Below, piece after piece: positions 1 to 64,000 of a stretch of 64,000 bases of DNA (within the stretch, counting starts at the first letter, position 1; each line of letters opens with the position of its first letter). The DNA is taken from the NCBI RefSeq assembly GCF_014637725.1, contig NZ_BMFC01000001.1, positions 2,632-66,631 on the forward strand, written 5' to 3'. Source of the DNA: Marivita lacus. GTDB taxonomy: Bacteria; Pseudomonadota; Alphaproteobacteria; Rhodobacterales; Rhodobacteraceae. Position numbers and translations under genes: made by a program. The notes beneath the pieces were generated by a model. The model searched no databases. It worked only from the letters and a program-made list of their open reading frames with translations, and had not been told where the DNA came from.

Positions 1-217
1 CTCTTGAAATCCTGACCCAGCGTCACCATTTTGGCGTCGCTCGAACAAGGCGGCCTTTGAAAGCGCGTTGGAGAGCGTGCCCTATTATTCGTGGGCACAA
101 CCCGATGACTGAGGACCGAGTACTCGACGGTCCATCAAACAAAGGAGCAAATTATTTCCCATCGCCGTCCTCAAGGCGGCCAATTTCAACCCATTATAAA
201 GAGAATAAGAAACCGAA
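1..217. other. Intergenic leader of the integrated element, two small inverted repeats
   Basis: No credible gene is seen in this stretch. Two short hairpins lie in it. The first has arms GTGCCC and GGGCAC at 77-82 and 93-98. The second has arms GGACCG and CGGTCC at 113-118 and 128-133 and encloses the palindrome CGAGTACTCG (117-126). The bases are clearly more AT-rich towards the helicase gene that follows. A promoter for that gene may lie here, but I see no convincing -35/-10 pair. Confidence 0.4.
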
Positions 218-1654
218 ATGGGCATGATCAAATTATTAAAAAAGTCGGAAGAAACCGACGTTGGCGAAACAGAAGCTCAACCGAAAGACGACAGCGAGGA
301 GGTCGTTCAGATCATCTCGAAGGCTGTCAGTTCATGGTACGTCAGGAAGGACAGCAAGTACTTTGCGGTTGACCGGCTGAACGTCAAGCTATCGATGGAA
401 GACGTGCAAAGGTCCTGTGTCTTCCGGATCAAAGAGGAGTTCGGTCACTTGAAACCAACTCGCGAAATTATGAAGGAGGTTTTCCATCTGACCATCGTCA
501 AAAAGCACTCTGATACAGACACGTCGATCCCAGTTTGGAACGGCGGCATTGTCTGTAAGCCCGGGAATCCTAAGCGGTTCATCTGGGATCTTGGGACGGT
601 GGCGATCAACGCTTGGAATAAGCCCGCATATCGTAATCTCGAAGGGGTCGATCCCAGCTTCGGTCTGGCAGGGGACTTCTTCGACTGGTTCTTCACCCGA
701 GAGGAGGAAAAGCAAAAGTTCTTGGACTGGTTGTCTTGGAACCTACAGAACGAAGACCAGAAACCATCGTGGGCACCCTTCTTCTACTCAGCAACGAAAG
801 GAAGTGGCAAAAGCACCCTTTGCAAGCTCGTGGCGCGTCTCTTTGGAGACCAGAATACTGTTTGTGAGAACAGTGTCGATAAGCTCACGGGCAAGTTCAA
901 CAGCCCAATCCTGTCGAAGAAGTTGGTCATCTCGGAGGAAGTTGATCTCCGAGCCAATTCCAAGCAGGGGAACGCTCTGAAAACCTACATCACAGAGTCG
1001 GACGCGGTAGTCGAAAGGAAAGGAGTAGACGCGGAAAGAGTTGAACAGTTCTGCTGCTTCATGTTCACGAGCAACCATTTGCCGTTGTGGATCGAGGAAG
1101 AAGAAAGGCGTTACTATCTGATCGAGGTCGATCACGACGGACACGCCACCGGTCCCAAAGGAGGCGAATTTGCGGCTTTGGTTGGCGAGCTAAATGAGTT
1201 TATGGCGGATGACCGTTGTATTGCTGGCCTCTATGGAGCGCTGATGGAGCGTCGGCAGGCAGCCAAGTTCAACGCAAAATGGCTCAACGTCCAAGAGGAA
1301 GCGACACCGCTGATGAAGCAAGTGCACGCTGCTTCCGAGGGTACCCGTAAGGCAATGCTGCGCGAGATGTTGGACTCGAAAGAGTTGAAGGCAATTAGCG
1401 AGGCGAAGCTGACCGAGTTCGTGAAGAAGGAACTGCACGCTAATTTGGCGCAGACCAAACATCTCATCACCGAGCTCGGATGGTCCAAGGACAATGTGAA
1501 GTGGGATGGCTGCGACTACGCGAGGGCCGTGTGGACAGCCAAAGGCTACTGGGTCGATCGCGGTAAGCTGAAGGGGCCGGATGGCTTCGAGGAACAAGAC
1601 CTCGGGGAACACCTGAAGGTTCTGGAAGTATCCGGCGACTTACTGGGGCATTGA
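218..1654 (+). CDS. Phage/plasmid-type SF3 helicase (DUF5906 / NrS-1 polymerase-like helicase domain)
   Basis: This 478-residue protein is an AAA+ replication helicase of the kind found in phages, satellites and plasmids. The P-loop is GSGKST at residues 195-200, a Walker B-like VISEE lies near 237-241, a sensor-1 segment FMFTSNH is at 282-288, and an arginine pair (ERR) follows near 296-298. This order is typical of superfamily-3 helicases with the DUF5906 domain. The 150 residues before the P-loop do not show a recognisable primase active site, so only the helicase half can be called. The next gene starts on the last base of the stop codon, giving a two-gene operon with an HNH protein. Codon use and base composition are less GC-rich than in the chromosomal genes to the right, which supports transfer. 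The rest of the element lies to the left, outside the window. Confidence 0.75.
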   Translation: MGMIKLLKKSEETDVGETEAQPKDDSEEVVQIISKAVSSWYVRKDSKYFAVDRLNVKLSMEDVQRSCVFRIKEEFGHLKPTREIMKEVFHLTIVKKHSDTDTSIPVWNGGIVCKPGNPKRFIWDLGTVAINAWNKPAYRNLEGVDPSFGLAGDFFDWFFTREEEKQKFLDWLSWNLQNEDQKPSWAPFFYSATKGSGKSTLCKLVARLFGDQNTVCENSVDKLTGKFNSPILSKKLVISEEVDLRANSKQGNALKTYITESDAVVERKGVDAERVEQFCCFMFTSNHLPLWIEEEERRYYLIEVDHDGHATGPKGGEFAALVGELNEFMADDRCIAGLYGALMERRQAAKFNAKWLNVQEEATPLMKQVHAASEGTRKAMLREMLDSKELKAISEAKLTEFVKKELHANLAQTKHLITELGWSKDNVKWDGCDYARAVWTAKGYWVDRGKLKGPDGFEEQDLGEHLKVLEVSGDLLGH

Positions 1655-2037
1655 TGCAAAGGACCGACAAGATGATCCTCGTCTTTGAAGATGAAAGCGA
1701 GGCTTGGTTCGGAGAGGTGATTAGCGATCACCTAGAGGAGGCCCAAGCGCGGGCCTTCTCGATCATCGAGGCAGCGCGGAAGGAGGACAATGGCTGCCTA
1801 ACCACAGCGACGGTGCGACCCTCGAAGCTGCGGTTCTTGGGCAGGCAGGTTGAGGCCTATCGCTTCATCTACTGTGTCGTGAACCAAGTCACGGCTTCGA
1901 CGCAGCAGGTCGTAAGGCATCGCTGCCATAACCGGCTGTGCGTCAACCCGGACCATCTCGTACTCGGCTCGCAAGCCGACAACAAACAGGACGACTGGTT
2001 GCACTGGGCGTACGGGACCGACCCGGACTACCTCTGA
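1654..2037 (+). CDS. HNH/His-Me finger endonuclease-like protein
   Basis: A small protein of 127 residues from the ATG at 1654; a TTG one codon upstream is also possible. The C-terminal third has the zinc-loop pattern of His-Me finger homing-type endonucleases: HRCHNRLCVNPDHLVLGS, followed by an Asn two residues later. This gives the H-x-C, C-x-N-P-x-H-L and terminal Asn positions expected for metal binding and catalysis. The upstream part (CLTTATVRPSKLRFLG, then YRFIY) fits the usual lead-in of this family. The start overlaps the helicase stop by one base (TGATG), so the two are translationally coupled. Such nucleases are frequent next to phage packaging or replication genes. Whether it acts as a homing enzyme or a phage nuclease cannot be told from sequence. 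Confidence 0.7.
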   Translation: MQRTDKMILVFEDESEAWFGEVISDHLEEAQARAFSIIEAARKEDNGCLTTATVRPSKLRFLGRQVEAYRFIYCVVNQVTASTQQVVRHRCHNRLCVNPDHLVLGSQADNKQDDWLHWAYGTDPDYL

Positions 2038-2180
2038 GCCCTCCCAGTGGGAGAGCCTCTCACCACGTTCCTCGCTCGGGCACCCTTAGCACCCGGGCGG
2101 GGGCACAAAACTGGGGCATTTTCGACCCCCGGTCACGATGGGTACCGAAGGACGTCTTTGCCTGCTGGTTCAGTGGAAAC
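2038..2180. other. Junction between integrated element and tRNA-Gln
   Basis: 143 bases without a gene separate the HNH gene from the 3' end of tRNA-Gln. The tRNA 3' end faces the phage-like genes, which is the usual geometry for an element inserted at a tRNA attachment site. The likely attachment core is the tRNA 3' segment at 2181-2205. A second copy would be expected to the left of the window and cannot be checked. No integrase gene is in view. Confidence 0.4.
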
Positions 2181-2255
2181 TGGCTGGGGTGGTAGGATTC
2201 GAACCTACGGTACACGGTACCAAAAACCGCTGCCTTACCACTTGGCTACACCCCA
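2181..2255 (-). tRNA. tRNA-Gln (anticodon TTG)
   Basis: Read on the minus strand, the gene begins TGGGGTGTAGCCAAGTGGTA and ends with the T-arm GGTTCGAATCC, acceptor strand CACCCCA, discriminator G and an encoded CCA. The seven-base acceptor stem TGGGGTG pairs fully with CACCCCA. The anticodon stem GCGGT/ACCGT encloses the loop TTTTGGT, giving anticodon TTG (UUG), which reads Gln. All four arms are present and the length is 75 bases including CCA. The gene lies downstream of mscS on the same strand and marks the border of the phage-like element on its 3' side. Confidence 0.96.
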
Positions 2256-2318
2256 ACTGTGCGGGCGTACTTACGACGCTCTGTGAGCGGGATCAAGACC
2301 CGGAATCCGAAAATTGTT

Positions 2319-3677
2319 CTACTCTTCCGGAGCGTCCCTTTTGAGAAGATCGCCACCGGGTTTTTCGGCGCGTTCCGTCGCCACGATCCGCTCCAGTTCC
2401 TTGTCCATCGCGGCCTCGACATCACCGACTTTGACGGTCACCGCGCCGACGGCAACGGCGGTTGAGGCGGGCGCAGGCGCGCTTGGCTGGCTGTCGCGCG
2501 CGTCGCCCACACCCACGACGCGCAGCGTGGTTTCCGGCATCACGATGCCGGCGTGATCAAAGGCGGCAAGGCACAGGCGCCATGCCTCGCTGCGGGCCTT
2601 GAGATAGCTTGTTTCATGCTGCCTGATCCATCCCGCGACATTCAGGATGACGGCGCTGTCGCCCAGGTCCTCGATCCACACAGCGGGCGCGGGTTCGTCG
2701 ATGACAAAGGGCAAGGACGCGACGGTCTGCAGCGCAAGGTCCTGCGCATGCAGCAGGTCGGTCTCGTAGGCGACCCCGAGACTGATGAGAAAGCGCCGCT
2801 CATCGTTGCGGCTGTAGTTCACGATCCGGCTCTTGAAGACGGTCGCATTCGGGATGCGGATGTGATTGCCGTCAAAGCTCAGCAAGATGGTCGCGCGGCT
2901 GGTCAGGCGGATGACCTTGCCGATATCGCCTTTGATCTCGACCTGGTCGTTCGGGCGGAACGGCTGACGAATCGAGAGCATGATCGACGCGATGAAGTTT
3001 TCAACCGTGTCGCGCACGGCAAACCCGATGGCGAGGCCGATGATCCCCGCAGCACCGAGGATGGTCGACAAGAGCGCGGCCGCGCCAAGGATGTCGAGCG
3101 CGATCACCAGACCGCCGAGAATGAAGGCCAGCCGGACCACCTGCCGATAGATGTCGGCGATGAACGCATTCGGCGCGATCCGGTCCCATGGCCGTTTCAT
3201 CCGCGCGATCAGGAAACCGACCGTCACGACAAGGGCAAAGGCCGCCACCGCGATGCCCAAGAGAGGCAGGTAGTTGATGAACTGCTCGGATCGGGCGCGA
3301 AACCGCGCCACGGCAGGATCGAGCCGCCGCGCGACGTCGGTGGTTTCCTGCACCCGGTTCTCGATCGCGACCACCCCTTCGATGCGCCCGGCGATTTCGT
3401 TCAGGCGCGTGACCGCCGGACCGTCGATCGCGGTCCCGCGCAGCGTGACGATGCCGGAATTCACCGCGACGGTGACATCTTCGTATCCGTCCAGTTCCAT
3501 GAAGATTTCGCGGATGCGATTGGCGATCGCCGCATCCTGTTCGGCGCTGTCCGACACGGCGATGGTGCCCGTCGGCTGATCGGAGGTCTGCGCCTGAAGC
3601 GGTGCAAGACCGATGCTCAGGACAAGAACGCTGACCAGCAAAAGAAGGCGGAACATCAGACCCATGGCGAGAAGCAT
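2319..3677 (-). CDS. Mechanosensitive channel of the MscS family with a periplasmic BON domain
   Basis: A small-conductance mechanosensitive channel that releases solutes when membrane tension rises. The N-terminal stretch MFRLLLLVSVLVLSIGLAPLQAQ is a signal peptide. A BON domain follows at about residues 50-112 and should sit in the periplasm. Three transmembrane segments come next (about 138-158, 184-203, 204-222); the last is rich in Gly and Ala as in the MscS pore helix. The cytoplasmic MscS beta domain (QPFRPNDQVEIKG, then IPNATVFKSRIVNYSR) follows. The reading frame stays open far upstream into the cyclase gene, but the signal peptide puts the start at the ATG at 3677 (452 aa), or at 3665 or 3656. 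No strong ribosome site is visible for any of the three. It follows the GGDEF gene by 40 bases and could share its transcript. Confidence 0.88.
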   Translation of the reverse strand: MLLAMGLMFRLLLLVSVLVLSIGLAPLQAQTSDQPTGTIAVSDSAEQDAAIANRIREIFMELDGYEDVTVAVNSGIVTLRGTAIDGPAVTRLNEIAGRIEGVVAIENRVQETTDVARRLDPAVARFRARSEQFINYLPLLGIAVAAFALVVTVGFLIARMKRPWDRIAPNAFIADIYRQVVRLAFILGGLVIALDILGAAALLSTILGAAGIIGLAIGFAVRDTVENFIASIMLSIRQPFRPNDQVEIKGDIGKVIRLTSRATILLSFDGNHIRIPNATVFKSRIVNYSRNDERRFLISLGVAYETDLLHAQDLALQTVASLPFVIDEPAPAVWIEDLGDSAVILNVAGWIRQHETSYLKARSEAWRLCLAAFDHAGIVMPETTLRVVGVGDARDSQPSAPAPASTAVAVGAVTVKVGDVEAAMDKELERIVATERAEKPGGDLLKRDAPEE

Positions 3678-3717
3678 GCGTGACGGGTCACCGGGTTTCA
3701 AGAGCCCTGTCACAGGA

Positions 3718-4731
3718 TCACCCCCGTGCTGCCGACACGGGCATATCGAGTTCTGCAAGGCTGTCACCCATGTGAGGCGACCAGAACAGATGCCGCCCGC
3801 GCCCCGATCGTTTCGCCGCGTATAGCGCAACATCCGCACGTGCGATAAGGGTCTGCGGATCGCCTCGCGCCGCATGCGCAGACACGGCGATGCCGATGCT
3901 GGCCCCGACCGACACCTCCTGCCCGTCGATCATCACCGGTTCGGACACGTCCCGGATCAGATCACCGGCCAGCGCGGACAGGCGCGTCGGGTCGGTCAGA
4001 CCCGGACAGACGATGACGCATTCGTCACCCCCCGTGCGCACAACCAGATCATCCTGCCGTGTGTGGGTGCGCAGGATCATGGCCACCCGTTTGAGCACCG
4101 CATCCCCCACCGCATGGCCCAGCGTGTCGTTCACCTGTTTGAACCGGTCCAGATCCAGCTGCAGGATCGCGTATTCGGTGTCGGACTGGCCCAGCCGCGC
4201 CAGCGCACCGTCCAGCGCACGGCGGTTGTGCAGCCCGGTCAACCCGTCGGTCAACGCCTCGGTCTCGGCGGCCAGCCGTGCGCCGTTCAGCCGCGCGTTC
4301 AGGCTGAAGGAGGCCGCCATCGCACTGGACTTGGCCTCTTGCAGGAACAACAGCTCCATCACCAGGTCGCTGGAGGCGAAATCCCGGGCCGTCAGGCCAA
4401 AGCGGTGCACCGCATCCACCACGGCGATGCCAAAGGACAGATCACAGATCACGCCACCGGCCTGATCGTCGATCACCAGACCGCGCAGTCCGATACCCGG
4501 CTCCGAACGAACATGCAGGCGCACGACCTGCCCTGCCAAGCGCCGCAGATCCGCCATGGTCGCGGGTTGCATCGGGCGCAGGAATTCGAACACTTCAAGA
4601 AACCGGCACCCCGTGGGGTCATCAATCCCAAGCTTAACAAAGCTTTTACCGACCTGCCGGATATGTCCGGTTGGTCCCACGCAGACATGCAGCGGCCTGA
4701 GCGCCAGCAACAGGTCAGTCGCCGGGATCAT
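3718..4731 (-). CDS. Diguanylate cyclase: HNOBA-like sensor domain fused to GGDEF
   Basis: Residues 1-130 (from DLLLALRPLHVCVGPTGHI to LVMELLFLQE) follow the HNOBA domain, the partner of the haem-NO domain in animal soluble guanylyl cyclases. A short coiled stretch leads into a GGDEF domain from about residue 160 (LTDGLTGLHNRRAL). The active-site motif is GGDEC at 234-238, so the usual last Phe is Cys. The metal-binding Asp in LDLDRFKQVND is intact, and RQDD at 225-228 matches the RxxD product-inhibition site. It should make cyclic di-GMP from two GTP in the cytoplasm. It overlaps the H-NOX-like gene upstream by ATGA, so the two are translationally coupled and very likely work as sensor and output. 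The F-to-C change may lower but need not abolish activity. Confidence 0.85.
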   Translation of the reverse strand: MIPATDLLLALRPLHVCVGPTGHIRQVGKSFVKLGIDDPTGCRFLEVFEFLRPMQPATMADLRRLAGQVVRLHVRSEPGIGLRGLVIDDQAGGVICDLSFGIAVVDAVHRFGLTARDFASSDLVMELLFLQEAKSSAMAASFSLNARLNGARLAAETEALTDGLTGLHNRRALDGALARLGQSDTEYAILQLDLDRFKQVNDTLGHAVGDAVLKRVAMILRTHTRQDDLVVRTGGDECVIVCPGLTDPTRLSALAGDLIRDVSEPVMIDGQEVSVGASIGIAVSAHAARGDPQTLIARADVALYAAKRSGRGRHLFWSPHMGDSLAELDMPVSAARG

Positions 4732-5327
4732 GCCCCCTCCGCCATCGCAGCACCACCGAGCGAAAAGCCCCGATCCGCGCCGAACGCGGTTTCGACAACG
4801 ATCACCTCGATCACCTCTGACCCGTTGCGGATGCCGCGATGATCGAGCACGGCAAGCGTTCCGTAATCATCGGCCATGGCGCGCAACAGACCGACGAGCG
4901 CATGGCCGAACCCCGCCGGTTCCCCCCGGCAGTCGATGATGAAACTCTGGGAAATCGGTTCACGCACATGCACTTGCGGCAGATCAAGACCCGACACCGC
5001 CAACCGCGTGCGCCCCGGCAGATCGTCAAGCGAGTGCAGCAATTCGGAAAACGTCTCGCCTCCAAAGCGCATCAGCCGACGCACCGAGGCATGATTCTGG
5101 TGCGTGATGAGATACGCGCCAAGGTCTTCCAGGATCACCGATTCCGGTCGGTCCAGCACTTCGGCACAGGCGGCCAGCAGCTTGGGGAAGTAGCCCGCAT
5201 CATATTGCAGCATCGCCTCGAACGAGGTGACGGGCAGATCCGACAGGCCGACCGCCCGTGCCCAGCAGTCAGCACCGAACACATCGGAAACGAACGCTTC
5301 GAGCGTGCGAAAGATCAAACCATGCAT
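4728..5327 (-). CDS. H-NOX-like (haem NO-binding fold) protein with degenerate haem site
   Basis: The protein opens with MHGLIFRTLEAFVSDVFGADCW, the characteristic beginning of H-NOX/HNOB domains, and keeps the pattern up to residue 180 (VILEDLGAYLI; RLMRFGGETFSELLHSLDDL). In soluble guanylyl cyclase the proximal haem ligand is the His of NLDALH; here the equivalent is SLDDLP, so the position is Pro104. The haem-propionate motif YxSxR aligns with CRGEP at 133-137. Both canonical haem determinants are therefore missing. I chose the ATG at 5327 because it matches the family start and has AAGAGG nine bases upstream; ATGs at 5357 and 5354 are alternatives. The stop overlaps the GGDEF gene. It probably regulates that cyclase, but by a haem-independent or differently ligated mechanism (inference). 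Confidence 0.8.
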   Translation of the reverse strand: MHGLIFRTLEAFVSDVFGADCWARAVGLSDLPVTSFEAMLQYDAGYFPKLLAACAEVLDRPESVILEDLGAYLITHQNHASVRRLMRFGGETFSELLHSLDDLPGRTRLAVSGLDLPQVHVREPISQSFIIDCRGEPAGFGHALVGLLRAMADDYGTLAVLDHRGIRNGSEVIEVIVVETAFGADRGFSLGGAAMAEGA

Positions 5328-5394
5328 GACATGCGCCTCTTGTTCGGCACGCATCATCGCATCAGGGTCTTAACAATCGGCAAACCGCCTGCGA

Positions 5395-6954
5395 TCAGAA
5401 ATCCGTTGGCGCCCCGCCCTCGGCTTTGCGACGTTCGACGAAGGCCAGCAACTCCTCGTGGATCGCCGCGTCCATCGGCGGCGCTTCGAATTCCTCGAGG
5501 ATCGCCTTGTACATCACGTGAGCCCGTTCGGCGGTCCAGACGCTGCCCGCCACTTCCCAGGCCTCGTAGTTTTTCCAATCCGACAAAAACGGCTGGTAGA
5601 ACGCAGTCGTGTAGCGTTCCTGCGTGTGCTTGGTGCCAAAGAAGTGCCCGTTGCTGCCCACTTCGCGGATCGCCTCAAGGCCAAGCCCGTCATCGCTCAC
5701 GTCACAAATCGCCGGGTCCATGTAGCGGATCATCTGCTGGATGACCTCGCAATCCATGACAAATTTTTCCGGGCTGGCGATCAGACCGCCCTCAAGCCAT
5801 CCCGCCGCATGATAGACCATGTTGGTGCCCGACTGGATCGCGGCCCAGAGGCTGTGTTCGGTTTCCCACATCGCCTGAGCGTCCGGCACGTTGGCCGCAC
5901 AAACACCCGAGGACCGCAGGGGCAGTCCGTAAAACCGCGCCAACTGTCCGGTCATCTGGGTCGCGCGCATGTATTCCGGTGTCCCAAAGGCAGGCGCGCC
6001 AGATTTCATGTCGACGTTCGAGGTGAACGTGCCAATCGCGCAGGGCGCTCCGGGCCGGATGATCTGGGCCAACACAATCGCGCTCAGCCCTTCGGCCAGC
6101 GATTGCGCGACTGCTCCCGCCATGGTCACTGGTGCCATCGCCCCGGCAAGGGTGAAGGGTGTGACGATACAGCCCTGCCCGCGCGCGGCGCAGCGCATCC
6201 AGCCATCCATCATCGGATAGTCGTGTTTCAGCGGCGAGGTGGAGTTGATGTTGGTGTACATGCGCGGGCTGGCGTCGAATTCGGCGTGGCTCAGCCCCCC
6301 GGCGATACGCACCATCTCCATCACGTCCTCGACGCGCTCCTTGCCCAGAGAATAGGCATGCGCCACCTTGTCGGTCAGCGTCAGCTTGTCATAGAGCACG
6401 TCCAGATGCCGCACGCTGGCATGGATATCCACGGGTTCCACCGGATAGCCGCCGACGAAGTGGATGCAATTGAAGTATTGCGACAGCTTGAGGAAATTGC
6501 GGCACATCTCGCGGGTGCCGGGCACCTTGCGACCCACCTCCATGTCCCAGTAGCTGGGCGGCGAGGACACGTTTCCGAAAAGGATATGACCATCGCCGAC
6601 GGTGATCTGGCGCTCGGGATTGCGCGGCGTGATCGTGAACGACGGCGGGGTCTTGCGCACCCATTCCATCACGAACTCGCGGTCCATCCGCACGTTTTCG
6701 CCGTTCACAATACATCCGGCATCCCGCAGGATCTGCACCGCCTTGGGGTTCAGGAACTCGATCCCGATTTCCTCGAGGATCACCATCGCCGTGTCGTGGA
6801 TGCGCTGCACACCTTCCGGGCTCAGCGGCTCGGTCGGGCGGTCGATATTGACCGGCAGGCTCCAGGGAAGCTGCTCGATCACCGAACTCCCGCGGCGCAC
6901 GGCATGTCCGGACCGTCCGCCGCTGCGGCGTTTGCGTGTGATGGTATCGGTCAT
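5395..6954 (-). CDS. Trimethylamine methyltransferase (MttB) family protein, non-pyrrolysine type
   Basis: A 519-residue member of the MttB superfamily (TIM-barrel corrinoid methyltransferases), with typical segments LSPEGVQRIHDTAMVILEEIGIEF, SPPSYWDMEVGR and SNGHFFGTKHTQERY. No in-frame TAG is present, so it is not the pyrrolysine-dependent trimethylamine enzyme. The non-Pyl members that have been characterised act on glycine betaine or other quaternary amines and pass the methyl group to a corrinoid protein. The start at 6954 (MTDTITRKRR) has AAGGGGG just upstream. No corrinoid protein or reductive-activation gene lies beside it, so the substrate is open. A 6-base inverted repeat (GGCATC / GATGCC, 6984-6998) sits in its leader. 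Confidence 0.88.
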   Translation of the reverse strand: MTDTITRKRRSGGRSGHAVRRGSSVIEQLPWSLPVNIDRPTEPLSPEGVQRIHDTAMVILEEIGIEFLNPKAVQILRDAGCIVNGENVRMDREFVMEWVRKTPPSFTITPRNPERQITVGDGHILFGNVSSPPSYWDMEVGRKVPGTREMCRNFLKLSQYFNCIHFVGGYPVEPVDIHASVRHLDVLYDKLTLTDKVAHAYSLGKERVEDVMEMVRIAGGLSHAEFDASPRMYTNINSTSPLKHDYPMMDGWMRCAARGQGCIVTPFTLAGAMAPVTMAGAVAQSLAEGLSAIVLAQIIRPGAPCAIGTFTSNVDMKSGAPAFGTPEYMRATQMTGQLARFYGLPLRSSGVCAANVPDAQAMWETEHSLWAAIQSGTNMVYHAAGWLEGGLIASPEKFVMDCEVIQQMIRYMDPAICDVSDDGLGLEAIREVGSNGHFFGTKHTQERYTTAFYQPFLSDWKNYEAWEVAGSVWTAERAHVMYKAILEEFEAPPMDAAIHEELLAFVERRKAEGGAPTDF

Positions 6955-7054
6955 GGCGCCCCCTTGCGTTGCCCCTTTAGCTAGGCATCGCGGATGCCGC
7001 TTATCCTGCCGGAACACGACTCATGTGGTCGCTTTTGTCTTTTTCGAGAAGAGA

Positions 7055-7756
7055 TCAGGCCAGTCCAAGCCAGCCTGGCAAATGTCCGATGTCAGGCAAG
7101 ACCACATCCGCAAGGGGCGCAAGCGTGGCGGTGTCGGCCATGCCGGTCAGAACGGCCACCGTCCACATTCCAGCAGCCCGCCCCGCAACCAGATCATGCG
7201 TGCTGTCCCCGACCATGACCACTCGATCCGGCATGATCCCGATCGCATCGCAGAAGGCCAGCAATTGTCCCGGCGTCGGCTTGGCCCCGAAACCGCTGTC
7301 CGATCCTGCAACAAAGGCGAACCGTCCGCGCACGCCCGCCTCGTCAAGATGCGCCAGCGCCGGGCGCTCTGCATCATTGGTGGCCACACCCAGAACGATC
7401 CCCTCGGCGAGGAAGTGATCCAGCAGGGGCGCCAACGGAACCGCCTCGGCCATCGGTGCGGATACAGCCTCGTCATTGATCAGCGTGATCAGGTCCTTGC
7501 GGGTCAGGTCGGGAAACTCGGGCGACAACACGTCGACCAGATCGTCCGGCGTGCCTGCGATGACGAAACTGTCGGGGGAGAATCGGCGCGCGGCCAGATC
7601 AAAGCCGATCAGGTCGCCCAGAGCCTGCGCCCGCGCCGCATCACCTTGGGACAGCCGGGTCAACAGGTTGGCCGCCCAGACATTCCAGGTCGCACCGAAA
7701 TCGAACAGCGTTCCGTCCTTGTCGAACAGGATCGCACCGATATCACGGCGCGTCAT
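7055..7756 (-). CDS. HAD-family hydrolase, phosphoglycolate-phosphatase-like
   Basis: A cytoplasmic phosphatase of the haloacid dehalogenase superfamily, 233 residues. Motif I is FDKDGTLFDFG near residues 11-19, with nucleophile Asp12 and acid/base Asp14. Motif II is GVATND, and motif III/IV lies in DRVVMVGDSTHDLVAGRAAG. The helical cap between motifs I and II is of the subclass I type seen in Gph and related enzymes. The substrate is not determined by sequence; phosphoglycolate or another small phosphate ester is likely. Its ATG overlaps the stop of the DUF3572 gene (ATGA), so the two form an operon that ends 100 bases before mttB. Confidence 0.85.
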   Translation of the reverse strand: MTRRDIGAILFDKDGTLFDFGATWNVWAANLLTRLSQGDAARAQALGDLIGFDLAARRFSPDSFVIAGTPDDLVDVLSPEFPDLTRKDLITLINDEAVSAPMAEAVPLAPLLDHFLAEGIVLGVATNDAERPALAHLDEAGVRGRFAFVAGSDSGFGAKPTPGQLLAFCDAIGIMPDRVVMVGDSTHDLVAGRAAGMWTVAVLTGMADTATLAPLADVVLPDIGHLPGWLGLA

Positions 7757-8037
7757 GTCCAGTGCACCTGCTCGCCGCCCGGCAAAGCCGCGCGGGCCTG
7801 CATCAGCCGGTCATAGGGGATGCCCTCGCTTTCGCAGAACGCGATCACCCAGGCATCGTCCATCATGAGGAAATCCAGAACCGAGGCCTGAAACTCCGGC
7901 ACCGCAAGCCCGTTGCGAAACGCCGCTTCATCCGCCCCGGTCGATCCCATGAACACCGGCAAAAGATCGTCATTGCCCGCCAGCCAGACGATGGCCTTGA
8001 CCGCGAACTGTTCCGCTCCATCCCGAGAAATCGACAT
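7753..8037 (-). CDS. DUF3572 family protein
   Basis: A 94-residue cytoplasmic protein with the DUF3572 pattern: AVKAIVWLAGNDDLLPVFMGSTG, VLDFLMMDDAWVIAFCESEGIP and the conserved tail LPGGEQVHWT. The start at 8037 (MSISRDG) has a GGGAAAA stretch about nine bases upstream. The frame is open further upstream, but that part is antisense to the PleD-like gene and is not protein-like. Translationally coupled to the HAD phosphatase through an ATGA overlap. The family is common in Alphaproteobacteria and its function is unknown. The promoter must lie in the 90 bases shared with the divergent PleD-like gene. Confidence 0.82.
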   Translation of the reverse strand: MSISRDGAEQFAVKAIVWLAGNDDLLPVFMGSTGADEAAFRNGLAVPEFQASVLDFLMMDDAWVIAFCESEGIPYDRLMQARAALPGGEQVHWT

Positions 8038-8127
8038 TTTCAGATTTTTCCCAAACGCTTTCTTAACCAATAGCGGCAATGAATTGGTGAGCAAAGTCTT
8101 AACGCATGCCGACGCTTCGGAGGGTTC
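8038..8127. promoter_or_regulatory. Divergent promoter region DUF3572 / PleD-like, CtrA-like half sites
   Basis: This short gap must serve both divergent genes. It contains TTAACC at 8063-8068 and TTAACG at 8099-8104, each resembling a half of the alphaproteobacterial CtrA site (TTAA-N7-TTAA). The spacing does not give a full consensus site, so control by CtrA is only a suggestion. Confidence 0.3.
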
Positions 8128-9531
8128 ATGCCCGGGTCTGTCCTCATCATCGACGCCATGAGCAACCGCCGCATTCACCTGCGGTCCCGGCTGGACACTG
8201 CCGCCTATCCGGTGGACATGGCCGAATCGCAGGCCGAAGGGCTGGCCCGCATCCGTCAGGATCCCCCCGATGTCGTGATCATCGCCGATGACCTGCCCGG
8301 TCTGCGTCTCAGGCAGGTCTGCAAGCTTCTGCGCTCCAACCCAATGACCCAGCTCACGACCATCGTGGTGGCGGTGCAGCGCGAGAACCATTCGGCGCGG
8401 GTCAGCGCGCTGCGTGATGGTGCCTATGACGTGATCGACCAGACAGCCGATGCCGCCGACCTCAAGGCGCGGATGCGCAGTTTCCTGCGGACCCGGCACC
8501 TGTCCGAAGACACGCAGACCCCGTCCGTGCCACAGGCGGCGCAGGGCATGGCCGAAGCGGTACCAGACTTCGCGCCCAAGATTGTCGCCACCTTTGTCAC
8601 CTTCCCCGCGCAAGGCAGCGCGCCGCCCCTGCAAAGCGCCATCGCCCCCGAGTCCGGGATCGACGCACGGGCGCTTGCGGCACAGGCGGCACGGCGGGCG
8701 CCGGATGCGGAAACCGATGTCTACGTCCTGATAGAGCCTGCGCAGGGTGACGAGGCGCGCGACACTCTGGGTGCTCTGCTGACGCATCCCGCCAGTCGTC
8801 ACAGCCGCATCCTTTTTGTCACGGATTGCAGCGCGCAGCGCGCGTCACCTCTGGACCTCGGCGCGCATGACCAGGTGCCATCGACCGTCAGCCCGACGGA
8901 ACTGGCGCTGCGCATCCAGCGCCTTGCCCGGCGCAAGCGCGATGCCGACCGCGCGCGCAAGACCACGACCGAACTGGGACAAAAGGCCTATGTCGATGTG
9001 CTGACCGGGCTGAACAACCGCACGGCCATGGAGGAATATCTTGTCCGGACCGACCGGGCGCTGGCTGAATATCCACGTGCGGTCGCGATGATGATCGTCG
9101 ATCTCGATCACTTCAAGGCGATCAATGACACTCACGGTCATGCGGCGGGCGACACGATCCTTGCGCATGTGGCGCGGACGATGAAATCCCGACTGCGCGA
9201 TGGTGATTTCATCGCGCGCTATGGGGGCGAGGAATTCCTGATCGTGCTGCCCGATGTCGGCCCCGGAGAGGCGCGCAGCGTGGCGCAGCGGATGCGCAAC
9301 GCGGTGGCCGACAGCCCGAAGGCGATCGAAAACGGCACCCATGTCCGCGCCACGGTCAGCATCGGGGTCGCCATGGCCAGCCGCAGCGACCGCCTGTCGA
9401 CCGCAGATCTGCGCCGTGCCGCTGACGCCGCGCTCTATGATGCCAAGAGAAACGGGCGCAACCGGATCGAGGTCGCGCACCACGCGGCCCTTCTGGGCAC
9501 TCCGCAACAACGCATGAGCGCGGGGCTGTGA
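8128..9531 (+). CDS. PleD-like diguanylate cyclase with degenerate receiver domains
   Basis: 467 residues with the layout of PleD: receiver (about 3-125), second receiver-like domain (about 180-275), GGDEF (about 295-455). The cyclase part is intact: DVLTGLNNRTAMEEYL, IVDLDHFKAINDTHGHAAGD, catalytic GGEEF at 366-370, and RDGD at 357-360 as an inhibitory RxxD site. The first receiver has Ala53 where PleD has the phosphorylated Asp (IIADDLPG against LLDVMMPG). It has Ala in place of the second acidic pocket residue (VLIIDAMS), and Gln in place of the conserved Lys before Pro. It should still make cyclic di-GMP but cannot be switched on by canonical phosphorylation. The start is ATG or GTG-like context with weak ribosome site after GGAGGGTTC. 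It is monocistronic, four bases before a convergent gene. Confidence 0.87.
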   Translation: MPGSVLIIDAMSNRRIHLRSRLDTAAYPVDMAESQAEGLARIRQDPPDVVIIADDLPGLRLRQVCKLLRSNPMTQLTTIVVAVQRENHSARVSALRDGAYDVIDQTADAADLKARMRSFLRTRHLSEDTQTPSVPQAAQGMAEAVPDFAPKIVATFVTFPAQGSAPPLQSAIAPESGIDARALAAQAARRAPDAETDVYVLIEPAQGDEARDTLGALLTHPASRHSRILFVTDCSAQRASPLDLGAHDQVPSTVSPTELALRIQRLARRKRDADRARKTTTELGQKAYVDVLTGLNNRTAMEEYLVRTDRALAEYPRAVAMMIVDLDHFKAINDTHGHAAGDTILAHVARTMKSRLRDGDFIARYGGEEFLIVLPDVGPGEARSVAQRMRNAVADSPKAIENGTHVRATVSIGVAMASRSDRLSTADLRRAADAALYDAKRNGRNRIEVAHHAALLGTPQQRMSAGL

Positions 9532-9534
9532 CCC

Positions 9535-10017
9535 TCAGCGGCGCATCCGGTCAGCCAGTTCGGACAGACGCTCCTCGATGCGGTCGGCATAGGCGGCCCG
9601 TTCGGCATCACTCATCGCGGCGATCCGGTTGGCCAGAACCTGACGGCCCATCTCTTCGCGGTCGGCCCGCCTGCGCGACTGCTCCGCCATCGTCGACACG
9701 AACGCGTCCCGGTCAAAGGGCGTGGCCCGGAGCACGTCAAGCGTCAGGCGCAGGTCGGTGACAAACGCCCCCCGGCCGCGCCCCTCCTGTTGCAGCTCTG
9801 CCATGAACTCACGCCGCAACGCGCGGCGGTCCGTATCGCTGAGAGCCCGCGTGTAGAACGATCCGAAATCCAACCGGTCCCGGTCGGGTCGCTTGCCCGG
9901 CCCCCCGGTGACAAGAAATCCGACCACAGCCCCGATCACCAGCACGTTCAGGGCAAGCGACCCGAACAGCGTCAGGCGCATCCAGAGCGGTGTCTTGGGT
10001 TTCGTCATGTCAGCCAT
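9535..10017 (-). CDS. Spy/CpxP-like periplasmic protein (heavy-metal sensor type)
   Basis: 160 residues with one N-terminal membrane segment (LWMRLTLFGSLALNVLVIGAVVGFLV) and a periplasmic, Arg/Glu-rich helical domain. The FYTRALSDTDRRALRREFMAEL pattern and the later helices (REEMGRQVLANRIAAMSDAERAAYADRIEERL) resemble Spy/CpxP/ZraP-type proteins, which act as chaperones or damp envelope-stress signalling. The start at 10017 follows the anti-sigma stop by one base and has GGTGGA upstream; ATG at 10008 is an alternative. It is the last gene of a sigma/anti-sigma operon, so it probably senses or relieves the stress that triggers this sigma factor. Confidence 0.75.
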   Translation of the reverse strand: MADMTKPKTPLWMRLTLFGSLALNVLVIGAVVGFLVTGGPGKRPDRDRLDFGSFYTRALSDTDRRALRREFMAELQQEGRGRGAFVTDLRLTLDVLRATPFDRDAFVSTMAEQSRRRADREEMGRQVLANRIAAMSDAERAAYADRIEERLSELADRMRR

Positions 10018-10018
10018 G

Positions 10019-10360
10019 TCAGCCATCCACCAAGAGCAGATCGAACGCGCCCAGACCGGTTCCGATGTCGAGCGTGGCGGCATCCAGCGGCGTCAGCGCA
10101 AGCATCAGATCATCGGTCAGCGCGCCCCCCGCCCAGATGCCGACACAGGCCGTCATGGCAAGACCCGCCATCGCGGGCCACCCACCCAGCGTGCCGAAGA
10201 TCTGCCGCCAGAGAGGCTGGCGGGCGGATCGGGGCCGTTCCGCACCGGCATCCGCGATCACCCGTGCCAGCAAGCCGTCCGGCACCGGTGGCGGCATCCG
10301 ACGCGCTTCGGCAAAAGCCGCCTCGAGCGGGTCGTCAAAGGGAGGTTTCGACTGTGTCAT
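10019..10360 (-). CDS. Probable membrane anti-sigma factor
   Basis: 113 residues. The N-terminal cytoplasmic part (DDPLEAAFAEARRMPPPVPDGLLARVIADA) is followed by one transmembrane helix (MAGLAMTACVGIWAGGAL, about residues 64-81) and a short periplasmic tail. There is no zinc-binding HxxxCxxC motif, so it is not a classic ZAS anti-sigma. Its role is inferred from position: it starts within the last 26 bases of the ECF sigma gene and precedes a Spy/CpxP-like gene. GGGG lies at a suitable distance before the ATG at 10360. Close relatives are often left as hypothetical proteins. Confidence 0.65.
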   Translation of the reverse strand: MTQSKPPFDDPLEAAFAEARRMPPPVPDGLLARVIADAGAERPRSARQPLWRQIFGTLGGWPAMAGLAMTACVGIWAGGALTDDLMLALTPLDAATLDIGTGLGAFDLLLVDG

Positions 10361-10934
10361 CTGTATACCCCAAGCCTGTGCGCTGACCGCTCAGTAGCGC
10401 GGTCAAGCTCCGTTTGCCGCGTGCGGTCAGACTTTCCACCGCACGAGGCCCAATGTCCATGATCTGGGCAATCTCGGTATTGCCCAGACCTTCGATATGG
10501 CGCAGCACCACCGCCTGTCTCTGGCGGTCGGGCAATTGCATCAGCGCCTCGTCCAGCGCCAGTTTGCGCGCCTTGGCCTGCAACAGTGCCTCGGCCCCCG
10601 GCCCGTCATCGGGAATGTCCAGATCGTCAGGCATCCCGCCGGGCCGTGTCTTGCGCAGCCGGTCGATGCAGAGATTGGCCGTCACCCGGTAAAGCCATGT
10701 GCGCACCGACGCGCCGCCCTCCGCGTCCCAAGCCAGAGCCCGCCGCCACAGCTTCAGCATCGCCTCTTGTGCGACATCCTCGGCCTCGGCCCGGTCGTTC
10801 AGCATCCGCACGGCATGCGCGAACACCAGCGGCGTATAGCGCACCGCAAGGCTGCGCGCCGCGTCGGTATCCCCGGCGGCATAGGCCTCAAGCAATGCCG
10901 CTTCCGCAGCAGGATCGGTCTGGCTCTGGGTCAT
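10335..10934 (-). CDS. ECF-family RNA polymerase sigma factor (RpoE-like)
   Basis: 199 residues. Region 2 is AEDVAQEAMLKLWRRALAWDAEGGASVRTWLYRVTANLCIDRLRK. Region 4 is LMQLPDRQRQAVVLRHIEGLGNTEIAQIMDIGPRAVESLTARGKRSL, which contains the helix-turn-helix for the -35 element. The two are joined by a short acidic linker, as in group IV sigma factors. The start is placed at MTQSQTDP (10934); GGTGGA sits unusually close to this ATG, so a different start is possible. Downstream overlap with the anti-sigma gene and the Spy-like gene, and an EF-hand gene 80 bases upstream on the same strand, suggest one stress regulon. Confidence 0.88.
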   Translation of the reverse strand: MTQSQTDPAAEAALLEAYAAGDTDAARSLAVRYTPLVFAHAVRMLNDRAEAEDVAQEAMLKLWRRALAWDAEGGASVRTWLYRVTANLCIDRLRKTRPGGMPDDLDIPDDGPGAEALLQAKARKLALDEALMQLPDRQRQAVVLRHIEGLGNTEIAQIMDIGPRAVESLTARGKRSLTALLSGQRTGLGYTDDTVETSL

Positions 10935-11014
10935 TCCACCGCGCGTATTGGGTCTGGTCCGGTCTATCAGGTGCCATGAGCGATGCACATATCGCTCATG
11001 GCTTTGTTCAAGGC

Positions 11015-11506
11015 TCAGCGGGTGCCGTGACCATCGCGCTTGCCGCTCCAATGGCCGCCGCGCTTGCCGCCGTGATCGCCCCGGCGCATTTCCGCAAATT
11101 CCTCTTCGCTGATCGCGCCATCCTCGTTGGCGTCAAGGCGGTCGAACATGCGCCCACCCCCCTGCCGCGCCGCGAACTCTTCTTCGGACAGCGCACCATC
11201 GCCGTTCGCATCCATGCGCTCGATCATCCGGGCAATCCGCTGTTCGCCGCGCTGCTGGCTCAAGGCAGCAAGTTCATCGGCGGTGACCAGACCATCCTTG
11301 TTCGCATCCGCGATCGAGAACCGGCTGGGCGGATTGGCGAATTCTTCTGCCGAGACAACACCATCGCCGTTGGTGTCAAGCTGCAAGAACATCTGAGCGC
11401 GCCGGTCCGTGCGACCCGTGTCGTCCTGTGCGGCAACCGTGGTGGCGACGCCGGAGGCGGCGAGGGCTGCGATGATCAGTGCCGAAACCTGCTTGTTCAA
11501 AGTCAT
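11015..11506 (-). CDS. Secreted EF-hand calcium-binding protein
   Basis: 163 residues with an N-terminal signal peptide (MTLNKQVSALIIAALAASGVATTVAAQ). Four EF-hand loops follow: DTNGDGVVSAEE, DANKDGLVTADE, DANGDGALSEEE and DANEDGAISEEE. Each has acidic residues at the calcium-coordinating positions 1, 3, 5 and 12. The C-terminal tail is rich in Gly, His, Lys and Arg (DHGGKRGGHWSGKRDGH), which could bind other metals. The start at 11506 has AAGGAAAAGAC before the ATG. It heads the operon with the ECF sigma, anti-sigma and Spy-like genes and may report periplasmic calcium or metal status (inference). Confidence 0.88.
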   Translation of the reverse strand: MTLNKQVSALIIAALAASGVATTVAAQDDTGRTDRRAQMFLQLDTNGDGVVSAEEFANPPSRFSIADANKDGLVTADELAALSQQRGEQRIARMIERMDANGDGALSEEEFAARQGGGRMFDRLDANEDGAISEEEFAEMRRGDHGGKRGGHWSGKRDGHGTR

Positions 11507-11739
11507 GTCTTTTCCTTTCCATGCCCGGCCAATGTGCCGGAGCCTTTCAACCAATGGACCGGGACCATGTCCTGTTGTCCCGGCATCCACTGCGTTCCAC
11601 GGGTGGCGCGTCAGGTTCCGTCGCAGAAATTTGCGCGCCAGCTTCACAAGCCCGTGATTTGCGACATCCAGCCGCAAGGACAGTTTGGCGACTGTTCATC
11701 CGGATCGGCGGTCGCCATTTTGCCTGCAGGAGAGCGAAC

Positions 11740-12135
11740 ATGACCACATCACACACGACCGACTCGGACGAGCGTCCGACATGGCCTGCCCTGCGCAAAG
11801 GCTGGCGGCGGAAATGCCCGAACTGCGGCAGCGGCCCCTTGCTGAGCGGCTACCTCACGGTGCGCGACACCTGCCCGGTCTGCCTTCAGGAACTGCATCA
11901 CCACCGGGCCGATGACGGCCCGGCCTACCTGACGATCCTGATCGTCGGCCACCTGATGGCGCCGCTCCTGCATATCGTGTTCGTCAACTTCCGGCCCGAG
12001 CCGCTGGTGCTCTTCACGATCTTCGCGGTTGGCTGCGTCGCCCTGACGCTTTACCTTCTGCCCAGATTGAAAGGGGCGATCGTGGCGTTTCAGTGGTCAC
12101 GACAGATGCATGGGTTCGCGAATAGCGCATCCTGA
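11740..12135 (+). CDS. DUF983 family membrane protein
   Basis: 131 residues. Two CxxC pairs (KCPNCG and TCPVC) form a likely zinc ribbon in the N-terminal cytoplasmic part. Two transmembrane helices follow (AYLTILIVGHLMAPLLHIVFV and LVLFTIFAVGCVALTLYLL). The start at 11740 has AGGAGAG six bases upstream. DUF983 proteins are widespread in Rhodobacteraceae, sometimes near cytochrome oxidase genes, but no function has been settled. It is followed 27 bases later by a Nudix hydrolase on the same strand. Confidence 0.85.
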   Translation: MTTSHTTDSDERPTWPALRKGWRRKCPNCGSGPLLSGYLTVRDTCPVCLQELHHHRADDGPAYLTILIVGHLMAPLLHIVFVNFRPEPLVLFTIFAVGCVALTLYLLPRLKGAIVAFQWSRQMHGFANSAS

Positions 12136-12162
12136 CCCTTTCGCCACAGGAAGGGTGCGCGC

Positions 12163-12867
12163 GTGGCCGAACAAACAATGATCGACAAGACCGCCTTGCG
12201 TGACGCCGCAACCGTGATCGTGTTGCGCGACCGCAACCATCGCCCCAGTGTGTTGATGGGGCAACGTGGCGCAAAAGCCGCCTTCATGCCCAACAAGTTC
12301 GTCTTTCCGGGCGGTGCGGTGGACCCCGAGGATGCGGGCGTGCCCTTTGCCGACCCGCTGTCACCGCTTTGCCACAGCCGCCTGATCGACGGGGTGTCGC
12401 CCGACCGCGCACCGGCGCTGGCCGCGGCAGCCATCCGCGAATTGTGGGAGGAAACCGGACAGGTTCTGGGCCGCCCCGGTGCGTGGGACACACCGCCGGA
12501 GAACTGGCGCGACTTTGCGGCACGGGGACATCTGCCCAGCGCGTCCCCATTGCAATTCGTGTTCCGCGCAATCACGCCGCCGGGACGCCCCCGCCGCTTT
12601 GATGCGCGGTTCTTTCTGCTCGACGCAGACGATCTGGCCAGCGACCCCGACGATTTCTCGGCCGCGTCGGACGAGCTGGCGCATCTGCAATGGATCGCGC
12701 TGGACAAGGTGCGGGGGTTCGATCTGCCCTTCATCACCGAGGTGGTGCTGGCCGAGGTTGCCGCCCGTGCCGCCGATCCGAACCCTCCGGCCTCTGTTCC
12801 GTTCTTTCGCAACGATGACGAGGAAAGCCTGTTCCTGCGGCTCTATGGCCGCCCGATGCCCGACTAG
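12163..12867 (+). CDS. Nudix hydrolase with interrupted Nudix box
   Basis: A 234-residue cytoplasmic pyrophosphatase. The Nudix motif is present but split: the first part is FPGGAVDPED, and the second part RELWEETGQV comes about 30 residues later. Such an insertion is known from the NUDT19-type branch, which cleaves CoA or related diphosphates. The helix with REL..EE carries the metal-binding glutamates. It starts with GTG at 12163, with AGGAAGG eight bases upstream; the ATG at 12178 is an alternative. The stop is four bases before the end of the convergent EamA gene. The exact substrate is not known. Confidence 0.85.
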   Translation: MAEQTMIDKTALRDAATVIVLRDRNHRPSVLMGQRGAKAAFMPNKFVFPGGAVDPEDAGVPFADPLSPLCHSRLIDGVSPDRAPALAAAAIRELWEETGQVLGRPGAWDTPPENWRDFAARGHLPSASPLQFVFRAITPPGRPRRFDARFFLLDADDLASDPDDFSAASDELAHLQWIALDKVRGFDLPFITEVVLAEVAARAADPNPPASVPFFRNDDEESLFLRLYGRPMPD

Positions 12868-12871
12868 GATA

Positions 12872-13774
12872 CTAGATCACGAGGATGAAGGCGAGGATCG
12901 ACAGCGCCAGAAAGCCGATTCCGATCAGTTCCCGCGCCGTCACCCGTTCCTTGAAGAACAGCACCGAGGCCATCAGCGAAAAGATCAACTCGATCTGCCC
13001 CACCGCCTGCACATAGGCCGCCGTCTGCAAGGTGAAGGCCGTGAACCAGCAGAGCGATCCCGCCATCGAACTCAGCCCGACCCAGACCGCCACCTTGCGC
13101 GCGCGCCACACTGCGCCGATCTGCCCCGGCTCGGACCACCGCAACCAGAGCGCCATCGCGATGAGTTGCGATATCGTCACACAGGTCAGCGTGACCGCCG
13201 CACGGAGCACCGCGTCGTCACTGTCGATCTGCAGCGACCCGGCGCGGTAGCTGGTGCCCGAGAAGGCAAAGAAAAACCCCGAGGTCAGCCCAAGACCGGT
13301 GGCCCGGCTGGTCAGGCTGGCCCATAAGCCCTGCTCGATCCCCGGAGTGCGTGACAAAAGCAACACACCGACCAGACCGATCAGGATCGCACCCCATCCG
13401 GCCAATGACACCTCTGCCCCGAACAGCGCAACGCCGACGATGGCGGTCTGGATCACTTCGGTTTTCTTGAAGGTGATGCCAACGGCGAAATTGCGTTGTC
13501 GGAACAGCGCGACGACGCAGACCGTCGCAAGGATTTGCGACAGGCCACCCAGCCACGCATAGAACCAGAACCAGCCATCCAGCGCCGGGATTGGTGCGCC
13601 CCGAACCTGCAGATAGACCGCTGTCACAAGCAGCACGGCAGGGGCGGCATAGGCAAAGCGGGCGAAGGTCGAACCGGCCGTGCTCAGCACATCCATGCTC
13701 AGGATTTTCTGGAGCATGAACCGCACGGTTTGAAACAGGGCCGCCGCGACGCTGGCGTAAATCCAGAACTCCAT
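12872..13774 (-). CDS. EamA/DMT-family transporter
   Basis: 300 residues with about ten hydrophobic segments in two five-helix halves, the layout of the drug/metabolite transporter superfamily. Clear examples are APAVLLVTAVYLQV, ILATVCVVALF, GWGAILIGLVGVLLL and the C-terminal LIGIGFLALSILAFILVI. The region LFKERVTARELIGIGF is the usual last-helix signature of EamA proteins. An AGAGG lies before the ATG at 13774. It sits in the inner membrane and probably exports an amino acid or metabolite, but the substrate cannot be read from the sequence. It lies 19 bases downstream of the desaturase gene on the same strand. Confidence 0.82.
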   Translation of the reverse strand: MEFWIYASVAAALFQTVRFMLQKILSMDVLSTAGSTFARFAYAAPAVLLVTAVYLQVRGAPIPALDGWFWFYAWLGGLSQILATVCVVALFRQRNFAVGITFKKTEVIQTAIVGVALFGAEVSLAGWGAILIGLVGVLLLSRTPGIEQGLWASLTSRATGLGLTSGFFFAFSGTSYRAGSLQIDSDDAVLRAAVTLTCVTISQLIAMALWLRWSEPGQIGAVWRARKVAVWVGLSSMAGSLCWFTAFTLQTAAYVQAVGQIELIFSLMASVLFFKERVTARELIGIGFLALSILAFILVI

Positions 13775-13793
13775 GCGCCTCTATGGCGTCACG

Positions 13794-14726
13794 TCAGCCG
13801 CCGTGTCCATCCCGGTAAAGCGGATGCGGCACCGGATCCTTGGCGCGGAACAGGTACTTGCGGGCGACCTCGGCATAGGTGCGATAGCGATAGCCCTGAT
13901 TGGACGACAGGTACTGCGCCTTCCGCGCCCTGTAGAGATCCGGGAGCGCGTACCACGGCACGCCGGGATGCAGGTGGTGCACCACGTGCAGGTTGTTGTT
14001 CAGGAACAACAATCCCAGAAGGCCACGATCCTCGACAATCGCGGTGCGCGCTGTGCTGCGATCATGCGCTTGATGTTCCAGAAACGTGCGCAGCTTGAGC
14101 ACGGAAAGTGCAAGGTAGACCGAAACAATCCACGCCCAGAGCGGCATGTTTGCCACAGCCATCATCCACCACAACACACTTGCAACCGCAGGCAGATGCA
14201 GCAGCCAGCCCATCAGAACCCGGCGGTTCCCGGCGCGGATCAGGTGCCAGTCGGTTGCCATGAACGCGATCTGACCAAGGGCCGGACCAAGGATCAACCG
14301 CCCCGCAAGGGTGTTGTTGATCCGGTACAGCGCCTTGCGCCACGCAGGCAGATGGTCCCAGACCGTCGGATCAAGGTAGTTTGTTTCCGGATCGTCGTAG
14401 GGATCGGTCAGGCTTTCGTCGTGGTGATGCGCAAAATGCGTGTCTCGGAACCGCAGATACGGCACCACCACCGTGAGTGGCGGAAAGACCAGCGCTGCAT
14501 TGAGCAGCATGTTGCGGCTGGGATGCCCGTGCAGCGCCTCGTGAGTCAGCGAGGAATGCTGCGCCGCCGTCCAGGCGCAGAGCAGGATCGCCAGAAAAAC
14601 GGACACGTCCGAGACCCAGACAGTGGCGATGCCCCACACCCCGTAGGTGACGCCCAACATGACGATTGTCGGCCATTCGGCCACGCGTCTCAGCTCTGCC
14701 GATCTCGGCAAAGGCATGTCTGTCAT
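13794..14726 (-). CDS. Membrane fatty acid desaturase
   Basis: 310 residues with the three histidine boxes that bind the di-iron centre: HEALHGH (62-68), HFAHHH (97-102) and HVVHH (247-251). Hydrophobic segments between them give the usual four-helix membrane topology. The start at 14726 (MTDMPLPR) is preceded by AAGGGG at good spacing. It would introduce a double bond into a lipid or carotenoid-like acyl chain. It is divergent from an XRE-type regulator across 121 bases that contain a perfect 14-base palindrome, so the regulator probably controls it. Confidence 0.88.
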   Translation of the reverse strand: MTDMPLPRSAELRRVAEWPTIVMLGVTYGVWGIATVWVSDVSVFLAILLCAWTAAQHSSLTHEALHGHPSRNMLLNAALVFPPLTVVVPYLRFRDTHFAHHHDESLTDPYDDPETNYLDPTVWDHLPAWRKALYRINNTLAGRLILGPALGQIAFMATDWHLIRAGNRRVLMGWLLHLPAVASVLWWMMAVANMPLWAWIVSVYLALSVLKLRTFLEHQAHDRSTARTAIVEDRGLLGLLFLNNNLHVVHHLHPGVPWYALPDLYRARKAQYLSSNQGYRYRTYAEVARKYLFRAKDPVPHPLYRDGHGG

Positions 14727-14814
14727 AGTCTGACCCCTTAAGTTCCCGGAGGTCACAGTAGAAGCATGGCAAGACTTGTGGAATTCTGGGAACAGTGCAC
14801 AATTGTCTTAAACT

Positions 14815-14828
14815 GTGATTATAATCAC
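14815..14828. promoter_or_regulatory. Perfect 14-bp palindrome, candidate operator of the XRE regulator
   Basis: GTGATTATAATCAC is identical to its reverse complement. It lies 20 bases before the XRE start codon and 89 bases before the desaturase start, and overlaps an AT-rich stretch suited to a -10 element. A second small palindrome, ACAATTGT, is at 14799-14806. Position and symmetry suggest an operator for a dimeric HTH regulator that controls itself and the desaturase. Confidence 0.6.
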
Positions 14829-14847
14829 CAAACGGTTGTTTACATCC

Positions 14848-15696
14848 ATGGACAAACTGCAACGCGCCGATCTGTTCCGAACGCGGCTTCTGATCGCAAT
14901 CCGGCGGGTCGGCACAAACCAGAGCGAACTGGCCCGGCGCACCGGGGTCGACCGCTCGACGATCTCGCAACTTTTGCGGGATGACGCGGCGCGGCTGCCC
15001 AATGCACAGGTGGTCGGGGCCTGCGCCAGCGCGTTGGGCGTGTCGGCGGATTGGCTTCTGGGGCTTGCCGAACATCCGGAAAACGCCGCAGACCTGCTGG
15101 CCAATGCCCTCACGCTGACAAACGCGCCGCGCACGCTGGCCGATCAGCAGATCTTTGACTGGCACCGGGAAGCCGAGGGGTACAAGATCCGCTATGTGCC
15201 TACCGCACTGCCGGACATGCTCAAGACCAACGAGGTGCTGAGATGGGAATACGGCCCTCATCTGGGCCGAACCACAGCACAGGCGATCACCGCGTCCGCC
15301 AAGCGGCTTGCGTGGATGCGACAGTCGGCGTCGGATTACGAAATCGCGATGCCGCTCTACGAGATGCAGAGCTTTGTCGATGGCTCCGGCTATTATGCCG
15401 ATCTTCCGATCGAGATCCGCAAGCAGCAAATCGACCACCTGCTTGACCTGACCAAAGCGCTGTATCCAAGGATGCGCCTGTACCTCTATGACGCCCGTCA
15501 AATCTATTCGGCGCCGATCACGGTGTTCGGACCGTTCCTCGCGGTGATCTATATTGGCAGCAACTACCTTGCCTTCCGCGACACGCAGCGTGTGCGGGCG
15601 TTCTCGAACCATTTCGACAATCTTGTACGGCAGGCGCAGATCACCGCGCGGTCCTTTCCCGATCACCTGTCCGAGCTGCGCAAGTCGCTGCCGTGA
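14848..15696 (+). CDS. XRE-family transcriptional regulator with a C-terminal sensor region
   Basis: 282 residues. The Cro/C1-type helix-turn-helix is at about residues 10-65 (NQSELARRTGVDRSTISQLLRDD, then LGVSADWLLGLA). The long C-terminal part (about 120-270) looks like a ligand-sensing domain with no recognised motif; IDHLLDLTKALYPRMRLYLYDA and FGPFLAVIYIGSNYLAF are its most regular segments. The start at MDKLQRAD (14848) has no clear ribosome site, so the mRNA may be poorly translated or leaderless. It is divergent from the desaturase. The related regulators I recall act on lipid or fatty acid genes, which fits, but this is inference. Confidence 0.8.
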   Translation: MDKLQRADLFRTRLLIAIRRVGTNQSELARRTGVDRSTISQLLRDDAARLPNAQVVGACASALGVSADWLLGLAEHPENAADLLANALTLTNAPRTLADQQIFDWHREAEGYKIRYVPTALPDMLKTNEVLRWEYGPHLGRTTAQAITASAKRLAWMRQSASDYEIAMPLYEMQSFVDGSGYYADLPIEIRKQQIDHLLDLTKALYPRMRLYLYDARQIYSAPITVFGPFLAVIYIGSNYLAFRDTQRVRAFSNHFDNLVRQAQITARSFPDHLSELRKSLP

Positions 15697-15854
15697 TCAG
15701 CTGTGGTCTTTGCCGGGTCATCCGGCCCCAGCCGACAGCGCGGCGCGGGCGGACGCCTTCGATCATGTTTCAAGAAAACGACATCGGGTCGCAGACGGCA
15801 ATGCATCATGCGCCGACGGGCGTATGGCTGGAGGTACTGCACTGAAGGCCCGAC

Positions 15855-17132
15855 ATGCACGAAAGACGCATTCCCGAGTGGCTCCGCCACGCACCTGCAC
15901 CCAGCGTGCGGGGCTTTGCCATGCTGGCTGCCGCCGAGGCGGTGGCCCGTGGCATCCTGATCTCCGTATTCCCGTTGCAGATGTACCGCGCGCTTCAGGA
16001 CGCCGCGCTGGTGTCGCAGGTCTATTTCATGATCGGGGTCATGTCGCTTTTGACCGGTCTGCTGGTCCCGTTCCTTGCCCGCTTCGTGCCCCGGCGCTGG
16101 GTCTACATGGCCGGTGCGTCCTGTTTCGTCGCGGGATCTCTGCTGGCGATAGACGGATCGGCACCCGCCACGATCATCGGGCTGCTGCTGATTTCGATTG
16201 CCACGGTCACCACCTTTGTCTGCTTCAACGCCTATGTTCTCGATTACATCGCCAAGATCGAACTGGGCCGCTGCGAGACCTCGCGCATGTTCTACAGCGC
16301 GGCTGGCTGGACCATCGGCCCGGTGCTTGGGGTCACGCTGCTGAAATGGTGGGAACCTGCGCCATTTCTCGTGGCGGCGACCGCGTCGCTGACCATGTTG
16401 CTGATGTTCCTCGCGATGCGTCTGGGCAACGGCAAGCTGATCACCAAGAGCCGTGCGGCACCGACAAACCCTCTGGGGTTCCTGCCCCGGTTCTTTGCGC
16501 AGCCGCGTCTGGTCGCGGGGTGGCTTTTCGCGGTGATCCGGTCCTGTGGCTGGTGGGTCTATGTCGTCTACCTGCCGATCTTTGCGATCCAGTCCGGACT
16601 GGGCGATCAACTGGGCGGGATCGCGCTGTCGATCTCCAACGCGGCCCTGTTCGTGACGCCGTTCATGCTGCGCTGGATGCAGCGCCATTCGATCCGCCGC
16701 GCGGTGCGCACCGGGTTCCTGCTGGCCGGCCTGCTGTTCACCACCGCCGCGATCCTGTCAGGGCTGCCGTGGATCGCTGTTCTGTGCATGATGACGGGGT
16801 CGTTCTTTCTCATCCTGCTGGATGTGTCGGCGGGGTTGCCGTTTCTGCTGGCGGTCAAACCGTCGGAACGGACCGAGATGTCCGCCGTCTATTCCAGTTT
16901 CCGAGACGTGTCGGGCATCATGACGCCCGGTGTGGCGTGGCTGGTGTTGCTCGTGGCGCCGCTTGCAGGCATCTTCGCGGCGGGCGGAACCGCCTTGCTG
17001 GGGGCCTGGGCGCTGTCGCAAACCCTGCCCATGCGGCTTGGCAAGACCGGGAGCCGACCTGCGCCAATCCCCGAACCTGTCACCGCGATTGCCCCGCCGA
17101 TTGGCGCGCAAGAGGCGCGCAGTTCGACCTGA
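15855..17132 (+). CDS. MFS transporter
   Basis: 425 residues with twelve hydrophobic segments in the inner membrane. The loop between helices 2 and 3 reads LVPFLARFVPRRWVYMAG, in the place of the MFS A-motif but not a strong match. Clear helices include TIIGLLLISIATVTTFVCF and LAGLLFTTAAILSGLPWIAVL. A GAAGG lies upstream of the ATG at 15855. The 158 bases before it hold no gene. The substrate cannot be inferred, and no neighbour gives a pathway. Confidence 0.82.
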   Translation: MHERRIPEWLRHAPAPSVRGFAMLAAAEAVARGILISVFPLQMYRALQDAALVSQVYFMIGVMSLLTGLLVPFLARFVPRRWVYMAGASCFVAGSLLAIDGSAPATIIGLLLISIATVTTFVCFNAYVLDYIAKIELGRCETSRMFYSAAGWTIGPVLGVTLLKWWEPAPFLVAATASLTMLLMFLAMRLGNGKLITKSRAAPTNPLGFLPRFFAQPRLVAGWLFAVIRSCGWWVYVVYLPIFAIQSGLGDQLGGIALSISNAALFVTPFMLRWMQRHSIRRAVRTGFLLAGLLFTTAAILSGLPWIAVLCMMTGSFFLILLDVSAGLPFLLAVKPSERTEMSAVYSSFRDVSGIMTPGVAWLVLLVAPLAGIFAAGGTALLGAWALSQTLPMRLGKTGSRPAPIPEPVTAIAPPIGAQEARSST

Positions 17133-17162
17133 ACGCCTCTTGGTTTGGTCAGACGGAGCGGA

Positions 17163-18206
17163 TCAATACGGCATCGGATGCTGCTTGTGCGTCTCGTCCA
17201 GCGCCTTGAGCACATCGGCGCTCAGGGTCATGTCTTCAGCCTTGAGCAGATGCGCGAGTTGATCGGCGCTGGTGGCCCCAAAGATCGACGAGGCGACGAA
17301 GGGGCGCTGCGCCGACCAGGCCAGCGCCATCAGCGCCAGATCAAGACCCGCCTCCTGAGCGACCTTTGCATAGGCATCGACTGCCGCGAAGGCGCGGTCG
17401 GTCTTGCGGCCACCGAGATTGCCGTTGATCGCCATGCGCGACCCGTCGGGCACCGCGCCGTTCTGGTACTTGCCGGTCAGCAACCCCGCCGCGAGCGGCG
17501 AGAACGGCAAGAGCGACACGTCTTCATGCACCATCACCTCGGCCAGATCGGTGTCGGCCATGCGGCACATCAGAGAATATTCGTTCTGGATGCTTTCCAT
17601 GCGCGGGCCCGCCATCGCCTGCGCCACCTGAAGCCACATCATCGTGCCCCAGGCGCTTTCGTTCGACAGGCCGATATGGCGAATGCGGCCCTTCTCGATC
17701 TCGCGGCCCAGCGCGCCCAGCACATCGGCCATGTTCTGCAGCGTCTCGGTCCGGTCCTGCGAGGTCGGATCAAACGTCCAGTTCTTGCGGAACATGTAGG
17801 AACCGCGATTGGGCCAGTGCAATTGGTACAGGTCGATATGATCGGTCTTGAGCCGCTTCAGCGATCCTTCGACAGCTTCGGGCACCGACGCGCTCGAGAT
17901 CGGCGCACCGTCACGGACATGCTCCATGCCTTCGCCGGAATGCTTGGTGGCGACGATCCAGTCGTTGCGGCGACCGGTCTTGGCGAACCAGTTGCCAAGG
18001 ATCTCCTCGGTCAGCCCGATGGTTTCCCTGGACACCGGGTTCACCGGATACATCTCGGCCGCATCGAGGAAATTGATCCCGGCATCCAGCGCCATGTCCA
18101 TCTGGGCATGGGCATCCGCCTCTTGCGTCTGGTTGCCATAGGTCATTGTGCCGAGGCACAGTTCGGACACCACGAGATCTGTCCTGCCCAGTCGGTTCAT
18201 CTTCAT
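17163..18206 (-). CDS. Aldo/keto reductase
   Basis: 347 residues, a soluble NADPH-dependent oxidoreductase with a TIM barrel. The N-terminus MNRLGRTDLVVSELCLGTMTYG is typical of the Tas-like AKR branch. The catalytic Asp and Tyr lie in FLDAAEMYP, the Lys in VATKHSG, and the His in LYQLHWPNRG. The NADPH-binding part includes the C-terminal ASSIFGATSADQL. AAAGGAACGCGCG precedes the ATG at 18206. The physiological substrate is not known; Tas-like proteins often act on sugars or aldehydes. It stands between a convergent MFS gene and modC on the same strand, separated by 39 bases from modC. Confidence 0.87.
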   Translation of the reverse strand: MKMNRLGRTDLVVSELCLGTMTYGNQTQEADAHAQMDMALDAGINFLDAAEMYPVNPVSRETIGLTEEILGNWFAKTGRRNDWIVATKHSGEGMEHVRDGAPISSASVPEAVEGSLKRLKTDHIDLYQLHWPNRGSYMFRKNWTFDPTSQDRTETLQNMADVLGALGREIEKGRIRHIGLSNESAWGTMMWLQVAQAMAGPRMESIQNEYSLMCRMADTDLAEVMVHEDVSLLPFSPLAAGLLTGKYQNGAVPDGSRMAINGNLGGRKTDRAFAAVDAYAKVAQEAGLDLALMALAWSAQRPFVASSIFGATSADQLAHLLKAEDMTLSADVLKALDETHKQHPMPY

Positions 18207-18245
18207 CGCGCGTTCCTTTGCGGTCGGTCGCGCGCAACCTAACGG

Positions 18246-19343
18246 CTAAAGCCCGGTCTGCAAGCCCACAGCGATGTCCGTCTGCGACACGGCGACTGAT
18301 TTCATCACCGCGTAACATTCGGCCCCATCGACGATGTCCAGCCGGTCGGCGCTGCGGCGCGTGATGCGCGCCAAAAGACGGTCCTGACCGGCCTGCAGCT
18401 GCACGACCACCCCCGGCCCTTCGCCGCGCCGCACCGCCAGCACCCTCACCGGCAGGATGTTGAGCGCCGAAAGATCTTCGGGACGCGTGCGGGCAAGGAT
18501 CACGTCCTGCGCAAGGATGCGCACCCGCAGCTTGGCCCCCACCGGGGCCTCCACGGCTGGCAGCAAAAGCTGCCCGGCAGAGATCGACAAGGCGCTCAGC
18601 CCATCGGGGTGATGCGCCGCGACCGTTGCAGACAGCACCGCGCCCGCGTCGCGAATGCCCAGCATCCGGACCATGTCGGGATCGGTCAGCACCTCGTCGG
18701 GAGCGCCCGACCGCACGACACGCCCCTCGTCGATCAGCACGATATGCGTGGCCAGCCGTGCCACCTCGGCCATGTTGTGGGTCACGTAAAGGATCGACAG
18801 CCCGGTCTCGCGCCGCAGGGTTTCGAGATAGGGCAGGATCTCGGCCTTGCGCGGCCCGTCGAGCGACGCCAGAGGCTCGTCCATCAACAGCATGTCGGGT
18901 TCCGACAAAAGCGCCCGGCCAATCGCCACGCGTTGCGCCTCACCTCCGGACAGCGCATGGGTGCGGCGGTCCAGCAGATGCGAGATTCCCAGAAGCGCGG
19001 CGACCTCCTTCGGGTCCCGCGACCCGCGACCGCTGACGCGTGCGGCATAACAAAGATTGTCGCGCACCGTCAGATGCGGAAACAGACGGCTGTCCTGGAA
19101 CACGTATCCCAACCGCCGCTTGTGCACCGGCACGTCGATCCGCGCAGCGGTGTCGAACAGCACCCGCCCGTCTAGCGCGATGCGTCCCTGTTGCGGCGTC
19201 AGAAGACCCGCGATGGATTTGACCACCGAGGTCTTGCCGCTGCCCGACCGGCCGAAGAGCACGGTCACCCCCTCGGGCGCGTCGAACGTCGTGTGCAGAT
19301 CAAAGCCGCCCAGATCCCGCCGAATGTCGACCGTCAGGCTCAT
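18246..19343 (-). CDS. modC: Molybdate ABC transporter ATP-binding protein
   Basis: 365 residues. Walker A is GRSGSGKTS near residues 30-38, the ABC signature is LSGGEAQRVAIGRALL, and Walker B is MLLMDEPLASLD. A molybdate-binding MOP/TOBE domain occupies the C-terminal third (LRVRILAQDVILARTRPEDLSALNILPV). The nucleotide-binding domain powers import of molybdate through ModB. The start at 19343 overlaps the modB stop by ATGA, as in the usual modABC operon. The reading frame is open further upstream but that region is modB. Confidence 0.95.
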   Translation of the reverse strand: MSLTVDIRRDLGGFDLHTTFDAPEGVTVLFGRSGSGKTSVVKSIAGLLTPQQGRIALDGRVLFDTAARIDVPVHKRRLGYVFQDSRLFPHLTVRDNLCYAARVSGRGSRDPKEVAALLGISHLLDRRTHALSGGEAQRVAIGRALLSEPDMLLMDEPLASLDGPRKAEILPYLETLRRETGLSILYVTHNMAEVARLATHIVLIDEGRVVRSGAPDEVLTDPDMVRMLGIRDAGAVLSATVAAHHPDGLSALSISAGQLLLPAVEAPVGAKLRVRILAQDVILARTRPEDLSALNILPVRVLAVRRGEGPGVVVQLQAGQDRLLARITRRSADRLDIVDGAECYAVMKSVAVSQTDIAVGLQTGL

Positions 19344-20038
19344 GATCCCGAGATCCGCTGTGCCACCCGGCGGGACAGGAATTCCGACAGGATCAGCGCG
19401 CCGATGGCGATGGCCACCGAGACCATCACAAGGCGCATCGCCCCGGTCTCGCCCCCCGGCACCTGCAGAAAGGCATAGATCGCAGACGGCACGGTGCGGG
19501 TTTCGCCAGGGATATTGGACACGAAGGTGATGGTCGCGCCAAATTCGCCCATTGCCTTGGCAAAGGCCAGAACGGCACCTGCGATGATCCCCGGCACGAT
19601 CAGCGGCAAGGTTACAGTGACGAACACCTTGATCCGGCTGGCACCCAGGGTGGCAGCCGCCTCTTCCAGTTTCGGATCGACCGCTTCGATCGCCAGCCGG
19701 ATCGCCCGAACCATCAGGGGAAACGCCATGATAGCCGCCGCGAGCGCCGCACCCGTCCACTGGAACGCGAGGGTGATACCGAACAGGTCATCAAGCACCG
19801 ACCCGATGGGGCCTTGGCGCCCGAACCCCAGCAGCAGCAGATAGCCCGTCACCACCGGTGGCAGCACGAGGGGCAGATGCACGAGCCAGTTCAGCACATC
19901 CCGGCCAAGAAACCGCCACCGCGCCAAGGCGTGCGCACAGAGCAGGCCGAAGGGCAGGCTGAGCAGCGTCGCCCAGAACGACACCTTGAGCGACAAGGCG
20001 ACCGCCTGCCATTCCTCCGGCCCGAGCCATGTCGTCAT
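19340..20038 (-). CDS. modB: Molybdate ABC transporter permease
   Basis: 232 residues with five or six membrane helices and the inner-membrane permease loop EEAAATLGASRIKVFVTVTLPLIVPGI, which docks to ModC. It forms the channel for molybdate. The start is coupled to modA by an ATGA overlap and the stop to modC in the same way. Length and layout match ModB of other bacteria. Confidence 0.94.
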   Translation of the reverse strand: MTTWLGPEEWQAVALSLKVSFWATLLSLPFGLLCAHALARWRFLGRDVLNWLVHLPLVLPPVVTGYLLLLGFGRQGPIGSVLDDLFGITLAFQWTGAALAAAIMAFPLMVRAIRLAIEAVDPKLEEAAATLGASRIKVFVTVTLPLIVPGIIAGAVLAFAKAMGEFGATITFVSNIPGETRTVPSAIYAFLQVPGGETGAMRLVMVSVAIAIGALILSEFLSRRVAQRISGS

Positions 20039-20808
20039 TGAGCAGGTCCGGCGCGCAGGAACCCGTAGCGGCCCAGAACCTCCTGCGCCGTGTTCCCGGA
20101 CAGCCAGGTCACGAAATCGCCCGCAGCGGCCGGGTCAGCCGCATCCGTCACCACGGCAGCCGGATAGCGGATCGGCGGATGGCTTTGGGCTGAGAAAACA
20201 CCCGCAACCACAACGCGGGGTTCGGCCAGAGCATCTGTGGCATAGACGGCCCCCAGAGGTGCTTCGCCCAGAGCCACGAGGGCAAGCGCGGCGCGCACGT
20301 TGTCGGTGGGGGCGAGGCGTGTGCTCAGCGCGTTCCACAGCCCGAGATCGGTCAGCGCCGCCTTGGCGTAGATGCCGGCGGGCACCGCTTCGGGAAGGGC
20401 AATGGCCAGCCTGCCCGTCGGACCAAGGGCCGCCAGGATGTCGGTCTGCGCCGTCACCTCGGTCTGCGAGGCAGCGCCCGGATCATGCGCCACGAGCACC
20501 AGCCGGTTGGAGGCGATGTCGACGCGGCTTTCCGCTTGAAGACGGTCACGCTCGGCCAGCCAATCCATCCACGTCTCGTTCGCGGAGACAAACACGTCAG
20601 CTGGCGCGCCGGCGTCGATCTGGCGGGCCAGCGTCGAACTGCCCGCCAGGACAAGCGTCACGGCCTGCCCTGTTTCCCCTTCCCAGACCGTTGCAAGCTC
20701 GCCCATCGCATCGCCCAGGGACGCGGCAGCAAACACGGTCAGATCGGCGGCTTTTGCCGGAAGCGCGAGGCAGATCAGCGCCAGCGCAGTGCGCAGTATC
20801 GGGGTCAC
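20035..20808 (-). CDS. modA: Molybdate-binding periplasmic protein
   Basis: 257 residues with a signal peptide (MTPILRTALALICLALPAKA) and the binding-protein fold starting ADLTVFAAASLGDAMGELATVWE. Ser residues of AAAS and GSSTLARQ are those that usually bind the oxyanion. It captures molybdate, or tungstate, in the periplasm for ModBC. The best start is GTG at 20808 with AAGGA ten bases upstream. A TTG further upstream would add a basic N-terminal segment. The leader contains the direct repeat CTTGTCCTTG twice (20821-20830 and 20833-20842). No ModE gene is nearby. Confidence 0.92.
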   Translation of the reverse strand: MTPILRTALALICLALPAKAADLTVFAAASLGDAMGELATVWEGETGQAVTLVLAGSSTLARQIDAGAPADVFVSANETWMDWLAERDRLQAESRVDIASNRLVLVAHDPGAASQTEVTAQTDILAALGPTGRLAIALPEAVPAGIYAKAALTDLGLWNALSTRLAPTDNVRAALALVALGEAPLGAVYATDALAEPRVVVAGVFSAQSHPPIRYPAAVVTDAADPAAAGDFVTWLSGNTAQEVLGRYGFLRAGPAQ

Positions 20809-20820
20809 GACGGGCAGATC

Positions 20821-20842
20821 CTTGTCCTTGGTCTTGTCCTTG
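20821..20842. repeat. 10-bp direct repeat in the modA leader
   Basis: CTTGTCCTTG occurs at 20821-20830 and again at 20833-20842, separated by GT. On the modA strand each copy reads CAAGGACAAG and contains an AAGGA ribosome-binding core. It may be a duplicated ribosome site or simply slippage. The repeat is too short and too few for a CRISPR. Confidence 0.5.
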
Positions 20843-20908
20843 CGCCACAAGAACAACTGCGCCGATCCGAGGCAAGGGCTCCCGCGCCAAGTGGGACGAA
20901 TCTCTTGA

Positions 20909-20923
20909 GAACAAAATGTGAAC
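20909..20923. promoter_or_regulatory. LexA (SOS) box of the alphaproteobacterial type
   Basis: GAAC-AAAATGT-GAAC is an exact GAAC-N7-GAAC direct repeat, the LexA operator of Alphaproteobacteria. It lies right at the 5' end of the ImuA-like gene and covers the possible GTG start at 20918. LexA binding here would block transcription of the gene until DNA damage. It is about 100 bases from the divergent modA start, so modA is less likely to be affected. Confidence 0.8.
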
Positions 20924-20938
20924 ATGCAAGTATGTGGC

Positions 20939-21652
20939 ATGCATAATGCCGCCGCCCTCCTGTCCCGACGCCCCCACCGCCCCGCACCGCAGATCACGCT
21001 GGGCGATCCGGAAATCGCGCTGCGGCTGGGCCGTGTGCACGAACTCTGCGGACAGGCGCGCCATACGCTTGCCGTGTCGATCGCCGCAAAACTGGGGGGA
21101 CCGGTGGTCTGGATCGCACAACAGGGTGCCTCTGAATTCATCTCCCCCGAGGCCATCGCGGACCAGATCTCCCCCGGCCATGTCCTGTTTGTCACGCCAC
21201 CCAAGCGCGACATGCTGCTGTGGGCGATGGAAGAGGCGCTGCGCGACGGTCACGCCCCCGTGGTGATCGCCGATCTGCAAGCCCCCCCGGCGATGGTGCC
21301 GATCCGCCGCCTGCATCTGGCCGCCGAGGCGGGCAGCGGGATCGGGGTCTGCCGCCCGCTTGCCCTGCTGCTGACGCCGGGCCAGGGGGGCGCGCCGGGG
21401 ATCGAGACCCGCTGGTCACTGGATCCTGCGCATCACAACGGGCCGGGCCACTGGACCCTGAGCCGCCTGCGCGCCCGCATGGCCCCGCCGCGCGACTGGC
21501 TGATGACGCGAAGCGGTGACGGTCTGGCCCCCTGCCCCACACCTCAAGGCAGCACGCCCCAAGAAATTTCGTGCGAAATTTCTCAGGCCTCGCGTGACAT
21601 TCCGCGAAAACCCTTAGCTGGGTCCAAAGAAACGACACAGATGGTCGAATAG
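20939..21652 (+). CDS. imuA: ImuA-like SOS-response protein
   Basis: 237 residues with features of ImuA, a RecA-fold accessory protein of mutagenic translesion synthesis: ELCGQARHTLAVSIAAKLGGPVVWIAQQ, then FVTPPKRDMLLWAMEEALRDGHAPVVIADLQ. No Walker A motif is present, as is usual for ImuA. A LexA box precedes it. The start is ATG at 20939 because upstream candidates (20918, 20924) lie in or at the LexA box; 20924 cannot be excluded. The usual partners imuB and dnaE2 do not follow; the next gene is an MFS transporter. The last 40 residues include an intergenic-type palindrome (21562-21583), so the native end may have been extended by it. Confidence 0.68.
   Translation: MHNAAALLSRRPHRPAPQITLGDPEIALRLGRVHELCGQARHTLAVSIAAKLGGPVVWIAQQGASEFISPEAIADQISPGHVLFVTPPKRDMLLWAMEEALRDGHAPVVIADLQAPPAMVPIRRLHLAAEAGSGIGVCRPLALLLTPGQGGAPGIETRWSLDPAHHNGPGHWTLSRLRARMAPPRDWLMTRSGDGLAPCPTPQGSTPQEISCEISQASRDIPRKPLAGSKETTQMVE
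21562..21583. repeat. Perfect inverted repeat with 2-base centre inside the imuA 3' end
   Basis: Arms AGAAATTTCG (21562-21571) and CGAAATTTCT (21574-21583) are exact reverse complements around TG. It falls within the 3' part of the ImuA-like reading frame, where it encodes an odd tail. Such a palindrome may act as a terminator-like or REP-like element. I recall similar sequences in intergenic DNA of Rhodobacteraceae. Confidence 0.65.
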
Positions 21653-21683
21653 AATCGACCGACGCCCTCGTGATGCGTTATCG

Positions 21684-22913
21684 ATGACACTCATGCGTCT
21701 GCCTCTGTCCTTTGCTGCCCTCTTCCTGTCTGTTGCCTTGTTGCAACTCTCCTCGGGGGGCGTCGGACCGCTCGATGCCATTTCCGGCATCACGCTCGGC
21801 TTCACGACCGCCGAAATCGGCCTGCTCGGCTCGGCGCATTTCGTCGGATTCTTCATCGGCTGCTGGTGGGCACCCCGCCTGATGGGCACGGTCGGCCATG
21901 CGCGCGCCTTTTCCGCCTTCACCGTGTTGGGCGCAATGGGGCTGATCGGCCACATGATGCTGCCCGATCCCACGGCCTGGGCGCTCATGCGGGTTGCAAC
22001 AGGCGTCTGCATCGCGGGCTGCTACACCGTGATCGAAGCCTGGCTGCAGGCCGAAGTGACCAATGAGACACGTGGCCGGGCGATGGGGCTTTACCGCATC
22101 GCCGACATGGGGGCATCGCTGATCGCGCAGCTGCTGATCGGCGTGCTGACCCCTGCCGCCTATGTGAGCTACAACCTGCTGGCCATCCTGTGCTGTGCGG
22201 CGCTGCTGCCCATGGCCCTAACCACGCGGCCCCAGCCTGAAACGCCGGATGCGCCGCGGCTGCGCCCGATGCTGGCGGTCTCGAAATCCCCGCTGGCTGT
22301 CGCTGGCGTGATCGTCGCCGCGATCTCGTCCGCGTCCTTTCGCATGGTCGGACCGGTCTACGGGCAGGGTGTCGGGCTGGCTCTGGACCAGATCGCGCTT
22401 TTCATGGCGGCCTTCGTCGCCGGGGGCGCACTGGCGCAATATCCGGTGGGCTGGCTCGCCGACAAGTATGACCGGCGCTGGGTGCTGATCTGGCTGTCGG
22501 TCGCTGCCATCGGATCCTGTGTCATGACGGCAACACTGACCGATCTGCCCACATCGGGCGTGTTCCTCACCGCGATGGTCTTTGGATTGACCACCTTCCC
22601 GATCTATTCCGTCGCCGCCGCACATGCGCATGATTTCGCCACGTCCAGCGAACGGGTCGAGCTGTCGGCGGCGCTCATGTTCTGGTTCGCCTGCGGTGCG
22701 ATCGCGGCACCCTATCTCGCATCGGTGCTGATGGGGCTTTACGGTCCTCCGGCGCTTTTCGCAATGATCGCTGTCGGACATGCGGTGCTGGTGGTCTTCG
22801 GGCTGATCCGCATGCGCGCTCGCCCGAGCCAGGCCAAGACACCCTATGTCTATGCGCCGCGCACATCGTTCCTGATCGGGCGCCTGATGCGACCCAGCCG
22901 CGACAAGGACTGA
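21684..22913 (+). CDS. MFS transporter (YcaD-like)
   Basis: 409 residues with twelve membrane helices. The inter-domain loop carries QYPVGWLADKYDRRWVLI, a good MFS A-motif (GxLaDrxxrr type), and helix 5 has RIADMGASLIAQLLIGVL. The layout resembles YcaD-type transporters, whose substrate is unknown. The start is the ATG at 21684, with a second ATG three codons later. It follows the ImuA-like gene by 31 bases, and read-through from the SOS promoter is possible. Confidence 0.82.
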   Translation: MTLMRLPLSFAALFLSVALLQLSSGGVGPLDAISGITLGFTTAEIGLLGSAHFVGFFIGCWWAPRLMGTVGHARAFSAFTVLGAMGLIGHMMLPDPTAWALMRVATGVCIAGCYTVIEAWLQAEVTNETRGRAMGLYRIADMGASLIAQLLIGVLTPAAYVSYNLLAILCCAALLPMALTTRPQPETPDAPRLRPMLAVSKSPLAVAGVIVAAISSASFRMVGPVYGQGVGLALDQIALFMAAFVAGGALAQYPVGWLADKYDRRWVLIWLSVAAIGSCVMTATLTDLPTSGVFLTAMVFGLTTFPIYSVAAAHAHDFATSSERVELSAALMFWFACGAIAAPYLASVLMGLYGPPALFAMIAVGHAVLVVFGLIRMRARPSQAKTPYVYAPRTSFLIGRLMRPSRDKD

Positions 22914-22984
22914 TCCTCTGGCATGTGCGCCTGCGATCCGTTAAAGCGGCGCAGACTTCTGACAAACACGCGGGCGCATGAATT

Positions 22985-24703
22985 ATGGCACGGCATCTGA
23001 TCACGTCGGCGATCCCCTATATCAACGGGATCAAGCATCTTGGAAACCTCGTGGGCAGCCAGTTGCCCGCCGACCTTTACGCACGCTATCAGCGCGCGCG
23101 CGGCAACGAGGTGATGTTTCTGTGCGCCACCGATGAACACGGCACGCCCGCCGAACTCGCTGCGGCCAAGGCAGGGAAGCCGGTGGCCGAGTATTGCAAG
23201 GACATGCACGCGGTTCAGTCCGAGATCGCCAAGGGATTCCGCCTGTCCTTTGACCATTTCGGGCGGTCCTCCAGCCCGCAGAACCACAAGCTGACCCAGC
23301 ATCTTGCGGGGCGTCTGGCCGATGCGGGCCTGATCCGCGAAGTCAGCGAAAAGCAGGTGTATTCCCATGCCGACAAACGGTTCCTGCCCGACCGCTACAT
23401 CGAGGGCACCTGCCCCAATTGCGGCTACGACAAGGCGCGCGGCGACCAGTGCGAGAACTGCACCAAACAGCTGGACCCCACCGACCTGATCGACCCGCGT
23501 TCAGCCATTTCCGGATCAACCGACCTGGAGGTGCGCGAGACAAAACATCTGTATCTGCGCCAATCCGACATGCGCGGCAAGTTGCAGGACTGGATCGACA
23601 GCAAGACCGATTGGCCGATCCTGACGACCTCCATTGCCAAGAAATGGCTGAACGATGGCGACGGCTTGCAGGACCGGGGCATCACCCGTGATCTGGACTG
23701 GGGCATCCCGGTCAAGAAGGGCGAGGAAGACTGGCCCGGCATGGAGGGCAAGGTCTTTTATGTCTGGTTCGACGCGCCCATCGAATACATCGCCTGCGCG
23801 GGCGAATGGGCCGAGGCGCATGGCAAGACCGATGCCGATTGGGAACGCTGGTGGCGCACCGACCGGGGCGCGGATGATGTGCGCTACACCCAGTTCATGG
23901 GCAAGGACAACGTGCCGTTCCACACGCTCAGCTTTCCGGCGACGATCCTCGGGTCGGGCGAGGACTGGAAGCTCGTGGATTACATCAAGTCGTTCAACTA
24001 CCTGAACTACGATGGCGGCCAGTTCAGCACCTCTCAGGGGCGCGGAGTGTTCATGGATCAGGCACTGGCCATCCTGCCCGCCGATTACTGGCGCTGGTGG
24101 TTGCTGAGCCATGCGCCCGAAAGCTCGGACAGCGAGTTCACCTGGGAGAATTTCCAAGGCTCGGTGAACAAGGACCTGGCCGATGTGCTGGGCAATTTCG
24201 CCAGCCGTGTGACCAAGTTCTGCCGGTCCAAGTTCAGTGAAGAGGTGCCCGCGAACGGCACGCCCGGGGACCGCGAGACCAGGCTGATCGCCGATCTGGA
24301 AAAGGGACTGCGCGAGTACGAAGCGCATATGAACGCCATCGAGGTCCGCAAATCCGCCGCAGCCCTGCGCGGGCTGTGGGTTCTGGGCAACGAATACCTT
24401 CAGGATGTCGCGCCCTGGACCACATTCAAGGAAGACCCGGACGCGGCAGCGATGCAGATCCGCATCGCGTTGAACCTCATCCGCTTCTATGCGGTCATCT
24501 CGAGCCCGTTCATTCCGGACGCATCGGCGCAGCTTTTGACCGCGATGAAGGACGAAGAGGCGACCTGGCCTGCAGATGTGGCCTCGGCGATCACCGCGCT
24601 GCCGGTTGGTCATGCGTTCCTTGTGCCCGAAGTTACGTTCCGCAAGATCAGCGACGAGGAGCGCGCGGGATGGCAAGAGCAGTTTTCAGGTGTCCGGACC
24701 TGA
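22985..24703 (+). CDS. metG: Methionyl-tRNA synthetase
   Basis: 572 residues. It charges tRNA-Met with methionine. The HIGH-type site is IKHLGNL near residue 15, the zinc knuckle is [17 protein letters not shown] near 140-155, and the anticodon-binding helical domain covers the last 190 residues. The KMSKS loop is present as QFSTS (in [13 protein letters not shown]), so both lysines of the textbook motif are replaced; this STS form is seen in relatives. No C-terminal dimerisation domain is present. The start ATG at 22985 gives [15 protein letters not shown], the expected N-terminus. Confidence 0.96.
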
Positions 24704-24742
24704 CGCCTGCCGAGTCCTTGATCCGCAAATACCTTGGGACGC

Positions 24743-24763
24743 GCGAGGGGCAGAACCCCTCGC
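24743..24763. terminator. Bidirectional hairpin between metG and the FKBP gene (REP-like)
   Basis: Arms GCGAGGGG (24743-24750) and CCCCTCGC (24756-24763) enclose CAGAA. It lies between two convergent genes and is preceded by AAATACCTTGGGA. The same arrangement (AAATACCTCGGGA, then GCGAGGG-CAGAG-CCCTCGC) occurs at 58374-58406, so this is one copy of a dispersed element that probably serves as a two-way terminator. There is no long T run. Confidence 0.6.
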
Positions 24764-24772
24764 ACGCGTGCC

Positions 24773-25207
24773 TCAAGCAGCCTTGATGTCGACCAGTTCG
24801 ACGTCGAAGGTCAGGTCCTGACCGGCCAGCGGATGGTTTGCATCCAGCGTCACTTCGGTCTCGGACACGTCCGCGACCATGACCGGAACAACCTGTCCGG
24901 TCGGCGTCTGCATCTGAAGCTGTGTGCCCGGCTCGAGCGGGATATCTGCCGGGATCTCGGTGCGCGGCACGGCTTGCTGTGCATTGGGATCGCGTTGGCC
25001 GTAAGCCTGATCGGCGGGCACGGTGACGGTTTTCGTGTCGCCCACGGCCATGCCGGGGATCGCCTGATCCAGACCGGGGATGATCTGGCCTGCGCCAACA
25101 GTGAACTCCAGCGGATCGCGTCCGGTCGAGCTGTCGAATGTCGAACCGTCCGTCAGGGTTCCTGTGTAATGAATCGAAACGGTATCGCCCGTTTTTACCT
25201 GGGTCAT
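24773..25207 (-). CDS. FKBP-type peptidyl-prolyl isomerase (SlyD-like)
   Basis: 144 residues. The FKBP core is VSIHYTGTLTDGSTFDSSTGRDPLEFTVGAGQIIPGLDQAI, followed by an insert-in-flap domain and DANHPLAGQDLTFDVELVDI, the typical SlyD C-terminal strand. It speeds proline isomerisation and acts as a folding helper in the cytoplasm. The His-rich tail of enterobacterial SlyD is absent, so it probably does not carry nickel. The start at 25207 has CGGAG at good distance. It is monocistronic and convergent with metG. Confidence 0.9.
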   Translation of the reverse strand: MTQVKTGDTVSIHYTGTLTDGSTFDSSTGRDPLEFTVGAGQIIPGLDQAIPGMAVGDTKTVTVPADQAYGQRDPNAQQAVPRTEIPADIPLEPGTQLQMQTPTGQVVPVMVADVSETEVTLDANHPLAGQDLTFDVELVDIKAA

Positions 25208-25356
25208 GACTACTCCGTATGTCGGGGGGATGAGTGTGGGAGGCCGCGTCTCTCGCGGGTGCTCCGGCGTATTGAAGGAGTTTAGCAAGACATGGCCAAA
25301 GACACAAACCACCTATGCAGGAGCGTGTTTCAGCAGCGTTGCACGTATCTGCAGGG

Positions 25357-25815
25357 CTAGACCGGCAGCGCGGTGGTCTTGAACACCGTGCGCAGCGCAA
25401 ATGAGCTTTGCATCTGCGCCACTCCGGGCAACCGCGTGAGGTATTGACGGTGGATTCGGGCGAAATCCTCGGTGTCTTCGGCCACGATCTTGAGAATGTA
25501 GTCGGCGGTTCCGGCCATCAGGTGACATTCCAGAACATCGGGCACCCGCGACACCGCCTTTTCGAACGCCTCGAGCAGGTCGTCGGCCTGGCTGCTCAGC
25601 TTGATCTCGACGAAGACGGTTGTGGGCATGCCCAGCTTGCGGGCATTGAGCAGGGCCACGTATTCGCGGATATAGCCGTCGGCCTCCAGCCGCTGCACGC
25701 GACGATGGCAGGCCGATGCGGACAGGTGAATCGACTCCGCCAGTTCGGCATTCGAGATACGGCCCTTGCGCTGCAGCACCCGCAGAATCCGCCGATCCGT
25801 GTCATCAAGGGACAT
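25357..25815 (-). CDS. Lrp/AsnC-family transcriptional regulator
   Basis: 152 residues. The N-terminal winged helix is DDTDRRILRVLQRKGRISNAELAESIHLSASACHRRVQRLEADGYI. The C-terminal RAM ligand-binding domain includes DVLECHLMAGTADYILKIVAEDTEDFARIH. It is divergent from alanine dehydrogenase and by analogy activates that gene in response to alanine or leucine. The ATG at 25815 gives the family-typical MSLDDTD; a GTG three codons upstream is possible. The intergenic region has the imperfect symmetry CGAAG-CAT-CTTCG at 25851-25863, a possible binding site. Confidence 0.9.
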   Translation of the reverse strand: MSLDDTDRRILRVLQRKGRISNAELAESIHLSASACHRRVQRLEADGYIREYVALLNARKLGMPTTVFVEIKLSSQADDLLEAFEKAVSRVPDVLECHLMAGTADYILKIVAEDTEDFARIHRQYLTRLPGVAQMQSSFALRTVFKTTALPV

Positions 25816-25850
25816 GACGCTCACTTTCTTCCGATTTCAGTCAGTTTTTT

Positions 25851-25863
25851 CGAAGCATCTTCG
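25851..25863. promoter_or_regulatory. Inverted repeat between lrp-like gene and ald
   Basis: CGAAG-CAT-CTTCG is a symmetric 13-mer in the 137 bases between the Lrp-type regulator and alanine dehydrogenase. Lrp sites are loosely conserved, so this is a candidate only. Confidence 0.35.
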
Positions 25864-25952
25864 CAGGATGGCCTGTCTGCCGCCAAAGTTCCATACGGAA
25901 TTGCGTCTGGAAAGGCGCATCCTGTCGCCAGACACAGTCGGAGGAGACAGTC

Positions 25953-27074
25953 ATGAAAATCGGATGCCCCACAGAGATCAAACCCCAGGAATTCCGCGTC
26001 GGCATCACTCCGAGCGCGGCACAGGAAGCCGTTGCCCATGGCCATACCGTTCTGATCCAGACAGGTGCGGGGGTTGGCGCAGGTTTTGACGACGCGGCCT
26101 ACACCGCCGCAGGTGCGCAGATCATCGGCACCGCCGACGAGGTGTTCGCCAGCGCCGACATGATCGTCAAGGTCAAGGAACCGCAGGCGAAAGAACGCAA
26201 GATGCTGCGCGAAGGCCAGCTTCTGTTCACCTACCTGCACCTCGCGCCGGACCCCGAACAGACGCGCGACCTGCTTGCCTCGGGCTGTACCGCCATCGCC
26301 TATGAAACCGTGACCGACCGCAATGGTGGCCTGCCCCTGCTGGCGCCGATGTCCGAAGTGGCTGGCAAGCTGGCCCCGCAGATGGGCGCGTGGACGCTGC
26401 AAAAGGCCAATGGCGGCCGCGGCGTGCTGATGGGCGGTGTTCCGGGTGTCGGCCCGGCACAGGTCGTCGTGATCGGCGGCGGCGTTGTTGGCACACATGC
26501 GGCTCGTGTGGCCGCAGGCATGGGCGCGGACGTGACCGTGCTGGATCGGTCCCTGCCCCGGATGCGCTATCTGGACGACGTGTTCGGCAGCACCTTCCGC
26601 ACCCGCTATGCAAGCCAGGCCAATATCGCCGAGATGATCACCTCCGCCGACATGGTGGTCGGTGCCGTGCTCATCCCCGGTGCCGCAGCGCCCAAGCTGG
26701 TCAGCCGCGCCGATCTGGCGACGATGAAGCCGGGTTCGGTGCTTGTGGATGTGGCCATTGATCAGGGCGGGTGTTTCGAGACATCCCACGCCACCACGCA
26801 TGAGAACCCGATCTACGACGTGGACGGCATCCTGCATTACTGCGTTGCCAACATGCCCGGTGCCGTGGCGCGCACCTCGACCATCGCATTGGGCAACGCC
26901 ACGATGCCGTTCATGCTGGCACTGGCCGACAAGGGCTGGCGTCAGGCCTGCACCGACGATCCGCATCTTCTGGCCGGTCTGAACGTGCATGCCGGTCAAC
27001 TGACCTATGTCGCCGTGGGTCAGGCGCTTGGCATGGACGTGACCGCACCCGAAAAGCTGCTCAAGGCTGCGTAA
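25953..27074 (+). CDS. ald: Alanine dehydrogenase
   Basis: 373 residues. It converts L-alanine and NAD to pyruvate, ammonia and NADH. The N-terminal domain starts [20 protein letters not shown], with catalytic Lys in VKVKEPQ and His in YLHLAPD. The NAD site is [24 protein letters not shown]. Length and motifs match the family closely. GGAGGAGACAGTC precedes the ATG. The divergent Lrp-type regulator very likely controls it. It supports the use of amino acids as carbon and nitrogen source. Confidence 0.97.
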
Positions 27075-27076
27075 CA

Positions 27077-27120
27077 CAGACATCCAGCGCCTCTCCGGCG
27101 AGGGCGCTGGCATGAGTCTG
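27077..27120 (+). terminator. Hairpin downstream of ald
   Basis: Arms CCAGCGCC (27084-27091) and GGCGCTGG (27103-27110) form a strong stem, flanked by a second pair CAGAC (27077-27081) and GTCTG (27116-27120). There is no T run, so it may work only as a weak or protein-assisted terminator. It lies between the convergent ald and spermidine-synthase-like genes. Confidence 0.5.
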
Positions 27121-27131
27121 GTCGGGTCGCG

Positions 27132-28616
27132 TCAATCGCGCGGTCCGACCAGGCGATCAATCGGCGCGTAATCGTCGGTCAGGCGCACACCCGTCGCGGC
27201 AAGCTGATCGACGAAGCCCGCACCAAGTGCTGCAAAAGTCGTTCGTTCCGGTGCCGGTACGGAAAAGCTGTCAGTCGGCGTTTCGGACGTGCCAGCCGCG
27301 ATCACCATGACCACACGTTCGCCCGGCGCGGGACGGCGCGCCTCTGTCCAGACCTCGACCACCGGGAAAATGTCGCGCAGCGTGAGGACAACGCTGCCGA
27401 CGGCCTGCATCCGGTCGGAATAGTCGATGACGTTCATCAGGTAAGTGCCCTCCGACGTCAGCCGATCGCGGACCAGTTCAAAGAATTCAGCCGTCACAAG
27501 ATGCTGCGGCACCGCCGTGTCGGTAAAGGCATCGCCGATCACCACGTCATAGCGGCGCGGGTCCACGAGTAAAGCCCGCCGCGCGTCCATATCAAGGATT
27601 TGGACTCCGGCAGGATCGAACCAGAAGTCCCGCTGCGCCAGCTCGGTCACCGCCGGGTCGATCTCGGCAACGGTGGTTGTCGTGAACCCGCGATGGGCAA
27701 AGGCACGCGGCAGGGCATAATTGCCACCGCCGATATGGAACGTTGCAGGATCAGCCGTCGGCGCGCGCAGCCGCGTCAGCGCATCGAGCATCGCCGCGTG
27801 ATCGGTGAACATGATGTCGGGCGCATCCTGCGCCGAGATCCCGTGCACCAGATGGTCGATCACCATCGCCCGCGTCACATGTGACGGGTCGGCGGACACG
27901 TCCACCGTTTGAAGGCAGAAATAGCGGCTCTCGATGGTGCACGGCCCGTTGGACAGCGCCGAGGACAGCCCAAGCGCCATCGCCCCGACAAGGGTTGCGC
28001 CGTGCAGCGCGCGCAACCCTCTGCCCAGCACAAAGCACAGCGCAGCCCCGCCAGCATAGACGAGGGTGACGGTTGTGAGAGTCCAGAGACTGCCCAGCCA
28101 AGAGATAAAGACGAATCCCGCCAGCAACGTGCCCAAGATGGCCCCGATCGCCCCCGATGCAAACATCGCGCCCAGCGCCTGTCCCTGCCGCGACGGGCCG
28201 GACAGCGACACCTGCGTGAGCAGCGGCGCGGGAATGCCCGCAAACAGCGAGGGCAGGAAAAACGCGGCCAGCGTCAGCCCGGTGATTCCCCAGACCGGTT
28301 GCGGAAACGCGGTCAGGACGGGTTCGGCGGAGGCCCGCAAGGCCAGCCCTGCAAGCGCCGTGGTCACAGCCGCCGCAACCAGCGCCCAGCCTGTCGCGAC
28401 CATAGGGTTGATGCCGGGACGGTCGGCCAGACGCCCACCCCACCAGTGGCCGGCGGAAAATCCAGCCAGAACCACTGCGATCACCGAGGTCCATGTATAG
28501 AGCGACATGCCCACGTAAGGCGCGAGCATACGGCCTGCTACAATCTCGACCACCATGGAGGCCGCCGAAACGGTGGCCTGAAGGGCGACAAGCAGCCAGA
28601 GGGGCGGCAGGGGCAT
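27132..28616 (-). CDS. Membrane protein with MFS-like N-terminus and spermidine-synthase-like C-terminus
   Basis: 494 residues. The first 220 residues have six or seven membrane segments (WLLVALQATVSAASMVVEIVAGRMLAPYVG starts the first), as in the SpeE-like fused family. The C-terminal soluble domain has an S-adenosylmethionine-type fold: FHIGGGNYALPRAF, VAEIDPAVTELA and DVVIGDAF. The usual glycine-rich motif reads GGGNYALPR here. No decarboxylase or polyamine gene is next to it, so polyamine synthesis is unproven. The start at 28616 (MPLPPLWLL) lacks a strong ribosome site. It is preceded by the serine hydrolase gene on the same strand. Confidence 0.75.
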   Translation of the reverse strand: MPLPPLWLLVALQATVSAASMVVEIVAGRMLAPYVGMSLYTWTSVIAVVLAGFSAGHWWGGRLADRPGINPMVATGWALVAAAVTTALAGLALRASAEPVLTAFPQPVWGITGLTLAAFFLPSLFAGIPAPLLTQVSLSGPSRQGQALGAMFASGAIGAILGTLLAGFVFISWLGSLWTLTTVTLVYAGGAALCFVLGRGLRALHGATLVGAMALGLSSALSNGPCTIESRYFCLQTVDVSADPSHVTRAMVIDHLVHGISAQDAPDIMFTDHAAMLDALTRLRAPTADPATFHIGGGNYALPRAFAHRGFTTTTVAEIDPAVTELAQRDFWFDPAGVQILDMDARRALLVDPRRYDVVIGDAFTDTAVPQHLVTAEFFELVRDRLTSEGTYLMNVIDYSDRMQAVGSVVLTLRDIFPVVEVWTEARRPAPGERVVMVIAAGTSETPTDSFSVPAPERTTFAALGAGFVDQLAATGVRLTDDYAPIDRLVGPRD

Positions 28617-28686
28617 AAAATTACTCGCAACTTGAGCGTTCGGCTCTTGTTGCGTGCCATGCGGTCGTTGGCAAGTGGTGTCGGTG

Positions 28687-29664
28687 TCAGGCCAAAGCCA
28701 GCACGGGTCCATCCAGCAGTTGCATCAACGCGCCGAAATATCCGCCGGACCTTGCTGGCTGGTTCGGGTCGGAGGTGATCGCAACGGCCAGATTGCGCTC
28801 CGCATGGGCCGCGATGACCTGCCCACCATAGCCGCGCGCCAGCGTGTAGCCCGAGGGCGACAGGAACCAGCCATAGCCATAGGACAGCCCCGACCACGGC
28901 GAGCGTGCATAGGCCACGGTCGACGCCGCGACCCAACTTTGCGGGATGATCTGTTCACCGTCATACTGCCCGCCATCGCGCATCAGCTTGGCGATCTTCA
29001 GCATGGCGGTCGGACGCAGCGCCATGTTGTTGCCGCCCATGTAATACCCCTGCGGATCGCGGGTCCATGGCGGGATCTCGATCCCCAAGGGTCCGCCCAG
29101 CCGTTCGCGCGCCTGTTCCAGCAGGCTCTTGCCGGTCGCTTCGGTCAGGGCAGCGCCAAGGATATGCGTCGATCCGGTGGAATAGAGCATCTGCCCGCCG
29201 GGATCGGCCACCATCGGTCGCGACAGCGCATCGGCAAGCCAGTTCCGGGAATTGACCCACGCGCCGTAATTGGCGCCCGACGTGCGCTCCAGCCCGGCGC
29301 GCAGGGTGACGAGGTCTTGCAGCGTGATGTCGCCCGCGCCTTGGGTCGCGTTGGAGGGCAGGATGCCCGGCGCAATCTCGGACAATGATGCCTGCACCGA
29401 GGGCACCTCGCCCCGGTCGATGGCCGCACCAAGAAGCAGCGCGACAAGGCTCTTGGAGCAGGACTTGATATTGGCCAGCCTCTCCAGCCCCGGACCGCGC
29501 GGGGCTTCGGCCAGAACAGGATCCGCACCTCGGCTGATCTGGATCGAATGCAATTGCGGCAAGGCGTCGATCGCGCTGCGGAGGTCATCTGTCTGCGCGT
29601 GGGCAATGTAGGGCGCGCCGAGGGTTGCAGCGGTGCCAGCGAGGAATGTCCGTCGGTTCATCAT
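28687..29664 (-). CDS. Serine hydrolase of the beta-lactamase/penicillin-binding class C family, Tat-exported
   Basis: 325 residues. The N-terminus MMNRRTFLAGTAATLGAPYIAHA is a twin-arginine signal peptide. The catalytic SxxK is SCSK (in NIKSCSKSLVALLLG), and the second motif is YST (in MLYSTGSTHIL), in the place of the YxN. The C-terminal half (GYGWFLSPSGYTLARGYGGQ) matches the family's conserved region. It may be an esterase, peptidase or penicillin-interacting enzyme in the periplasm; true beta-lactamase activity is not implied. It follows the monooxygenase gene by 97 bases on the same strand. Confidence 0.82.
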   Translation of the reverse strand: MMNRRTFLAGTAATLGAPYIAHAQTDDLRSAIDALPQLHSIQISRGADPVLAEAPRGPGLERLANIKSCSKSLVALLLGAAIDRGEVPSVQASLSEIAPGILPSNATQGAGDITLQDLVTLRAGLERTSGANYGAWVNSRNWLADALSRPMVADPGGQMLYSTGSTHILGAALTEATGKSLLEQARERLGGPLGIEIPPWTRDPQGYYMGGNNMALRPTAMLKIAKLMRDGGQYDGEQIIPQSWVAASTVAYARSPWSGLSYGYGWFLSPSGYTLARGYGGQVIAAHAERNLAVAITSDPNQPARSGGYFGALMQLLDGPVLALA

Positions 29665-29761
29665 GGATTTCGGTGTAAACCCCGCGCCTTCCATGTCCAC
29701 AGCGCGGGGATCACGACTGCGTGCAATGGGGCAGGCAGGATTGCCGGCCCCGTCGCATGGC

Positions 29762-31561
29762 TCAGGACAGGTGATGCACCTCTTGCAGCGCATAGACCGG
29801 GGTCGGTACACCCTCCATCCGGGCCTTGATCTGCAGCGCGAGGAACTGGGAATAGTGGCGCGACTGGTGCAGGTTGCCGCCGTGGAACCACAGGTTGTCC
29901 TGCTGCGTCGGCTTCCACATATTGCGCTGTTCACCTTCCCACGGACCGGGATCCTTGGTGGTGTCCGACCCAAGACCCCAGACCTTGCCCACCTTGTCGG
30001 CCATCTCTTGGCCCATGAGGTCGGCAACCCAGCCGTTCATCGAATTGTAGCCGGTGGCAAAGACGATCAGATCGGCCTCAAGCTTTTCTCCGGTATCGAG
30101 GATCACCCCGTCCGCGACGATCTCCTCAACCTGACCACGCTTGAGCTTGATCTCGCCATCGATGATAAGCTGGCTTGCGCCCACGTCGATGTAATAGCCC
30201 GACCCACGCCGCAGGTATTTCAGGAACAGACCGGACTCGTCATCCCCCCAATCCAGCCAGAAACCTGCTTTTTCCAGTCCCTCGTAGAACTCCTTGTCCT
30301 GCTCCTTCATCGCGGCATAGGCCGGGATCTGGAATTCGTGCAGGATCGCGTAGGGCAGCGAGGCAAAGATGAGATCAGCCTTTTCGGTGGTCACACCGGC
30401 ATTCAACGCGCGTTCAGAGTACAAATCGCCCAGACCGATCTCCATAAGCGTGTCCGAGCGCACGATATGGGTCGAGGACCGCTGCACCATCGTCACATCG
30501 GCATCGTGTTCCCAAAGCGCCGCACAGATGTCGTGGGCCGAATTGTTGGAGCCGACGACGACGCATTTCTTGCCCTTGTAGCGATCCGGGCCGGGATGCT
30601 GCGAGGAATGATGCATGTCGCCCTTGAACGTGTCCATGCCGGGGAAATCGGGAATGCGCGCCTTGCCGGACATGCCGGTGGCCATCACCAATTGCTTGGG
30701 CCGCAGGATGACGTCCTCTCCATCGCGATCGACCACGACGGTCCATTCCTGTTTGGCCTCGTCATAGGTGGCGGATTTGGCGGTGGTGCGGGTCCAATAA
30801 TTCAGCTCCATCACCTTGGTGTACATTTCCAGCCAGTCACCGATCTTGTCCTTCGGGGCAAAGACGGGCCAGTTCTCGGGAAACTTGATATAGGGCAGAT
30901 GGTCGTACCAGACCGGGTCATGCAGGCAGAGCGACTTGTAGCGCTTGCGCCAGCTGTCGCCGGGCCGGTCGTTCCGTTCGATGATGATGGTCGGCACGCC
31001 CAGTTGCCGCAGCCGAGCGCCCAGTGCGATCCCGCCTTGGCCACCGCCGATGATCAGGGTGTAGGGCTGGGTCGTGTAGCCGAGTTCAGCCGCCTCACGG
31101 TCCCGTTCTTCTGCCCATGTTTCACGGTTCTTTCCCGCGCCATGCTTGGCGCCAAGCGGTCGATCAAAACCCTTGGGTTCCTCGAAGCCCTTGAGTTCGA
31201 CCATCGTGGTCAGCAGCGTCCAGATCTTGCCGTCACGAAGCCGGATCAGGCCATAGCCGCGTGCCACTTCGGTCTCGAACGTGATCCAGGCCGTTGTGAT
31301 GCCGCCATCCTCGGTCACCACCTCGCCCTCGGCGATGGCCCAGTTGTGCGGTTTGGTCGTGACCAGCTGATGTTTCAGCATGTCCTCGACCTGATCCTTG
31401 CCTTCGACGGTCTTGAGATTCCAGGTGAAGGTGACAAGGTCGCGCCAATAACAATCATCCACGAACATCTCGCGGGCGCGTGCAATGTCGCAGTCCTCAA
31501 GCGCCTTTCCGAAATCGTCAAGAAAGGCCTGCATCGTGTCGGACAGTGATGAATCGAGCAT
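29762..31561 (-). CDS. Flavin-containing monooxygenase with N-terminal NTF2-like domain
   Basis: 599 residues. The first 130 residues (LDDFGKALEDCDIARAREMFVDDCYWRDLVTF) form a SnoaL/NTF2-like domain. An FAD-binding motif GGGQGG lies at 172-177, the FMO/BVMO fingerprint is FKGDMHHSSQH near 338-348, and the NADPH site is VVVGSNNSAHDI. It is longer than the roseobacter trimethylamine monooxygenase Tmm and is a separate branch; the substrate is unknown. GGGAGGAATTT before the ATG is a strong ribosome site. It stands alone, with a large hairpin (31640-31678) in its upstream region. Confidence 0.86.
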   Translation of the reverse strand: MLDSSLSDTMQAFLDDFGKALEDCDIARAREMFVDDCYWRDLVTFTWNLKTVEGKDQVEDMLKHQLVTTKPHNWAIAEGEVVTEDGGITTAWITFETEVARGYGLIRLRDGKIWTLLTTMVELKGFEEPKGFDRPLGAKHGAGKNRETWAEERDREAAELGYTTQPYTLIIGGGQGGIALGARLRQLGVPTIIIERNDRPGDSWRKRYKSLCLHDPVWYDHLPYIKFPENWPVFAPKDKIGDWLEMYTKVMELNYWTRTTAKSATYDEAKQEWTVVVDRDGEDVILRPKQLVMATGMSGKARIPDFPGMDTFKGDMHHSSQHPGPDRYKGKKCVVVGSNNSAHDICAALWEHDADVTMVQRSSTHIVRSDTLMEIGLGDLYSERALNAGVTTEKADLIFASLPYAILHEFQIPAYAAMKEQDKEFYEGLEKAGFWLDWGDDESGLFLKYLRRGSGYYIDVGASQLIIDGEIKLKRGQVEEIVADGVILDTGEKLEADLIVFATGYNSMNGWVADLMGQEMADKVGKVWGLGSDTTKDPGPWEGEQRNMWKPTQQDNLWFHGGNLHQSRHYSQFLALQIKARMEGVPTPVYALQEVHHLS

Positions 31562-31639
31562 AAATTCCTCCCAGATTTTTGCCGTTCTGATCTGAGACTG
31601 CCAACAGCGACCCTTTGACGCTAGGGAAACTTTGGTCGT

Positions 31640-31678
31640 GTTGCGGGATCGGTGGTTTCGGGTGTCTGGTCCCGCAAC
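31640..31678. promoter_or_regulatory. Inverted repeat upstream of the monooxygenase gene
   Basis: Arms GTTGCGGGA (31640-31648) and TCCCGCAAC (31670-31678) are perfect complements, 21 bases apart. It abuts the T run of the rplT terminator and lies 79 bases upstream of the monooxygenase start. It could be an operator or a second terminator hairpin. Confidence 0.4.
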
Positions 31679-31709
31679 AAAAAAAGCCCCGCTGAACCAG
31701 CGGGGCTTT
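31679..31709 (-). terminator. Rho-independent terminator of rpmI-rplT
   Basis: On the minus strand the stem AAAGCCCCGCT / AGCGGGGCTTT encloses GGTTC and is followed by a run of T. It lies 24 bases after the rplT stop and is the clearest terminator in the window. Confidence 0.93.
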
Positions 31710-31732
31710 CTGAATTTGAAACTCTGGGTCGC

Positions 31733-32098
31733 TTACGCGGCCAGCGCGCCCTTGGCTTGATCAACGATCGCGTTGAACGCTTCGGGCTCGTGCACGGCCA
31801 GATCGGCCAGCACCTTGCGGTCCACTTCGATCCCGGCCAGGTTCAGGCCGTTGATGAAGCGGGAATATGTCAGCGCTTCGTCATGCAGACGCACAGCCGC
31901 GTTGATCCGCTGGATCCACAGCGCGCGGAAATTGCGCTTGCGGTTCTTGCGGTCGCGTGTGGCGTACTGGTTGGCCTTGTCGACGGCCTGACGTGCAACC
32001 TTGAAGGTGTTCTTGCGGCGGCCATAGTAACCTTTGGCGGCCTTGATGACCTTCTTGTGACGGGCGTGTGTGGTGGTTCCGCCTTTTACTCGGGACAT
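31733..32098 (-). CDS. rplT: 50S ribosomal protein L20
   Basis: 121 residues, highly basic, with [24 protein letters not shown] and [27 protein letters not shown], the hallmark of L20. It binds 23S rRNA during early assembly. It follows rpmI by 12 bases and ends at a strong terminator. infC, often the first gene of this operon, is not adjacent here. Confidence 0.98.
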
Positions 32099-32110
32099 GT
32101 CTGATCCTCC

Positions 32111-32311
32111 TCAGCGCGCGTAGGGCATCATCGGCTTGATGATCTGTTCATCAGCCTTCGACAACACGGTGGTTCCGCGCGCGTCGCGGATGAATTTCTT
32201 GGTACGCTTGATCATGCCGTGGCGTTTGCCGGCCTGTCCCGCCTTGATGCGGCCCGTGGCCGTCACCTTGAACCGCTTTTTGCAGCTCGACTTCGTCTTC
32301 ATCTTCGGCAT
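32111..32311 (-). CDS. rpmI: 50S ribosomal protein L35
   Basis: 66 residues: [20 protein letters not shown] and [20 protein letters not shown] are typical L35 segments. AGGAGACGGAA precedes the ATG at 32311. It forms the rpmI-rplT operon. The 111 bases upstream hold the promoter; I see no clear L20 autoregulatory structure. Confidence 0.98.
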
Positions 32312-32422
32312 TTCCGTCTCCTGTCATTGGGTCGGTTTACGCGCGACTCGGTATGCCAATACGACCGGCCGCACGGGGTAGAGCGCGCCGTATAGGCGGG
32401 GTTCGAAGGCTTTGCAACCGTT

Positions 32423-33304
32423 TCACAACAGGCTGTCTGGGATTTTCTGTTCGGCTGCGGTGTTGGCCCGACGGAAGATCAGGGTCACGCAGGTCGACAC
32501 GATCACGATGAACAGCGAATAAAGTACGGGCACCGCCATGATCGCCTGTGCCTCTGCCCCCTGAAAGGTGAAGACGATGATCGCGATGGCCAATGGCCCG
32601 TTCTGGATGCCGGTCTCAAGCGCCACGGTGCGCGCATTGCGCGGATGCAGCCGAAGCGCGCGGGCGAACAGGTATCCGATGGTGATCCCGAACACGCCCA
32701 GCCCGATGGAGGCCACGTAGGTCGCGGATGTGGTTTCCAGCAGGAATTGCCAGTTGCGGGGAATCCAGCTGACCATCAGAAACAGGATGAAGAACAGCGC
32801 CAGCGCCGATCCGAAGAACTCGGTCACCGCGCCCACATTCGCACTGAGCTTGCGCAGCACCATGCCGATGGCCACCGGAACCAGCAGCAGGACCAGCGTG
32901 ACGATGATGTTCTCTCGCGGGATCTCGAGGTTCAGCGCCGAGGCATAGAGCACCAGCACCAGCGGGATCATCACCACACCGATCACCGTGGAGGTCACTG
33001 TCATCAGCACCGACAGCGCGAGATTGCCCTTGGAAAAATAGGTAAAGATGTTCGACGTGGTCCCGCCCGGCATGCAGGCCATGATGAGGATACCCAGTGC
33101 GATGGTTTCCGGCACGACAAGAAATGTCGCCAGCAGGAAGCCGATCAGCGGCATGAACCCGTATTGCGAGATCACCCCGATGGCCAATCCGTAGGGGCGC
33201 CGCAGCGCAAGATAGAAATCGCGCGGCGTGAGCGATGCGCCCATCCCGAGCATGATCACAAAGATCATCAGCGCCAGCAGCGCCTGTTCGAATGCTCCGA
33301 CCAT
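32423..33304 (-). CDS. BASS-type (bile acid:sodium symporter family) transporter
   Basis: 293 residues with nine or ten membrane helices. It has the family segments IMACMPGGTTSNIFTYFSKGNLALSVLMT (the glycine-rich motif near sodium site) and ALETGIQNGPLAIAI (the crossed-helix motif). These proteins use sodium to carry organic anions such as pantoate, pyruvate or steroid acids. The start ATG at 33304 uses a GGAG that overlaps the stop of the acyl-CoA ligase gene. The coupling suggests the ligand is an organic acid later activated by that ligase. Confidence 0.88.
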   Translation of the reverse strand: MVGAFEQALLALMIFVIMLGMGASLTPRDFYLALRRPYGLAIGVISQYGFMPLIGFLLATFLVVPETIALGILIMACMPGGTTSNIFTYFSKGNLALSVLMTVTSTVIGVVMIPLVLVLYASALNLEIPRENIIVTLVLLLVPVAIGMVLRKLSANVGAVTEFFGSALALFFILFLMVSWIPRNWQFLLETTSATYVASIGLGVFGITIGYLFARALRLHPRNARTVALETGIQNGPLAIAIIVFTFQGAEAQAIMAVPVLYSLFIVIVSTCVTLIFRRANTAAEQKIPDSLL

Positions 33305-33309
33305 GCCGG

Positions 33310-35031
33310 TTACTCCGCTGCGATGCGGGCCAGTTCTTCGGCGCGCAGGTCTTTTCTGAGGATTTTACCGACATTCGATTTCGGCAGCTCGTCGCGGAAT
33401 TCGACACGCCGCGGTACCTTGTAGGCGGTGAGATGTTGCTTGCAATGCGCGCGGATGTCGGCCTCTGACAAACCGGGATCGCGCCGTACGACATAGGCCT
33501 TGACCGCCTCGCCGGTGGAGTCATCTGGCACGCCGATCACGGCTGATTCAAGAATGCCGGGGTGCAGGGCAAGGCAGTCTTCGACCTCGTTCGGGTAGAC
33601 GTTGAAGCCGGACACGACCACCATGTCCTTCTTGCGGTCAACGATGCGGAAATACCCGTCCGGGTCCATCACACCGATATCGCCGGTCAGGAACCAGCCA
33701 TCGCGCAGCGCATGTGCGCTTTCCTCGGCCTTGTTCCAATAGCCCGCCATGATCTGCGGGCCTTTTGCCGCGATTTCGCCGGTTTCACCCTGCGCCACCG
33801 GGTTTCCCGCCTCATCGAGACAGGCAATGTCCGTGCCCGGCACCGGGATGCCGATGGAGCCGTCGCGCATCTTGCCCAAGGGGTTGAAGGTCAGTACGGG
33901 CGAGGTTTCGGTCAGGCCGTAGCCCTGAAGCACCGGCTTGCCGGTGACGCCCTGCCATTTCTGCGCAACCGCCGCCTGAAGCGCCATGCCCCCGGCCGAC
34001 GAGAACTTGAGATATTTGGGCGGGCTGTCGGTGAACCAGACCTCGTTGGTCAGCCCGTTGAAGAGGGTGTTGACGCCGCTCATCCACGTGATCTTGTAGT
34101 TTTCGAACGCCCGTTTGAGGTTCGACAGGGGACGCGGGTTGGGGATCAGGATGTTGCGGGCACCCAACCAGTAGAAGGCCAGCATGTTCACCGTGAAGGC
34201 GAAGATGTGATAGAGCGGCAGCGCGGTCAGGGCGATTTCCTTGCCCTTTTCCACGCCTTCCAGCATCTCCATCGTCTGTTCCATGTTCAGGATCAGATTG
34301 GCATGGGTCAGCATCGCGCCCTTGGCAACACCGGTTGTCCCGCCGGTATATTGCAGGCAGGCCACGTCATTGGCGTCGACGCTCTGGGTGTAGACATCCG
34401 CCTCGATCCGTTGGCGGCTCATGTGGTCACGCCCGGCGGCCAGCGCGTCCGGCAGGCGGATATGGGCGACCTCGATCCGCTTGACGGATTTGTCCCAGTG
34501 CTTCTGCACCAGCCCGACGATCCCGCGGGGCAGCGATGGCAGGAATTCGGCAACCCGCGTGACGATGATGTTGGGGATCGGATGGCCCTGAGTGGCCGCC
34601 GGGATCTTGTCGGCGAACATGTCCACGATCACCAGCGCATGCGGCTGGGCATCGGCGAACTGCTTGCCCATCTCGTCAGCGGTATAAAGCGGGTTGACGT
34701 TCACGAGGATGCACCCGGCCTTGAGGATGCCGAAGGCCGCAACCGGGAAGGACAGGCAATTGGGCATCTGAAGCGCGACACGATCCCCCTGTGCAAGCCC
34801 CGCCACTTCGCGCAGGTAGACCGCAAAGGCATCCGACATCTCGTCGACCTGCTGAAAACTCAGCGTGCCGTTCATGCCATTGGGCAGACAGGTCGTGAAC
34901 GCCGGCGCATCGCCATAGGTGTTCGACACCGACCGGATCAGGTCCGCAAGCGTGCGATACGATGCGGTCTCGATGTCCTTCCGGACATTCGGCCCATAAA
35001 AAGCCGTCCACGGACGCGCCTCAGCTGTCAT
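33310..35031 (-). CDS. fadD: Long-chain fatty acid-CoA ligase
   Basis: 573 residues, adenylate-forming enzyme that makes acyl-CoA from fatty acid, ATP and CoA. The ATP-binding P-loop is YTGGTTGVAKGAML. Further motifs are QGYGLTETSPV and GWFLTGDIGVMDPDGYFRIVDRKKD, and the catalytic Lys lies in SNVGKILRKDLR near the C-terminus. It is peripheral to the inner membrane. The start at 35031 (MTAEARPW) is preceded by GGGAGGAG. It ends five bases before the BASS transporter on the same strand. The symbol is by similarity; substrate chain length is not shown by sequence. Confidence 0.86.
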   Translation of the reverse strand: MTAEARPWTAFYGPNVRKDIETASYRTLADLIRSVSNTYGDAPAFTTCLPNGMNGTLSFQQVDEMSDAFAVYLREVAGLAQGDRVALQMPNCLSFPVAAFGILKAGCILVNVNPLYTADEMGKQFADAQPHALVIVDMFADKIPAATQGHPIPNIIVTRVAEFLPSLPRGIVGLVQKHWDKSVKRIEVAHIRLPDALAAGRDHMSRQRIEADVYTQSVDANDVACLQYTGGTTGVAKGAMLTHANLILNMEQTMEMLEGVEKGKEIALTALPLYHIFAFTVNMLAFYWLGARNILIPNPRPLSNLKRAFENYKITWMSGVNTLFNGLTNEVWFTDSPPKYLKFSSAGGMALQAAVAQKWQGVTGKPVLQGYGLTETSPVLTFNPLGKMRDGSIGIPVPGTDIACLDEAGNPVAQGETGEIAAKGPQIMAGYWNKAEESAHALRDGWFLTGDIGVMDPDGYFRIVDRKKDMVVVSGFNVYPNEVEDCLALHPGILESAVIGVPDDSTGEAVKAYVVRRDPGLSEADIRAHCKQHLTAYKVPRRVEFRDELPKSNVGKILRKDLRAEELARIAAE

Positions 35032-35159
35032 GCCATTTTCTCCTCCCATGGCATCGCCCCGTCGCCTCCACGGCATGGGCAATGTGTTCACAGAAGTGCT
35101 AAAGGCATCTGCCGCATTGATCTATAGTGATCGAACGTCACAAGACATTGCGACGGGGC

Positions 35160-35381
35160 TCAGGTAAAGCTCCGAAGCACCTTGGCGACCACCGCCGGGA
35201 TGGCTTCGATCGCGTATCCACCCGGTTTGTTCGACATCGCCCACACCACCATAGCCCCCGCAATCATCAGTGTGATCGTGGCGATCCTGGGCCTTTCGCC
35301 CTTGGAAATGGCAGAGACGACCGCCGGGATGGACAAAACCCCAAGCCCGAGGCCGATGACAAATAACGTGTCAGGATCCAT
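35160..35381 (-). CDS. Small hypothetical membrane protein
   Basis: 73 residues with two membrane segments (TLFVIGLGLGVLSIPAVVSAI and ATITLMIAGAMVVWAMSN) and an amphipathic C-terminus (AIEAIPAVVAKVLRSF). The start at 35381 has GGGAG about eight bases upstream. It lies 35 bases after pyk on the same strand and probably shares its transcript. I do not recognise the family. The 128 bases between it and fadD contain no gene. Confidence 0.7.
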   Translation of the reverse strand: MDPDTLFVIGLGLGVLSIPAVVSAISKGERPRIATITLMIAGAMVVWAMSNKPGGYAIEAIPAVVAKVLRSFT

Positions 35382-35416
35382 TGCGATCTGCTCCCACTGG
35401 TTACACGTGGGGCAGA

Positions 35417-36862
35417 TTACTCCGGATCGGTGTTGTAGATCAAACGTTCGTCGCAGGGTGCCACACGAAGAATGTTCGTTGTGCCCGGCGTGTTGAACGG
35501 CACACCCGCAGTGACAAGGATCTGGTCTGTGGCTTCTGCGTACCCACCGGCACGGGCCGCACGGGCGGCGTTCACGACGGCCTGCTTGAACCGCTCCAAT
35601 TCGCCGGTGATGACACATTCCGTGCCCCAGGTCAGAGCAAGCCGGCGCGCGGTCCGAACAGAGCTTGTCATGGCGATGATCGGCACGCGCGGTCGTTCCC
35701 GCGCTGTCAAAAGCGCGGTTGTGCCCGACGAGGTGAAACAGCAGATCGCCTTGATGTCAGTCGTTTCGGCAATCTCGCGGGCTGCTGCGACGATGCCATC
35801 TGCCACGGTGACCCGCTTGGCCACACGCGAGGCTTCCATGATCTCGGTATAGGTCGGATCGCTTTCCACTTCGATGGCCACGTTGTTCATCGTGGTGACC
35901 GCTTCGACCGGGTAGCTGCCTGCCGCGGATTCAGCGGACAGCATGATCGCGTCGGAGCCTTCGTAGATCGCGGTCGCAACGTCGGACACCTCGGCGCGGG
36001 TGGGCATGGGCGACTCGATCATCGACTCGAGCATCTGCGTCGCCACGATCACCGGCTTGGCAGCGGCACGGCAGCGGCGGATCAGGCGCTTCTGGATCGG
36101 CGGGACATTCTGTACGGGCAGTTCGACACCCAGATCCCCACGCGCGACCATGATGCCGTCGGACACTTCGAGGATCTCCTCGAACGCCTTGACCCCTGCG
36201 GGCTTTTCGATCTTGGACAGGATCGCGGCGCGCCCCTTGCACAGTTCGCGCGCCTCGATGACATCCTGAGCGCGCTGGACGAAGCTGAGCGCGAGCCAAT
36301 CGACACCCAGTTCGGCCACGAATTCCAGATCCGCACGGTCCTTGTCCGACAGCGCCGCGAGAGGCAGCACCACGTCGGGCACGTTCACCCCCTTGCGGTT
36401 GGAGATGGTCCCCCCTGCGATCACGACGCAATCGGCAAAATCCTTGCCGCATGTCTCGACCTTGAGGCGGATCTTGCCGTCATTGACCAGCAGATGCGCA
36501 CCCGGTTCGAGCGCCGCGAAAATCTCGGGATGGGGCAGCGTGACCCGGTCGATGGACCCGTCCTCGTCGGCCAGATCCAGCCGGAACGCCGCGCCCTCGA
36601 CCAGTTCTTCCTCGCCATTCGCAAAGACACCGACCCGCAGTTTCGGCCCCTGAAGGTCGGCAAGGATGCCGATGGTGCTGCCGAGATCCTTTTCGATCTG
36701 CCGGATGATGGCATGACGCTCTGCGATCTCGGCATGGCTGCCATGGCTCATGTTCAGGCGAAAGACATCTGCCCCTGCCTCGTGCAGCGCACGGATCATC
36801 TCGTAGCTGCTTGACGCCGGGCCAAGGGTGGCCACGATTTTCACACTCCGCAAACGTCTCAT
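35417..36862 (-). CDS. pyk: Pyruvate kinase
   Basis: 481 residues. It turns PEP and ADP into pyruvate and ATP. Conserved parts: VKIVATLGPASSSYEMIRALHEAGADVFRLNMSHG, the catalytic Lys in AILSKIEKPAGV, MVARGDLGVELP for metal binding, and ATQMLESMI. The C-terminal allosteric domain is present (about 350-481). It begins after AAGGACGG. A LacI-type operator candidate lies 81-94 bases upstream (36943-36956). It is divergent from the N-formylglutamate amidohydrolase gene. Together with pckA this fixes flux at the PEP/pyruvate node. Confidence 0.97.
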   Translation of the reverse strand: MRRLRSVKIVATLGPASSSYEMIRALHEAGADVFRLNMSHGSHAEIAERHAIIRQIEKDLGSTIGILADLQGPKLRVGVFANGEEELVEGAAFRLDLADEDGSIDRVTLPHPEIFAALEPGAHLLVNDGKIRLKVETCGKDFADCVVIAGGTISNRKGVNVPDVVLPLAALSDKDRADLEFVAELGVDWLALSFVQRAQDVIEARELCKGRAAILSKIEKPAGVKAFEEILEVSDGIMVARGDLGVELPVQNVPPIQKRLIRRCRAAAKPVIVATQMLESMIESPMPTRAEVSDVATAIYEGSDAIMLSAESAAGSYPVEAVTTMNNVAIEVESDPTYTEIMEASRVAKRVTVADGIVAAAREIAETTDIKAICCFTSSGTTALLTARERPRVPIIAMTSSVRTARRLALTWGTECVITGELERFKQAVVNAARAARAGGYAEATDQILVTAGVPFNTPGTTNILRVAPCDERLIYNTDPE

Positions 36863-36942
36863 CGGGATATCCGTCCTTCACCTGTGTTCTGGTCGACCGT
36901 CGCTGCCATTGGCGCGTTGCCCGCACCGGGATAACAGCATCA

Positions 36943-36956
36943 TGTTACCGCTAACT
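36943..36956. promoter_or_regulatory. LacI-type (CceR-like) operator candidate upstream of pyk
   Basis: TGTTACCGCTAACT fits the general LacI-family pattern TGNTANCGNTANCA at all fixed positions but the last. CceR is the LacI-family regulator of central carbon genes known from Rhodobacter sphaeroides. A site here, between pyk and the divergent amidohydrolase, is plausible for repression of pyk. The assignment to CceR rests on my memory of its motif. Confidence 0.5.
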
Positions 36957-37031
36957 TGCTGTTCGCGTTATTGCCCATTTCCCTTTCAGGCGCAACTCAA
37001 CTATCTGATGCGGTCGGGAGATCACACAGCT

Positions 37032-37769
37032 ATGACATATGAACCGTTTTTTGTGCACGGAGAGAACCGGTCCTCGCGTTGGCTGATCACTTGCGATCAC
37101 GCGACCAACACTGTCCCGCCCGATCTGGGCGGCACGCTGGGCCTGCCAGAGGCCGACATGGCCCGGCATATCGCCTTCGATCCCGGTGCAGCGGGTGTCA
37201 CGCGTGCCTTGGCGGATGCACTTGGCGGCATCGCCATCCTGTCGAATTTTTCGCGGCTGGTGATCGACCCGAACCGGGGTGAGGATGACCCCACGCTGCT
37301 GATGCGTCTTTATGACGGGTCGGTCATTCCGGGCAATCGCATGGCGGGTGCCGCCGAAAAAGCCCGCAGGCTGGATGCCTATTACCGCCCCTATCACGAC
37401 GCGCTGACCGCTCTGGCCGCCCGCCGCGACGACACGGTGATCGTTGCGGTGCATTCCTTCACCCGGCAATTGCGGGCGCGTCCCAGTCGGCCCTGGCATG
37501 TCGGTATTCTGCACGGCTATGACAGCCGCTTGTCCGATCCGCTGATCGCCGCGCTGAAGGCAGAGCCCGATCTCGTTGTCGGGCGCAACGAGCCCTATCC
37601 CGGTCACCTGCCCGGTGATGCGATCGACCGCCACGCCTTGCATCACGGCAGGCAGAACACACTTATCGAATTGCGCAACGATCTGATCGCCACCGAAGCG
37701 ACGCAGGCGGCATGGGGCGAACGCCTTGCGCCGATGCTGAAGGCGGCCTTGGCCCAAACGACCGACTGA
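37032..37769 (+). CDS. N-formylglutamate amidohydrolase family protein
   Basis: 245 residues. The first part reads WLITCDHATNTVPPDLGGTLGL, followed by HIAFDPGAAGVTRALADALGG and LSNFSRLVIDPNRGEDD, the signature of the family. The conserved histidines and acidic residues (CDHA, HSFTRQ) form the metal site. The enzyme removes formate from N-formylglutamate in histidine breakdown, but family members of this length often act on other substrates and no hut genes are near. The start at 37032 has GGGAG upstream. A DUF1244 gene follows 17 bases later on the same strand. Confidence 0.85.
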   Translation: MTYEPFFVHGENRSSRWLITCDHATNTVPPDLGGTLGLPEADMARHIAFDPGAAGVTRALADALGGIAILSNFSRLVIDPNRGEDDPTLLMRLYDGSVIPGNRMAGAAEKARRLDAYYRPYHDALTALAARRDDTVIVAVHSFTRQLRARPSRPWHVGILHGYDSRLSDPLIAALKAEPDLVVGRNEPYPGHLPGDAIDRHALHHGRQNTLIELRNDLIATEATQAAWGERLAPMLKAALAQTTD

Positions 37770-37786
37770 ACCAGAGGACAGCAGAG

Positions 37787-38104
37787 ATGGACAAACAGAC
37801 CCAACTTGAAATCGAGGCAGCCGCATTTCGCCGGTTGCGTCAGCACCTGATCGAAGACCGGCCCGAGGTACAGAACATTGACATGATGAACCTGACCGGG
37901 TTCTGCCGGAACTGCCTGAGCCGCTGGTACCAGGAAGCCGCCAATGAGCGCGGGATCGAGATGGACAAGGACGCTGGGCGCGAGGCGTTCTACGGCATGT
38001 CCATGTCGGAGTGGAAAGAGCGCTACCAGACCGAGGCGAGCGACACGCAAAAAGCCGCGTTCGACGTCGCGTTCAAGGAAAACGTCACCGACAAGAACGG
38101 CTGA
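37787..38104 (+). CDS. DUF1244 family protein
   Basis: 105 residues. It has the family-specific segments FRRLRQHLIEDRPEVQNIDMMNLTGFCRNCLSRWY and YGMSMSEWKERYQ. Several Cys and Arg residues in FCRNCLSRWY are conserved and hint at a metal or nucleotide site. GAGGA precedes the ATG at 37787. The family is small, cytoplasmic and of unknown function. It is probably translated from the same mRNA as the amidohydrolase. Confidence 0.88.
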   Translation: MDKQTQLEIEAAAFRRLRQHLIEDRPEVQNIDMMNLTGFCRNCLSRWYQEAANERGIEMDKDAGREAFYGMSMSEWKERYQTEASDTQKAAFDVAFKENVTDKNG

Positions 38105-38115
38105 CCGAGGCAGGG

Positions 38116-38139
38116 CCAGTCCTGGTCAACCAAGACTGG
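38116..38139. terminator. Hairpin between convergent DUF1244 and adenosyltransferase genes
   Basis: Arms CCAGTCCTGGT (38116-38126) and ACCAAGACTGG (38129-38139) pair with one mismatch and a two-base centre (CA). It lies between two convergent genes and has no T run. It probably stops or slows transcription from either side. Confidence 0.55.
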
Positions 38140-38152
38140 TCCACCTGTCCCG

Positions 38153-38725
38153 TTAGCGGTTCGCCCCCGGCACCCAGAGCACATCCGCCTTGCCGTCGTC
38201 ATTGGCAACACGGGCCGCCACGAAGAACCAGTCGCTCAGACGGTTGAGGTACTTGACCGCGTCCGGGTTGACGCTTTCCATCGTTGCCAGTTCGACCGTC
38301 AGCCGTTCGGCGCGACGCGCCACGGTGCGGCACTGGTGCATATGCGCCGACAAAGGCGATCCACCGGGCAGGATGAAGCTGCGCAGCGGTTCCAGCTTGG
38401 CGTTCATGGCGTCGATCTCGGACTCGAGCCGGTCCACCTGTGACCCGACGATGCGCAGCGGTGGATACTCGGACTCTGCGTCCTTTTCGATATCGGGGCG
38501 ACACAGGTCGGCACCGAGGTCGAACAAATCGTTCTGAATCCGCGACATGTTGGCGTCAAGCTCTCCGTCCGTGTGCAGACGGGCCAGCCCGACAATCGCG
38601 TTCAGCTCGTCCACCGTGCCATAGGCGGTCACTCGCATGGAGTGCTTGGCCACGCGCGCGCCGTTGCCCAGCGCGGTTTCGCCATCATCGCCGGTCTTGG
38701 TGTAGATTTTGTTCAGGACAACCAT
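38153..38725 (-). CDS. Cob(I)alamin adenosyltransferase, PduO type
   Basis: 190 residues. It transfers the 5'-deoxyadenosyl group of ATP to cobalamin. The family motifs are all present: IYTKTGDDGETALGNGARVAKHSMRVTAYGTVDELNA, CRTVARRAERLTVEL and YLNRLSDWFFVAAR. The N-terminal TKTGDDGET is the ATP site and the RRAER is catalytic. It begins at 38725, three bases after the HIG1-type gene. It would supply coenzyme B12 to mutases such as those of the ethylmalonyl-CoA pathway. Confidence 0.94.
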   Translation of the reverse strand: MVVLNKIYTKTGDDGETALGNGARVAKHSMRVTAYGTVDELNAIVGLARLHTDGELDANMSRIQNDLFDLGADLCRPDIEKDAESEYPPLRIVGSQVDRLESEIDAMNAKLEPLRSFILPGGSPLSAHMHQCRTVARRAERLTVELATMESVNPDAVKYLNRLSDWFFVAARVANDDGKADVLWVPGANR

Positions 38726-38728
38726 GAT

Positions 38729-38929
38729 TTACTCTCCCCGCAGCCAGACGAACAGCAGGATGAGAGCCACTGCCGCGAACTGTGCGATGATCCGCCAGCG
38801 CATCGCCTTGTTGGCATATTTCTTGTTGAACTCGCCACCCTTGGCAAAGCTGCCGATGCCGAAAAAGAGGACAGCCACGACCGCCAAACAGGCAATGGCG
38901 GCAATAACGAACAACGGATCTTGCATCAT
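38729..38929 (-). CDS. HIG1-domain / twin transmembrane protein
   Basis: 66 residues with two membrane helices (LFVIAAIACLAVVAVLFFGIG and AQFAAVALILLFVWL) and a conserved charged loop between them, GSFAKGGEFNKKYANKAMRWRI. This is the HIG1-type pattern found beside alphaproteobacterial cobalamin adenosyltransferase genes. The mitochondrial relatives assist respiratory complexes; the bacterial role is not known. The start is one of two adjacent ATGs at 38929 and 38926. Confidence 0.85.
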   Translation of the reverse strand: MMQDPLFVIAAIACLAVVAVLFFGIGSFAKGGEFNKKYANKAMRWRIIAQFAAVALILLFVWLRGE

Positions 38930-38997
38930 GGCAGGGTCTTCCTTCGATTGGTGTTCCCGGGGATGTAGCCGTAGCGCGGCGCAAGGCGAATGAAAAG

Positions 38998-39825
38998 TCA
39001 GCCTTTGGACAAAACCCAGTCCAGCATGCGTGTCGGAAGCAACCGGCGGGCAATTGCCATCGCATGGGTCGGGGTCGTCACGCGGTAGCGCGCCTTGGGT
39101 CGCTTGGCCGTCAGGGCTTTCTCGACCGCCTCGGTGACCGCAGAAGCGGGCCATTGCGCTTTGGAACTGCTGCCTTTTTTGAGCATGTCGAGAAGCGTGG
39201 ATTCGTATTGCGCGCGGCGCGGTGACGATTGCCAGTCGACCCATTGGTCGAACTGCTTGATCGCGTTCTTGCGGAAATCGGTCTCGATCGGCCCCGGTTC
39301 GATCAGGACGACATCGATGCCCGTCTCGGCCATCTCCATGCGCAACACATCGGCGTAGCCTTCCAGCGCGAATTTCGTCGCAACATAGGCCCCGCGGTAT
39401 TTCATCCCGACAAGGCCAAGGACGGATGAGTTGAACAGGATACGGCCCCCACCCTGTGCCCGCATCGCCGGGATCAGGTGACGGTTCAGATCATGCCATC
39501 CGAGGAAATTCGCCTCGAACTGCGCGCGCATCCCGTCAGCGGGAATGTCCTCCAAAGGTCCGGGCAAGGCGTAAGCGCCATTGTGGAACAGGGCATCCAG
39601 CCTGCCGTTCGTCTGGCGCAAGACATCTGCGGCACAGCGGGCGATGCTGGCTGCGTCTTGGTAATCGAGTTGCGGAGCGCTGAACCCTTCGGCGGCCCGC
39701 GCGTCGCAATCTTCTTGCCCACGACAGGACGCAAAAACCGTCCACCCAAGCGATTTGAACCGCCGCGCCGTATCGAGGCCGATCCCCGAAGAGCAGCCGG
39801 TAATCAGGATTGTTTTCGAGTTCAC
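38998..39825 (-). CDS. Short-chain dehydrogenase/reductase
   Basis: 275 residues. The NAD(P)-binding motif is ILITGCSSGIGLDTARRF, the Asn motif HNGAY is in place, Ser lies in ILFNSSVLGLVG, and the catalytic YxxxK is YVATK. The proline-glycine segment VLIEPGPIETDF follows. It starts with GTG at 39825, one base after the SH3 gene stop, so the genes are coupled. It could act on a steroid, acyl or sugar substrate; the sequence does not say. The gap to the HIG1 gene is 68 bases. Confidence 0.87.
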   Translation of the reverse strand: MNSKTILITGCSSGIGLDTARRFKSLGWTVFASCRGQEDCDARAAEGFSAPQLDYQDAASIARCAADVLRQTNGRLDALFHNGAYALPGPLEDIPADGMRAQFEANFLGWHDLNRHLIPAMRAQGGGRILFNSSVLGLVGMKYRGAYVATKFALEGYADVLRMEMAETGIDVVLIEPGPIETDFRKNAIKQFDQWVDWQSSPRRAQYESTLLDMLKKGSSSKAQWPASAVTEAVEKALTAKRPKARYRVTTPTHAMAIARRLLPTRMLDWVLSKG

Positions 39826-39826
39826 G

Positions 39827-40363
39827 TCAATTGGCAGCCGTCACAAGCCGTTCGGCCATCCACCCTTCATCACCTGTCTCGGTCGCGCGCAAATGCAGCC
39901 AGCCGTTGCCTTCATCCTGCAAGATTTCGACCATGTCATTGCGCACCAGCCTTCCGACTACGGCATAGTCCGTTCCCGGACCTCCGCGCAAGTTCACTGT
40001 GTCACCGTCGACAAATCGCAGGTCACGCTGAGCGATTGTCTGGGGCTTTTCGACCGAAGCAGCATCTTGACCCGGCGCGTCCGGCACCACCTCGGTTTCA
40101 AGCACGGCCGACGTTGGGGTGACTGCCGCATTCGTGACAACCGGCTCGATCAGGGCACGGGTGGGCGCGATATCTGTCAGGACAGAACCGCCATTGTCGG
40201 ACCTCGCAACAATTTCGGGCCTCGGCTGCGATGGGACAACGCTGAGCTTGGGATCGGCGAAAACCACCAGTGATGTCTCGCCGGGTTCAAAATCGGCACC
40301 GCCGGACAACTCGTAAAATGCCATGGCCATGACCGCGAACGCGATCAAAATATATTTGTTCAT
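39827..40363 (-). CDS. SH3-domain lipid- or membrane-anchored protein
   Basis: 178 residues. An N-terminal membrane segment ([17 protein letters not shown]) is followed by a long low-complexity, Pro/Ala/Val-rich linker and a C-terminal bacterial SH3 domain: [32 protein letters not shown], then EGWMAERLV. Such proteins bind peptidoglycan or act as sensors in the periplasm. GGGGG precedes the ATG at 40363. It is coupled to the SDR gene and divergent from parC. Confidence 0.85.
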
Positions 40364-40519
40364 AACAACCCCCAGGGCGGACTCCACTCAAACACAGCCC
40401 GGATTACTCTACCACGGGGCGTGGAATACCGTGATTCTCCGTTCGTTCCGAAGGGGAAAGACAAAAAATTTTCCCGCAATTGCTTTACGGCCTCAGAGGG
40501 GGTGAGTATCACACGATCT

Positions 40520-42835
40520 ATGGCCAATGATGTCGACGACCCCAAGATGACCCCCCGCGACTTTGCGGAACCGCTGCGCCGCGCGATCGGTGAGCGGTAC
40601 CTGACTTATGCTTTGTCGACGATCATGCATCGGGCACTGCCGGATGCGCGGGACGGGTTGAAGCCGGTCCACCGTCGTATCCTTTATGCAATGCGCGAAC
40701 TGCGGTTGAGTTCCACCGGAGGCTTCCGAAAGTCCGCCAAGATCAGTGGCGACGTGATGGGAAACTATCACCCGCATGGCGATGCCGCGATCTATGATGC
40801 CATGGCGAGGCTGGCGCAGGATTTCAACGTCCGCTACCCGCTGGTCGATGGCCAGGGCAATTTCGGCAATATCGACGGCGATAACCCGGCCGCCGCCCGC
40901 TACACCGAGGCGCGCCTGACCGCGGTCGCCGAAGCGCTTCTCGACGGGTTGAACGAAAACGCGGTCGATTACCGTCCCAACTATGATGGCACACTGGAAG
41001 AACCGATTGTTCTGCCAGCGCAATTCCCCAATCTGCTGGCCAATGGATCAAGCGGAATCGCGGTCGGCATGGCGACCAATATCCCGCCGCACAACATTTC
41101 CGAGCTGATCGACGCCTGCCTGCATCTGATCAAGGCGCCCGATGCGCAGGATGACACGTTGATGAAATACGTGCCGGGGCCGGATTTTCCGACCGGTGGC
41201 GTGATCGTCGAGGATCGCGCGAACATCGCTCAGGCCTATCGCACCGGGCGCGGGTCGATCCGCCTGCGCTGCCGTTGGGAGATCGAGGATCTGGGCCGGG
41301 GGCAGTGGCAGATCATCGTCACCGAAATCCCCTACCAGGTACAGAAATCCAAGCTGGTGGAACGGTTGGCCGAGCTGATCCAGACCAAGAAGGTGCCGAT
41401 CCTTGCCGATATCCGCGACGAATCCGCCGATGACATCCGCATGGTGCTGGAACCGCGATCCAAGAACGTGGACCCGGATGTCCTGATGAACATGCTCTAC
41501 CGCAATTCCGACCTGGAAACGCGGTTCAGCCTGAACATGAACGTGCTGATCGACGGGCTGACGCCCAAGGTCTGTTCGATGAAGGAAGTGCTGCGCGCCT
41601 TCCTGGATTTCCGGCGCGAAGTTCTGATCCGCCGCAGCCAGCACCGGATGGACAAGATCGACCACCGGCTCGAAGTGCTGGAAGGCCTGATCGTCGCCTT
41701 CCTCAACCTCGACCGCGTGATCGACATCATCCGTTACGATGACGAGCCAAAGGCCGCGCTGATGCGCGAGGATTGGGGCAAGGACCATCCGCGCGCCATG
41801 AACGAGCGGGATTATGTCTCGCCGCCGACGGTCACGGGCGAGGATGAACTCGGTCTGACCGAGGTTCAGACCGAAGCGATCCTGAACATGCGGCTGCGGT
41901 CGCTGCGCAAGCTCGAAGAGATGGAGCTGGTGGCCGAGCGTGACCGCCTGATGGAGGAACGCGCCGGGTTGGAGGACCTTCTGGACAGTGGCGAGTTGCA
42001 GTGGGACGCCATCGCAGACCAGTTGCGCGAGACAAAAAAGACATTCGGCAAGAATTACGTGGGCGGCGCACGGCGCACCACTTTCGCCGAAGCGGGCGAG
42101 GTCGAGGACGTGCCGATCGAGGCGATGATCGACCGCGAACCAATCACCGTGGTCTGTTCCGAGATGGGCTGGATCCGTGCGATGACCGGTCATATCGACC
42201 TGAATCGCGAATTGAAGTTCAAGGATGGCGACGGTCCGCGCTTTGTCTTCCATGCCGAAACCACCGACCGTCTGCTGGTGTTCGGATCGAACGGGCGCTT
42301 TTACACGATTCCGGCTGCCAACCTGCCTGGCGGGCGCGGCATGGGCGAACCGCTGCGCCTGATGGTGGACCTGCCGAACGAGGCCGCCATTGTGGACCTG
42401 TTCATCCACCAGCCCGACCGCAAGTTGCTTGTCGCATCGAACGCGGGCGACGGGTTTGTCGTGCCTGAAGCCGAAGTGGTGGCGCAGACGCGCGCGGGCA
42501 AACAGGTGTTGAATGTAAAGGGCGATGTGCGCGCCAGAGTGTGCAAGCCCGTAACTGGTGATTCTGTGGCCGTCGTCGGAGAAAACCGCAAGGTGCTGGT
42601 TTTTGCTCTGGACGAACTACCTGAAATGGGGCGCGGTAAAGGCGTGCGGCTGCAAAAGTACAAGGACGGGGGCCTGTCGGATGCAACCACCTTCACCCTG
42701 GGAGAAGGCCTCTCCTGGCGCGATCCAGCCGGACGCACCAGAACCGAAGCCGACCTTGCCGAGTGGACAGGAAAACGCGCAGGCATCGGACGCATGGCCC
42801 CGCGCGGTTTCCCGAGAGACAACCTCTTCAACTGA
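40520..42835 (+). CDS. parC: DNA topoisomerase IV subunit A
   Basis: 771 residues. It decatenates daughter chromosomes with ParE. The N-terminal breakage-reunion domain starts [33 protein letters not shown]; the catalytic Tyr lies in the [14 protein letters not shown] segment (about residue 135). The C-terminal beta-propeller blades are shorter than in gyrase A, and no GyrA box QRRGGKG is present, so it is ParC. I prefer the ATG at 40520 ([15 protein letters not shown]); a GTG at 40502 with GAGGGG just before it is possible. A DUF898 gene follows 22 bases later. Confidence 0.93.
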
Positions 42836-42857
42836 CACGGAAACACTGGCCACAGAA

Positions 42858-44021
42858 GTGGTCGGTACGCGCAAGACGCTCTTCTGGCTGGCGCTCAGGA
42901 CCGGTGTCCTGACCGTTCTGACACTTGGCTTCTACCGCTTCTGGATGCGGACACGGCTGCGGCGCTGGTACTGGTCGGCGATCCGTCCCGGTGGGCATCC
43001 TCTCGAATACGTGGGCGATCCGATTGAAAAACTGCTGGGCTTCCTGTTCGCAGTGGTCGTGCTGGCCTTCTACATCGGGATCGTGAACCTGATCCTGATG
43101 TTCGCCAGCTTCTCGCTGTTTCAGGACAATTTTGCGGCCTATGCCACAAGCCTCGTCGGGGTGATCCCGCTCTGGTTCTATGCCCAGTACCGCGCGCGGC
43201 GCTACGTTCTTGCGCGCACCCGGTGGCGCGGCCTGCGTTTCGGCCTCGAGCCGGGGGCATGGGGCTACGCGTGGCGCGCCATGACGCATTGGGCGGTGAC
43301 GATCCTCAGCCTTGGGCTGCTCTTGCCGCGCATGACGTTCTGGCTTGAGAAATACAAGGCTGACCGAACCTTTTTCGGCACCGCCCGTATGGCGCAAGGC
43401 GGCACGTGGACGATGCTTTATCCCGCGATGAAACCCATGTTCCTGGCCCTTGCGGTCGCTTTGGCGGGTGGTGCCGCGATCCTGTCCGACAACATCGCCG
43501 TTGGCTCCGGAATTTGCATCTTTTCCGGTTTTATCGGGCTTTACGGGCTGGTCTATTACCGTGTCGACACCTTGCGGCGGCTGACCGAGGCGAAGACGAT
43601 CAACGGCGTGGGCTTCACCCTGTCGCCCAACGCGTTCCGTGTGCTGATGATCTACGTCCTGGGCTCGCTGCTGGCTGCGGCTGCCGTGTTCTTTCCGCTC
43701 GTCCTTTTGGGCATTCTGATGCTGCTGATCCAATCCGGCGACATGCTGACGGACATGGGCCTTGAGGACATGATCGCGCCGATTGCGGGGATGGGCCGAT
43801 ATGCCATCATCACGGCCAGCGTCATGATCTATTTCACCATCTTCCTGCTGTGGTCGGCGCTGACCAACGTGTTCATCACCCTGCCCGTGATCCGTCACTA
43901 TTTCTCGTCTTTGACCCTCTCGCCAGCCTCTGCCGCCAACAGCATCCGCCAACGCCCGCGCGATGAATTCGAAGAGGCTGAAGGGTTCGCCGATGCGCTG
44001 GATGTGGGGGCGTCGCTATGA
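42858..44021 (+). CDS. DUF898 (YjgN-like) membrane protein
   Basis: About 387 residues with repeated hydrophobic segments, starting TRKTLFWLALRTGVLTVLTLGFYRFWMRTRLRRWYWSAI, the conserved DUF898 motif that recurs in the protein (LTLGFYRFW, later TILSLGLLLPRMTFW). Inner membrane, function unknown. The start is uncertain: GTG at 42858 is the only in-frame initiator before the motif and has no good ribosome site. The downstream M48 peptidase overlaps by ATGA, so the two are translationally coupled and probably act together. Confidence 0.8.
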   Translation: MVGTRKTLFWLALRTGVLTVLTLGFYRFWMRTRLRRWYWSAIRPGGHPLEYVGDPIEKLLGFLFAVVVLAFYIGIVNLILMFASFSLFQDNFAAYATSLVGVIPLWFYAQYRARRYVLARTRWRGLRFGLEPGAWGYAWRAMTHWAVTILSLGLLLPRMTFWLEKYKADRTFFGTARMAQGGTWTMLYPAMKPMFLALAVALAGGAAILSDNIAVGSGICIFSGFIGLYGLVYYRVDTLRRLTEAKTINGVGFTLSPNAFRVLMIYVLGSLLAAAAVFFPLVLLGILMLLIQSGDMLTDMGLEDMIAPIAGMGRYAIITASVMIYFTIFLLWSALTNVFITLPVIRHYFSSLTLSPASAANSIRQRPRDEFEEAEGFADALDVGASL

Positions 44022-45139
44022 CCGTCTTGCGCGTGGGTCGCAGCCCGGAACCGTTCTCGGCCACCGGAACCTATTTCGACGGTATCGCTGCTGCGGCGAC
44101 ACAAGTCGCGGTGACGGTGGATGAAGACGCACAGGCGCTGGTCGGACTGACCGACAGCGGCGTCCGCATAACATGGCCGCTGACAGACATCCGCGAAGTG
44201 CCGGATCAGGCGGGCGGCGATCAGATGCTGCTGCAACTCTCGAATGATCCGGTTCAGCGCATCCTTTTGAACGATCACAGCCTCACGCCCCGCCTGCCCA
44301 ACCGCTCCAAGCGCCCCAAGGTCACCAAGCGCGGACCCTTGATCGGCTGGGCCTTGGCTGCCATCACCTCGGTGGCGCTGATCATCTTCGTGCTTGTGCC
44401 CACCATGGCCAACCAATTGGCGCGCTTCATCCCACCCGAAGGCGAACGCGCCTTGGGCGAGGTGACGTTCAACCAGATCCGCAGCGCGCTGGATCAGACC
44501 GGGCTGAACCCCGTGCCGGTCTGCGACAACCCCGAGGGGATGGCTGCACTGTCCAAGATGGAGGCGCGGCTGCAGGCTGCTTTGCCTGAAGAGCAGATCC
44601 TGACTGTGTCGGTGCTGGATCACGAGATGATCAACGCCTTCGCCCTGCCCGGCAACTACATCGTGTTCTTTCGCGGCCTGATCGAAAAGGCCGAGACCCC
44701 GGAAGAGGTGGCTGCGGTCTTTGCGCATGAAATCGGCCACGTGGTCAGCCGCGATCCGACACGCCATGCGCTGCGATCCGCAGGGTCTCTGGGTGTGCTG
44801 GGGCTGTTGTTCGGAGATTTCGCGGGAGGCGCCGCCGTGCTGCTGCTGGCAGAGCGTCTGATCGAGGCGCAATACAGCCAGGAGGCGGAAGCGGATGCCG
44901 ATGTATTCGCCCATGCCGTCATGCTGGACGCCCAAATCGCGCCTTCCGCCCTTGCCACGATGTTCGAGCGTTTTCTTGCGCTTGGCGGCGATGCCAGCCC
45001 CATTGTTTCACATTTCCTGAGCCACCCCACCCTTGGCGACCGGATTCAGGCCGCGCGCGATGCGACACCAGCCGGGTTCGACGCGGTGCCGCTGCTCACG
45101 GCACAGGAATGGCGCGCGCTGCAGAATATCTGCGATTGA
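44018..45139 (+). CDS. M48-family membrane metallopeptidase
   Basis: 373 residues. The N-terminal part (1-105) is a small soluble domain, one membrane helix is at about 108-128 (IGWALAAITSVALIIFVLV), and the peptidase domain follows with zinc motif HEIGH at 237-241 and a distal Glu ligand in YSQEAEADADVF. The family includes HtpX and YggG-like proteases that degrade misfolded proteins at the membrane. The ATGA overlap with DUF898 suggests a complex or shared substrate. A small hairpin (45162-45181) follows the stop. Confidence 0.87.
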   Translation: MTVLRVGRSPEPFSATGTYFDGIAAAATQVAVTVDEDAQALVGLTDSGVRITWPLTDIREVPDQAGGDQMLLQLSNDPVQRILLNDHSLTPRLPNRSKRPKVTKRGPLIGWALAAITSVALIIFVLVPTMANQLARFIPPEGERALGEVTFNQIRSALDQTGLNPVPVCDNPEGMAALSKMEARLQAALPEEQILTVSVLDHEMINAFALPGNYIVFFRGLIEKAETPEEVAAVFAHEIGHVVSRDPTRHALRSAGSLGVLGLLFGDFAGGAAVLLLAERLIEAQYSQEAEADADVFAHAVMLDAQIAPSALATMFERFLALGGDASPIVSHFLSHPTLGDRIQAARDATPAGFDAVPLLTAQEWRALQNICD

Positions 45140-45161
45140 AGCCGCTTGCGCCCTCCGGAGC

Positions 45162-45181
45162 CGCGTTTACGGGAAAACGCG
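45162..45181 (+). terminator. Possible terminator after the M48 peptidase gene
   Basis: Arms CGCGTTT (45162-45168) and AAACGCG (45175-45181) form a 7-bp stem, 22 bases after the peptidase stop. There is no T run after it, so it is weak or rho-assisted. Confidence 0.35.
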
Positions 45182-45264
45182 ACGTCCAATGGCGCTAACG
45201 TGACGATTTTGCCCTGTTTCCGCTGTTCAGGGTTGGGTATCCCTTGCCCGGAAGAAACGTCAGA

Positions 45265-45284
45265 ATCGCGGATTTCCCCGCGAT
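45265..45284 (+). promoter_or_regulatory. Hairpin in the etfB leader
   Basis: Arms ATCGCGG (45265-45271) and CCGCGAT (45278-45284) enclose six bases and end seven bases before the ribosome site (GAGAGG) of etfB. It could stabilise the mRNA or tune translation. A CGCTAAC half-site resembling the one near pyk is at about 45190. Confidence 0.35.
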
Positions 45285-45305
45285 CCCAACGAGAGGAACA
45301 CGCCC

Positions 45306-46064
45306 ATGAAGGTCCTGGTACCTGTCAAACGCGTCATCGACTACAACGTGAAAGTTCGCGTCAAAGCGGATGGTTCCGGTGTCGATCTCGCCAACGTGAA
45401 GATGTCGATGAACCCGTTTGACGAGATTGCCGTCGAAGAGGCGATCCGTCTGAAAGAAGCAGGCAAGGCCGACGAGATCGTGGCCGTCAGCATCGGCGTC
45501 AAGCAAAGCCAGGAAACGCTGCGCACCGCCCTCGCGATGGGCGCGGACCGCGCGATCCTTGTGATTGCTGCTGATGACGTGCACACCGATATCGAACCTC
45601 TGGCCGTGGCGAAAATCCTTGCCGCCATCGTCAAGGAAGAAGAGCCGGGTCTCGTGCTCTGCGGCAAACAGGCCATCGACAACGACATGAACGCGACAGG
45701 CCAGATGCTGTCGGCGCTTCTGGGCTGGTCGCAGGCGATGTATGCAAACAACGTGGATATCGACGGCGATCATGCCGTTGTGACGCGCGAAGTGGATGGC
45801 GGCCTTCAGACCGTGAAGGTCAAGATGCCGACCATCATCTCGACTGACCTTCGCCTCAACGAGCCGCGCTACGCGTCGCTGCCGAACATCATGAAGGCCA
45901 AGAAAAAGCCCTTGGATGAAAAGACGGCCGCCGATTACGGTGTCGATGTCACACCGCGCCTTGCGATCGTGAAAACCTCCGAGCCCGCAGAGCGCGCGGC
46001 AGGCATCAAGGTGGGGTCGGTCGACGAACTGGTTGCGAAACTCAAAGAAGCAGGAGCTGTATAA
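45306..46064 (+). CDS. etfB: Electron transfer flavoprotein subunit beta
   Basis: 252 residues. It binds AMP and pairs with EtfA to take electrons from acyl-CoA and dimethylglycine/sarcosine-type dehydrogenases to ETF:quinone oxidoreductase. The N-terminus [25 protein letters not shown] and the signature [33 protein letters not shown] are typical. GAGAGGAACACGCCC precedes the ATG. The etfA start overlaps by one base (TAATG). The nearby mcd and DMGDH-like enzymes are natural electron donors. Confidence 0.97.
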
Positions 46065-46993
46065 TGGCCGTTCTTCTGATTGCCGAGATTACCGATGGCG
46101 CGCTTTCGATGGACGCCACAGCCAAGACCGTGACCGCCGCCAAGGCGCTTGGGGATGTCGTGGTTCTGGCCGCCGGTGCCAGCGCCAAGGCCGCCGCTGA
46201 CCAAGCCGCGACCATCGACGGTGTGTCGAAGGTGCTGCTGGCCGAGGATGACCTTTACGGTCACCGCCTGGCCGAGCCTGTCTCGATCTTGATCGCGTCG
46301 ATTGCGGGCGACTACACCCACATCGTCGCCCCGGCGACCACAGACGCCAAGAACATCCTGCCCCGCGTGGCAGCCCTGCTTGACGTGATGATCCTGACCG
46401 ACGTGACAGCCGTGATCGATGCGGACACGTTCGAACGTCCGATCTACGCGGGCAACGCGATCCAGACAGTCAAATCCTCGGATGCGACCAAGGTGATCTC
46501 GTTCCGCACCTCGACCTTCGATGCGGCAGCGACCGGCGGTTCCGCCTCGGTCGAAGCGATTGCAGCCGCCGACAATCCGGGCCTGTCCGAATGGGTTGAA
46601 GACAAGGTTGCCGCAAGCGACCGTCCGGAACTGACCTCGGCAGGGATTGTGGTCTCTGGTGGCCGTGGCGTCGGGTCGGAAAGCGACTTCGCGATGATCG
46701 AGAAACTGGCAGACACGCTGGGCGCCGCAGTTGGCGCGTCGCGTGCCGCTGTGGATTCCGGTTTTGCGCCGAACGACTGGCAGGTCGGTCAGACCGGCAA
46801 GGTCGTGGCACCGGATCTCTATATCGCGGTCGGTATCTCGGGTGCGATCCAGCACCTTGCCGGCATGAAGGACAGCAAGATCATCGTCGCCATCAACAAG
46901 GACGAAGAAGCCCCGATCTTCCAGGTTGCGGATTACGGGCTTGTTGCGGACCTGTTCACAGCTGTGCCGGAACTCACCGAAAAGCTGGGCTGA
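46064..46993 (+). CDS. etfA: Electron transfer flavoprotein subunit alpha
   Basis: 309 residues with the FAD-binding C-terminal signature [45 protein letters not shown]. It carries the FAD of the ETF dimer. The start overlaps the etfB stop. A strong terminator follows the gene (47017-47048). Confidence 0.97.
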
Positions 46994-47016
46994 CCCAACC
47001 TGCAATCTTGATACAG

Positions 47017-47048
47017 ACGGCGCGCTTTTGCCAAGCGCGCCGTTTTTT
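47017..47048 (+). terminator. Rho-independent terminator of etfBA
   Basis: Perfect 11-bp stem ACGGCGCGCTT / AAGCGCGCCGT around TTGCC, followed by TTTTT. It begins 24 bases after the etfA stop and overlaps the 3' end of the convergent DUF6473 gene by two bases. Confidence 0.93.
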
Positions 47049-47865
47049 AGTGCAGCACCGGAATGATCGCCCGCGCGACGGCCTCGGCAACGTGATGATG
47101 CGCTGTCGGACCAGGCAGACAGGCCGCGCGAGACGTCTCCAGCGGGGGCACATCCAGGAACTCATCCTCGGCACGCCACTTGGTCGGCACAACTTCGATC
47201 AACCCTCGGACATGCGGCGCAAGCGCCTCGACCATGCCGCGCGTCAGGAACAGCTCGCTCCCGGTCACGCCAACGGCATCTTCGGGCAACGCCTGCGGCG
47301 CGAACCACAGCAGAAACACCTCGCCATTCATTTGCGCAATCATCGACCGCATCCGCGCCTGCCATGCGTCTTTCACCTCTTGCGCCACCATGTCGAACCG
47401 GTCCGGGCAGATGGCGTGCAAGCGCCCCAGCAGATGCCGGGTAAAATGGACTTCGGTAAAATCCATCTCGGGATAGAGCGATTTCAACGGCGGAGACGCC
47501 TTGAGGAAACGGTCATTCCGGCGCGGATGGGTCGCGTAAAACCGGTTCGACATGTTGTGCACGCCGGTCACCTGGATCACGGCAACCCGCGCTTGCGCCG
47601 CCGTGGCAAGCGCACCGGGATCGTTCAAATAGGCGTCAATACCTGCGTTTTCGACACCCAGATTGACAACCGTGCTGCCGACACGCGCCTCGAGCTGCTG
47701 TGACCAGGGATGCGCCACGTAACGCCCGTAGACGCCACAGCCCCCAAGACAGGCCACATAGGGCGACCGCAACGCCCGCCGCGGCCCCCGAAACCACAAA
47801 CGCGATCCACCATAGCGACACGGCGCATAATCAATACCTTGATTGCGCGTGGACGAAATATCCAT
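47047..47865 (-). CDS. DUF6473 family protein
   Basis: 272 residues, recognised by RYGGSRLWFRGPRRALRSPYVACLGGCGVYGRYVAHPW and VENAGIDAYLNDP, the DUF6473 pattern. The GG(C/S)xxYG motif and the later FLLWFAP and HxxV segments recall SGNH-type hydrolase or sulfotransferase-like folds, but no function is known. The start is ATG at 47865 with AAGGG upstream. It is convergent with etfA and divergent from the 3-hydroxybutyryl-CoA dehydrogenase gene. Confidence 0.8.
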   Translation of the reverse strand: MDISSTRNQGIDYAPCRYGGSRLWFRGPRRALRSPYVACLGGCGVYGRYVAHPWSQQLEARVGSTVVNLGVENAGIDAYLNDPGALATAAQARVAVIQVTGVHNMSNRFYATHPRRNDRFLKASPPLKSLYPEMDFTEVHFTRHLLGRLHAICPDRFDMVAQEVKDAWQARMRSMIAQMNGEVFLLWFAPQALPEDAVGVTGSELFLTRGMVEALAPHVRGLIEVVPTKWRAEDEFLDVPPLETSRAACLPGPTAHHHVAEAVARAIIPVLH

Positions 47866-48014
47866 ACACCACACCCTTTTCTTCACCCGGTGATGAAACT
47901 GGCGCGATTCGGTTCCCAAAACGCTAAAGCTAAAAATCGACGGATCACCCCGATCCGCCTTGCAGCCCACTCCCCCACAAGTCATTGTTGCGGCGAAACG
48001 GACGGAGCATTCGC

Positions 48015-48890
48015 ATGACGGTCAATTCAATCGGCGTGGTCGGGGCTGGCCAGATGGGCAACGGGATCGCCCATGTGATGGCCTTGGCAGGCTATGATGT
48101 TGTCCTGAATGATATCAGCAAAGATGCCCTTGACCGCGCGACCGACCTGATCGGACGCAACATGGACCGCCAGGTCAGTCGCGAAAAGATCACGCAGGAC
48201 GAACGGGATCAGGCGATGGGGCGCATCGTTACCACGCAGGATCTGCCGCATGTCGCAGGAACCGACCTGATCATCGAAGCCGCGACAGAACAGGAAACGA
48301 TCAAGCAAAAGATCTTCGACAGCCTGCTCCCGCATCTGGCCGAACACACGATCCTGACATCGAACACCTCGTCGATTTCGATCACACGATTGGCGAGCCG
48401 CACGGATCGTCCGGAAAAATTCATGGGCTTCCACTTCATGAACCCGGTTCCGGTGATGCAACTGGTCGAACTGATCCGCGGCATCGCCACGGACAAGCAA
48501 ACCTACGAAACCTGCCTGGGTGTTGTCGAAAAACTTGGCAAGACAGCCGCCTCGGCCGAGGATTTCCCCGCTTTCATCGTCAACCGCATCCTGATGCCGA
48601 TGATCAACGAGGCGGTCTATACGCTCTACGAGGGCGTCGGCAACGTGAACTCGATCGACCAGTCGATGAAGCTGGGCGCGAACCATCCGATGGGGCCACT
48701 TGAACTGGCCGATTTCATCGGTCTCGACACCTGCCTTGCGATCATGAACGTGCTGCATGACGGGCTGGCCGACACGAAATACCGCCCCTGCCCTTTGCTG
48801 ACGAAATATGTCGAGGCGGGCTGGCTTGGTCGCAAGACGCAACGCGGCTTCTATGATTATCGCGGCGACGTGCCGGTCCCGACGCGTTAG
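48015..48890 (+). CDS. hbd: 3-hydroxybutyryl-CoA dehydrogenase
   Basis: 291 residues. NAD(P)-dependent oxidation of 3-hydroxybutyryl-CoA to acetoacetyl-CoA. The nucleotide site is IGVVGAGQMGNGIAHVMALAGYDV, the catalytic His and Glu lie in FMGFHFMNPVPVMQLVELI, and the C-terminal dimer domain has PMGPLELADFIGLD. The GGAG upstream supports the ATG at 48015. It takes part in butyrate/PHB turnover or in the ethylmalonyl-CoA pathway. It overlaps the convergent acyltransferase gene by four bases. Confidence 0.95.
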   Translation: MTVNSIGVVGAGQMGNGIAHVMALAGYDVVLNDISKDALDRATDLIGRNMDRQVSREKITQDERDQAMGRIVTTQDLPHVAGTDLIIEAATEQETIKQKIFDSLLPHLAEHTILTSNTSSISITRLASRTDRPEKFMGFHFMNPVPVMQLVELIRGIATDKQTYETCLGVVEKLGKTAASAEDFPAFIVNRILMPMINEAVYTLYEGVGNVNSIDQSMKLGANHPMGPLELADFIGLDTCLAIMNVLHDGLADTKYRPCPLLTKYVEAGWLGRKTQRGFYDYRGDVPVPTR

Positions 48891-49768
48891 GGCTTTTCGG
48901 CCAGGGACATCGTGATTCTGCGCAATTCCACCATGAATTCGCGACCGCGGCCGTTGAAGCTCTGAATCAGTTCGGGTGAAATCGGCTCACCGATAATCGG
49001 CTTTTGCGGCTTGCCGCAGGCGTGAATGACTTCATTGATCAGCAAGCCCTGGCGCAGGGTCGGCGAAAGCCTGTTCGCAATCTGATAATACCGCGAATTC
49101 TGGCCTGGAAAGTGAATGGGCACAACGGCCGCCCCAGAGCGCTGAATCAGATTGGCGGTGAACGGGTTCCAATTGCGCTCTATGGCAGGTCCGAAGAGGG
49201 TGTCACTGGACGCAACCACACCCGACGGGAACAGCGCGATCACGCCGCCCTCTTTCAAATGCCCCATCGCGCGGCTGCGCATCTCGAGGCTTTGCTCCCT
49301 CGCATCTTCCTCGTGTGGAAAAGGCACGGGAATCATGAAGTCTTCGACTTCGGTCACACCGGTGAGCAAAGACCGCGTCAGGATCTTGTAATCTGTCCGG
49401 ACGCGTCCGATCAGCTCGGCCAGAACCATCCCGTCGACCAGCCCGTGCGGGTGGTTTGCCACCACGATCACAGGACCGTCCTTGGGAATGCGCGCCAACT
49501 GTTCCACGGGCGTCTGAACCGCGATCTTCATCAAACCCAAAGCCTGTCCCCAGAACGCCTGCCCTTCGGCGGGACCCATCCGTTCGAACTTGCGCACCAG
49601 ACGCAGCAAAGGAATCTTGCCCGTCATCCATTCCAGTGTGCGGATGGTGTTGGCTTTCCAGGGATTGGTAAATGTGTTGGCGTAGCTCAGCTTGCGCTTG
49701 TCATATGGCACATCTCCGGGCGCCACAGGGCGCTGGTCCGTCGATGTGTGCTGGTAGCTATCAACCAT
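48887..49768 (-). CDS. Lysophospholipid acyltransferase family protein
   Basis: 293 residues. The catalytic HX4D motif is NHPHGLVDG (about residue 105), and GGVIALFPSGVV is the second acyltransferase block. It resembles hemolysin-type or PlsC-like acyltransferases that build phospholipids or ornithine lipids. It is probably a peripheral membrane protein. No lipid biosynthesis gene is adjacent. A small N-terminal segment before the motif (1-70) is charged. Confidence 0.82.
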   Translation of the reverse strand: MVDSYQHTSTDQRPVAPGDVPYDKRKLSYANTFTNPWKANTIRTLEWMTGKIPLLRLVRKFERMGPAEGQAFWGQALGLMKIAVQTPVEQLARIPKDGPVIVVANHPHGLVDGMVLAELIGRVRTDYKILTRSLLTGVTEVEDFMIPVPFPHEEDAREQSLEMRSRAMGHLKEGGVIALFPSGVVASSDTLFGPAIERNWNPFTANLIQRSGAAVVPIHFPGQNSRYYQIANRLSPTLRQGLLINEVIHACGKPQKPIIGEPISPELIQSFNGRGREFMVELRRITMSLAEKP

Positions 49769-49816
49769 ATGGCAGCGAGACGTCCTGTTTTCGGTTGGCG
49801 CGACTGACCCGGAAGA

Positions 49817-50095
49817 TCAGTTGCCTTCTCCAAAGCGGTCGGCCACCAAGGTTTCGATTGCGGTGACAAGGGCCTCGGCGTCCGGCCCGGAAGTAACTAC
49901 CTCAATAGAGGTTCCTTTGGACGCTGCCAACATCAAAAGCCCCATGATGCTGTCACCTGACGCGCTCATGCCATCTTTGCTGACTTCCGCGGTGGCATCA
50001 AAGCCTTCGACGACCTCGACAAGCTTTGCCGACGCCCGGGCGTGCAATCCCTTTTCATTAACGATTTTCAAAACGCGATGCGCCGTGGCGGACAT
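49817..50095 (-). CDS. ptsH: Phosphocarrier protein HPr
   Basis: 92 residues. The phosphorylated histidine is His18 in KGLHARAS, and Ser49 in GDSIMGLL is the site of HprK phosphorylation. With no sugar PTS permease in the cluster, this is the regulatory PTS of Alphaproteobacteria. It follows the PTS IIA gene by 28 bases and is the last gene of the chvI-chvG-hprK-rapZ-IIA-ptsH operon. Confidence 0.95.
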   Translation of the reverse strand: MSATAHRVLKIVNEKGLHARASAKLVEVVEGFDATAEVSKDGMSASGDSIMGLLMLAASKGTSIEVVTSGPDAEALVTAIETLVADRFGEGN

Positions 50096-50123
50096 GATGA
50101 CGGGCCTCCCTTAACCCTCGTGA

Positions 50124-50525
50124 TCAGGCGTTCTGATCCAGAGTAATGTCTTGGCTGTCAATGTATTTCCGACCAGCATCAAGTGCAGCCCGCACGGCTT
50201 CGGGCACGGTCTTGTCGCGGCTTTTCGCCAGCTTGATCAGCATCGGCAGATTTGCACCGTAGACGATCCTGCGGTTTTCCGGCTGACAGGCCCGGAGGCT
50301 CAGGTTCGAGGGTGAGCCGCCGAACATATCCGTCACGATGACAACACCCTTGCCGACATCCACCTCGTCAGCCAGCGCACAGATTTCGGATTGCTTGGCC
50401 TCCCGGTTGTGGTCCGCATTGATCGAAACCGCGGCCATGCCGGGTTGCTGACCGACGACATGCTCGACCGCAGACAGGTATTCGTGCGCCAAGCCACCAT
50501 GCGCCACGATCACGATCCCGATCAC
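50124..50525 (-). CDS. PTS mannose-family EIIA protein (regulatory)
   Basis: 133 residues. His9 in IGIVIVAHGGLAHEYL is the phosphorylated residue; FGGSPSNLSLRAC matches the mannose-type IIA fold. There is no IIB/IIC, so it is a signalling protein. It starts with GTG at 50525, overlapping the rapZ stop (GTGA). It receives phosphate from HPr and links carbon state to regulation. Confidence 0.92.
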   Translation of the reverse strand: MIGIVIVAHGGLAHEYLSAVEHVVGQQPGMAAVSINADHNREAKQSEICALADEVDVGKGVVIVTDMFGGSPSNLSLRACQPENRRIVYGANLPMLIKLAKSRDKTVPEAVRAALDAGRKYIDSQDITLDQNA

Positions 50526-51445
50526 TCTGTCGTCCCTCCAAGATCAGCCGACGCTGCGGTGACAGCGGGCACCATTCCGCGCCGCTCCAGTTCCTTGTGC
50601 CCAATTGACACTCGCCAGCCCTGTACTGCAAGGGTTCGTGCCACCTGTTCCGTCACGACAACCGAACGGTGTTGCCCCCCGGTACACCCGATCCCGATGG
50701 AAACATGCGTTTTCCCTTCTCGGTCCACCTCGGGCAGCAGAAATGCCAGCATATCGCTGATCTTGCCAAGGAAGGTCGACAAACGGCTGTCCGACGCCAC
50801 GAACTCCCGAACCTCGGCATCCAACCCGGTTTTTCCACGCAGATGCGCTTCCCAATGCGGATTGGACAGGAATCGGCAGTCAAACACCATATCCACACCA
50901 TGCGGAATCCCGCGCTTGTACGAAAAGGACTGCAGCGCCACCGACAGTTTCTGCGATGTTGCATCGGCAAACCACTGGTGCAACTCGGCCTTGAGATCAT
51001 GCGGCGACAGGTTTGACGTATCGATCAGGATATCCGCCCGGCTTTCGACAGGCCGTAGCAGCTCGATTTCGCGGGCGATGCCGATTTCGGGCGTTTCCGC
51101 CTGCGCCATCGGATGCCTGCGACGCGTTTCGGAATAGCGCCGCAACAGGATATCCGGTCGGCAATCGAGGTACAGCAGGGTGGCATTGCCCTCGGTCTCG
51201 CGCAGCAGGTCATCGTGCAACTCCAACAGCCGCGCCAGTGAGAAATCGCGGTTCCGCACGTCGATGCCAAGGGCCATCGGATGCGCCAGCGGCTCCCCTT
51301 CGAACAGCCGGGGGATCATGCGAAGGGGGATGTTGTCGATCGCCTCGAAGCCCAAATCTTCGAGAACGTTGATCGCGGTGCTCCTGCCCGCTCCCGAAGG
51401 ACCGGTCACCAGAACCACGCGCGTGGGGTTGGGCTGGGTCGCCAT
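50522..51445 (-). CDS. rapZ: RNase adaptor protein RapZ (YvcJ-like ATPase)
   Basis: 307 residues. The P-loop is GPSGAGRST at 15-23, so the usual Lys is Arg. The C-terminal domain has the conserved GIGCTGGQHRSV and CRFLSNPHW segments. In E. coli RapZ controls GlmZ small RNA decay; in Alphaproteobacteria its target is unclear and no GlmZ-like RNA was seen. The ATG at 51445 lies 16 bases after the hprK stop. Gene order hprK-rapZ-IIA-ptsH is typical of this class. Confidence 0.92.
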   Translation of the reverse strand: MATQPNPTRVVLVTGPSGAGRSTAINVLEDLGFEAIDNIPLRMIPRLFEGEPLAHPMALGIDVRNRDFSLARLLELHDDLLRETEGNATLLYLDCRPDILLRRYSETRRRHPMAQAETPEIGIAREIELLRPVESRADILIDTSNLSPHDLKAELHQWFADATSQKLSVALQSFSYKRGIPHGVDMVFDCRFLSNPHWEAHLRGKTGLDAEVREFVASDSRLSTFLGKISDMLAFLLPEVDREGKTHVSIGIGCTGGQHRSVVVTEQVARTLAVQGWRVSIGHKELERRGMVPAVTAASADLGGTTE

Positions 51446-51461
51446 GTCTGTGTTTCCGCGC

Positions 51462-51902
51462 TCAGGGCCGCAAATCGGCACGCCCTTTGCCATGTAGATA
51501 TTGCAGGACAGCCGCAGGGAAATGCCGCGTGTCTACATTGTGAAGCAATGGGAACGTTTGTGAAAGATAGGTGATGACGCGATGCGGCGGCAGCCGGTCG
51601 ATTTCCGTCTGATCCATGTCGACAACCAGCGCAAGGCCAGCGGGCGAGCGGTGATGCGCATGCAAAAGGCCCACGCCGCGCGCTTCGATCATGCCGCAGA
51701 GCGGGTCGGGGCATGTCAGCATCACATCCGTGCCTGACTTTGACAGAATCACCCGGTCATCAGCCACCAGTGTCGCGCCCCGCGCCATCATCTCCAGCGC
51801 GAGCGAGGATTTCCCACTGCCGGACGCGCCCGTGATCAGAACCGCGCGGTCACCGACGGCAACTGCCGTGGCATGAAGGACAAGCGTGTCGGTCGAGGCC
51901 AT
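51462..51902 (-). CDS. hprK: HPr kinase/phosphorylase, short alphaproteobacterial type
   Basis: 146 residues, only the catalytic domain, without the N-terminal half of Firmicute HprK (about 310 aa). Walker A is GASGSGKSS at 25-33, and ARGATLVADDRV follows. The HPrK signature segment CGMIEARGVGLL is in place. It phosphorylates HPr at the serine and may also remove it. It is located between chvG and rapZ, eight bases after chvG. Short forms like this are normal in Alphaproteobacteria. Confidence 0.92.
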   Translation of the reverse strand: MASTDTLVLHATAVAVGDRAVLITGASGSGKSSLALEMMARGATLVADDRVILSKSGTDVMLTCPDPLCGMIEARGVGLLHAHHRSPAGLALVVDMDQTEIDRLPPHRVITYLSQTFPLLHNVDTRHFPAAVLQYLHGKGRADLRP

Positions 51903-51910
51903 CGCGGAGC

Positions 51911-53626
51911 CTAGAGCGGCAGGCCGACAACAAAGCGCGCCCCGAGCGGTTCGGATGTCGCGTCAGCTTCGGTCGGGCGGATGTTTTCGGCCCAGATCAC
52001 GCCGCCATGCGCTTCGACGATCTGCTTGGAGATCGCCAGCCCAAGCCCGGAATTATTGCCGAAATCGGTTTCGGGCCGCTGCGAGTAGAAGCGTTTGAAA
52101 ATCTTGGTCAAAGCCTCATCGGGAATGCCCGGCCCGGTATCCTCGACCACGATCAGAACGCGGTTCTCGCGGCGACGCGCCCAGATTCGAATGGCATCCC
52201 CGTCTTCGCAGAAACTGACCGCGTTGCTGATCAGGTTGACGAAGACCTGTGCCAGCCGTGCCTCAAGCCCGTGGACAAGGATCGGTCGATCCGGCAGGTC
52301 GGAGATGAATTCGATGCCCCGGCGTTTCGCGTCGTCCCCGAGGAACTGCGACAGGTTCTTGAGCATATCCAGAAGGTTGAACTCGGCCTCTTCCTCCTTG
52401 ACCAGCTCACTGTCCAGACGCGACGCGTTTGAGATGTCGCTGACAAGCCGGTCAAGGCGACGCACATCGTGGTCGATCACATCTAGAAGGCGTTCGACCT
52501 GATCTGGACGTTTCGCCAGACGCAAGGTGCCTACCGCCGACCGCAGCGAGGCCAGGGGATTCTTGATTTCATGCGCCACGTCGGCTGCGAATTGTTCATT
52601 AGCGTCGATCCGGTCGTAAAGGGCTGCCACCATACCCCGCAGCGCGCCGGACAGCCGCCCGATCTCGTCGGGTCGTGCGGTCAGGTCGGGGATGCGAATT
52701 CGGCCGGAGGACACATTGCGTCGGTTGCGGTCGCGCCCGACCTCTGCCGCGTCGGCCAGGTTTGAAATCGGGTTGGAGATCGTCGATGCCAGAACAAGGC
52801 TCAGCCCGATCGACACAAGCGTGGCGATGACGAACATCTGAAGGACATTCTCGCGCTCGAGCCGCACCGCGGCGTCGATTTCCGGCGCAAAGCTGACCAG
52901 CGCGATGGTGCCGGCGACACCGCTGGCAACTTCGATGGGGCTGAGCGCTGTAAAGATCGTCTCGCCGCCCGGCCCTTCAGACCGTTCGATCCGAGTCTGC
53001 GTCGGGTCGGTCTCTTCGATCTGGCGGCGCAGGATGTCTTCGAGCGTCACCGGCTCCATCCCGGTATCCGTCTGGAATACCGAGGAAACGCTGCTCCAGA
53101 CGGTCAGCAGGAAGTCCGAGATCACGGTCGGTTTTTCAGAAATCGAAAGCCCGTTCGCGCCTGCCATCGGCCCATCGACATTGCCGACCAGAAAGCGCGC
53201 TGCGTCAAAGACGAAAACCTGCAGACCAGGCCGCATCTCGAGGTTTTCCAGTGTCTCGGCCACGTCGATGCCTTCGCCCAAGGCGAGGTTCACCGTCTGG
53301 TCCCGCATCGCCTGCGCTTCGAACACATCGGCAATCAGTTCCGCCTCGACGCGCACCGCCTCGGCCTTTTGTTCGGCCAAGGTGTCACGCGACGAGTTCA
53401 GGAAAAGGATGCCCGCAACGAGAAAGTTGAGGGCAACAAGGTTGAAAGTGATGATCTTGCGGGTCAGCGGTGACCGGTTGAGAGCGAACAGACCCCGCTT
53501 TTCGCGGCTGCTGCGCACTTCGGATTCGACATTTCTGTCGGGAGCGACCCAGTCATCCCCGAGCACCACATCCGCATCCTTGCGCCCGCCGTCCTTGCTG
53601 TGGGTCACACCCTCAACCAGTGCCAT
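51911..53626 (-). CDS. chvG: Sensor histidine kinase ChvG
   Basis: 571 residues. A cytoplasmic N-terminus (about 1-50), one membrane helix (ITFNLVALNFLVAGILFLN), a periplasmic sensing domain up to about residue 255, and a second helix (MFVIATLVSIGLSLVLAS) lead to HAMP and kinase domains. The phosphorylated His is in FAADVAHEIKNPLASLRS (near 351), and the ATP site has NAVSFCEDGD and DTGPGIPDEA. It activates ChvI in response to acid or envelope signals in related bacteria. I choose ATG 53626; the GTG at 53632 overlaps the chvI stop. Confidence 0.93.
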   Translation of the reverse strand: MALVEGVTHSKDGGRKDADVVLGDDWVAPDRNVESEVRSSREKRGLFALNRSPLTRKIITFNLVALNFLVAGILFLNSSRDTLAEQKAEAVRVEAELIADVFEAQAMRDQTVNLALGEGIDVAETLENLEMRPGLQVFVFDAARFLVGNVDGPMAGANGLSISEKPTVISDFLLTVWSSVSSVFQTDTGMEPVTLEDILRRQIEETDPTQTRIERSEGPGGETIFTALSPIEVASGVAGTIALVSFAPEIDAAVRLERENVLQMFVIATLVSIGLSLVLASTISNPISNLADAAEVGRDRNRRNVSSGRIRIPDLTARPDEIGRLSGALRGMVAALYDRIDANEQFAADVAHEIKNPLASLRSAVGTLRLAKRPDQVERLLDVIDHDVRRLDRLVSDISNASRLDSELVKEEEAEFNLLDMLKNLSQFLGDDAKRRGIEFISDLPDRPILVHGLEARLAQVFVNLISNAVSFCEDGDAIRIWARRRENRVLIVVEDTGPGIPDEALTKIFKRFYSQRPETDFGNNSGLGLAISKQIVEAHGGVIWAENIRPTEADATSEPLGARFVVGLPL

Positions 53627-53628
53627 GG

Positions 53629-54333
53629 TCACTCTTCGTTGTAACGGTAACCGATCCCGTAAAGCGTTTCGATAGCAGAGAAATCATTGTCGACCGTGCG
53701 CATCTTCTTGCGCAGGCGCTTGATGTGGCTGTCGATTGTGCGGTCGTCGACATAGACCTGATCGTCATAGGCCACATCCATCAACTGATCGCGTGACTTC
53801 ACGAAGCCCGGACGCTGTGCAAGTGCCTGAAGCAACAGGAATTCCGTGACGGTCAGCGACACGTCCAGCCCTTTCCACGACACCGAATGCCGCAGAGGGT
53901 CCATGCTCAGATTGCCCCGAACCATAAGCTTGGTCTCTTCGACCTCGGTTCCGTTCGCATCACCGGCAATTGCATCCTGACGGCGCAGCAATGCGCGAAT
54001 CCGCTCGACCAGCAGACGCTGGGAAAACGGCTTCTTGACGTAGTCATCCGCGCCCATGCGCAGGCCCAGAACCTCGTCAATCTCGTCATCCTTGGAGGTG
54101 AGGAAGATCACCGGCATCTTGGATTTCTGGCGCACGCGCTGCAACAGATCCATCCCGTCCATACGGGGCATCTTGATATCAAAGACGGCCATATCGGGCA
54201 TTTTCTTGTTGAACGCGTCAAGCGCGGCCTGTCCGTCATTATAGGTCTCAACCTCGAAACCCTCTGCCTCAAGGGTGATCGCGACCGATGTCAGGATATT
54301 CCTGTCATCGTCCACAAGGGCGATTTTCGACAT
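53629..54333 (-). CDS. chvI: Response regulator ChvI
   Basis: 234 residues, OmpR type. The receiver has acidic residues Asp8-10, phosphoacceptor Asp52 in [11 protein letters not shown], and Lys in YVKKPF. The winged-helix DNA-binding domain ends with [37 protein letters not shown]. It is divergent from pckA, which in relatives is part of the ChvI or PTS regulon, so direct control across the shared intergenic region is plausible. It is the first gene of the operon. Confidence 0.95.
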
Positions 54334-54675
54334 GGATTGTATTCCTTGTTCTGCTCTCGATTATGTTTTTCTTGCCATTATGTGTCTTTTTTCCGTTTGC
54401 GCCAACTTAATTTTGCGAATCACTCTGCAGCCGCACCCTTATTGAGACCGAAATGTCCTTACGGATGGCTAATTTGCATCACACGGCCCGACGCAGGGAG
54501 GAGATGGTTGCGCTAAACCCGTTTTGGTTGCGCTAACTGCGTGATTGCGTCCTGTTCAGATTTGGAAACGACATGCTAAGAGGCGAACACCCTTGGCGTA
54601 ACGTCACGGGCGGGACGCGTCGTTTCCGTCCCTCCGCAATACCGCCGCAGAAGCGCGGCTACAGGAGCTTGGCAA
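54334..54675. promoter_or_regulatory. Divergent chvI / pckA promoter region with a phased direct repeat
   Basis: 342 bases with no gene. The repeat TGGTTGCGCTAA occurs at 54505-54516 and again at 54525-54536. The offset is 20 bases, about two helical turns. Each copy is a near match to the LacI-type motif seen upstream of pyk (CGCTAA core). These may be sites for a carbon-control regulator such as CceR, or for ChvI, activating pckA. A third, AT-rich part near 54350-54420 probably holds the chvI promoter. Confidence 0.5.
54505..54536. repeat. TGGTTGCGCTAA direct repeat, 20-base period
   Basis: Two exact 12-base copies at 54505-54516 and 54525-54536, about 140-170 bases before the pckA start. 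Helical phasing supports binding of the same protein face to both. See the divergent promoter region entry for the regulator candidates. Confidence 0.65.
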
Positions 54676-56274
54676 ATGACATTTGGACGGGTGAACCCGG
54701 GATTCCGGCTGGAAGATCAACAGATCAACGGGCTTGGCAATGTCTATTACAACCTCACAGAGCCTGCGCTGATCGAAGCTGCGCTGAAACGCGGCGAGGG
54801 CACGCTGGGCAATGGCGGGGCTTTCCTTGTCACCACTGGCAAGTTCACGGGCCGGTCCCCCAAGGACAAGCACGTCGTCAAGACCGACAGCGTGGCCGAC
54901 ACGATCTGGTGGGACAACAACGCTCCGATGACGCCCGAAGGGTTTGACGCGCTTTATGCCGACATGCTCGAGCACATGAAGGGCCGCGAATATTTCGTGC
55001 AGGACCTGACCGGCGGTGCGGACCCCAAGCATTCGATCGACGTGCGCTTCGTGCAGGAACTCGCCTGGCACAACCTCTTCATCCGCCACATGATGCGCCG
55101 CCCCGAGCGCGAAGACCTCGAAACGTTCATTGCCGATTTCACCGTCATCAACTGCCCCTCGTTCAAGGCAGACCCCAAGAAACACAATTGCCGGTCCGAA
55201 ACGGTCATCGCGATGAACTTCGACCGCAAGCTGATCCTGATCGGCGGCACCGAATACGCGGGTGAGAACAAGAAATCCATCTTCTCGCTGCTGAACTATT
55301 TGCTGCCGGAAAAGGGAATCATGCCGATGCATTGCTCGGCCAACCACGCCGTCGGCAACCCGGTCGACACCGCGATCTTCTTCGGCCTGTCTGGCACCGG
55401 CAAGACCACGCTCTCGGCTGACCCGAACCGCGTGCTGATCGGCGACGACGAACATGGCTGGTCGGATCGTGGCACCTTCAACTTCGAAGGCGGCTGCTAC
55501 GCCAAGACGATCAACCTGTCGGCCGAGGCCGAGCCCGAGATTTACGCCACGACCGAGAAATTCGGCACCGTGATCGAGAACATGGTCTTCGACCCCGAAA
55601 CCTTCGAGCTTGATTTCAAGGATGACAGCCTGACCGCGAACATGCGCTGCGCCTATCCGCTCGACTATATCTCGAACGCGTCCACCACGGCGCTTGGCGG
55701 GCACCCAAAGAACATCATCATGCTGACCTGCGATGCCTTCGGCGTCCTGCCCCCCATCTCGCGGCTGACACCGGCGCAGGCAATGTACCACTTCCTGTCG
55801 GGCTTCACCTCCAAGGTCGCAGGCACGGAACGCGGCGTGACCGAACCGGAACCCACGTTCTCGACCTGCTTCGGCGCGCCCTTCATGCCGCGCCGTCCCG
55901 AAGTCTACGGCAACCTGCTGCGTGAAAAGATCGCGTCGCATGGCGCGACCTGCTGGCTCGTCAACACCGGCTGGACGGGGGGCGCTTACGGCTCCGGCCA
56001 ACGCATGCCGATCAAGGCGACCCGCGCGCTGCTGACCGCGGCCCTTGACGGCAGTCTCGCCGAGGCCGAGTTCCGCAAGGACCCGAACTTCGGCTTCGAA
56101 GTCCCGGTCAAGGTCGAGGGCGTGCCGGACATGCTCCTCGATCCGCGCCGCACATGGAACGACAAGGACGCCTATGACGCGCAGGCAACCAAGCTGGTCC
56201 AGATGTTCGCCGACAATTTCGCGCAATACGTGCCCTATATCGACGACGACGTGAAAGCCGCTGCCATCGGCTAA
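54676..56274 (+). CDS. pckA: Phosphoenolpyruvate carboxykinase (ATP)
   Basis: 532 residues. It converts oxaloacetate and ATP to PEP and CO2 in gluconeogenesis. The kinase-1a P-loop is [16 protein letters not shown], followed by [11 protein letters not shown] and the metal and substrate segments EGGCYAKTI and CAYPLDYI. The length is normal. ACAGGAG precedes the ATG. A strong terminator follows the gene. With pyk it sets the direction of carbon flow; the HPr/HprK system next door senses the same node. Confidence 0.98.
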
Positions 56275-56304
56275 GGCGGCCTGCGTCGAAAGGCGCTTGG
56301 AAAG

Positions 56305-56349
56305 ACAAGGGCGGGCACACCATATTCGTGGGGGCCCGCCCTTGTTGTT
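56305..56349 (+). terminator. Terminator of pckA
   Basis: Arms ACAAGGGCGGGC (56305-56316) and GCCCGCCCTTGT (56334-56345) form a perfect 12-bp stem, followed by TGTTTT. Starts about 30 bases after the pckA stop. Confidence 0.85.
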
Positions 56350-56491
56350 TTCTGCACCTGCATCGGATTAGCGCCGCAGGGCAGCAATTCAATGCGAAAG
56401 ATTGAAACAAATATTAGGCGGATTTGGTATTTTTGTTGCGCTGCACCTGCAAAATGGATATCCAGCGGCAAAGCTGAAAAGGACACGATTC
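56350..56491. promoter_or_regulatory. mcd promoter region with inverted repeats
   Basis: AT-rich compared with the surroundings. It carries TTCAAT (56388-56393) opposite ATTGAA (56401-56406), and TTTTG (56431-56435) opposite CAAAA (56450-56454). Either could be an operator for a regulator of the ethylmalonyl-CoA pathway; none can be assigned. Confidence 0.35.
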
Positions 56492-58180
56492 ATGGCCCAT
56501 GACGGACAAGACCTGACCCTGACCACCGAAACGATCCTGCCCGACCTGATCATATTGACCGCTGCGGCGCTCGAACCCGCAAACGCCATCCTCGATCTGG
56601 CCAACGCCCGCGTGCGCGACATGGTCGAAGCGGACGGTCGCATCTCGGGCACCCTGATCGAGGAAAACCAGACCGCGGCACACGGGCTGGCATGGCTTGC
56701 CACCTACGTGGAATCGCTCCGCCAGATGCAGGGCTGGGCCGAACGTCTGACCGCCGATGGCAGATTCAGCGAGGTCGAACAGCTGATCCACCAGATCGCC
56801 TTTGGCGAATACCTCTGGCAAATCTACGGTGGCATCCAGATGAACCAGGGCGAAATGGTCCGACTTCAGGACATCGGCCTGTCGCAGGACGACATGCGCG
56901 TCCTGATGTCCCCCGAAGTGATGCAGCTGACCCAAGGCGGCAACACGCAGGCCGCCCGTATTCGGCTTGTCGAACTGATGCAGGAACGCAGCGCCGAACT
57001 GACCGTCGGCGTCTGTGGTCTCGATGACGAGCTTGAGATGATCCGCGAACAGTTCCGCCGCTTCTCGCTCGACAAGGTCGAACCCTATGCACAGGAATGG
57101 CATCTCAAGGACGAGCTGATCCCGATGGAGATCATCGACGAACTGGCCGAAATGGGCGTGTTCGGCCTGACCATCCCCGAGGAACATGGCGGTTTCGGCC
57201 TGTCCAAGAACGCCATGTGTGTCGTGTCCGAGGAACTCTCGCGCGGCTATATCGGCGTTGGCTCCCTCGGCACCCGGTCCGAGATCGCGGCCGAACTTGT
57301 GATCGCGGGCGGCACCGACGCGCAGAAGGCCAAATGGCTGCCTGGCCTCGCCTCTGGGGAAATCCTCCCCACGGCCGTGTTCACCGAACCCAACACCGGA
57401 TCCGACCTCGGCAGCCTGCGCACCAAGGCCGTGAAGGACGAGAACGGCGACTGGATCCTCAACGGCAACAAGACATGGATCACCCATGCCGCCCGCACCC
57501 ATGTGATGACGGTGCTGGCCCGCACGGTGCCCGACACAGACAATTACAAAGGCCTGTCGATGTTCATGGCCGAAAAGACCCCGGGCACCGATCAAGCCCC
57601 TTGGCAGGATGCGGGCATCTCCGGTGGCGAGATCGAAGTCCTCGGCTATCGCGGCATGAAGGAATACACGCTCAATTTCGATGACTTCAAGGTCAAGGGC
57701 GAGAACCTGCTGGGCATGGAAGAGGGCAAGGGCTTCAAGCAGCTGATGGAAACGTTCGAATCCGCCCGCATCCAGACCGCCGCCCGCGCCATCGGCGTGG
57801 CGCAATCGGCGCTCGATGAAGGCATGAAATACGCTCAGGATCGCAAGCAGTTCGGCAAGGCGCTGATCCATTTCCCGCGCGTTGCGTCGAAACTGGCGAT
57901 GATGGCCGTCGAAATCATGGTCGCGCGTCAGCTGACCTATTTCTCCGCCCGCGAAAAGGACGAAGGCCGCCGCTGCGACCTCGAGGCCGGGATGGCGAAA
58001 CTGCTGGGCGCACGGGTGGCTTGGGCTGCCGCCGACAACGCGCTGCAAATCCACGGCGGCAACGGCTTCGCGCTGGAATACAAGATCAGCCGCATCCTCT
58101 GTGACGCGCGCATCCTCAACATCTTTGAAGGTGCCGCCGAAATTCAGGCGCAGGTCATCGCGCGACGCCTGCTGGGGTGA
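56492..58180 (+). CDS. mcd: Methylsuccinyl-CoA dehydrogenase
   Basis: 562 residues, an acyl-CoA dehydrogenase with an N-terminal extension of about 170 residues before the catalytic fold. The extension (LTAAALEPANAILDLANARVRDMV, then QGWAERLTADGRFSEVEQLIHQIAFGEYLWQI) is the mark of Mcd, which oxidises methylsuccinyl-CoA to mesaconyl-CoA in the ethylmalonyl-CoA pathway. The dehydrogenase part has FTEPNTGSDLGSLRT, ARAIGVAQSALDEGMKYAQDRKQFG and QIHGGNGFALEY, as in other acyl-CoA dehydrogenases. Electrons go to ETF, encoded 10 kb upstream. AAGGA supports the ATG at 56492. A pckA paralogue is not needed to explain its position. Confidence 0.88.
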   Translation: MAHDGQDLTLTTETILPDLIILTAAALEPANAILDLANARVRDMVEADGRISGTLIEENQTAAHGLAWLATYVESLRQMQGWAERLTADGRFSEVEQLIHQIAFGEYLWQIYGGIQMNQGEMVRLQDIGLSQDDMRVLMSPEVMQLTQGGNTQAARIRLVELMQERSAELTVGVCGLDDELEMIREQFRRFSLDKVEPYAQEWHLKDELIPMEIIDELAEMGVFGLTIPEEHGGFGLSKNAMCVVSEELSRGYIGVGSLGTRSEIAAELVIAGGTDAQKAKWLPGLASGEILPTAVFTEPNTGSDLGSLRTKAVKDENGDWILNGNKTWITHAARTHVMTVLARTVPDTDNYKGLSMFMAEKTPGTDQAPWQDAGISGGEIEVLGYRGMKEYTLNFDDFKVKGENLLGMEEGKGFKQLMETFESARIQTAARAIGVAQSALDEGMKYAQDRKQFGKALIHFPRVASKLAMMAVEIMVARQLTYFSAREKDEGRRCDLEAGMAKLLGARVAWAAADNALQIHGGNGFALEYKISRILCDARILNIFEGAAEIQAQVIARRLLG

Positions 58181-58208
58181 ACTGCGCTCCCGGATGCAAA
58201 GGTCCTTG

Positions 58209-58244
58209 GAAGGTCGGGCAACGTGCCCGGCCTTCTTTTTTTTT
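58209..58244 (+). terminator. Terminator of mcd
   Basis: Stem GAAGGTCGGGC / GCCCGGCCTTC (one G-T pair) around AACGT, followed by nine T. It begins 29 bases after the mcd stop. Confidence 0.93.
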
Positions 58245-58373
58245 GCCGGCAACACATGTGTCTGATCTGCATCCAGATCGGCGGCAGACCGGGCTGATGG
58301 ACGTAATCAAGGCGGTCGAGATTTACAACGACCTCAGCACCTGAAACCCCGGCCTGATCTTCTTCGGTTTCAA

Positions 58374-58445
58374 AATACCTCGGGAGCGCGAGGGCAGAGC
58401 CCTCGCATCCGCCCCCGGCGGATCATTTTCCGTTGACGGAAAATG
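58374..58445. repeat. Three contiguous hairpins after the DMGDH-like gene (REP-like module)
   Basis: AAATACCTCGGGA (58374-58386) leads into three back-to-back palindromes. First, GCGAGGG-CAGAG-CCCTCGC at 58388-58406. Second, ATCCGCC-CCC-GGCGGAT at 58407-58423. Third, CATTTTCCGT and ACGGAAAATG around TG at 58424-58445. They abut with no spare base and stand 9 bases from the stop of the DMGDH-like gene. The first hairpin and its flank match the metG/FKBP element at 24730-24763. Likely a terminator or mRNA-stabilising 3' element. Confidence 0.65.
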
Positions 58446-58454
58446 CCGGACGTA

Positions 58455-60956
58455 TCAGCCGTCCTTGCGGATGACCTCGTTTTTTGGATCATAAGGGCTG
58501 TCCTCGACAACCTCCGCATCCCAAAGCTGGTCGAACATCTTGACCTGCAGTTTGGTCCCCGGCACCGCCAGTTCGGGCTTGACATAGCCCATCCCGATGG
58601 ATTTCCCGAAGGCCACCGAATAGCCGCCCGAGGTCAGACGCCCGACACGGGTCTCGCCGTGATACAGCACTTCGCGGCCCCACGGATCGGCATCGTCGGG
58701 CCCGTCGATCAGCAGCGTGCAGCATTTGGACCGTACACCCGTCGCGATCAAGGCGTCTTTCCCGTGGAAGTCCTTGTCAAGATCGACAAAGCGCGGCAGG
58801 TCGGCTTCGAGCGGGGTCGCATCGCGGCCCAGTTCGTTGCCGAAGGCGCGATAGGATTTTTCCTGACGCAACCAGTTCTGCGCCCGTGCCCCCACCAGCT
58901 TCAACCCATGTGGCGCACCCGCCTCCATGAGCCGATCCCAGAGATGGTTCTGCATCTCGATCGGGTGATGTAATTCCCAACCCAGCTCGCCGGTATAGGC
59001 GACGCGCACAGCAACGACGGGAACCATGCCCAGTTCGATCTTGCGCAGGCCAAGCCATGGGAAACGCTTGTTGGACAGCGCCGTTTCCGGCTCAGCATCC
59101 CGGATCAGGGCCTTTAACACATCACGGGATTTTGGTCCGGCAATCGCAAAGACGCCCATGCGTGTAGTCCAATCTTCAAGATTGATGCGACCGAACTCCG
59201 CCTCCTTGTCTTCGATGGCCTTGCGCAGGAAGTCCGCGTCATAGGCCGACCACGCGCCCGCCGAAATAAGGACAAAGCGATCCTCTTCCTCACGCATGAT
59301 CGTGTATTCGGTGCGCGTGGTGCCCTTCGCGGTCAGCGCATAGGTCAGGTTGATCCGCCCGACCTTGGGCAGCTTGTTGGTGGTGAACCAGTCAAGGAAC
59401 GCAGCGGCACCGGGCCCGTGCAGCACGTGCTTGGAAAAGGCGGTCGCGTCGATCAGACCCACGCCTTCGCGCACGGCCTTGGCTTCGTCCACCGCATATT
59501 GCCACCAGCCACCGCGCTTGAAGGACCGCGCATCGTGGTCGAAAGTCTCCGGCGCATCCAGAGGCCCGTAATAGTTTGGACGCTCCCAGCCATTCACATG
59601 ACCGAACTGCGCGCCCAGCGCCTTTTGCCGGTCGTACGCCGGGGCCGTACGAAGCGGACGGCACGCAGGACGCTCTTCGTCCGGGTGATGCAGGATATAG
59701 ACGTGCTCATACGCCTCTTCGTTCTTGCGCGCGGCGTATTCCGTGGTCATCCACGACCCGTAGCGCTTGGGGTCGAGCGAGGCCATGTCGATCTCGGCTT
59801 CCCCCTCGACCATCAACTGGGCAAGGTAGTACCCCGTGCCGCCCGCCGCGGTGATGCCAAAGCTGAAGCCTTCGGCCAGCCACATGTTGCGCAGCCCCGG
59901 AGCCGGACCCACCAGAGGGTTTCCGTCAGGCGTGTAGCAGATCGGACCGTTGAAATCGTCCTTCAGACCCACGGTTTCCGACGACGGAATCCGGTGGATC
60001 ATGCTCATGTATTCTTCCTCGATCCGCTCCAGATCGAGCGGGAACAGGTCGGCGCGGAAACTGTCAGGTACGCCGTATTCGAACCGCGCCGGCGCATTGC
60101 GCTCGTATGGGCCGAGGATCCAGCCGCCACGCTCTTCGCGCACATACCACTTGGCATCGGCATCGCGCAGCACCGGGTGTTCGGGATTGCCCGCCTTGCG
60201 CCATTCGACCAGTGCGGGGTCCGGCTCTGTCACGATGAACTGGTGCTCCACCGGGATCGCGGGGATCTTGATCCCCAGCAGCTTTGCCGTGCGCTGCGGG
60301 TGGTTGCCCGTCGCTGTCACGACATGTTCCGCGTGAATGACGATCTGCTCTTCTGACGGCACGAGGTTGCCGCCCTTTTCCACCATCTTGGTGCAGGTGA
60401 CATCCCAATGATCGCCGGTCCAGTGGAACGCGTCCGCCTGCCACTTTCGCTCGATCATCACGCCGCGCTGACGAGCGCCCTTGGCCATCGCCATGGTGAC
60501 GTCTGCGGGATTGATGTAGCCGTCGGTCGGGTGGAAGATCGCACCGACCAGATCGTCGCAATTCACAAGCGGATACCGCTCCTTGATCTGCGCAGGCTTC
60601 AGCCACTCATAAGGCACGCCACAGGTTTCCGCCGTGCTCGCATAGATCATGTATTCGTCCATGCGCGCCTGCGTCTGCGCCATGCGCAGGTTGCCGACGA
60701 CGGAAAAGCCCGCGTTCAGACCGGTCTCTTCCTCGAGCGTCTTGTAGTACTTGATCGAATAGTCGTGAATATGGGTCGTCGCATAGGACATGTTGAAATA
60801 GGGCAACAGGCCAGCGGCATGCCAGGTCGAGCCGGATGTCAGTTCATCCCGCTCGAGCAGCATCACGTCGTCCCACCCTGCGCGGGCGAGGTGATAGGCA
60901 ATCGAGGTGCCGACAGCGCCACCACCGACAACCAAAGCTTTGACATGCGTTTTCAT
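58455..60956 (-). CDS. FAD-dependent dehydrogenase with GcvT domains (dimethylglycine dehydrogenase-like)
   Basis: 833 residues. An N-terminal DAO-type FAD domain (VVGGGAVGTSIAYHLARAG) carries the flavinylation His46 in STWHAAGLL. The C-terminal 400 residues are a folate-binding GcvT/aminomethyltransferase fold (AFSKHVLHGPGAAAFLDWF; VAYTGELGWELHHP; PLEADLPRFVDLDKDFHGK). The layout matches dimethylglycine and sarcosine dehydrogenases, which demethylate to tetrahydrofolate-bound C1. Together with the MttB-like gene and ETF this fits glycine betaine or methylamine use. The precise substrate is unproven. Confidence 0.88.
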   Translation of the reverse strand: MKTHVKALVVGGGAVGTSIAYHLARAGWDDVMLLERDELTSGSTWHAAGLLPYFNMSYATTHIHDYSIKYYKTLEEETGLNAGFSVVGNLRMAQTQARMDEYMIYASTAETCGVPYEWLKPAQIKERYPLVNCDDLVGAIFHPTDGYINPADVTMAMAKGARQRGVMIERKWQADAFHWTGDHWDVTCTKMVEKGGNLVPSEEQIVIHAEHVVTATGNHPQRTAKLLGIKIPAIPVEHQFIVTEPDPALVEWRKAGNPEHPVLRDADAKWYVREERGGWILGPYERNAPARFEYGVPDSFRADLFPLDLERIEEEYMSMIHRIPSSETVGLKDDFNGPICYTPDGNPLVGPAPGLRNMWLAEGFSFGITAAGGTGYYLAQLMVEGEAEIDMASLDPKRYGSWMTTEYAARKNEEAYEHVYILHHPDEERPACRPLRTAPAYDRQKALGAQFGHVNGWERPNYYGPLDAPETFDHDARSFKRGGWWQYAVDEAKAVREGVGLIDATAFSKHVLHGPGAAAFLDWFTTNKLPKVGRINLTYALTAKGTTRTEYTIMREEEDRFVLISAGAWSAYDADFLRKAIEDKEAEFGRINLEDWTTRMGVFAIAGPKSRDVLKALIRDAEPETALSNKRFPWLGLRKIELGMVPVVAVRVAYTGELGWELHHPIEMQNHLWDRLMEAGAPHGLKLVGARAQNWLRQEKSYRAFGNELGRDATPLEADLPRFVDLDKDFHGKDALIATGVRSKCCTLLIDGPDDADPWGREVLYHGETRVGRLTSGGYSVAFGKSIGMGYVKPELAVPGTKLQVKMFDQLWDAEVVEDSPYDPKNEVIRKDG

Positions 60957-61065
60957 GGGTCTTCACTCCGAGACATTTGTCCCGTGCATACCCGTCGTGC
61001 AAACGCGCCACCAAACCGTCCCGACACGTTGCAGCAGGAAAACGACGCGCTGTCGATTCCCGTCG

Positions 61066-61461
61066 TTACCGCAGCACCCGCGCCCGTGGATAAAGCGAGA
61101 TCTCTGGCGCAAGGGACGTTGCCACCGAGGCCAGAATGAGGGGCGCATTCACCGGCGCGGCAGGCTCGGTCAGGGCCAAGGCCCGTTCGGGCACGGCAAG
61201 CCCCACCTTGGCAAGCACGCCAGCCTCGTCGATGACCGCGATGCCGCGCACCGCGCTGGTCCTCGCCGCGTCGATCACCGCAAAGGCGATGGCGGCCTCG
61301 TCTCCGTAGCGATCAACGACCGACAGCTTGTAGGCGTCAAAGGAATAGTCGTCGTCAGCAGCCTTGGCCTGCTGCGTATAGTCCCAGGTTCCCACCACGC
61401 CGCACAGTCCCGCAGCGTAGAACCCAAGCTTGAAGATACTCTTTACAAGTTTACCAATCAT
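61066..61461 (-). CDS. Hypothetical exported or membrane protein
   Basis: 131 residues. The N-terminal segment VKSIFKLGFYAAGLCGVVGTW is a signal anchor, followed by DYTQQAKAADDDYSFDAYKLSVVDRYGDEAAIAFAVIDAARTS. No known domain is recognised. TGGGG lies upstream of the ATG at 61461. It is 109 bases upstream of the DMGDH-like gene on the same strand and may be co-transcribed, though nothing seen links the two in function. Confidence 0.6.
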   Translation of the reverse strand: MIGKLVKSIFKLGFYAAGLCGVVGTWDYTQQAKAADDDYSFDAYKLSVVDRYGDEAAIAFAVIDAARTSAVRGIAVIDEAGVLAKVGLAVPERALALTEPAAPVNAPLILASVATSLAPEISLYPRARVLR

Positions 61462-62849
<1,388 letters not shown>

Positions 62850-62946
62850 TCCGACCACCCATGTGCCCAAGTTTATGGTAAGAGTACGCGCAACCTGATC
62901 CGCAAACAGGTTCGCTTTTTTCGGGAGGCGCTTGGAAAGGGAAGTC

Positions 62947-63852
62947 TTGGCAAAGAACGGCACCAACAGCGAAGACTACACCACGCCGCTGCGGCGCTTG
63001 CTGCTGGCTGTGGTCATCCTGTGTCTTTTGGGTCTTTTCTTTGTCTGGCGGATCGACAGTCCTCGGGTCGAACGGTTCCGCGCGGCGGTCATCGACACGG
63101 TGATGCCGAGCTTCGACTGGGCGATGGCCCCCGTCACCGCCACCGTGAACATCGCCCGCGATTTCCGAAGCTATCAACGCATCTACGAACAGAATCAGGA
63201 ACTCCGTCGCGAGCTGCGCCAGATGACCGCCTGGAAAGAGGCGGCGCTGCAGCTCGAACAGGAAAACGCGAAGCTGCGCGACCTCAACAATGTGCGGCTC
63301 GATCCGCGCCTGACCTACATCACCGGCGTTGTGCTGGCTGATTCAGGCTCGCCCTTCCGCCAATCCGTTCTGATCAATGTCGGCTCGCGCGACGGGATTG
63401 TTGACGGATGGGCAACAATGGATGGCACCGGCCTTGTCGGACGCATCTCCGGCGTCGGGCCGAACACCAGCCGCGTGATCATGCTCACCGACGCGACCAG
63501 CCGCATCCCGGCGACGATTCAGCCCTCGGGCCAGCGCGCCCTGATCGTCGGTGACAACACGTCCGCGCCCCCCATCGACTTTCTGGAAAACCCCGACCAG
63601 GTGCGGCCCGGCGACCGCATCGTCACCTCGGGCGACGGCGACGTGTTCCCGCCCGGTCTGCTGATCGGTCAGGTGGCACAAGACCCCGGTGGGCGGCTGC
63701 GTACACGCCTTGCAGCCGATTATGAACGGCTCGAATTTCTGCGCGTCCTACGCGACCACGGTGCGCGTCGGGTGTCCAACCCCTCGGCGCTGATCTTGCC
63801 TGAAACACCCCCCGGCGCCACCGATGCCGCCGCAGTGGAGCCGGGCCAATGA
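62947..63852 (+). CDS. mreC: Rod-shape-determining protein MreC
   Basis: 301 residues. One N-terminal membrane helix (LRRLLLAVVILCLLGLFFVWRI), a coiled-coil (YEQNQELRRELRQMTAWKEAALQLEQENAKLRDL) and the periplasmic beta domain (GLVGRISGVGPNTSRVIMLTDATSRIPA; NPDQVRPGDRIVTSGDGDVFPPGLLIG) match MreC. Two TTG codons could start it: 62932 after GGGAGG, or 62947 after AAGGGAAG. I prefer 62947 because it gives MAKNGTNSEDYTTPLRR, as in relatives. No ATG is available, so expression is probably kept low. The gene overlaps mreD by ATGA. Confidence 0.93.
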   Translation: MAKNGTNSEDYTTPLRRLLLAVVILCLLGLFFVWRIDSPRVERFRAAVIDTVMPSFDWAMAPVTATVNIARDFRSYQRIYEQNQELRRELRQMTAWKEAALQLEQENAKLRDLNNVRLDPRLTYITGVVLADSGSPFRQSVLINVGSRDGIVDGWATMDGTGLVGRISGVGPNTSRVIMLTDATSRIPATIQPSGQRALIVGDNTSAPPIDFLENPDQVRPGDRIVTSGDGDVFPPGLLIGQVAQDPGGRLRTRLAADYERLEFLRVLRDHGARRVSNPSALILPETPPGATDAAAVEPGQ

Positions 63853-64000
63853 TGGACACAGGCCTCTTCCAGCTTTGGGGGATGCGGCTGCTGCTTGTTT
63901 TTCTGGCGCTGCTGATCCTGTTCTTCCACCTGCTGCCGCTCGACCCGGCCCCAAGCAACTGGGCTGGCCCGGATATTCTGGTGGCGCTGGTCTTCGCCTG
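63849..64000 (+). CDS. mreD: Rod-shape-determining protein MreD, 5' part
   Basis: Only the first 50 residues are in the window. The sequence begins MMDTGLFQLWGMRLLLVFLALLILFFHLLPLD, then PSNWAGPDILVALVFA, with the first membrane helix clear. This fits MreD, the integral membrane partner of MreC. It starts with overlapping ATGs at 63849 and 63852 at the mreC stop. The gene is cut by the window end. Confidence 0.85.
   Translation, partial: MMDTGLFQLWGMRLLLVFLALLILFFHLLPLDPAPSNWAGPDILVALVFA

Follow-up and report, generated by a model that had tools for sequence, protein, structure and literature searches.

Genetic organisation of the hnox locus

Analysis of the window, the whole 64,000 nucleotide stretch of Marivita lacus DNA under study, revealed an H-NOX-like gene, here called hnox, whose 3′-end overlaps the start of a diguanylate cyclase gene by 4 bp. 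The features of the locus were as follows.

3718–4731, minus strand: partner diguanylate cyclase, 337 amino acids, 4 bp overlap (ATGA) with hnox, motif GGDEC
3796–4257, minus strand: GGDEF domain, cyclase residues 159–312 (Pfam)
4504–4716, minus strand: HNOBA-like stretch, cyclase residues 6–76 (21.1 bits, below the cut-off of 23.4)
4728–5327, minus strand: H-NOX-like (HNOB) protein, 199 amino acids, proximal His replaced (Pfam, phmmer, AlphaFold2 model)
4917–4931, minus strand: CRGEP (residues 133–137) in place of YxSxR (alignment and bases)
5016–5018, minus strand: codon CCG, Pro104, in place of the proximal haem His (alignment and bases)
5395–7017, minus strand: MTTB-family methyltransferase gene, upstream of hnox on the same strand (Pfam)

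The hnox product starts with MHGLIFR and is encoded on the minus strand, which had not been given in the sequence-only reading, an earlier note on this DNA. There is an extra in-frame ATG at 5357; relatives nonetheless aligned from MHG. A HAD gene also lies upstream of hnox on the same strand. A second diguanylate cyclase, with a receiver domain and a GGDEF domain, is encoded nearby (8128–9531, plus strand). A DUF5906 protein and, after it, an HNH/homing-endonuclease-like protein (218–2037, plus strand) perhaps mark the border of a phage or mobile element.

Fold and haem determinants of the H-NOX protein

The hnox product matched the Pfam family HNOB (E 1.4e-19, 71 bits against a cut-off of 25.5), and a whole-genome search showed it to be the only protein of the window genome that did so. 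The AlphaFold2 model had a mean pLDDT of 88.6, with residues 182–199 below 50, and its best fold matches were to Nostoc H-NOX (TM 0.79/0.85, 2o09). The H-NOX fold, which the sequence-only reading took to be retained, is predicted to be kept on the grounds of both the Pfam match and the model. Helix F (residues 93–110) continued through Pro104 in the model. The model gave the same TM of 0.74 to the unliganded and the NO-bound forms of Shewanella H-NOX and so speaks for neither state of helix F. The H103G mutant of Shewanella H-NOX reportedly mimics the NO, or signalling, state. Its structure (2kil, by title) was present among the structure matches.

An alignment by phmmer with Nostoc H-NOX (4iah, E 1.6e-11) placed SLDDLP over NLDNLH without a gap, which shows that Pro104 occupies the position of the haem-ligating His. 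In the same alignment CRGEP faced YQSTR. Both replacements had been proposed from the letters of the DNA and were confirmed here. The fold appears to be kept and the proximal His and YxSxR are lost; a haem-free derivative, which was one of the two possibilities raised earlier, is the most economical reading.

Residue 104 across the subfamily

Relatives were surveyed at 258 loci, of which 23 had no profile match (20 from the HNOB search and 3 never meant to hold an H-NOX gene). The 235 profile matches represented 219 distinct proteins, and the 205 of these that scored above 150 bits were counted as the subfamily. The other 14 distinct proteins comprised 13 His forms of the canonical kind plus L245, which belongs to the subfamily but has an internal stop; it carries His at position 104 and was left out of the counts. 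The sample was not random: 74 rows came from the best 80 loci of a scan ranked by closeness to the window protein, genus mates supplied 16, and the remaining 115 were mostly one per genus, among the better-scoring HNOB matches listed.

Residue 104 was Pro in 164 of the 205 distinct sampled members and His in 15. The remaining 26, with neither Pro nor His, carried ten further kinds of residue, giving 12 kinds overall (Ala 5, Arg 5, Gln 4, Asn 3, Ser 3, Thr 2 and one each of Asp, Glu, Gly and Lys). Among the 115 mostly one-per-genus rows, drawn from the matches listed, there were 80 Pro and 14 His forms. A sequencing error as the source of Pro104 was considered and rejected, because Pro was also found in all 16 other distinct sequences of the genus and in most of the subfamily. 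In the 14 inspected of the 21 genomes with two HNOB matches, 13 loci were readable (L049, L054, L057, L067, L068, L069, L071, L080, L083, L190, L217, L223 and L247), and their subfamily copy carried Pro in 12, Thr in one and His in none, which is too few genomes for a test.

A search of 385 genomes of the class with the subfamily profile gave 10 matches, five in the same family and five outside it. These five outside matches, together with G294 inside the family, had far lower scores and kept both His and YxSxR, so that within the sampled genomes the subfamily looks confined to Rhodobacteraceae.

YxSxR was found in 0/15 His forms of the subfamily. Position 135, the Ser of YxSxR, was Trp or His in 12/15 His forms compared with 11/164 Pro forms (Fisher 3e-10), although this column was picked after the data were seen. 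A tree-based test of the association, with just four independent pairs on supported branches, gave no support, so it is no more than a lead.

Haem could still be bound via another residue, with NO still sensed. His98 and the HQNH motif had been put forward earlier as substitutes, and neither is supported: His98 was missing in 31/164 Pro forms and present in 10/15 His forms, His79 was found in approximately 10% of Pro forms, and His76 in 85% of Pro and 66% of His forms. Other candidates are His2 (5322–5324, minus strand), which is special to the group (197/205 members, 0/13 canonical rows), and Cys133, which was present in 68% of Pro forms, where no other Cys column exceeded 30%. NO control was also assumed by Kumar & Spiro for the related Paracoccus denitrificans protein (PMC5588039). 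However, roughly one in three Pro forms has no Cys133, His98 is variable, and His2 was as common in the His forms (13/15) and therefore does not compensate for the lost proximal His. We regard an alternative haem ligand as quite improbable.

Conserved positions and selection

Alignment of the subfamily revealed 26 positions at which conservation reached 95% or more in Pro forms and stayed below 35% in the 13 canonical rows, with conserved positions 186 and 188 falling in gaps of the canonical rows. Apart from position 104, these positions were also 87–100% conserved in His forms. The group-conserved positions, many of them charged, included E67, D68, R83, R84, R87, R106, R149, D153, D154 and Y155. 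This pattern suggests a group-specific surface for a partner, not for haem. G70, G146 and P117 were invariant across Pro forms.

The hydrophobic residues in or near helix F (L97, L100, L103, L114 and L148) were conserved in Pro forms, the core ones at 97–99%. This would be expected if the old haem pocket bound another small molecule, such as a lipid or a redox-active compound, and passed the signal to the cyclase; the review that describes Group 5 H-NOX proteins leaves their trigger open in its available text (PMC8738867). Against this, YxSxR, the would-be holder of an acidic ligand, is gone and no ligand is known, and we consider small-molecule binding unlikely, if less so than an alternative haem ligand.

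Within the genus, dN/dS had a median of 0.12 and a maximum of 0.22 (101 of 136 pairs usable, 35 saturated), and purifying selection acts on hnox. The Pro104 codon was CCG in 66, CCC in 59, CCT in 21 and CCA in 18 Pro forms; as all four Pro codons are in use, Pro has been kept through silent change. The loss of both haem determinants and the GGDEC motif of the window cyclase might be taken as signs that hnox is a decaying relic in the course of being lost. This is already contradicted by the selection data, namely the low dN/dS and the silent turnover at codon 104, and the gene was present in 17/17 genomes of the genus, with an HNOB match in 221/295 genomes of the family (one genome per genus). 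A relic is accordingly the reading to which we give the least credence, and it is very improbable.

Evolutionary history

A tree was built from the 205 members and five outgroup proteins with positions 104 and 135 excluded. The subfamily formed one clade (support 98) that contained the window protein, which was placed exclusively among Pro forms. The largest inner clade held 151 rows, four of them His forms, whereas the 54 remaining rows included 11. When seven long-branch rows were removed, the first two side branches were His (supports 100 and 87), the third was Pro, and the root state by parsimony was His. His thus looks ancestral at position 104. The best tree had 12 changes between His and not-His; inner support was often low, so the number of His losses is uncertain. 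Lone His rows within Pro clades may be reversals.

The partner cyclase

In the cyclase model, an N-terminal domain of mixed alpha/beta structure was accompanied by a long helix (residues 120–160) and a GGDEF domain. Foldseek with the cyclase gave PAS-GGDEF enzymes as the leading matches. Subunits of soluble guanylyl cyclase were listed too, at a TM of only approximately 0.34, and a comparison of the N-terminus with PDB sequences gave no useful match. HNOBA was matched by 37/40 aligned partner cyclases at E values up to 0.01. The gene pair can be read as the soluble guanylyl cyclase layout (H-NOX, HNOBA, coiled coil, cyclase) spread over two genes.

A diguanylate cyclase had been proposed as the target of the protein, and the neighbourhoods of its relatives agreed with this. 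A cyclase gene was directly downstream of hnox in 197/204 loci with room for one, 135 of them with the 4 bp overlap. This did not depend on residue 104, as the cyclase was the neighbour in 158/163 Pro, 14/15 His and 25/26 other loci with room. An upstream MTTB gene was found in 66/162 Pro, 1/14 His and 10/24 other loci with room. Among the 197 surveyed partner cyclases the motif was GGDEF in 181, GGDEC only in that of the window, and another string in 15; these 15 were read by taking the first match, a crude rule by which the active site may have been missed.

Comparison with Group 5 and other known systems

The window protein fits the Group 5 H-NOX proteins, so the Pro form was already in print. 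Group 5, in the accessible text of its description, has the proximal His in <10% of members and Pro in most, keeps the hinge glycines, lacks a conserved Cys, and has a signal that is left unexplained (Lee-Lopez & Yukl 2022, PMC8738867). The subfamily described here shares the mostly Pro composition with few His (164 and 15 of 205), the absence of a conserved Cys set, the hinge glycines and the GGDEF neighbour, and no difference between the two was found. GGDEF, MTTB and HAD are neighbour families in the Group 5 figure legend, although the available text does not tie MTTB or HAD to Group 5 (PMC8738867). Group 5 was defined as a similarity-network cluster that holds the P. denitrificans protein, whereas a profile and a tree were used here, and none of our loci was identified as the P. 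denitrificans gene.

P. denitrificans HnoX was described as lacking the axial His (Kumar & Spiro 2017, PMC5588039), as was Rhodobacter sphaeroides H-NOX, for which the same paper cites Iyer 2003. The hnoX mutant of P. denitrificans formed less biofilm and had no BapA, and the authors suggested that DgcA is inhibited by H-NOX, modelling the protein as NO-responsive (PMC5588039). The phenotype was extended in a 2025 paper, in the accessible part of which c-di-GMP was reported as undetectable (PMC12582929). The earlier statement that no function had been described for such a form is consequently outdated, given the description of Group 5 (PMC8738867) and the biofilm phenotype of this His-lacking member (PMC5588039). 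The P. denitrificans pair resembles that of the window in the missing axial His and in the overlap with a gene for a GGDEF protein that carries an additional domain at its N-terminus; it differs in its known biofilm phenotype and in that the residue replacing His is unnamed in the available text (PMC5588039).

In Dinoroseobacter shibae, H-NOX reportedly inhibits Dgc1 once it has bound NO (PMC7232146, PMC6473078, PMC8846402; original Bedrunka 2018). The single HNOB protein of D. shibae (G035, L081) belongs to the same subfamily, is encoded in the same gene pair and likewise has no YxSxR, but it reads DDLHDRAR and so differs from the window protein in keeping the proximal His, as well as in its reported NO-bound inhibition of Dgc1. 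As D. shibae is one of only 15 His forms in 205, its NO mechanism ought not to be extended to Pro forms.

The pseudo-H-NOX of the soluble guanylyl cyclase alpha subunit is likewise a haem-free H-NOX fold in a PAS-coiled coil-cyclase machine; it differs in being eukaryotic, part of a single fused chain and placed beside a haem-bearing beta subunit (PMC8196705). Its pocket is described as blocked by an N-terminal extension (PMC8196705), whereas the window protein has no extension and starts with MHG like its relatives. Haem-free H-NOX of Vibrio cholerae demonstrates that signalling without haem is possible in vitro; that protein, however, belongs to a group with a fully conserved proximal His and senses oxidation via zinc-site Cys residues (PMC7108781), which are not conserved in the window subfamily. 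No spectrum of a Pro form was found in the literature searched, subscription papers lying mostly outside it.

Nitric oxide context

The window genome encodes two Cu nitrite reductases above the family cut-off and two FIST-domain proteins.

C13:92920–93894, C26:5938–6912, C2:429641–430228 and C3:104750–105310 (G000, the window genome): Cu nitrite reductases and FIST proteins

With two Cu nitrite reductases the organism probably makes NO. The NO sensor NosP belongs to the FIST proteins (PMC8738867), and NO may be sensed elsewhere in the cell. Nitrite reductase genes were found in 9/14 His-form genomes compared with 36/104 others (p = 0.04, uncorrected for kinship and the number of tests). PF02239 alone was found in 7/14 compared with 24/104 (p = 0.05, uncorrected), and Cu-type nitrite reductase alone gave p = 0.38 (uncorrected). 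The link of the His form to NO production is weak, and the window genome, a Pro form with two Cu nitrite reductases, argues against it.

Proposed role of the H-NOX protein

We consider it fairly probable that hnox encodes a Group-5-type H-NOX in which haem is no longer held via a proximal His and which acts on the adjacent PAS-helix-GGDEF cyclase as its dedicated partner subunit. By analogy with its relatives, the protein would regulate, and probably inhibit, the cyclase. Several points speak against this reading: the conserved helix F hydrophobics would also suit a ligand-holding pocket, in the model of Kumar & Spiro the His-lacking P. denitrificans protein responds to NO, and the window cyclase has GGDEC, its activity being only predicted.

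In Shewanella H-NOX, NO causes the Fe-His bond to break and helix F to become distorted (PMC8196705), and in ordinary H-NOX proteins helix F distorts at the His upon NO binding (PMC8196705, PMC7108781). In a Pro form there would be no Fe-His bond to break, and Pro104 sits where helix F distorts, so that the helix might rest in or near the 'His-off' state which NO produces in an ordinary H-NOX. With no such bond, haem-bound NO would not govern inhibition of the cyclase, which could be constitutive or could respond to a different cue through the conserved charged residues of the group. The Pro kink itself is not essential, since 26/205 members have neither Pro nor His. We put forward this 'His-off' resting state tentatively, with more doubt than confidence; it fits the DgcA inhibition proposed in P. 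denitrificans, for which NO would not be needed.

For the family as a whole, a possible scenario, held with similar reserve, is that Rhodobacteraceae made a haem-free pseudo-H-NOX in which loss of the Fe-His bond locked signalling on, yielding a constitutive or differently gated inhibitor that parallels soluble guanylyl cyclase alpha, while a few lineages, Dinoroseobacter among them, keep the ancestral haem sensor. The Pro form was in print yet unexplained, and its observation in the sequence-only reading was correct. To this the present analysis adds the counts at residue 104, the apparently ancestral His, the retention of the partner regardless of that residue, the use of all four Pro codons together with the low dN/dS, and the identification of D. 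shibae as a His-keeper. The available literature treats the D. shibae and P. denitrificans proteins as NO sensors, and D. shibae keeps the His that most relatives have lost. Should the Pro form prove haem-free, it would be unsafe to infer that NO controls c-di-GMP in most such bacteria. Because relatives with and without the His occur naturally beside the same partner gene, they would offer a direct route to the role of an H-NOX protein without haem.
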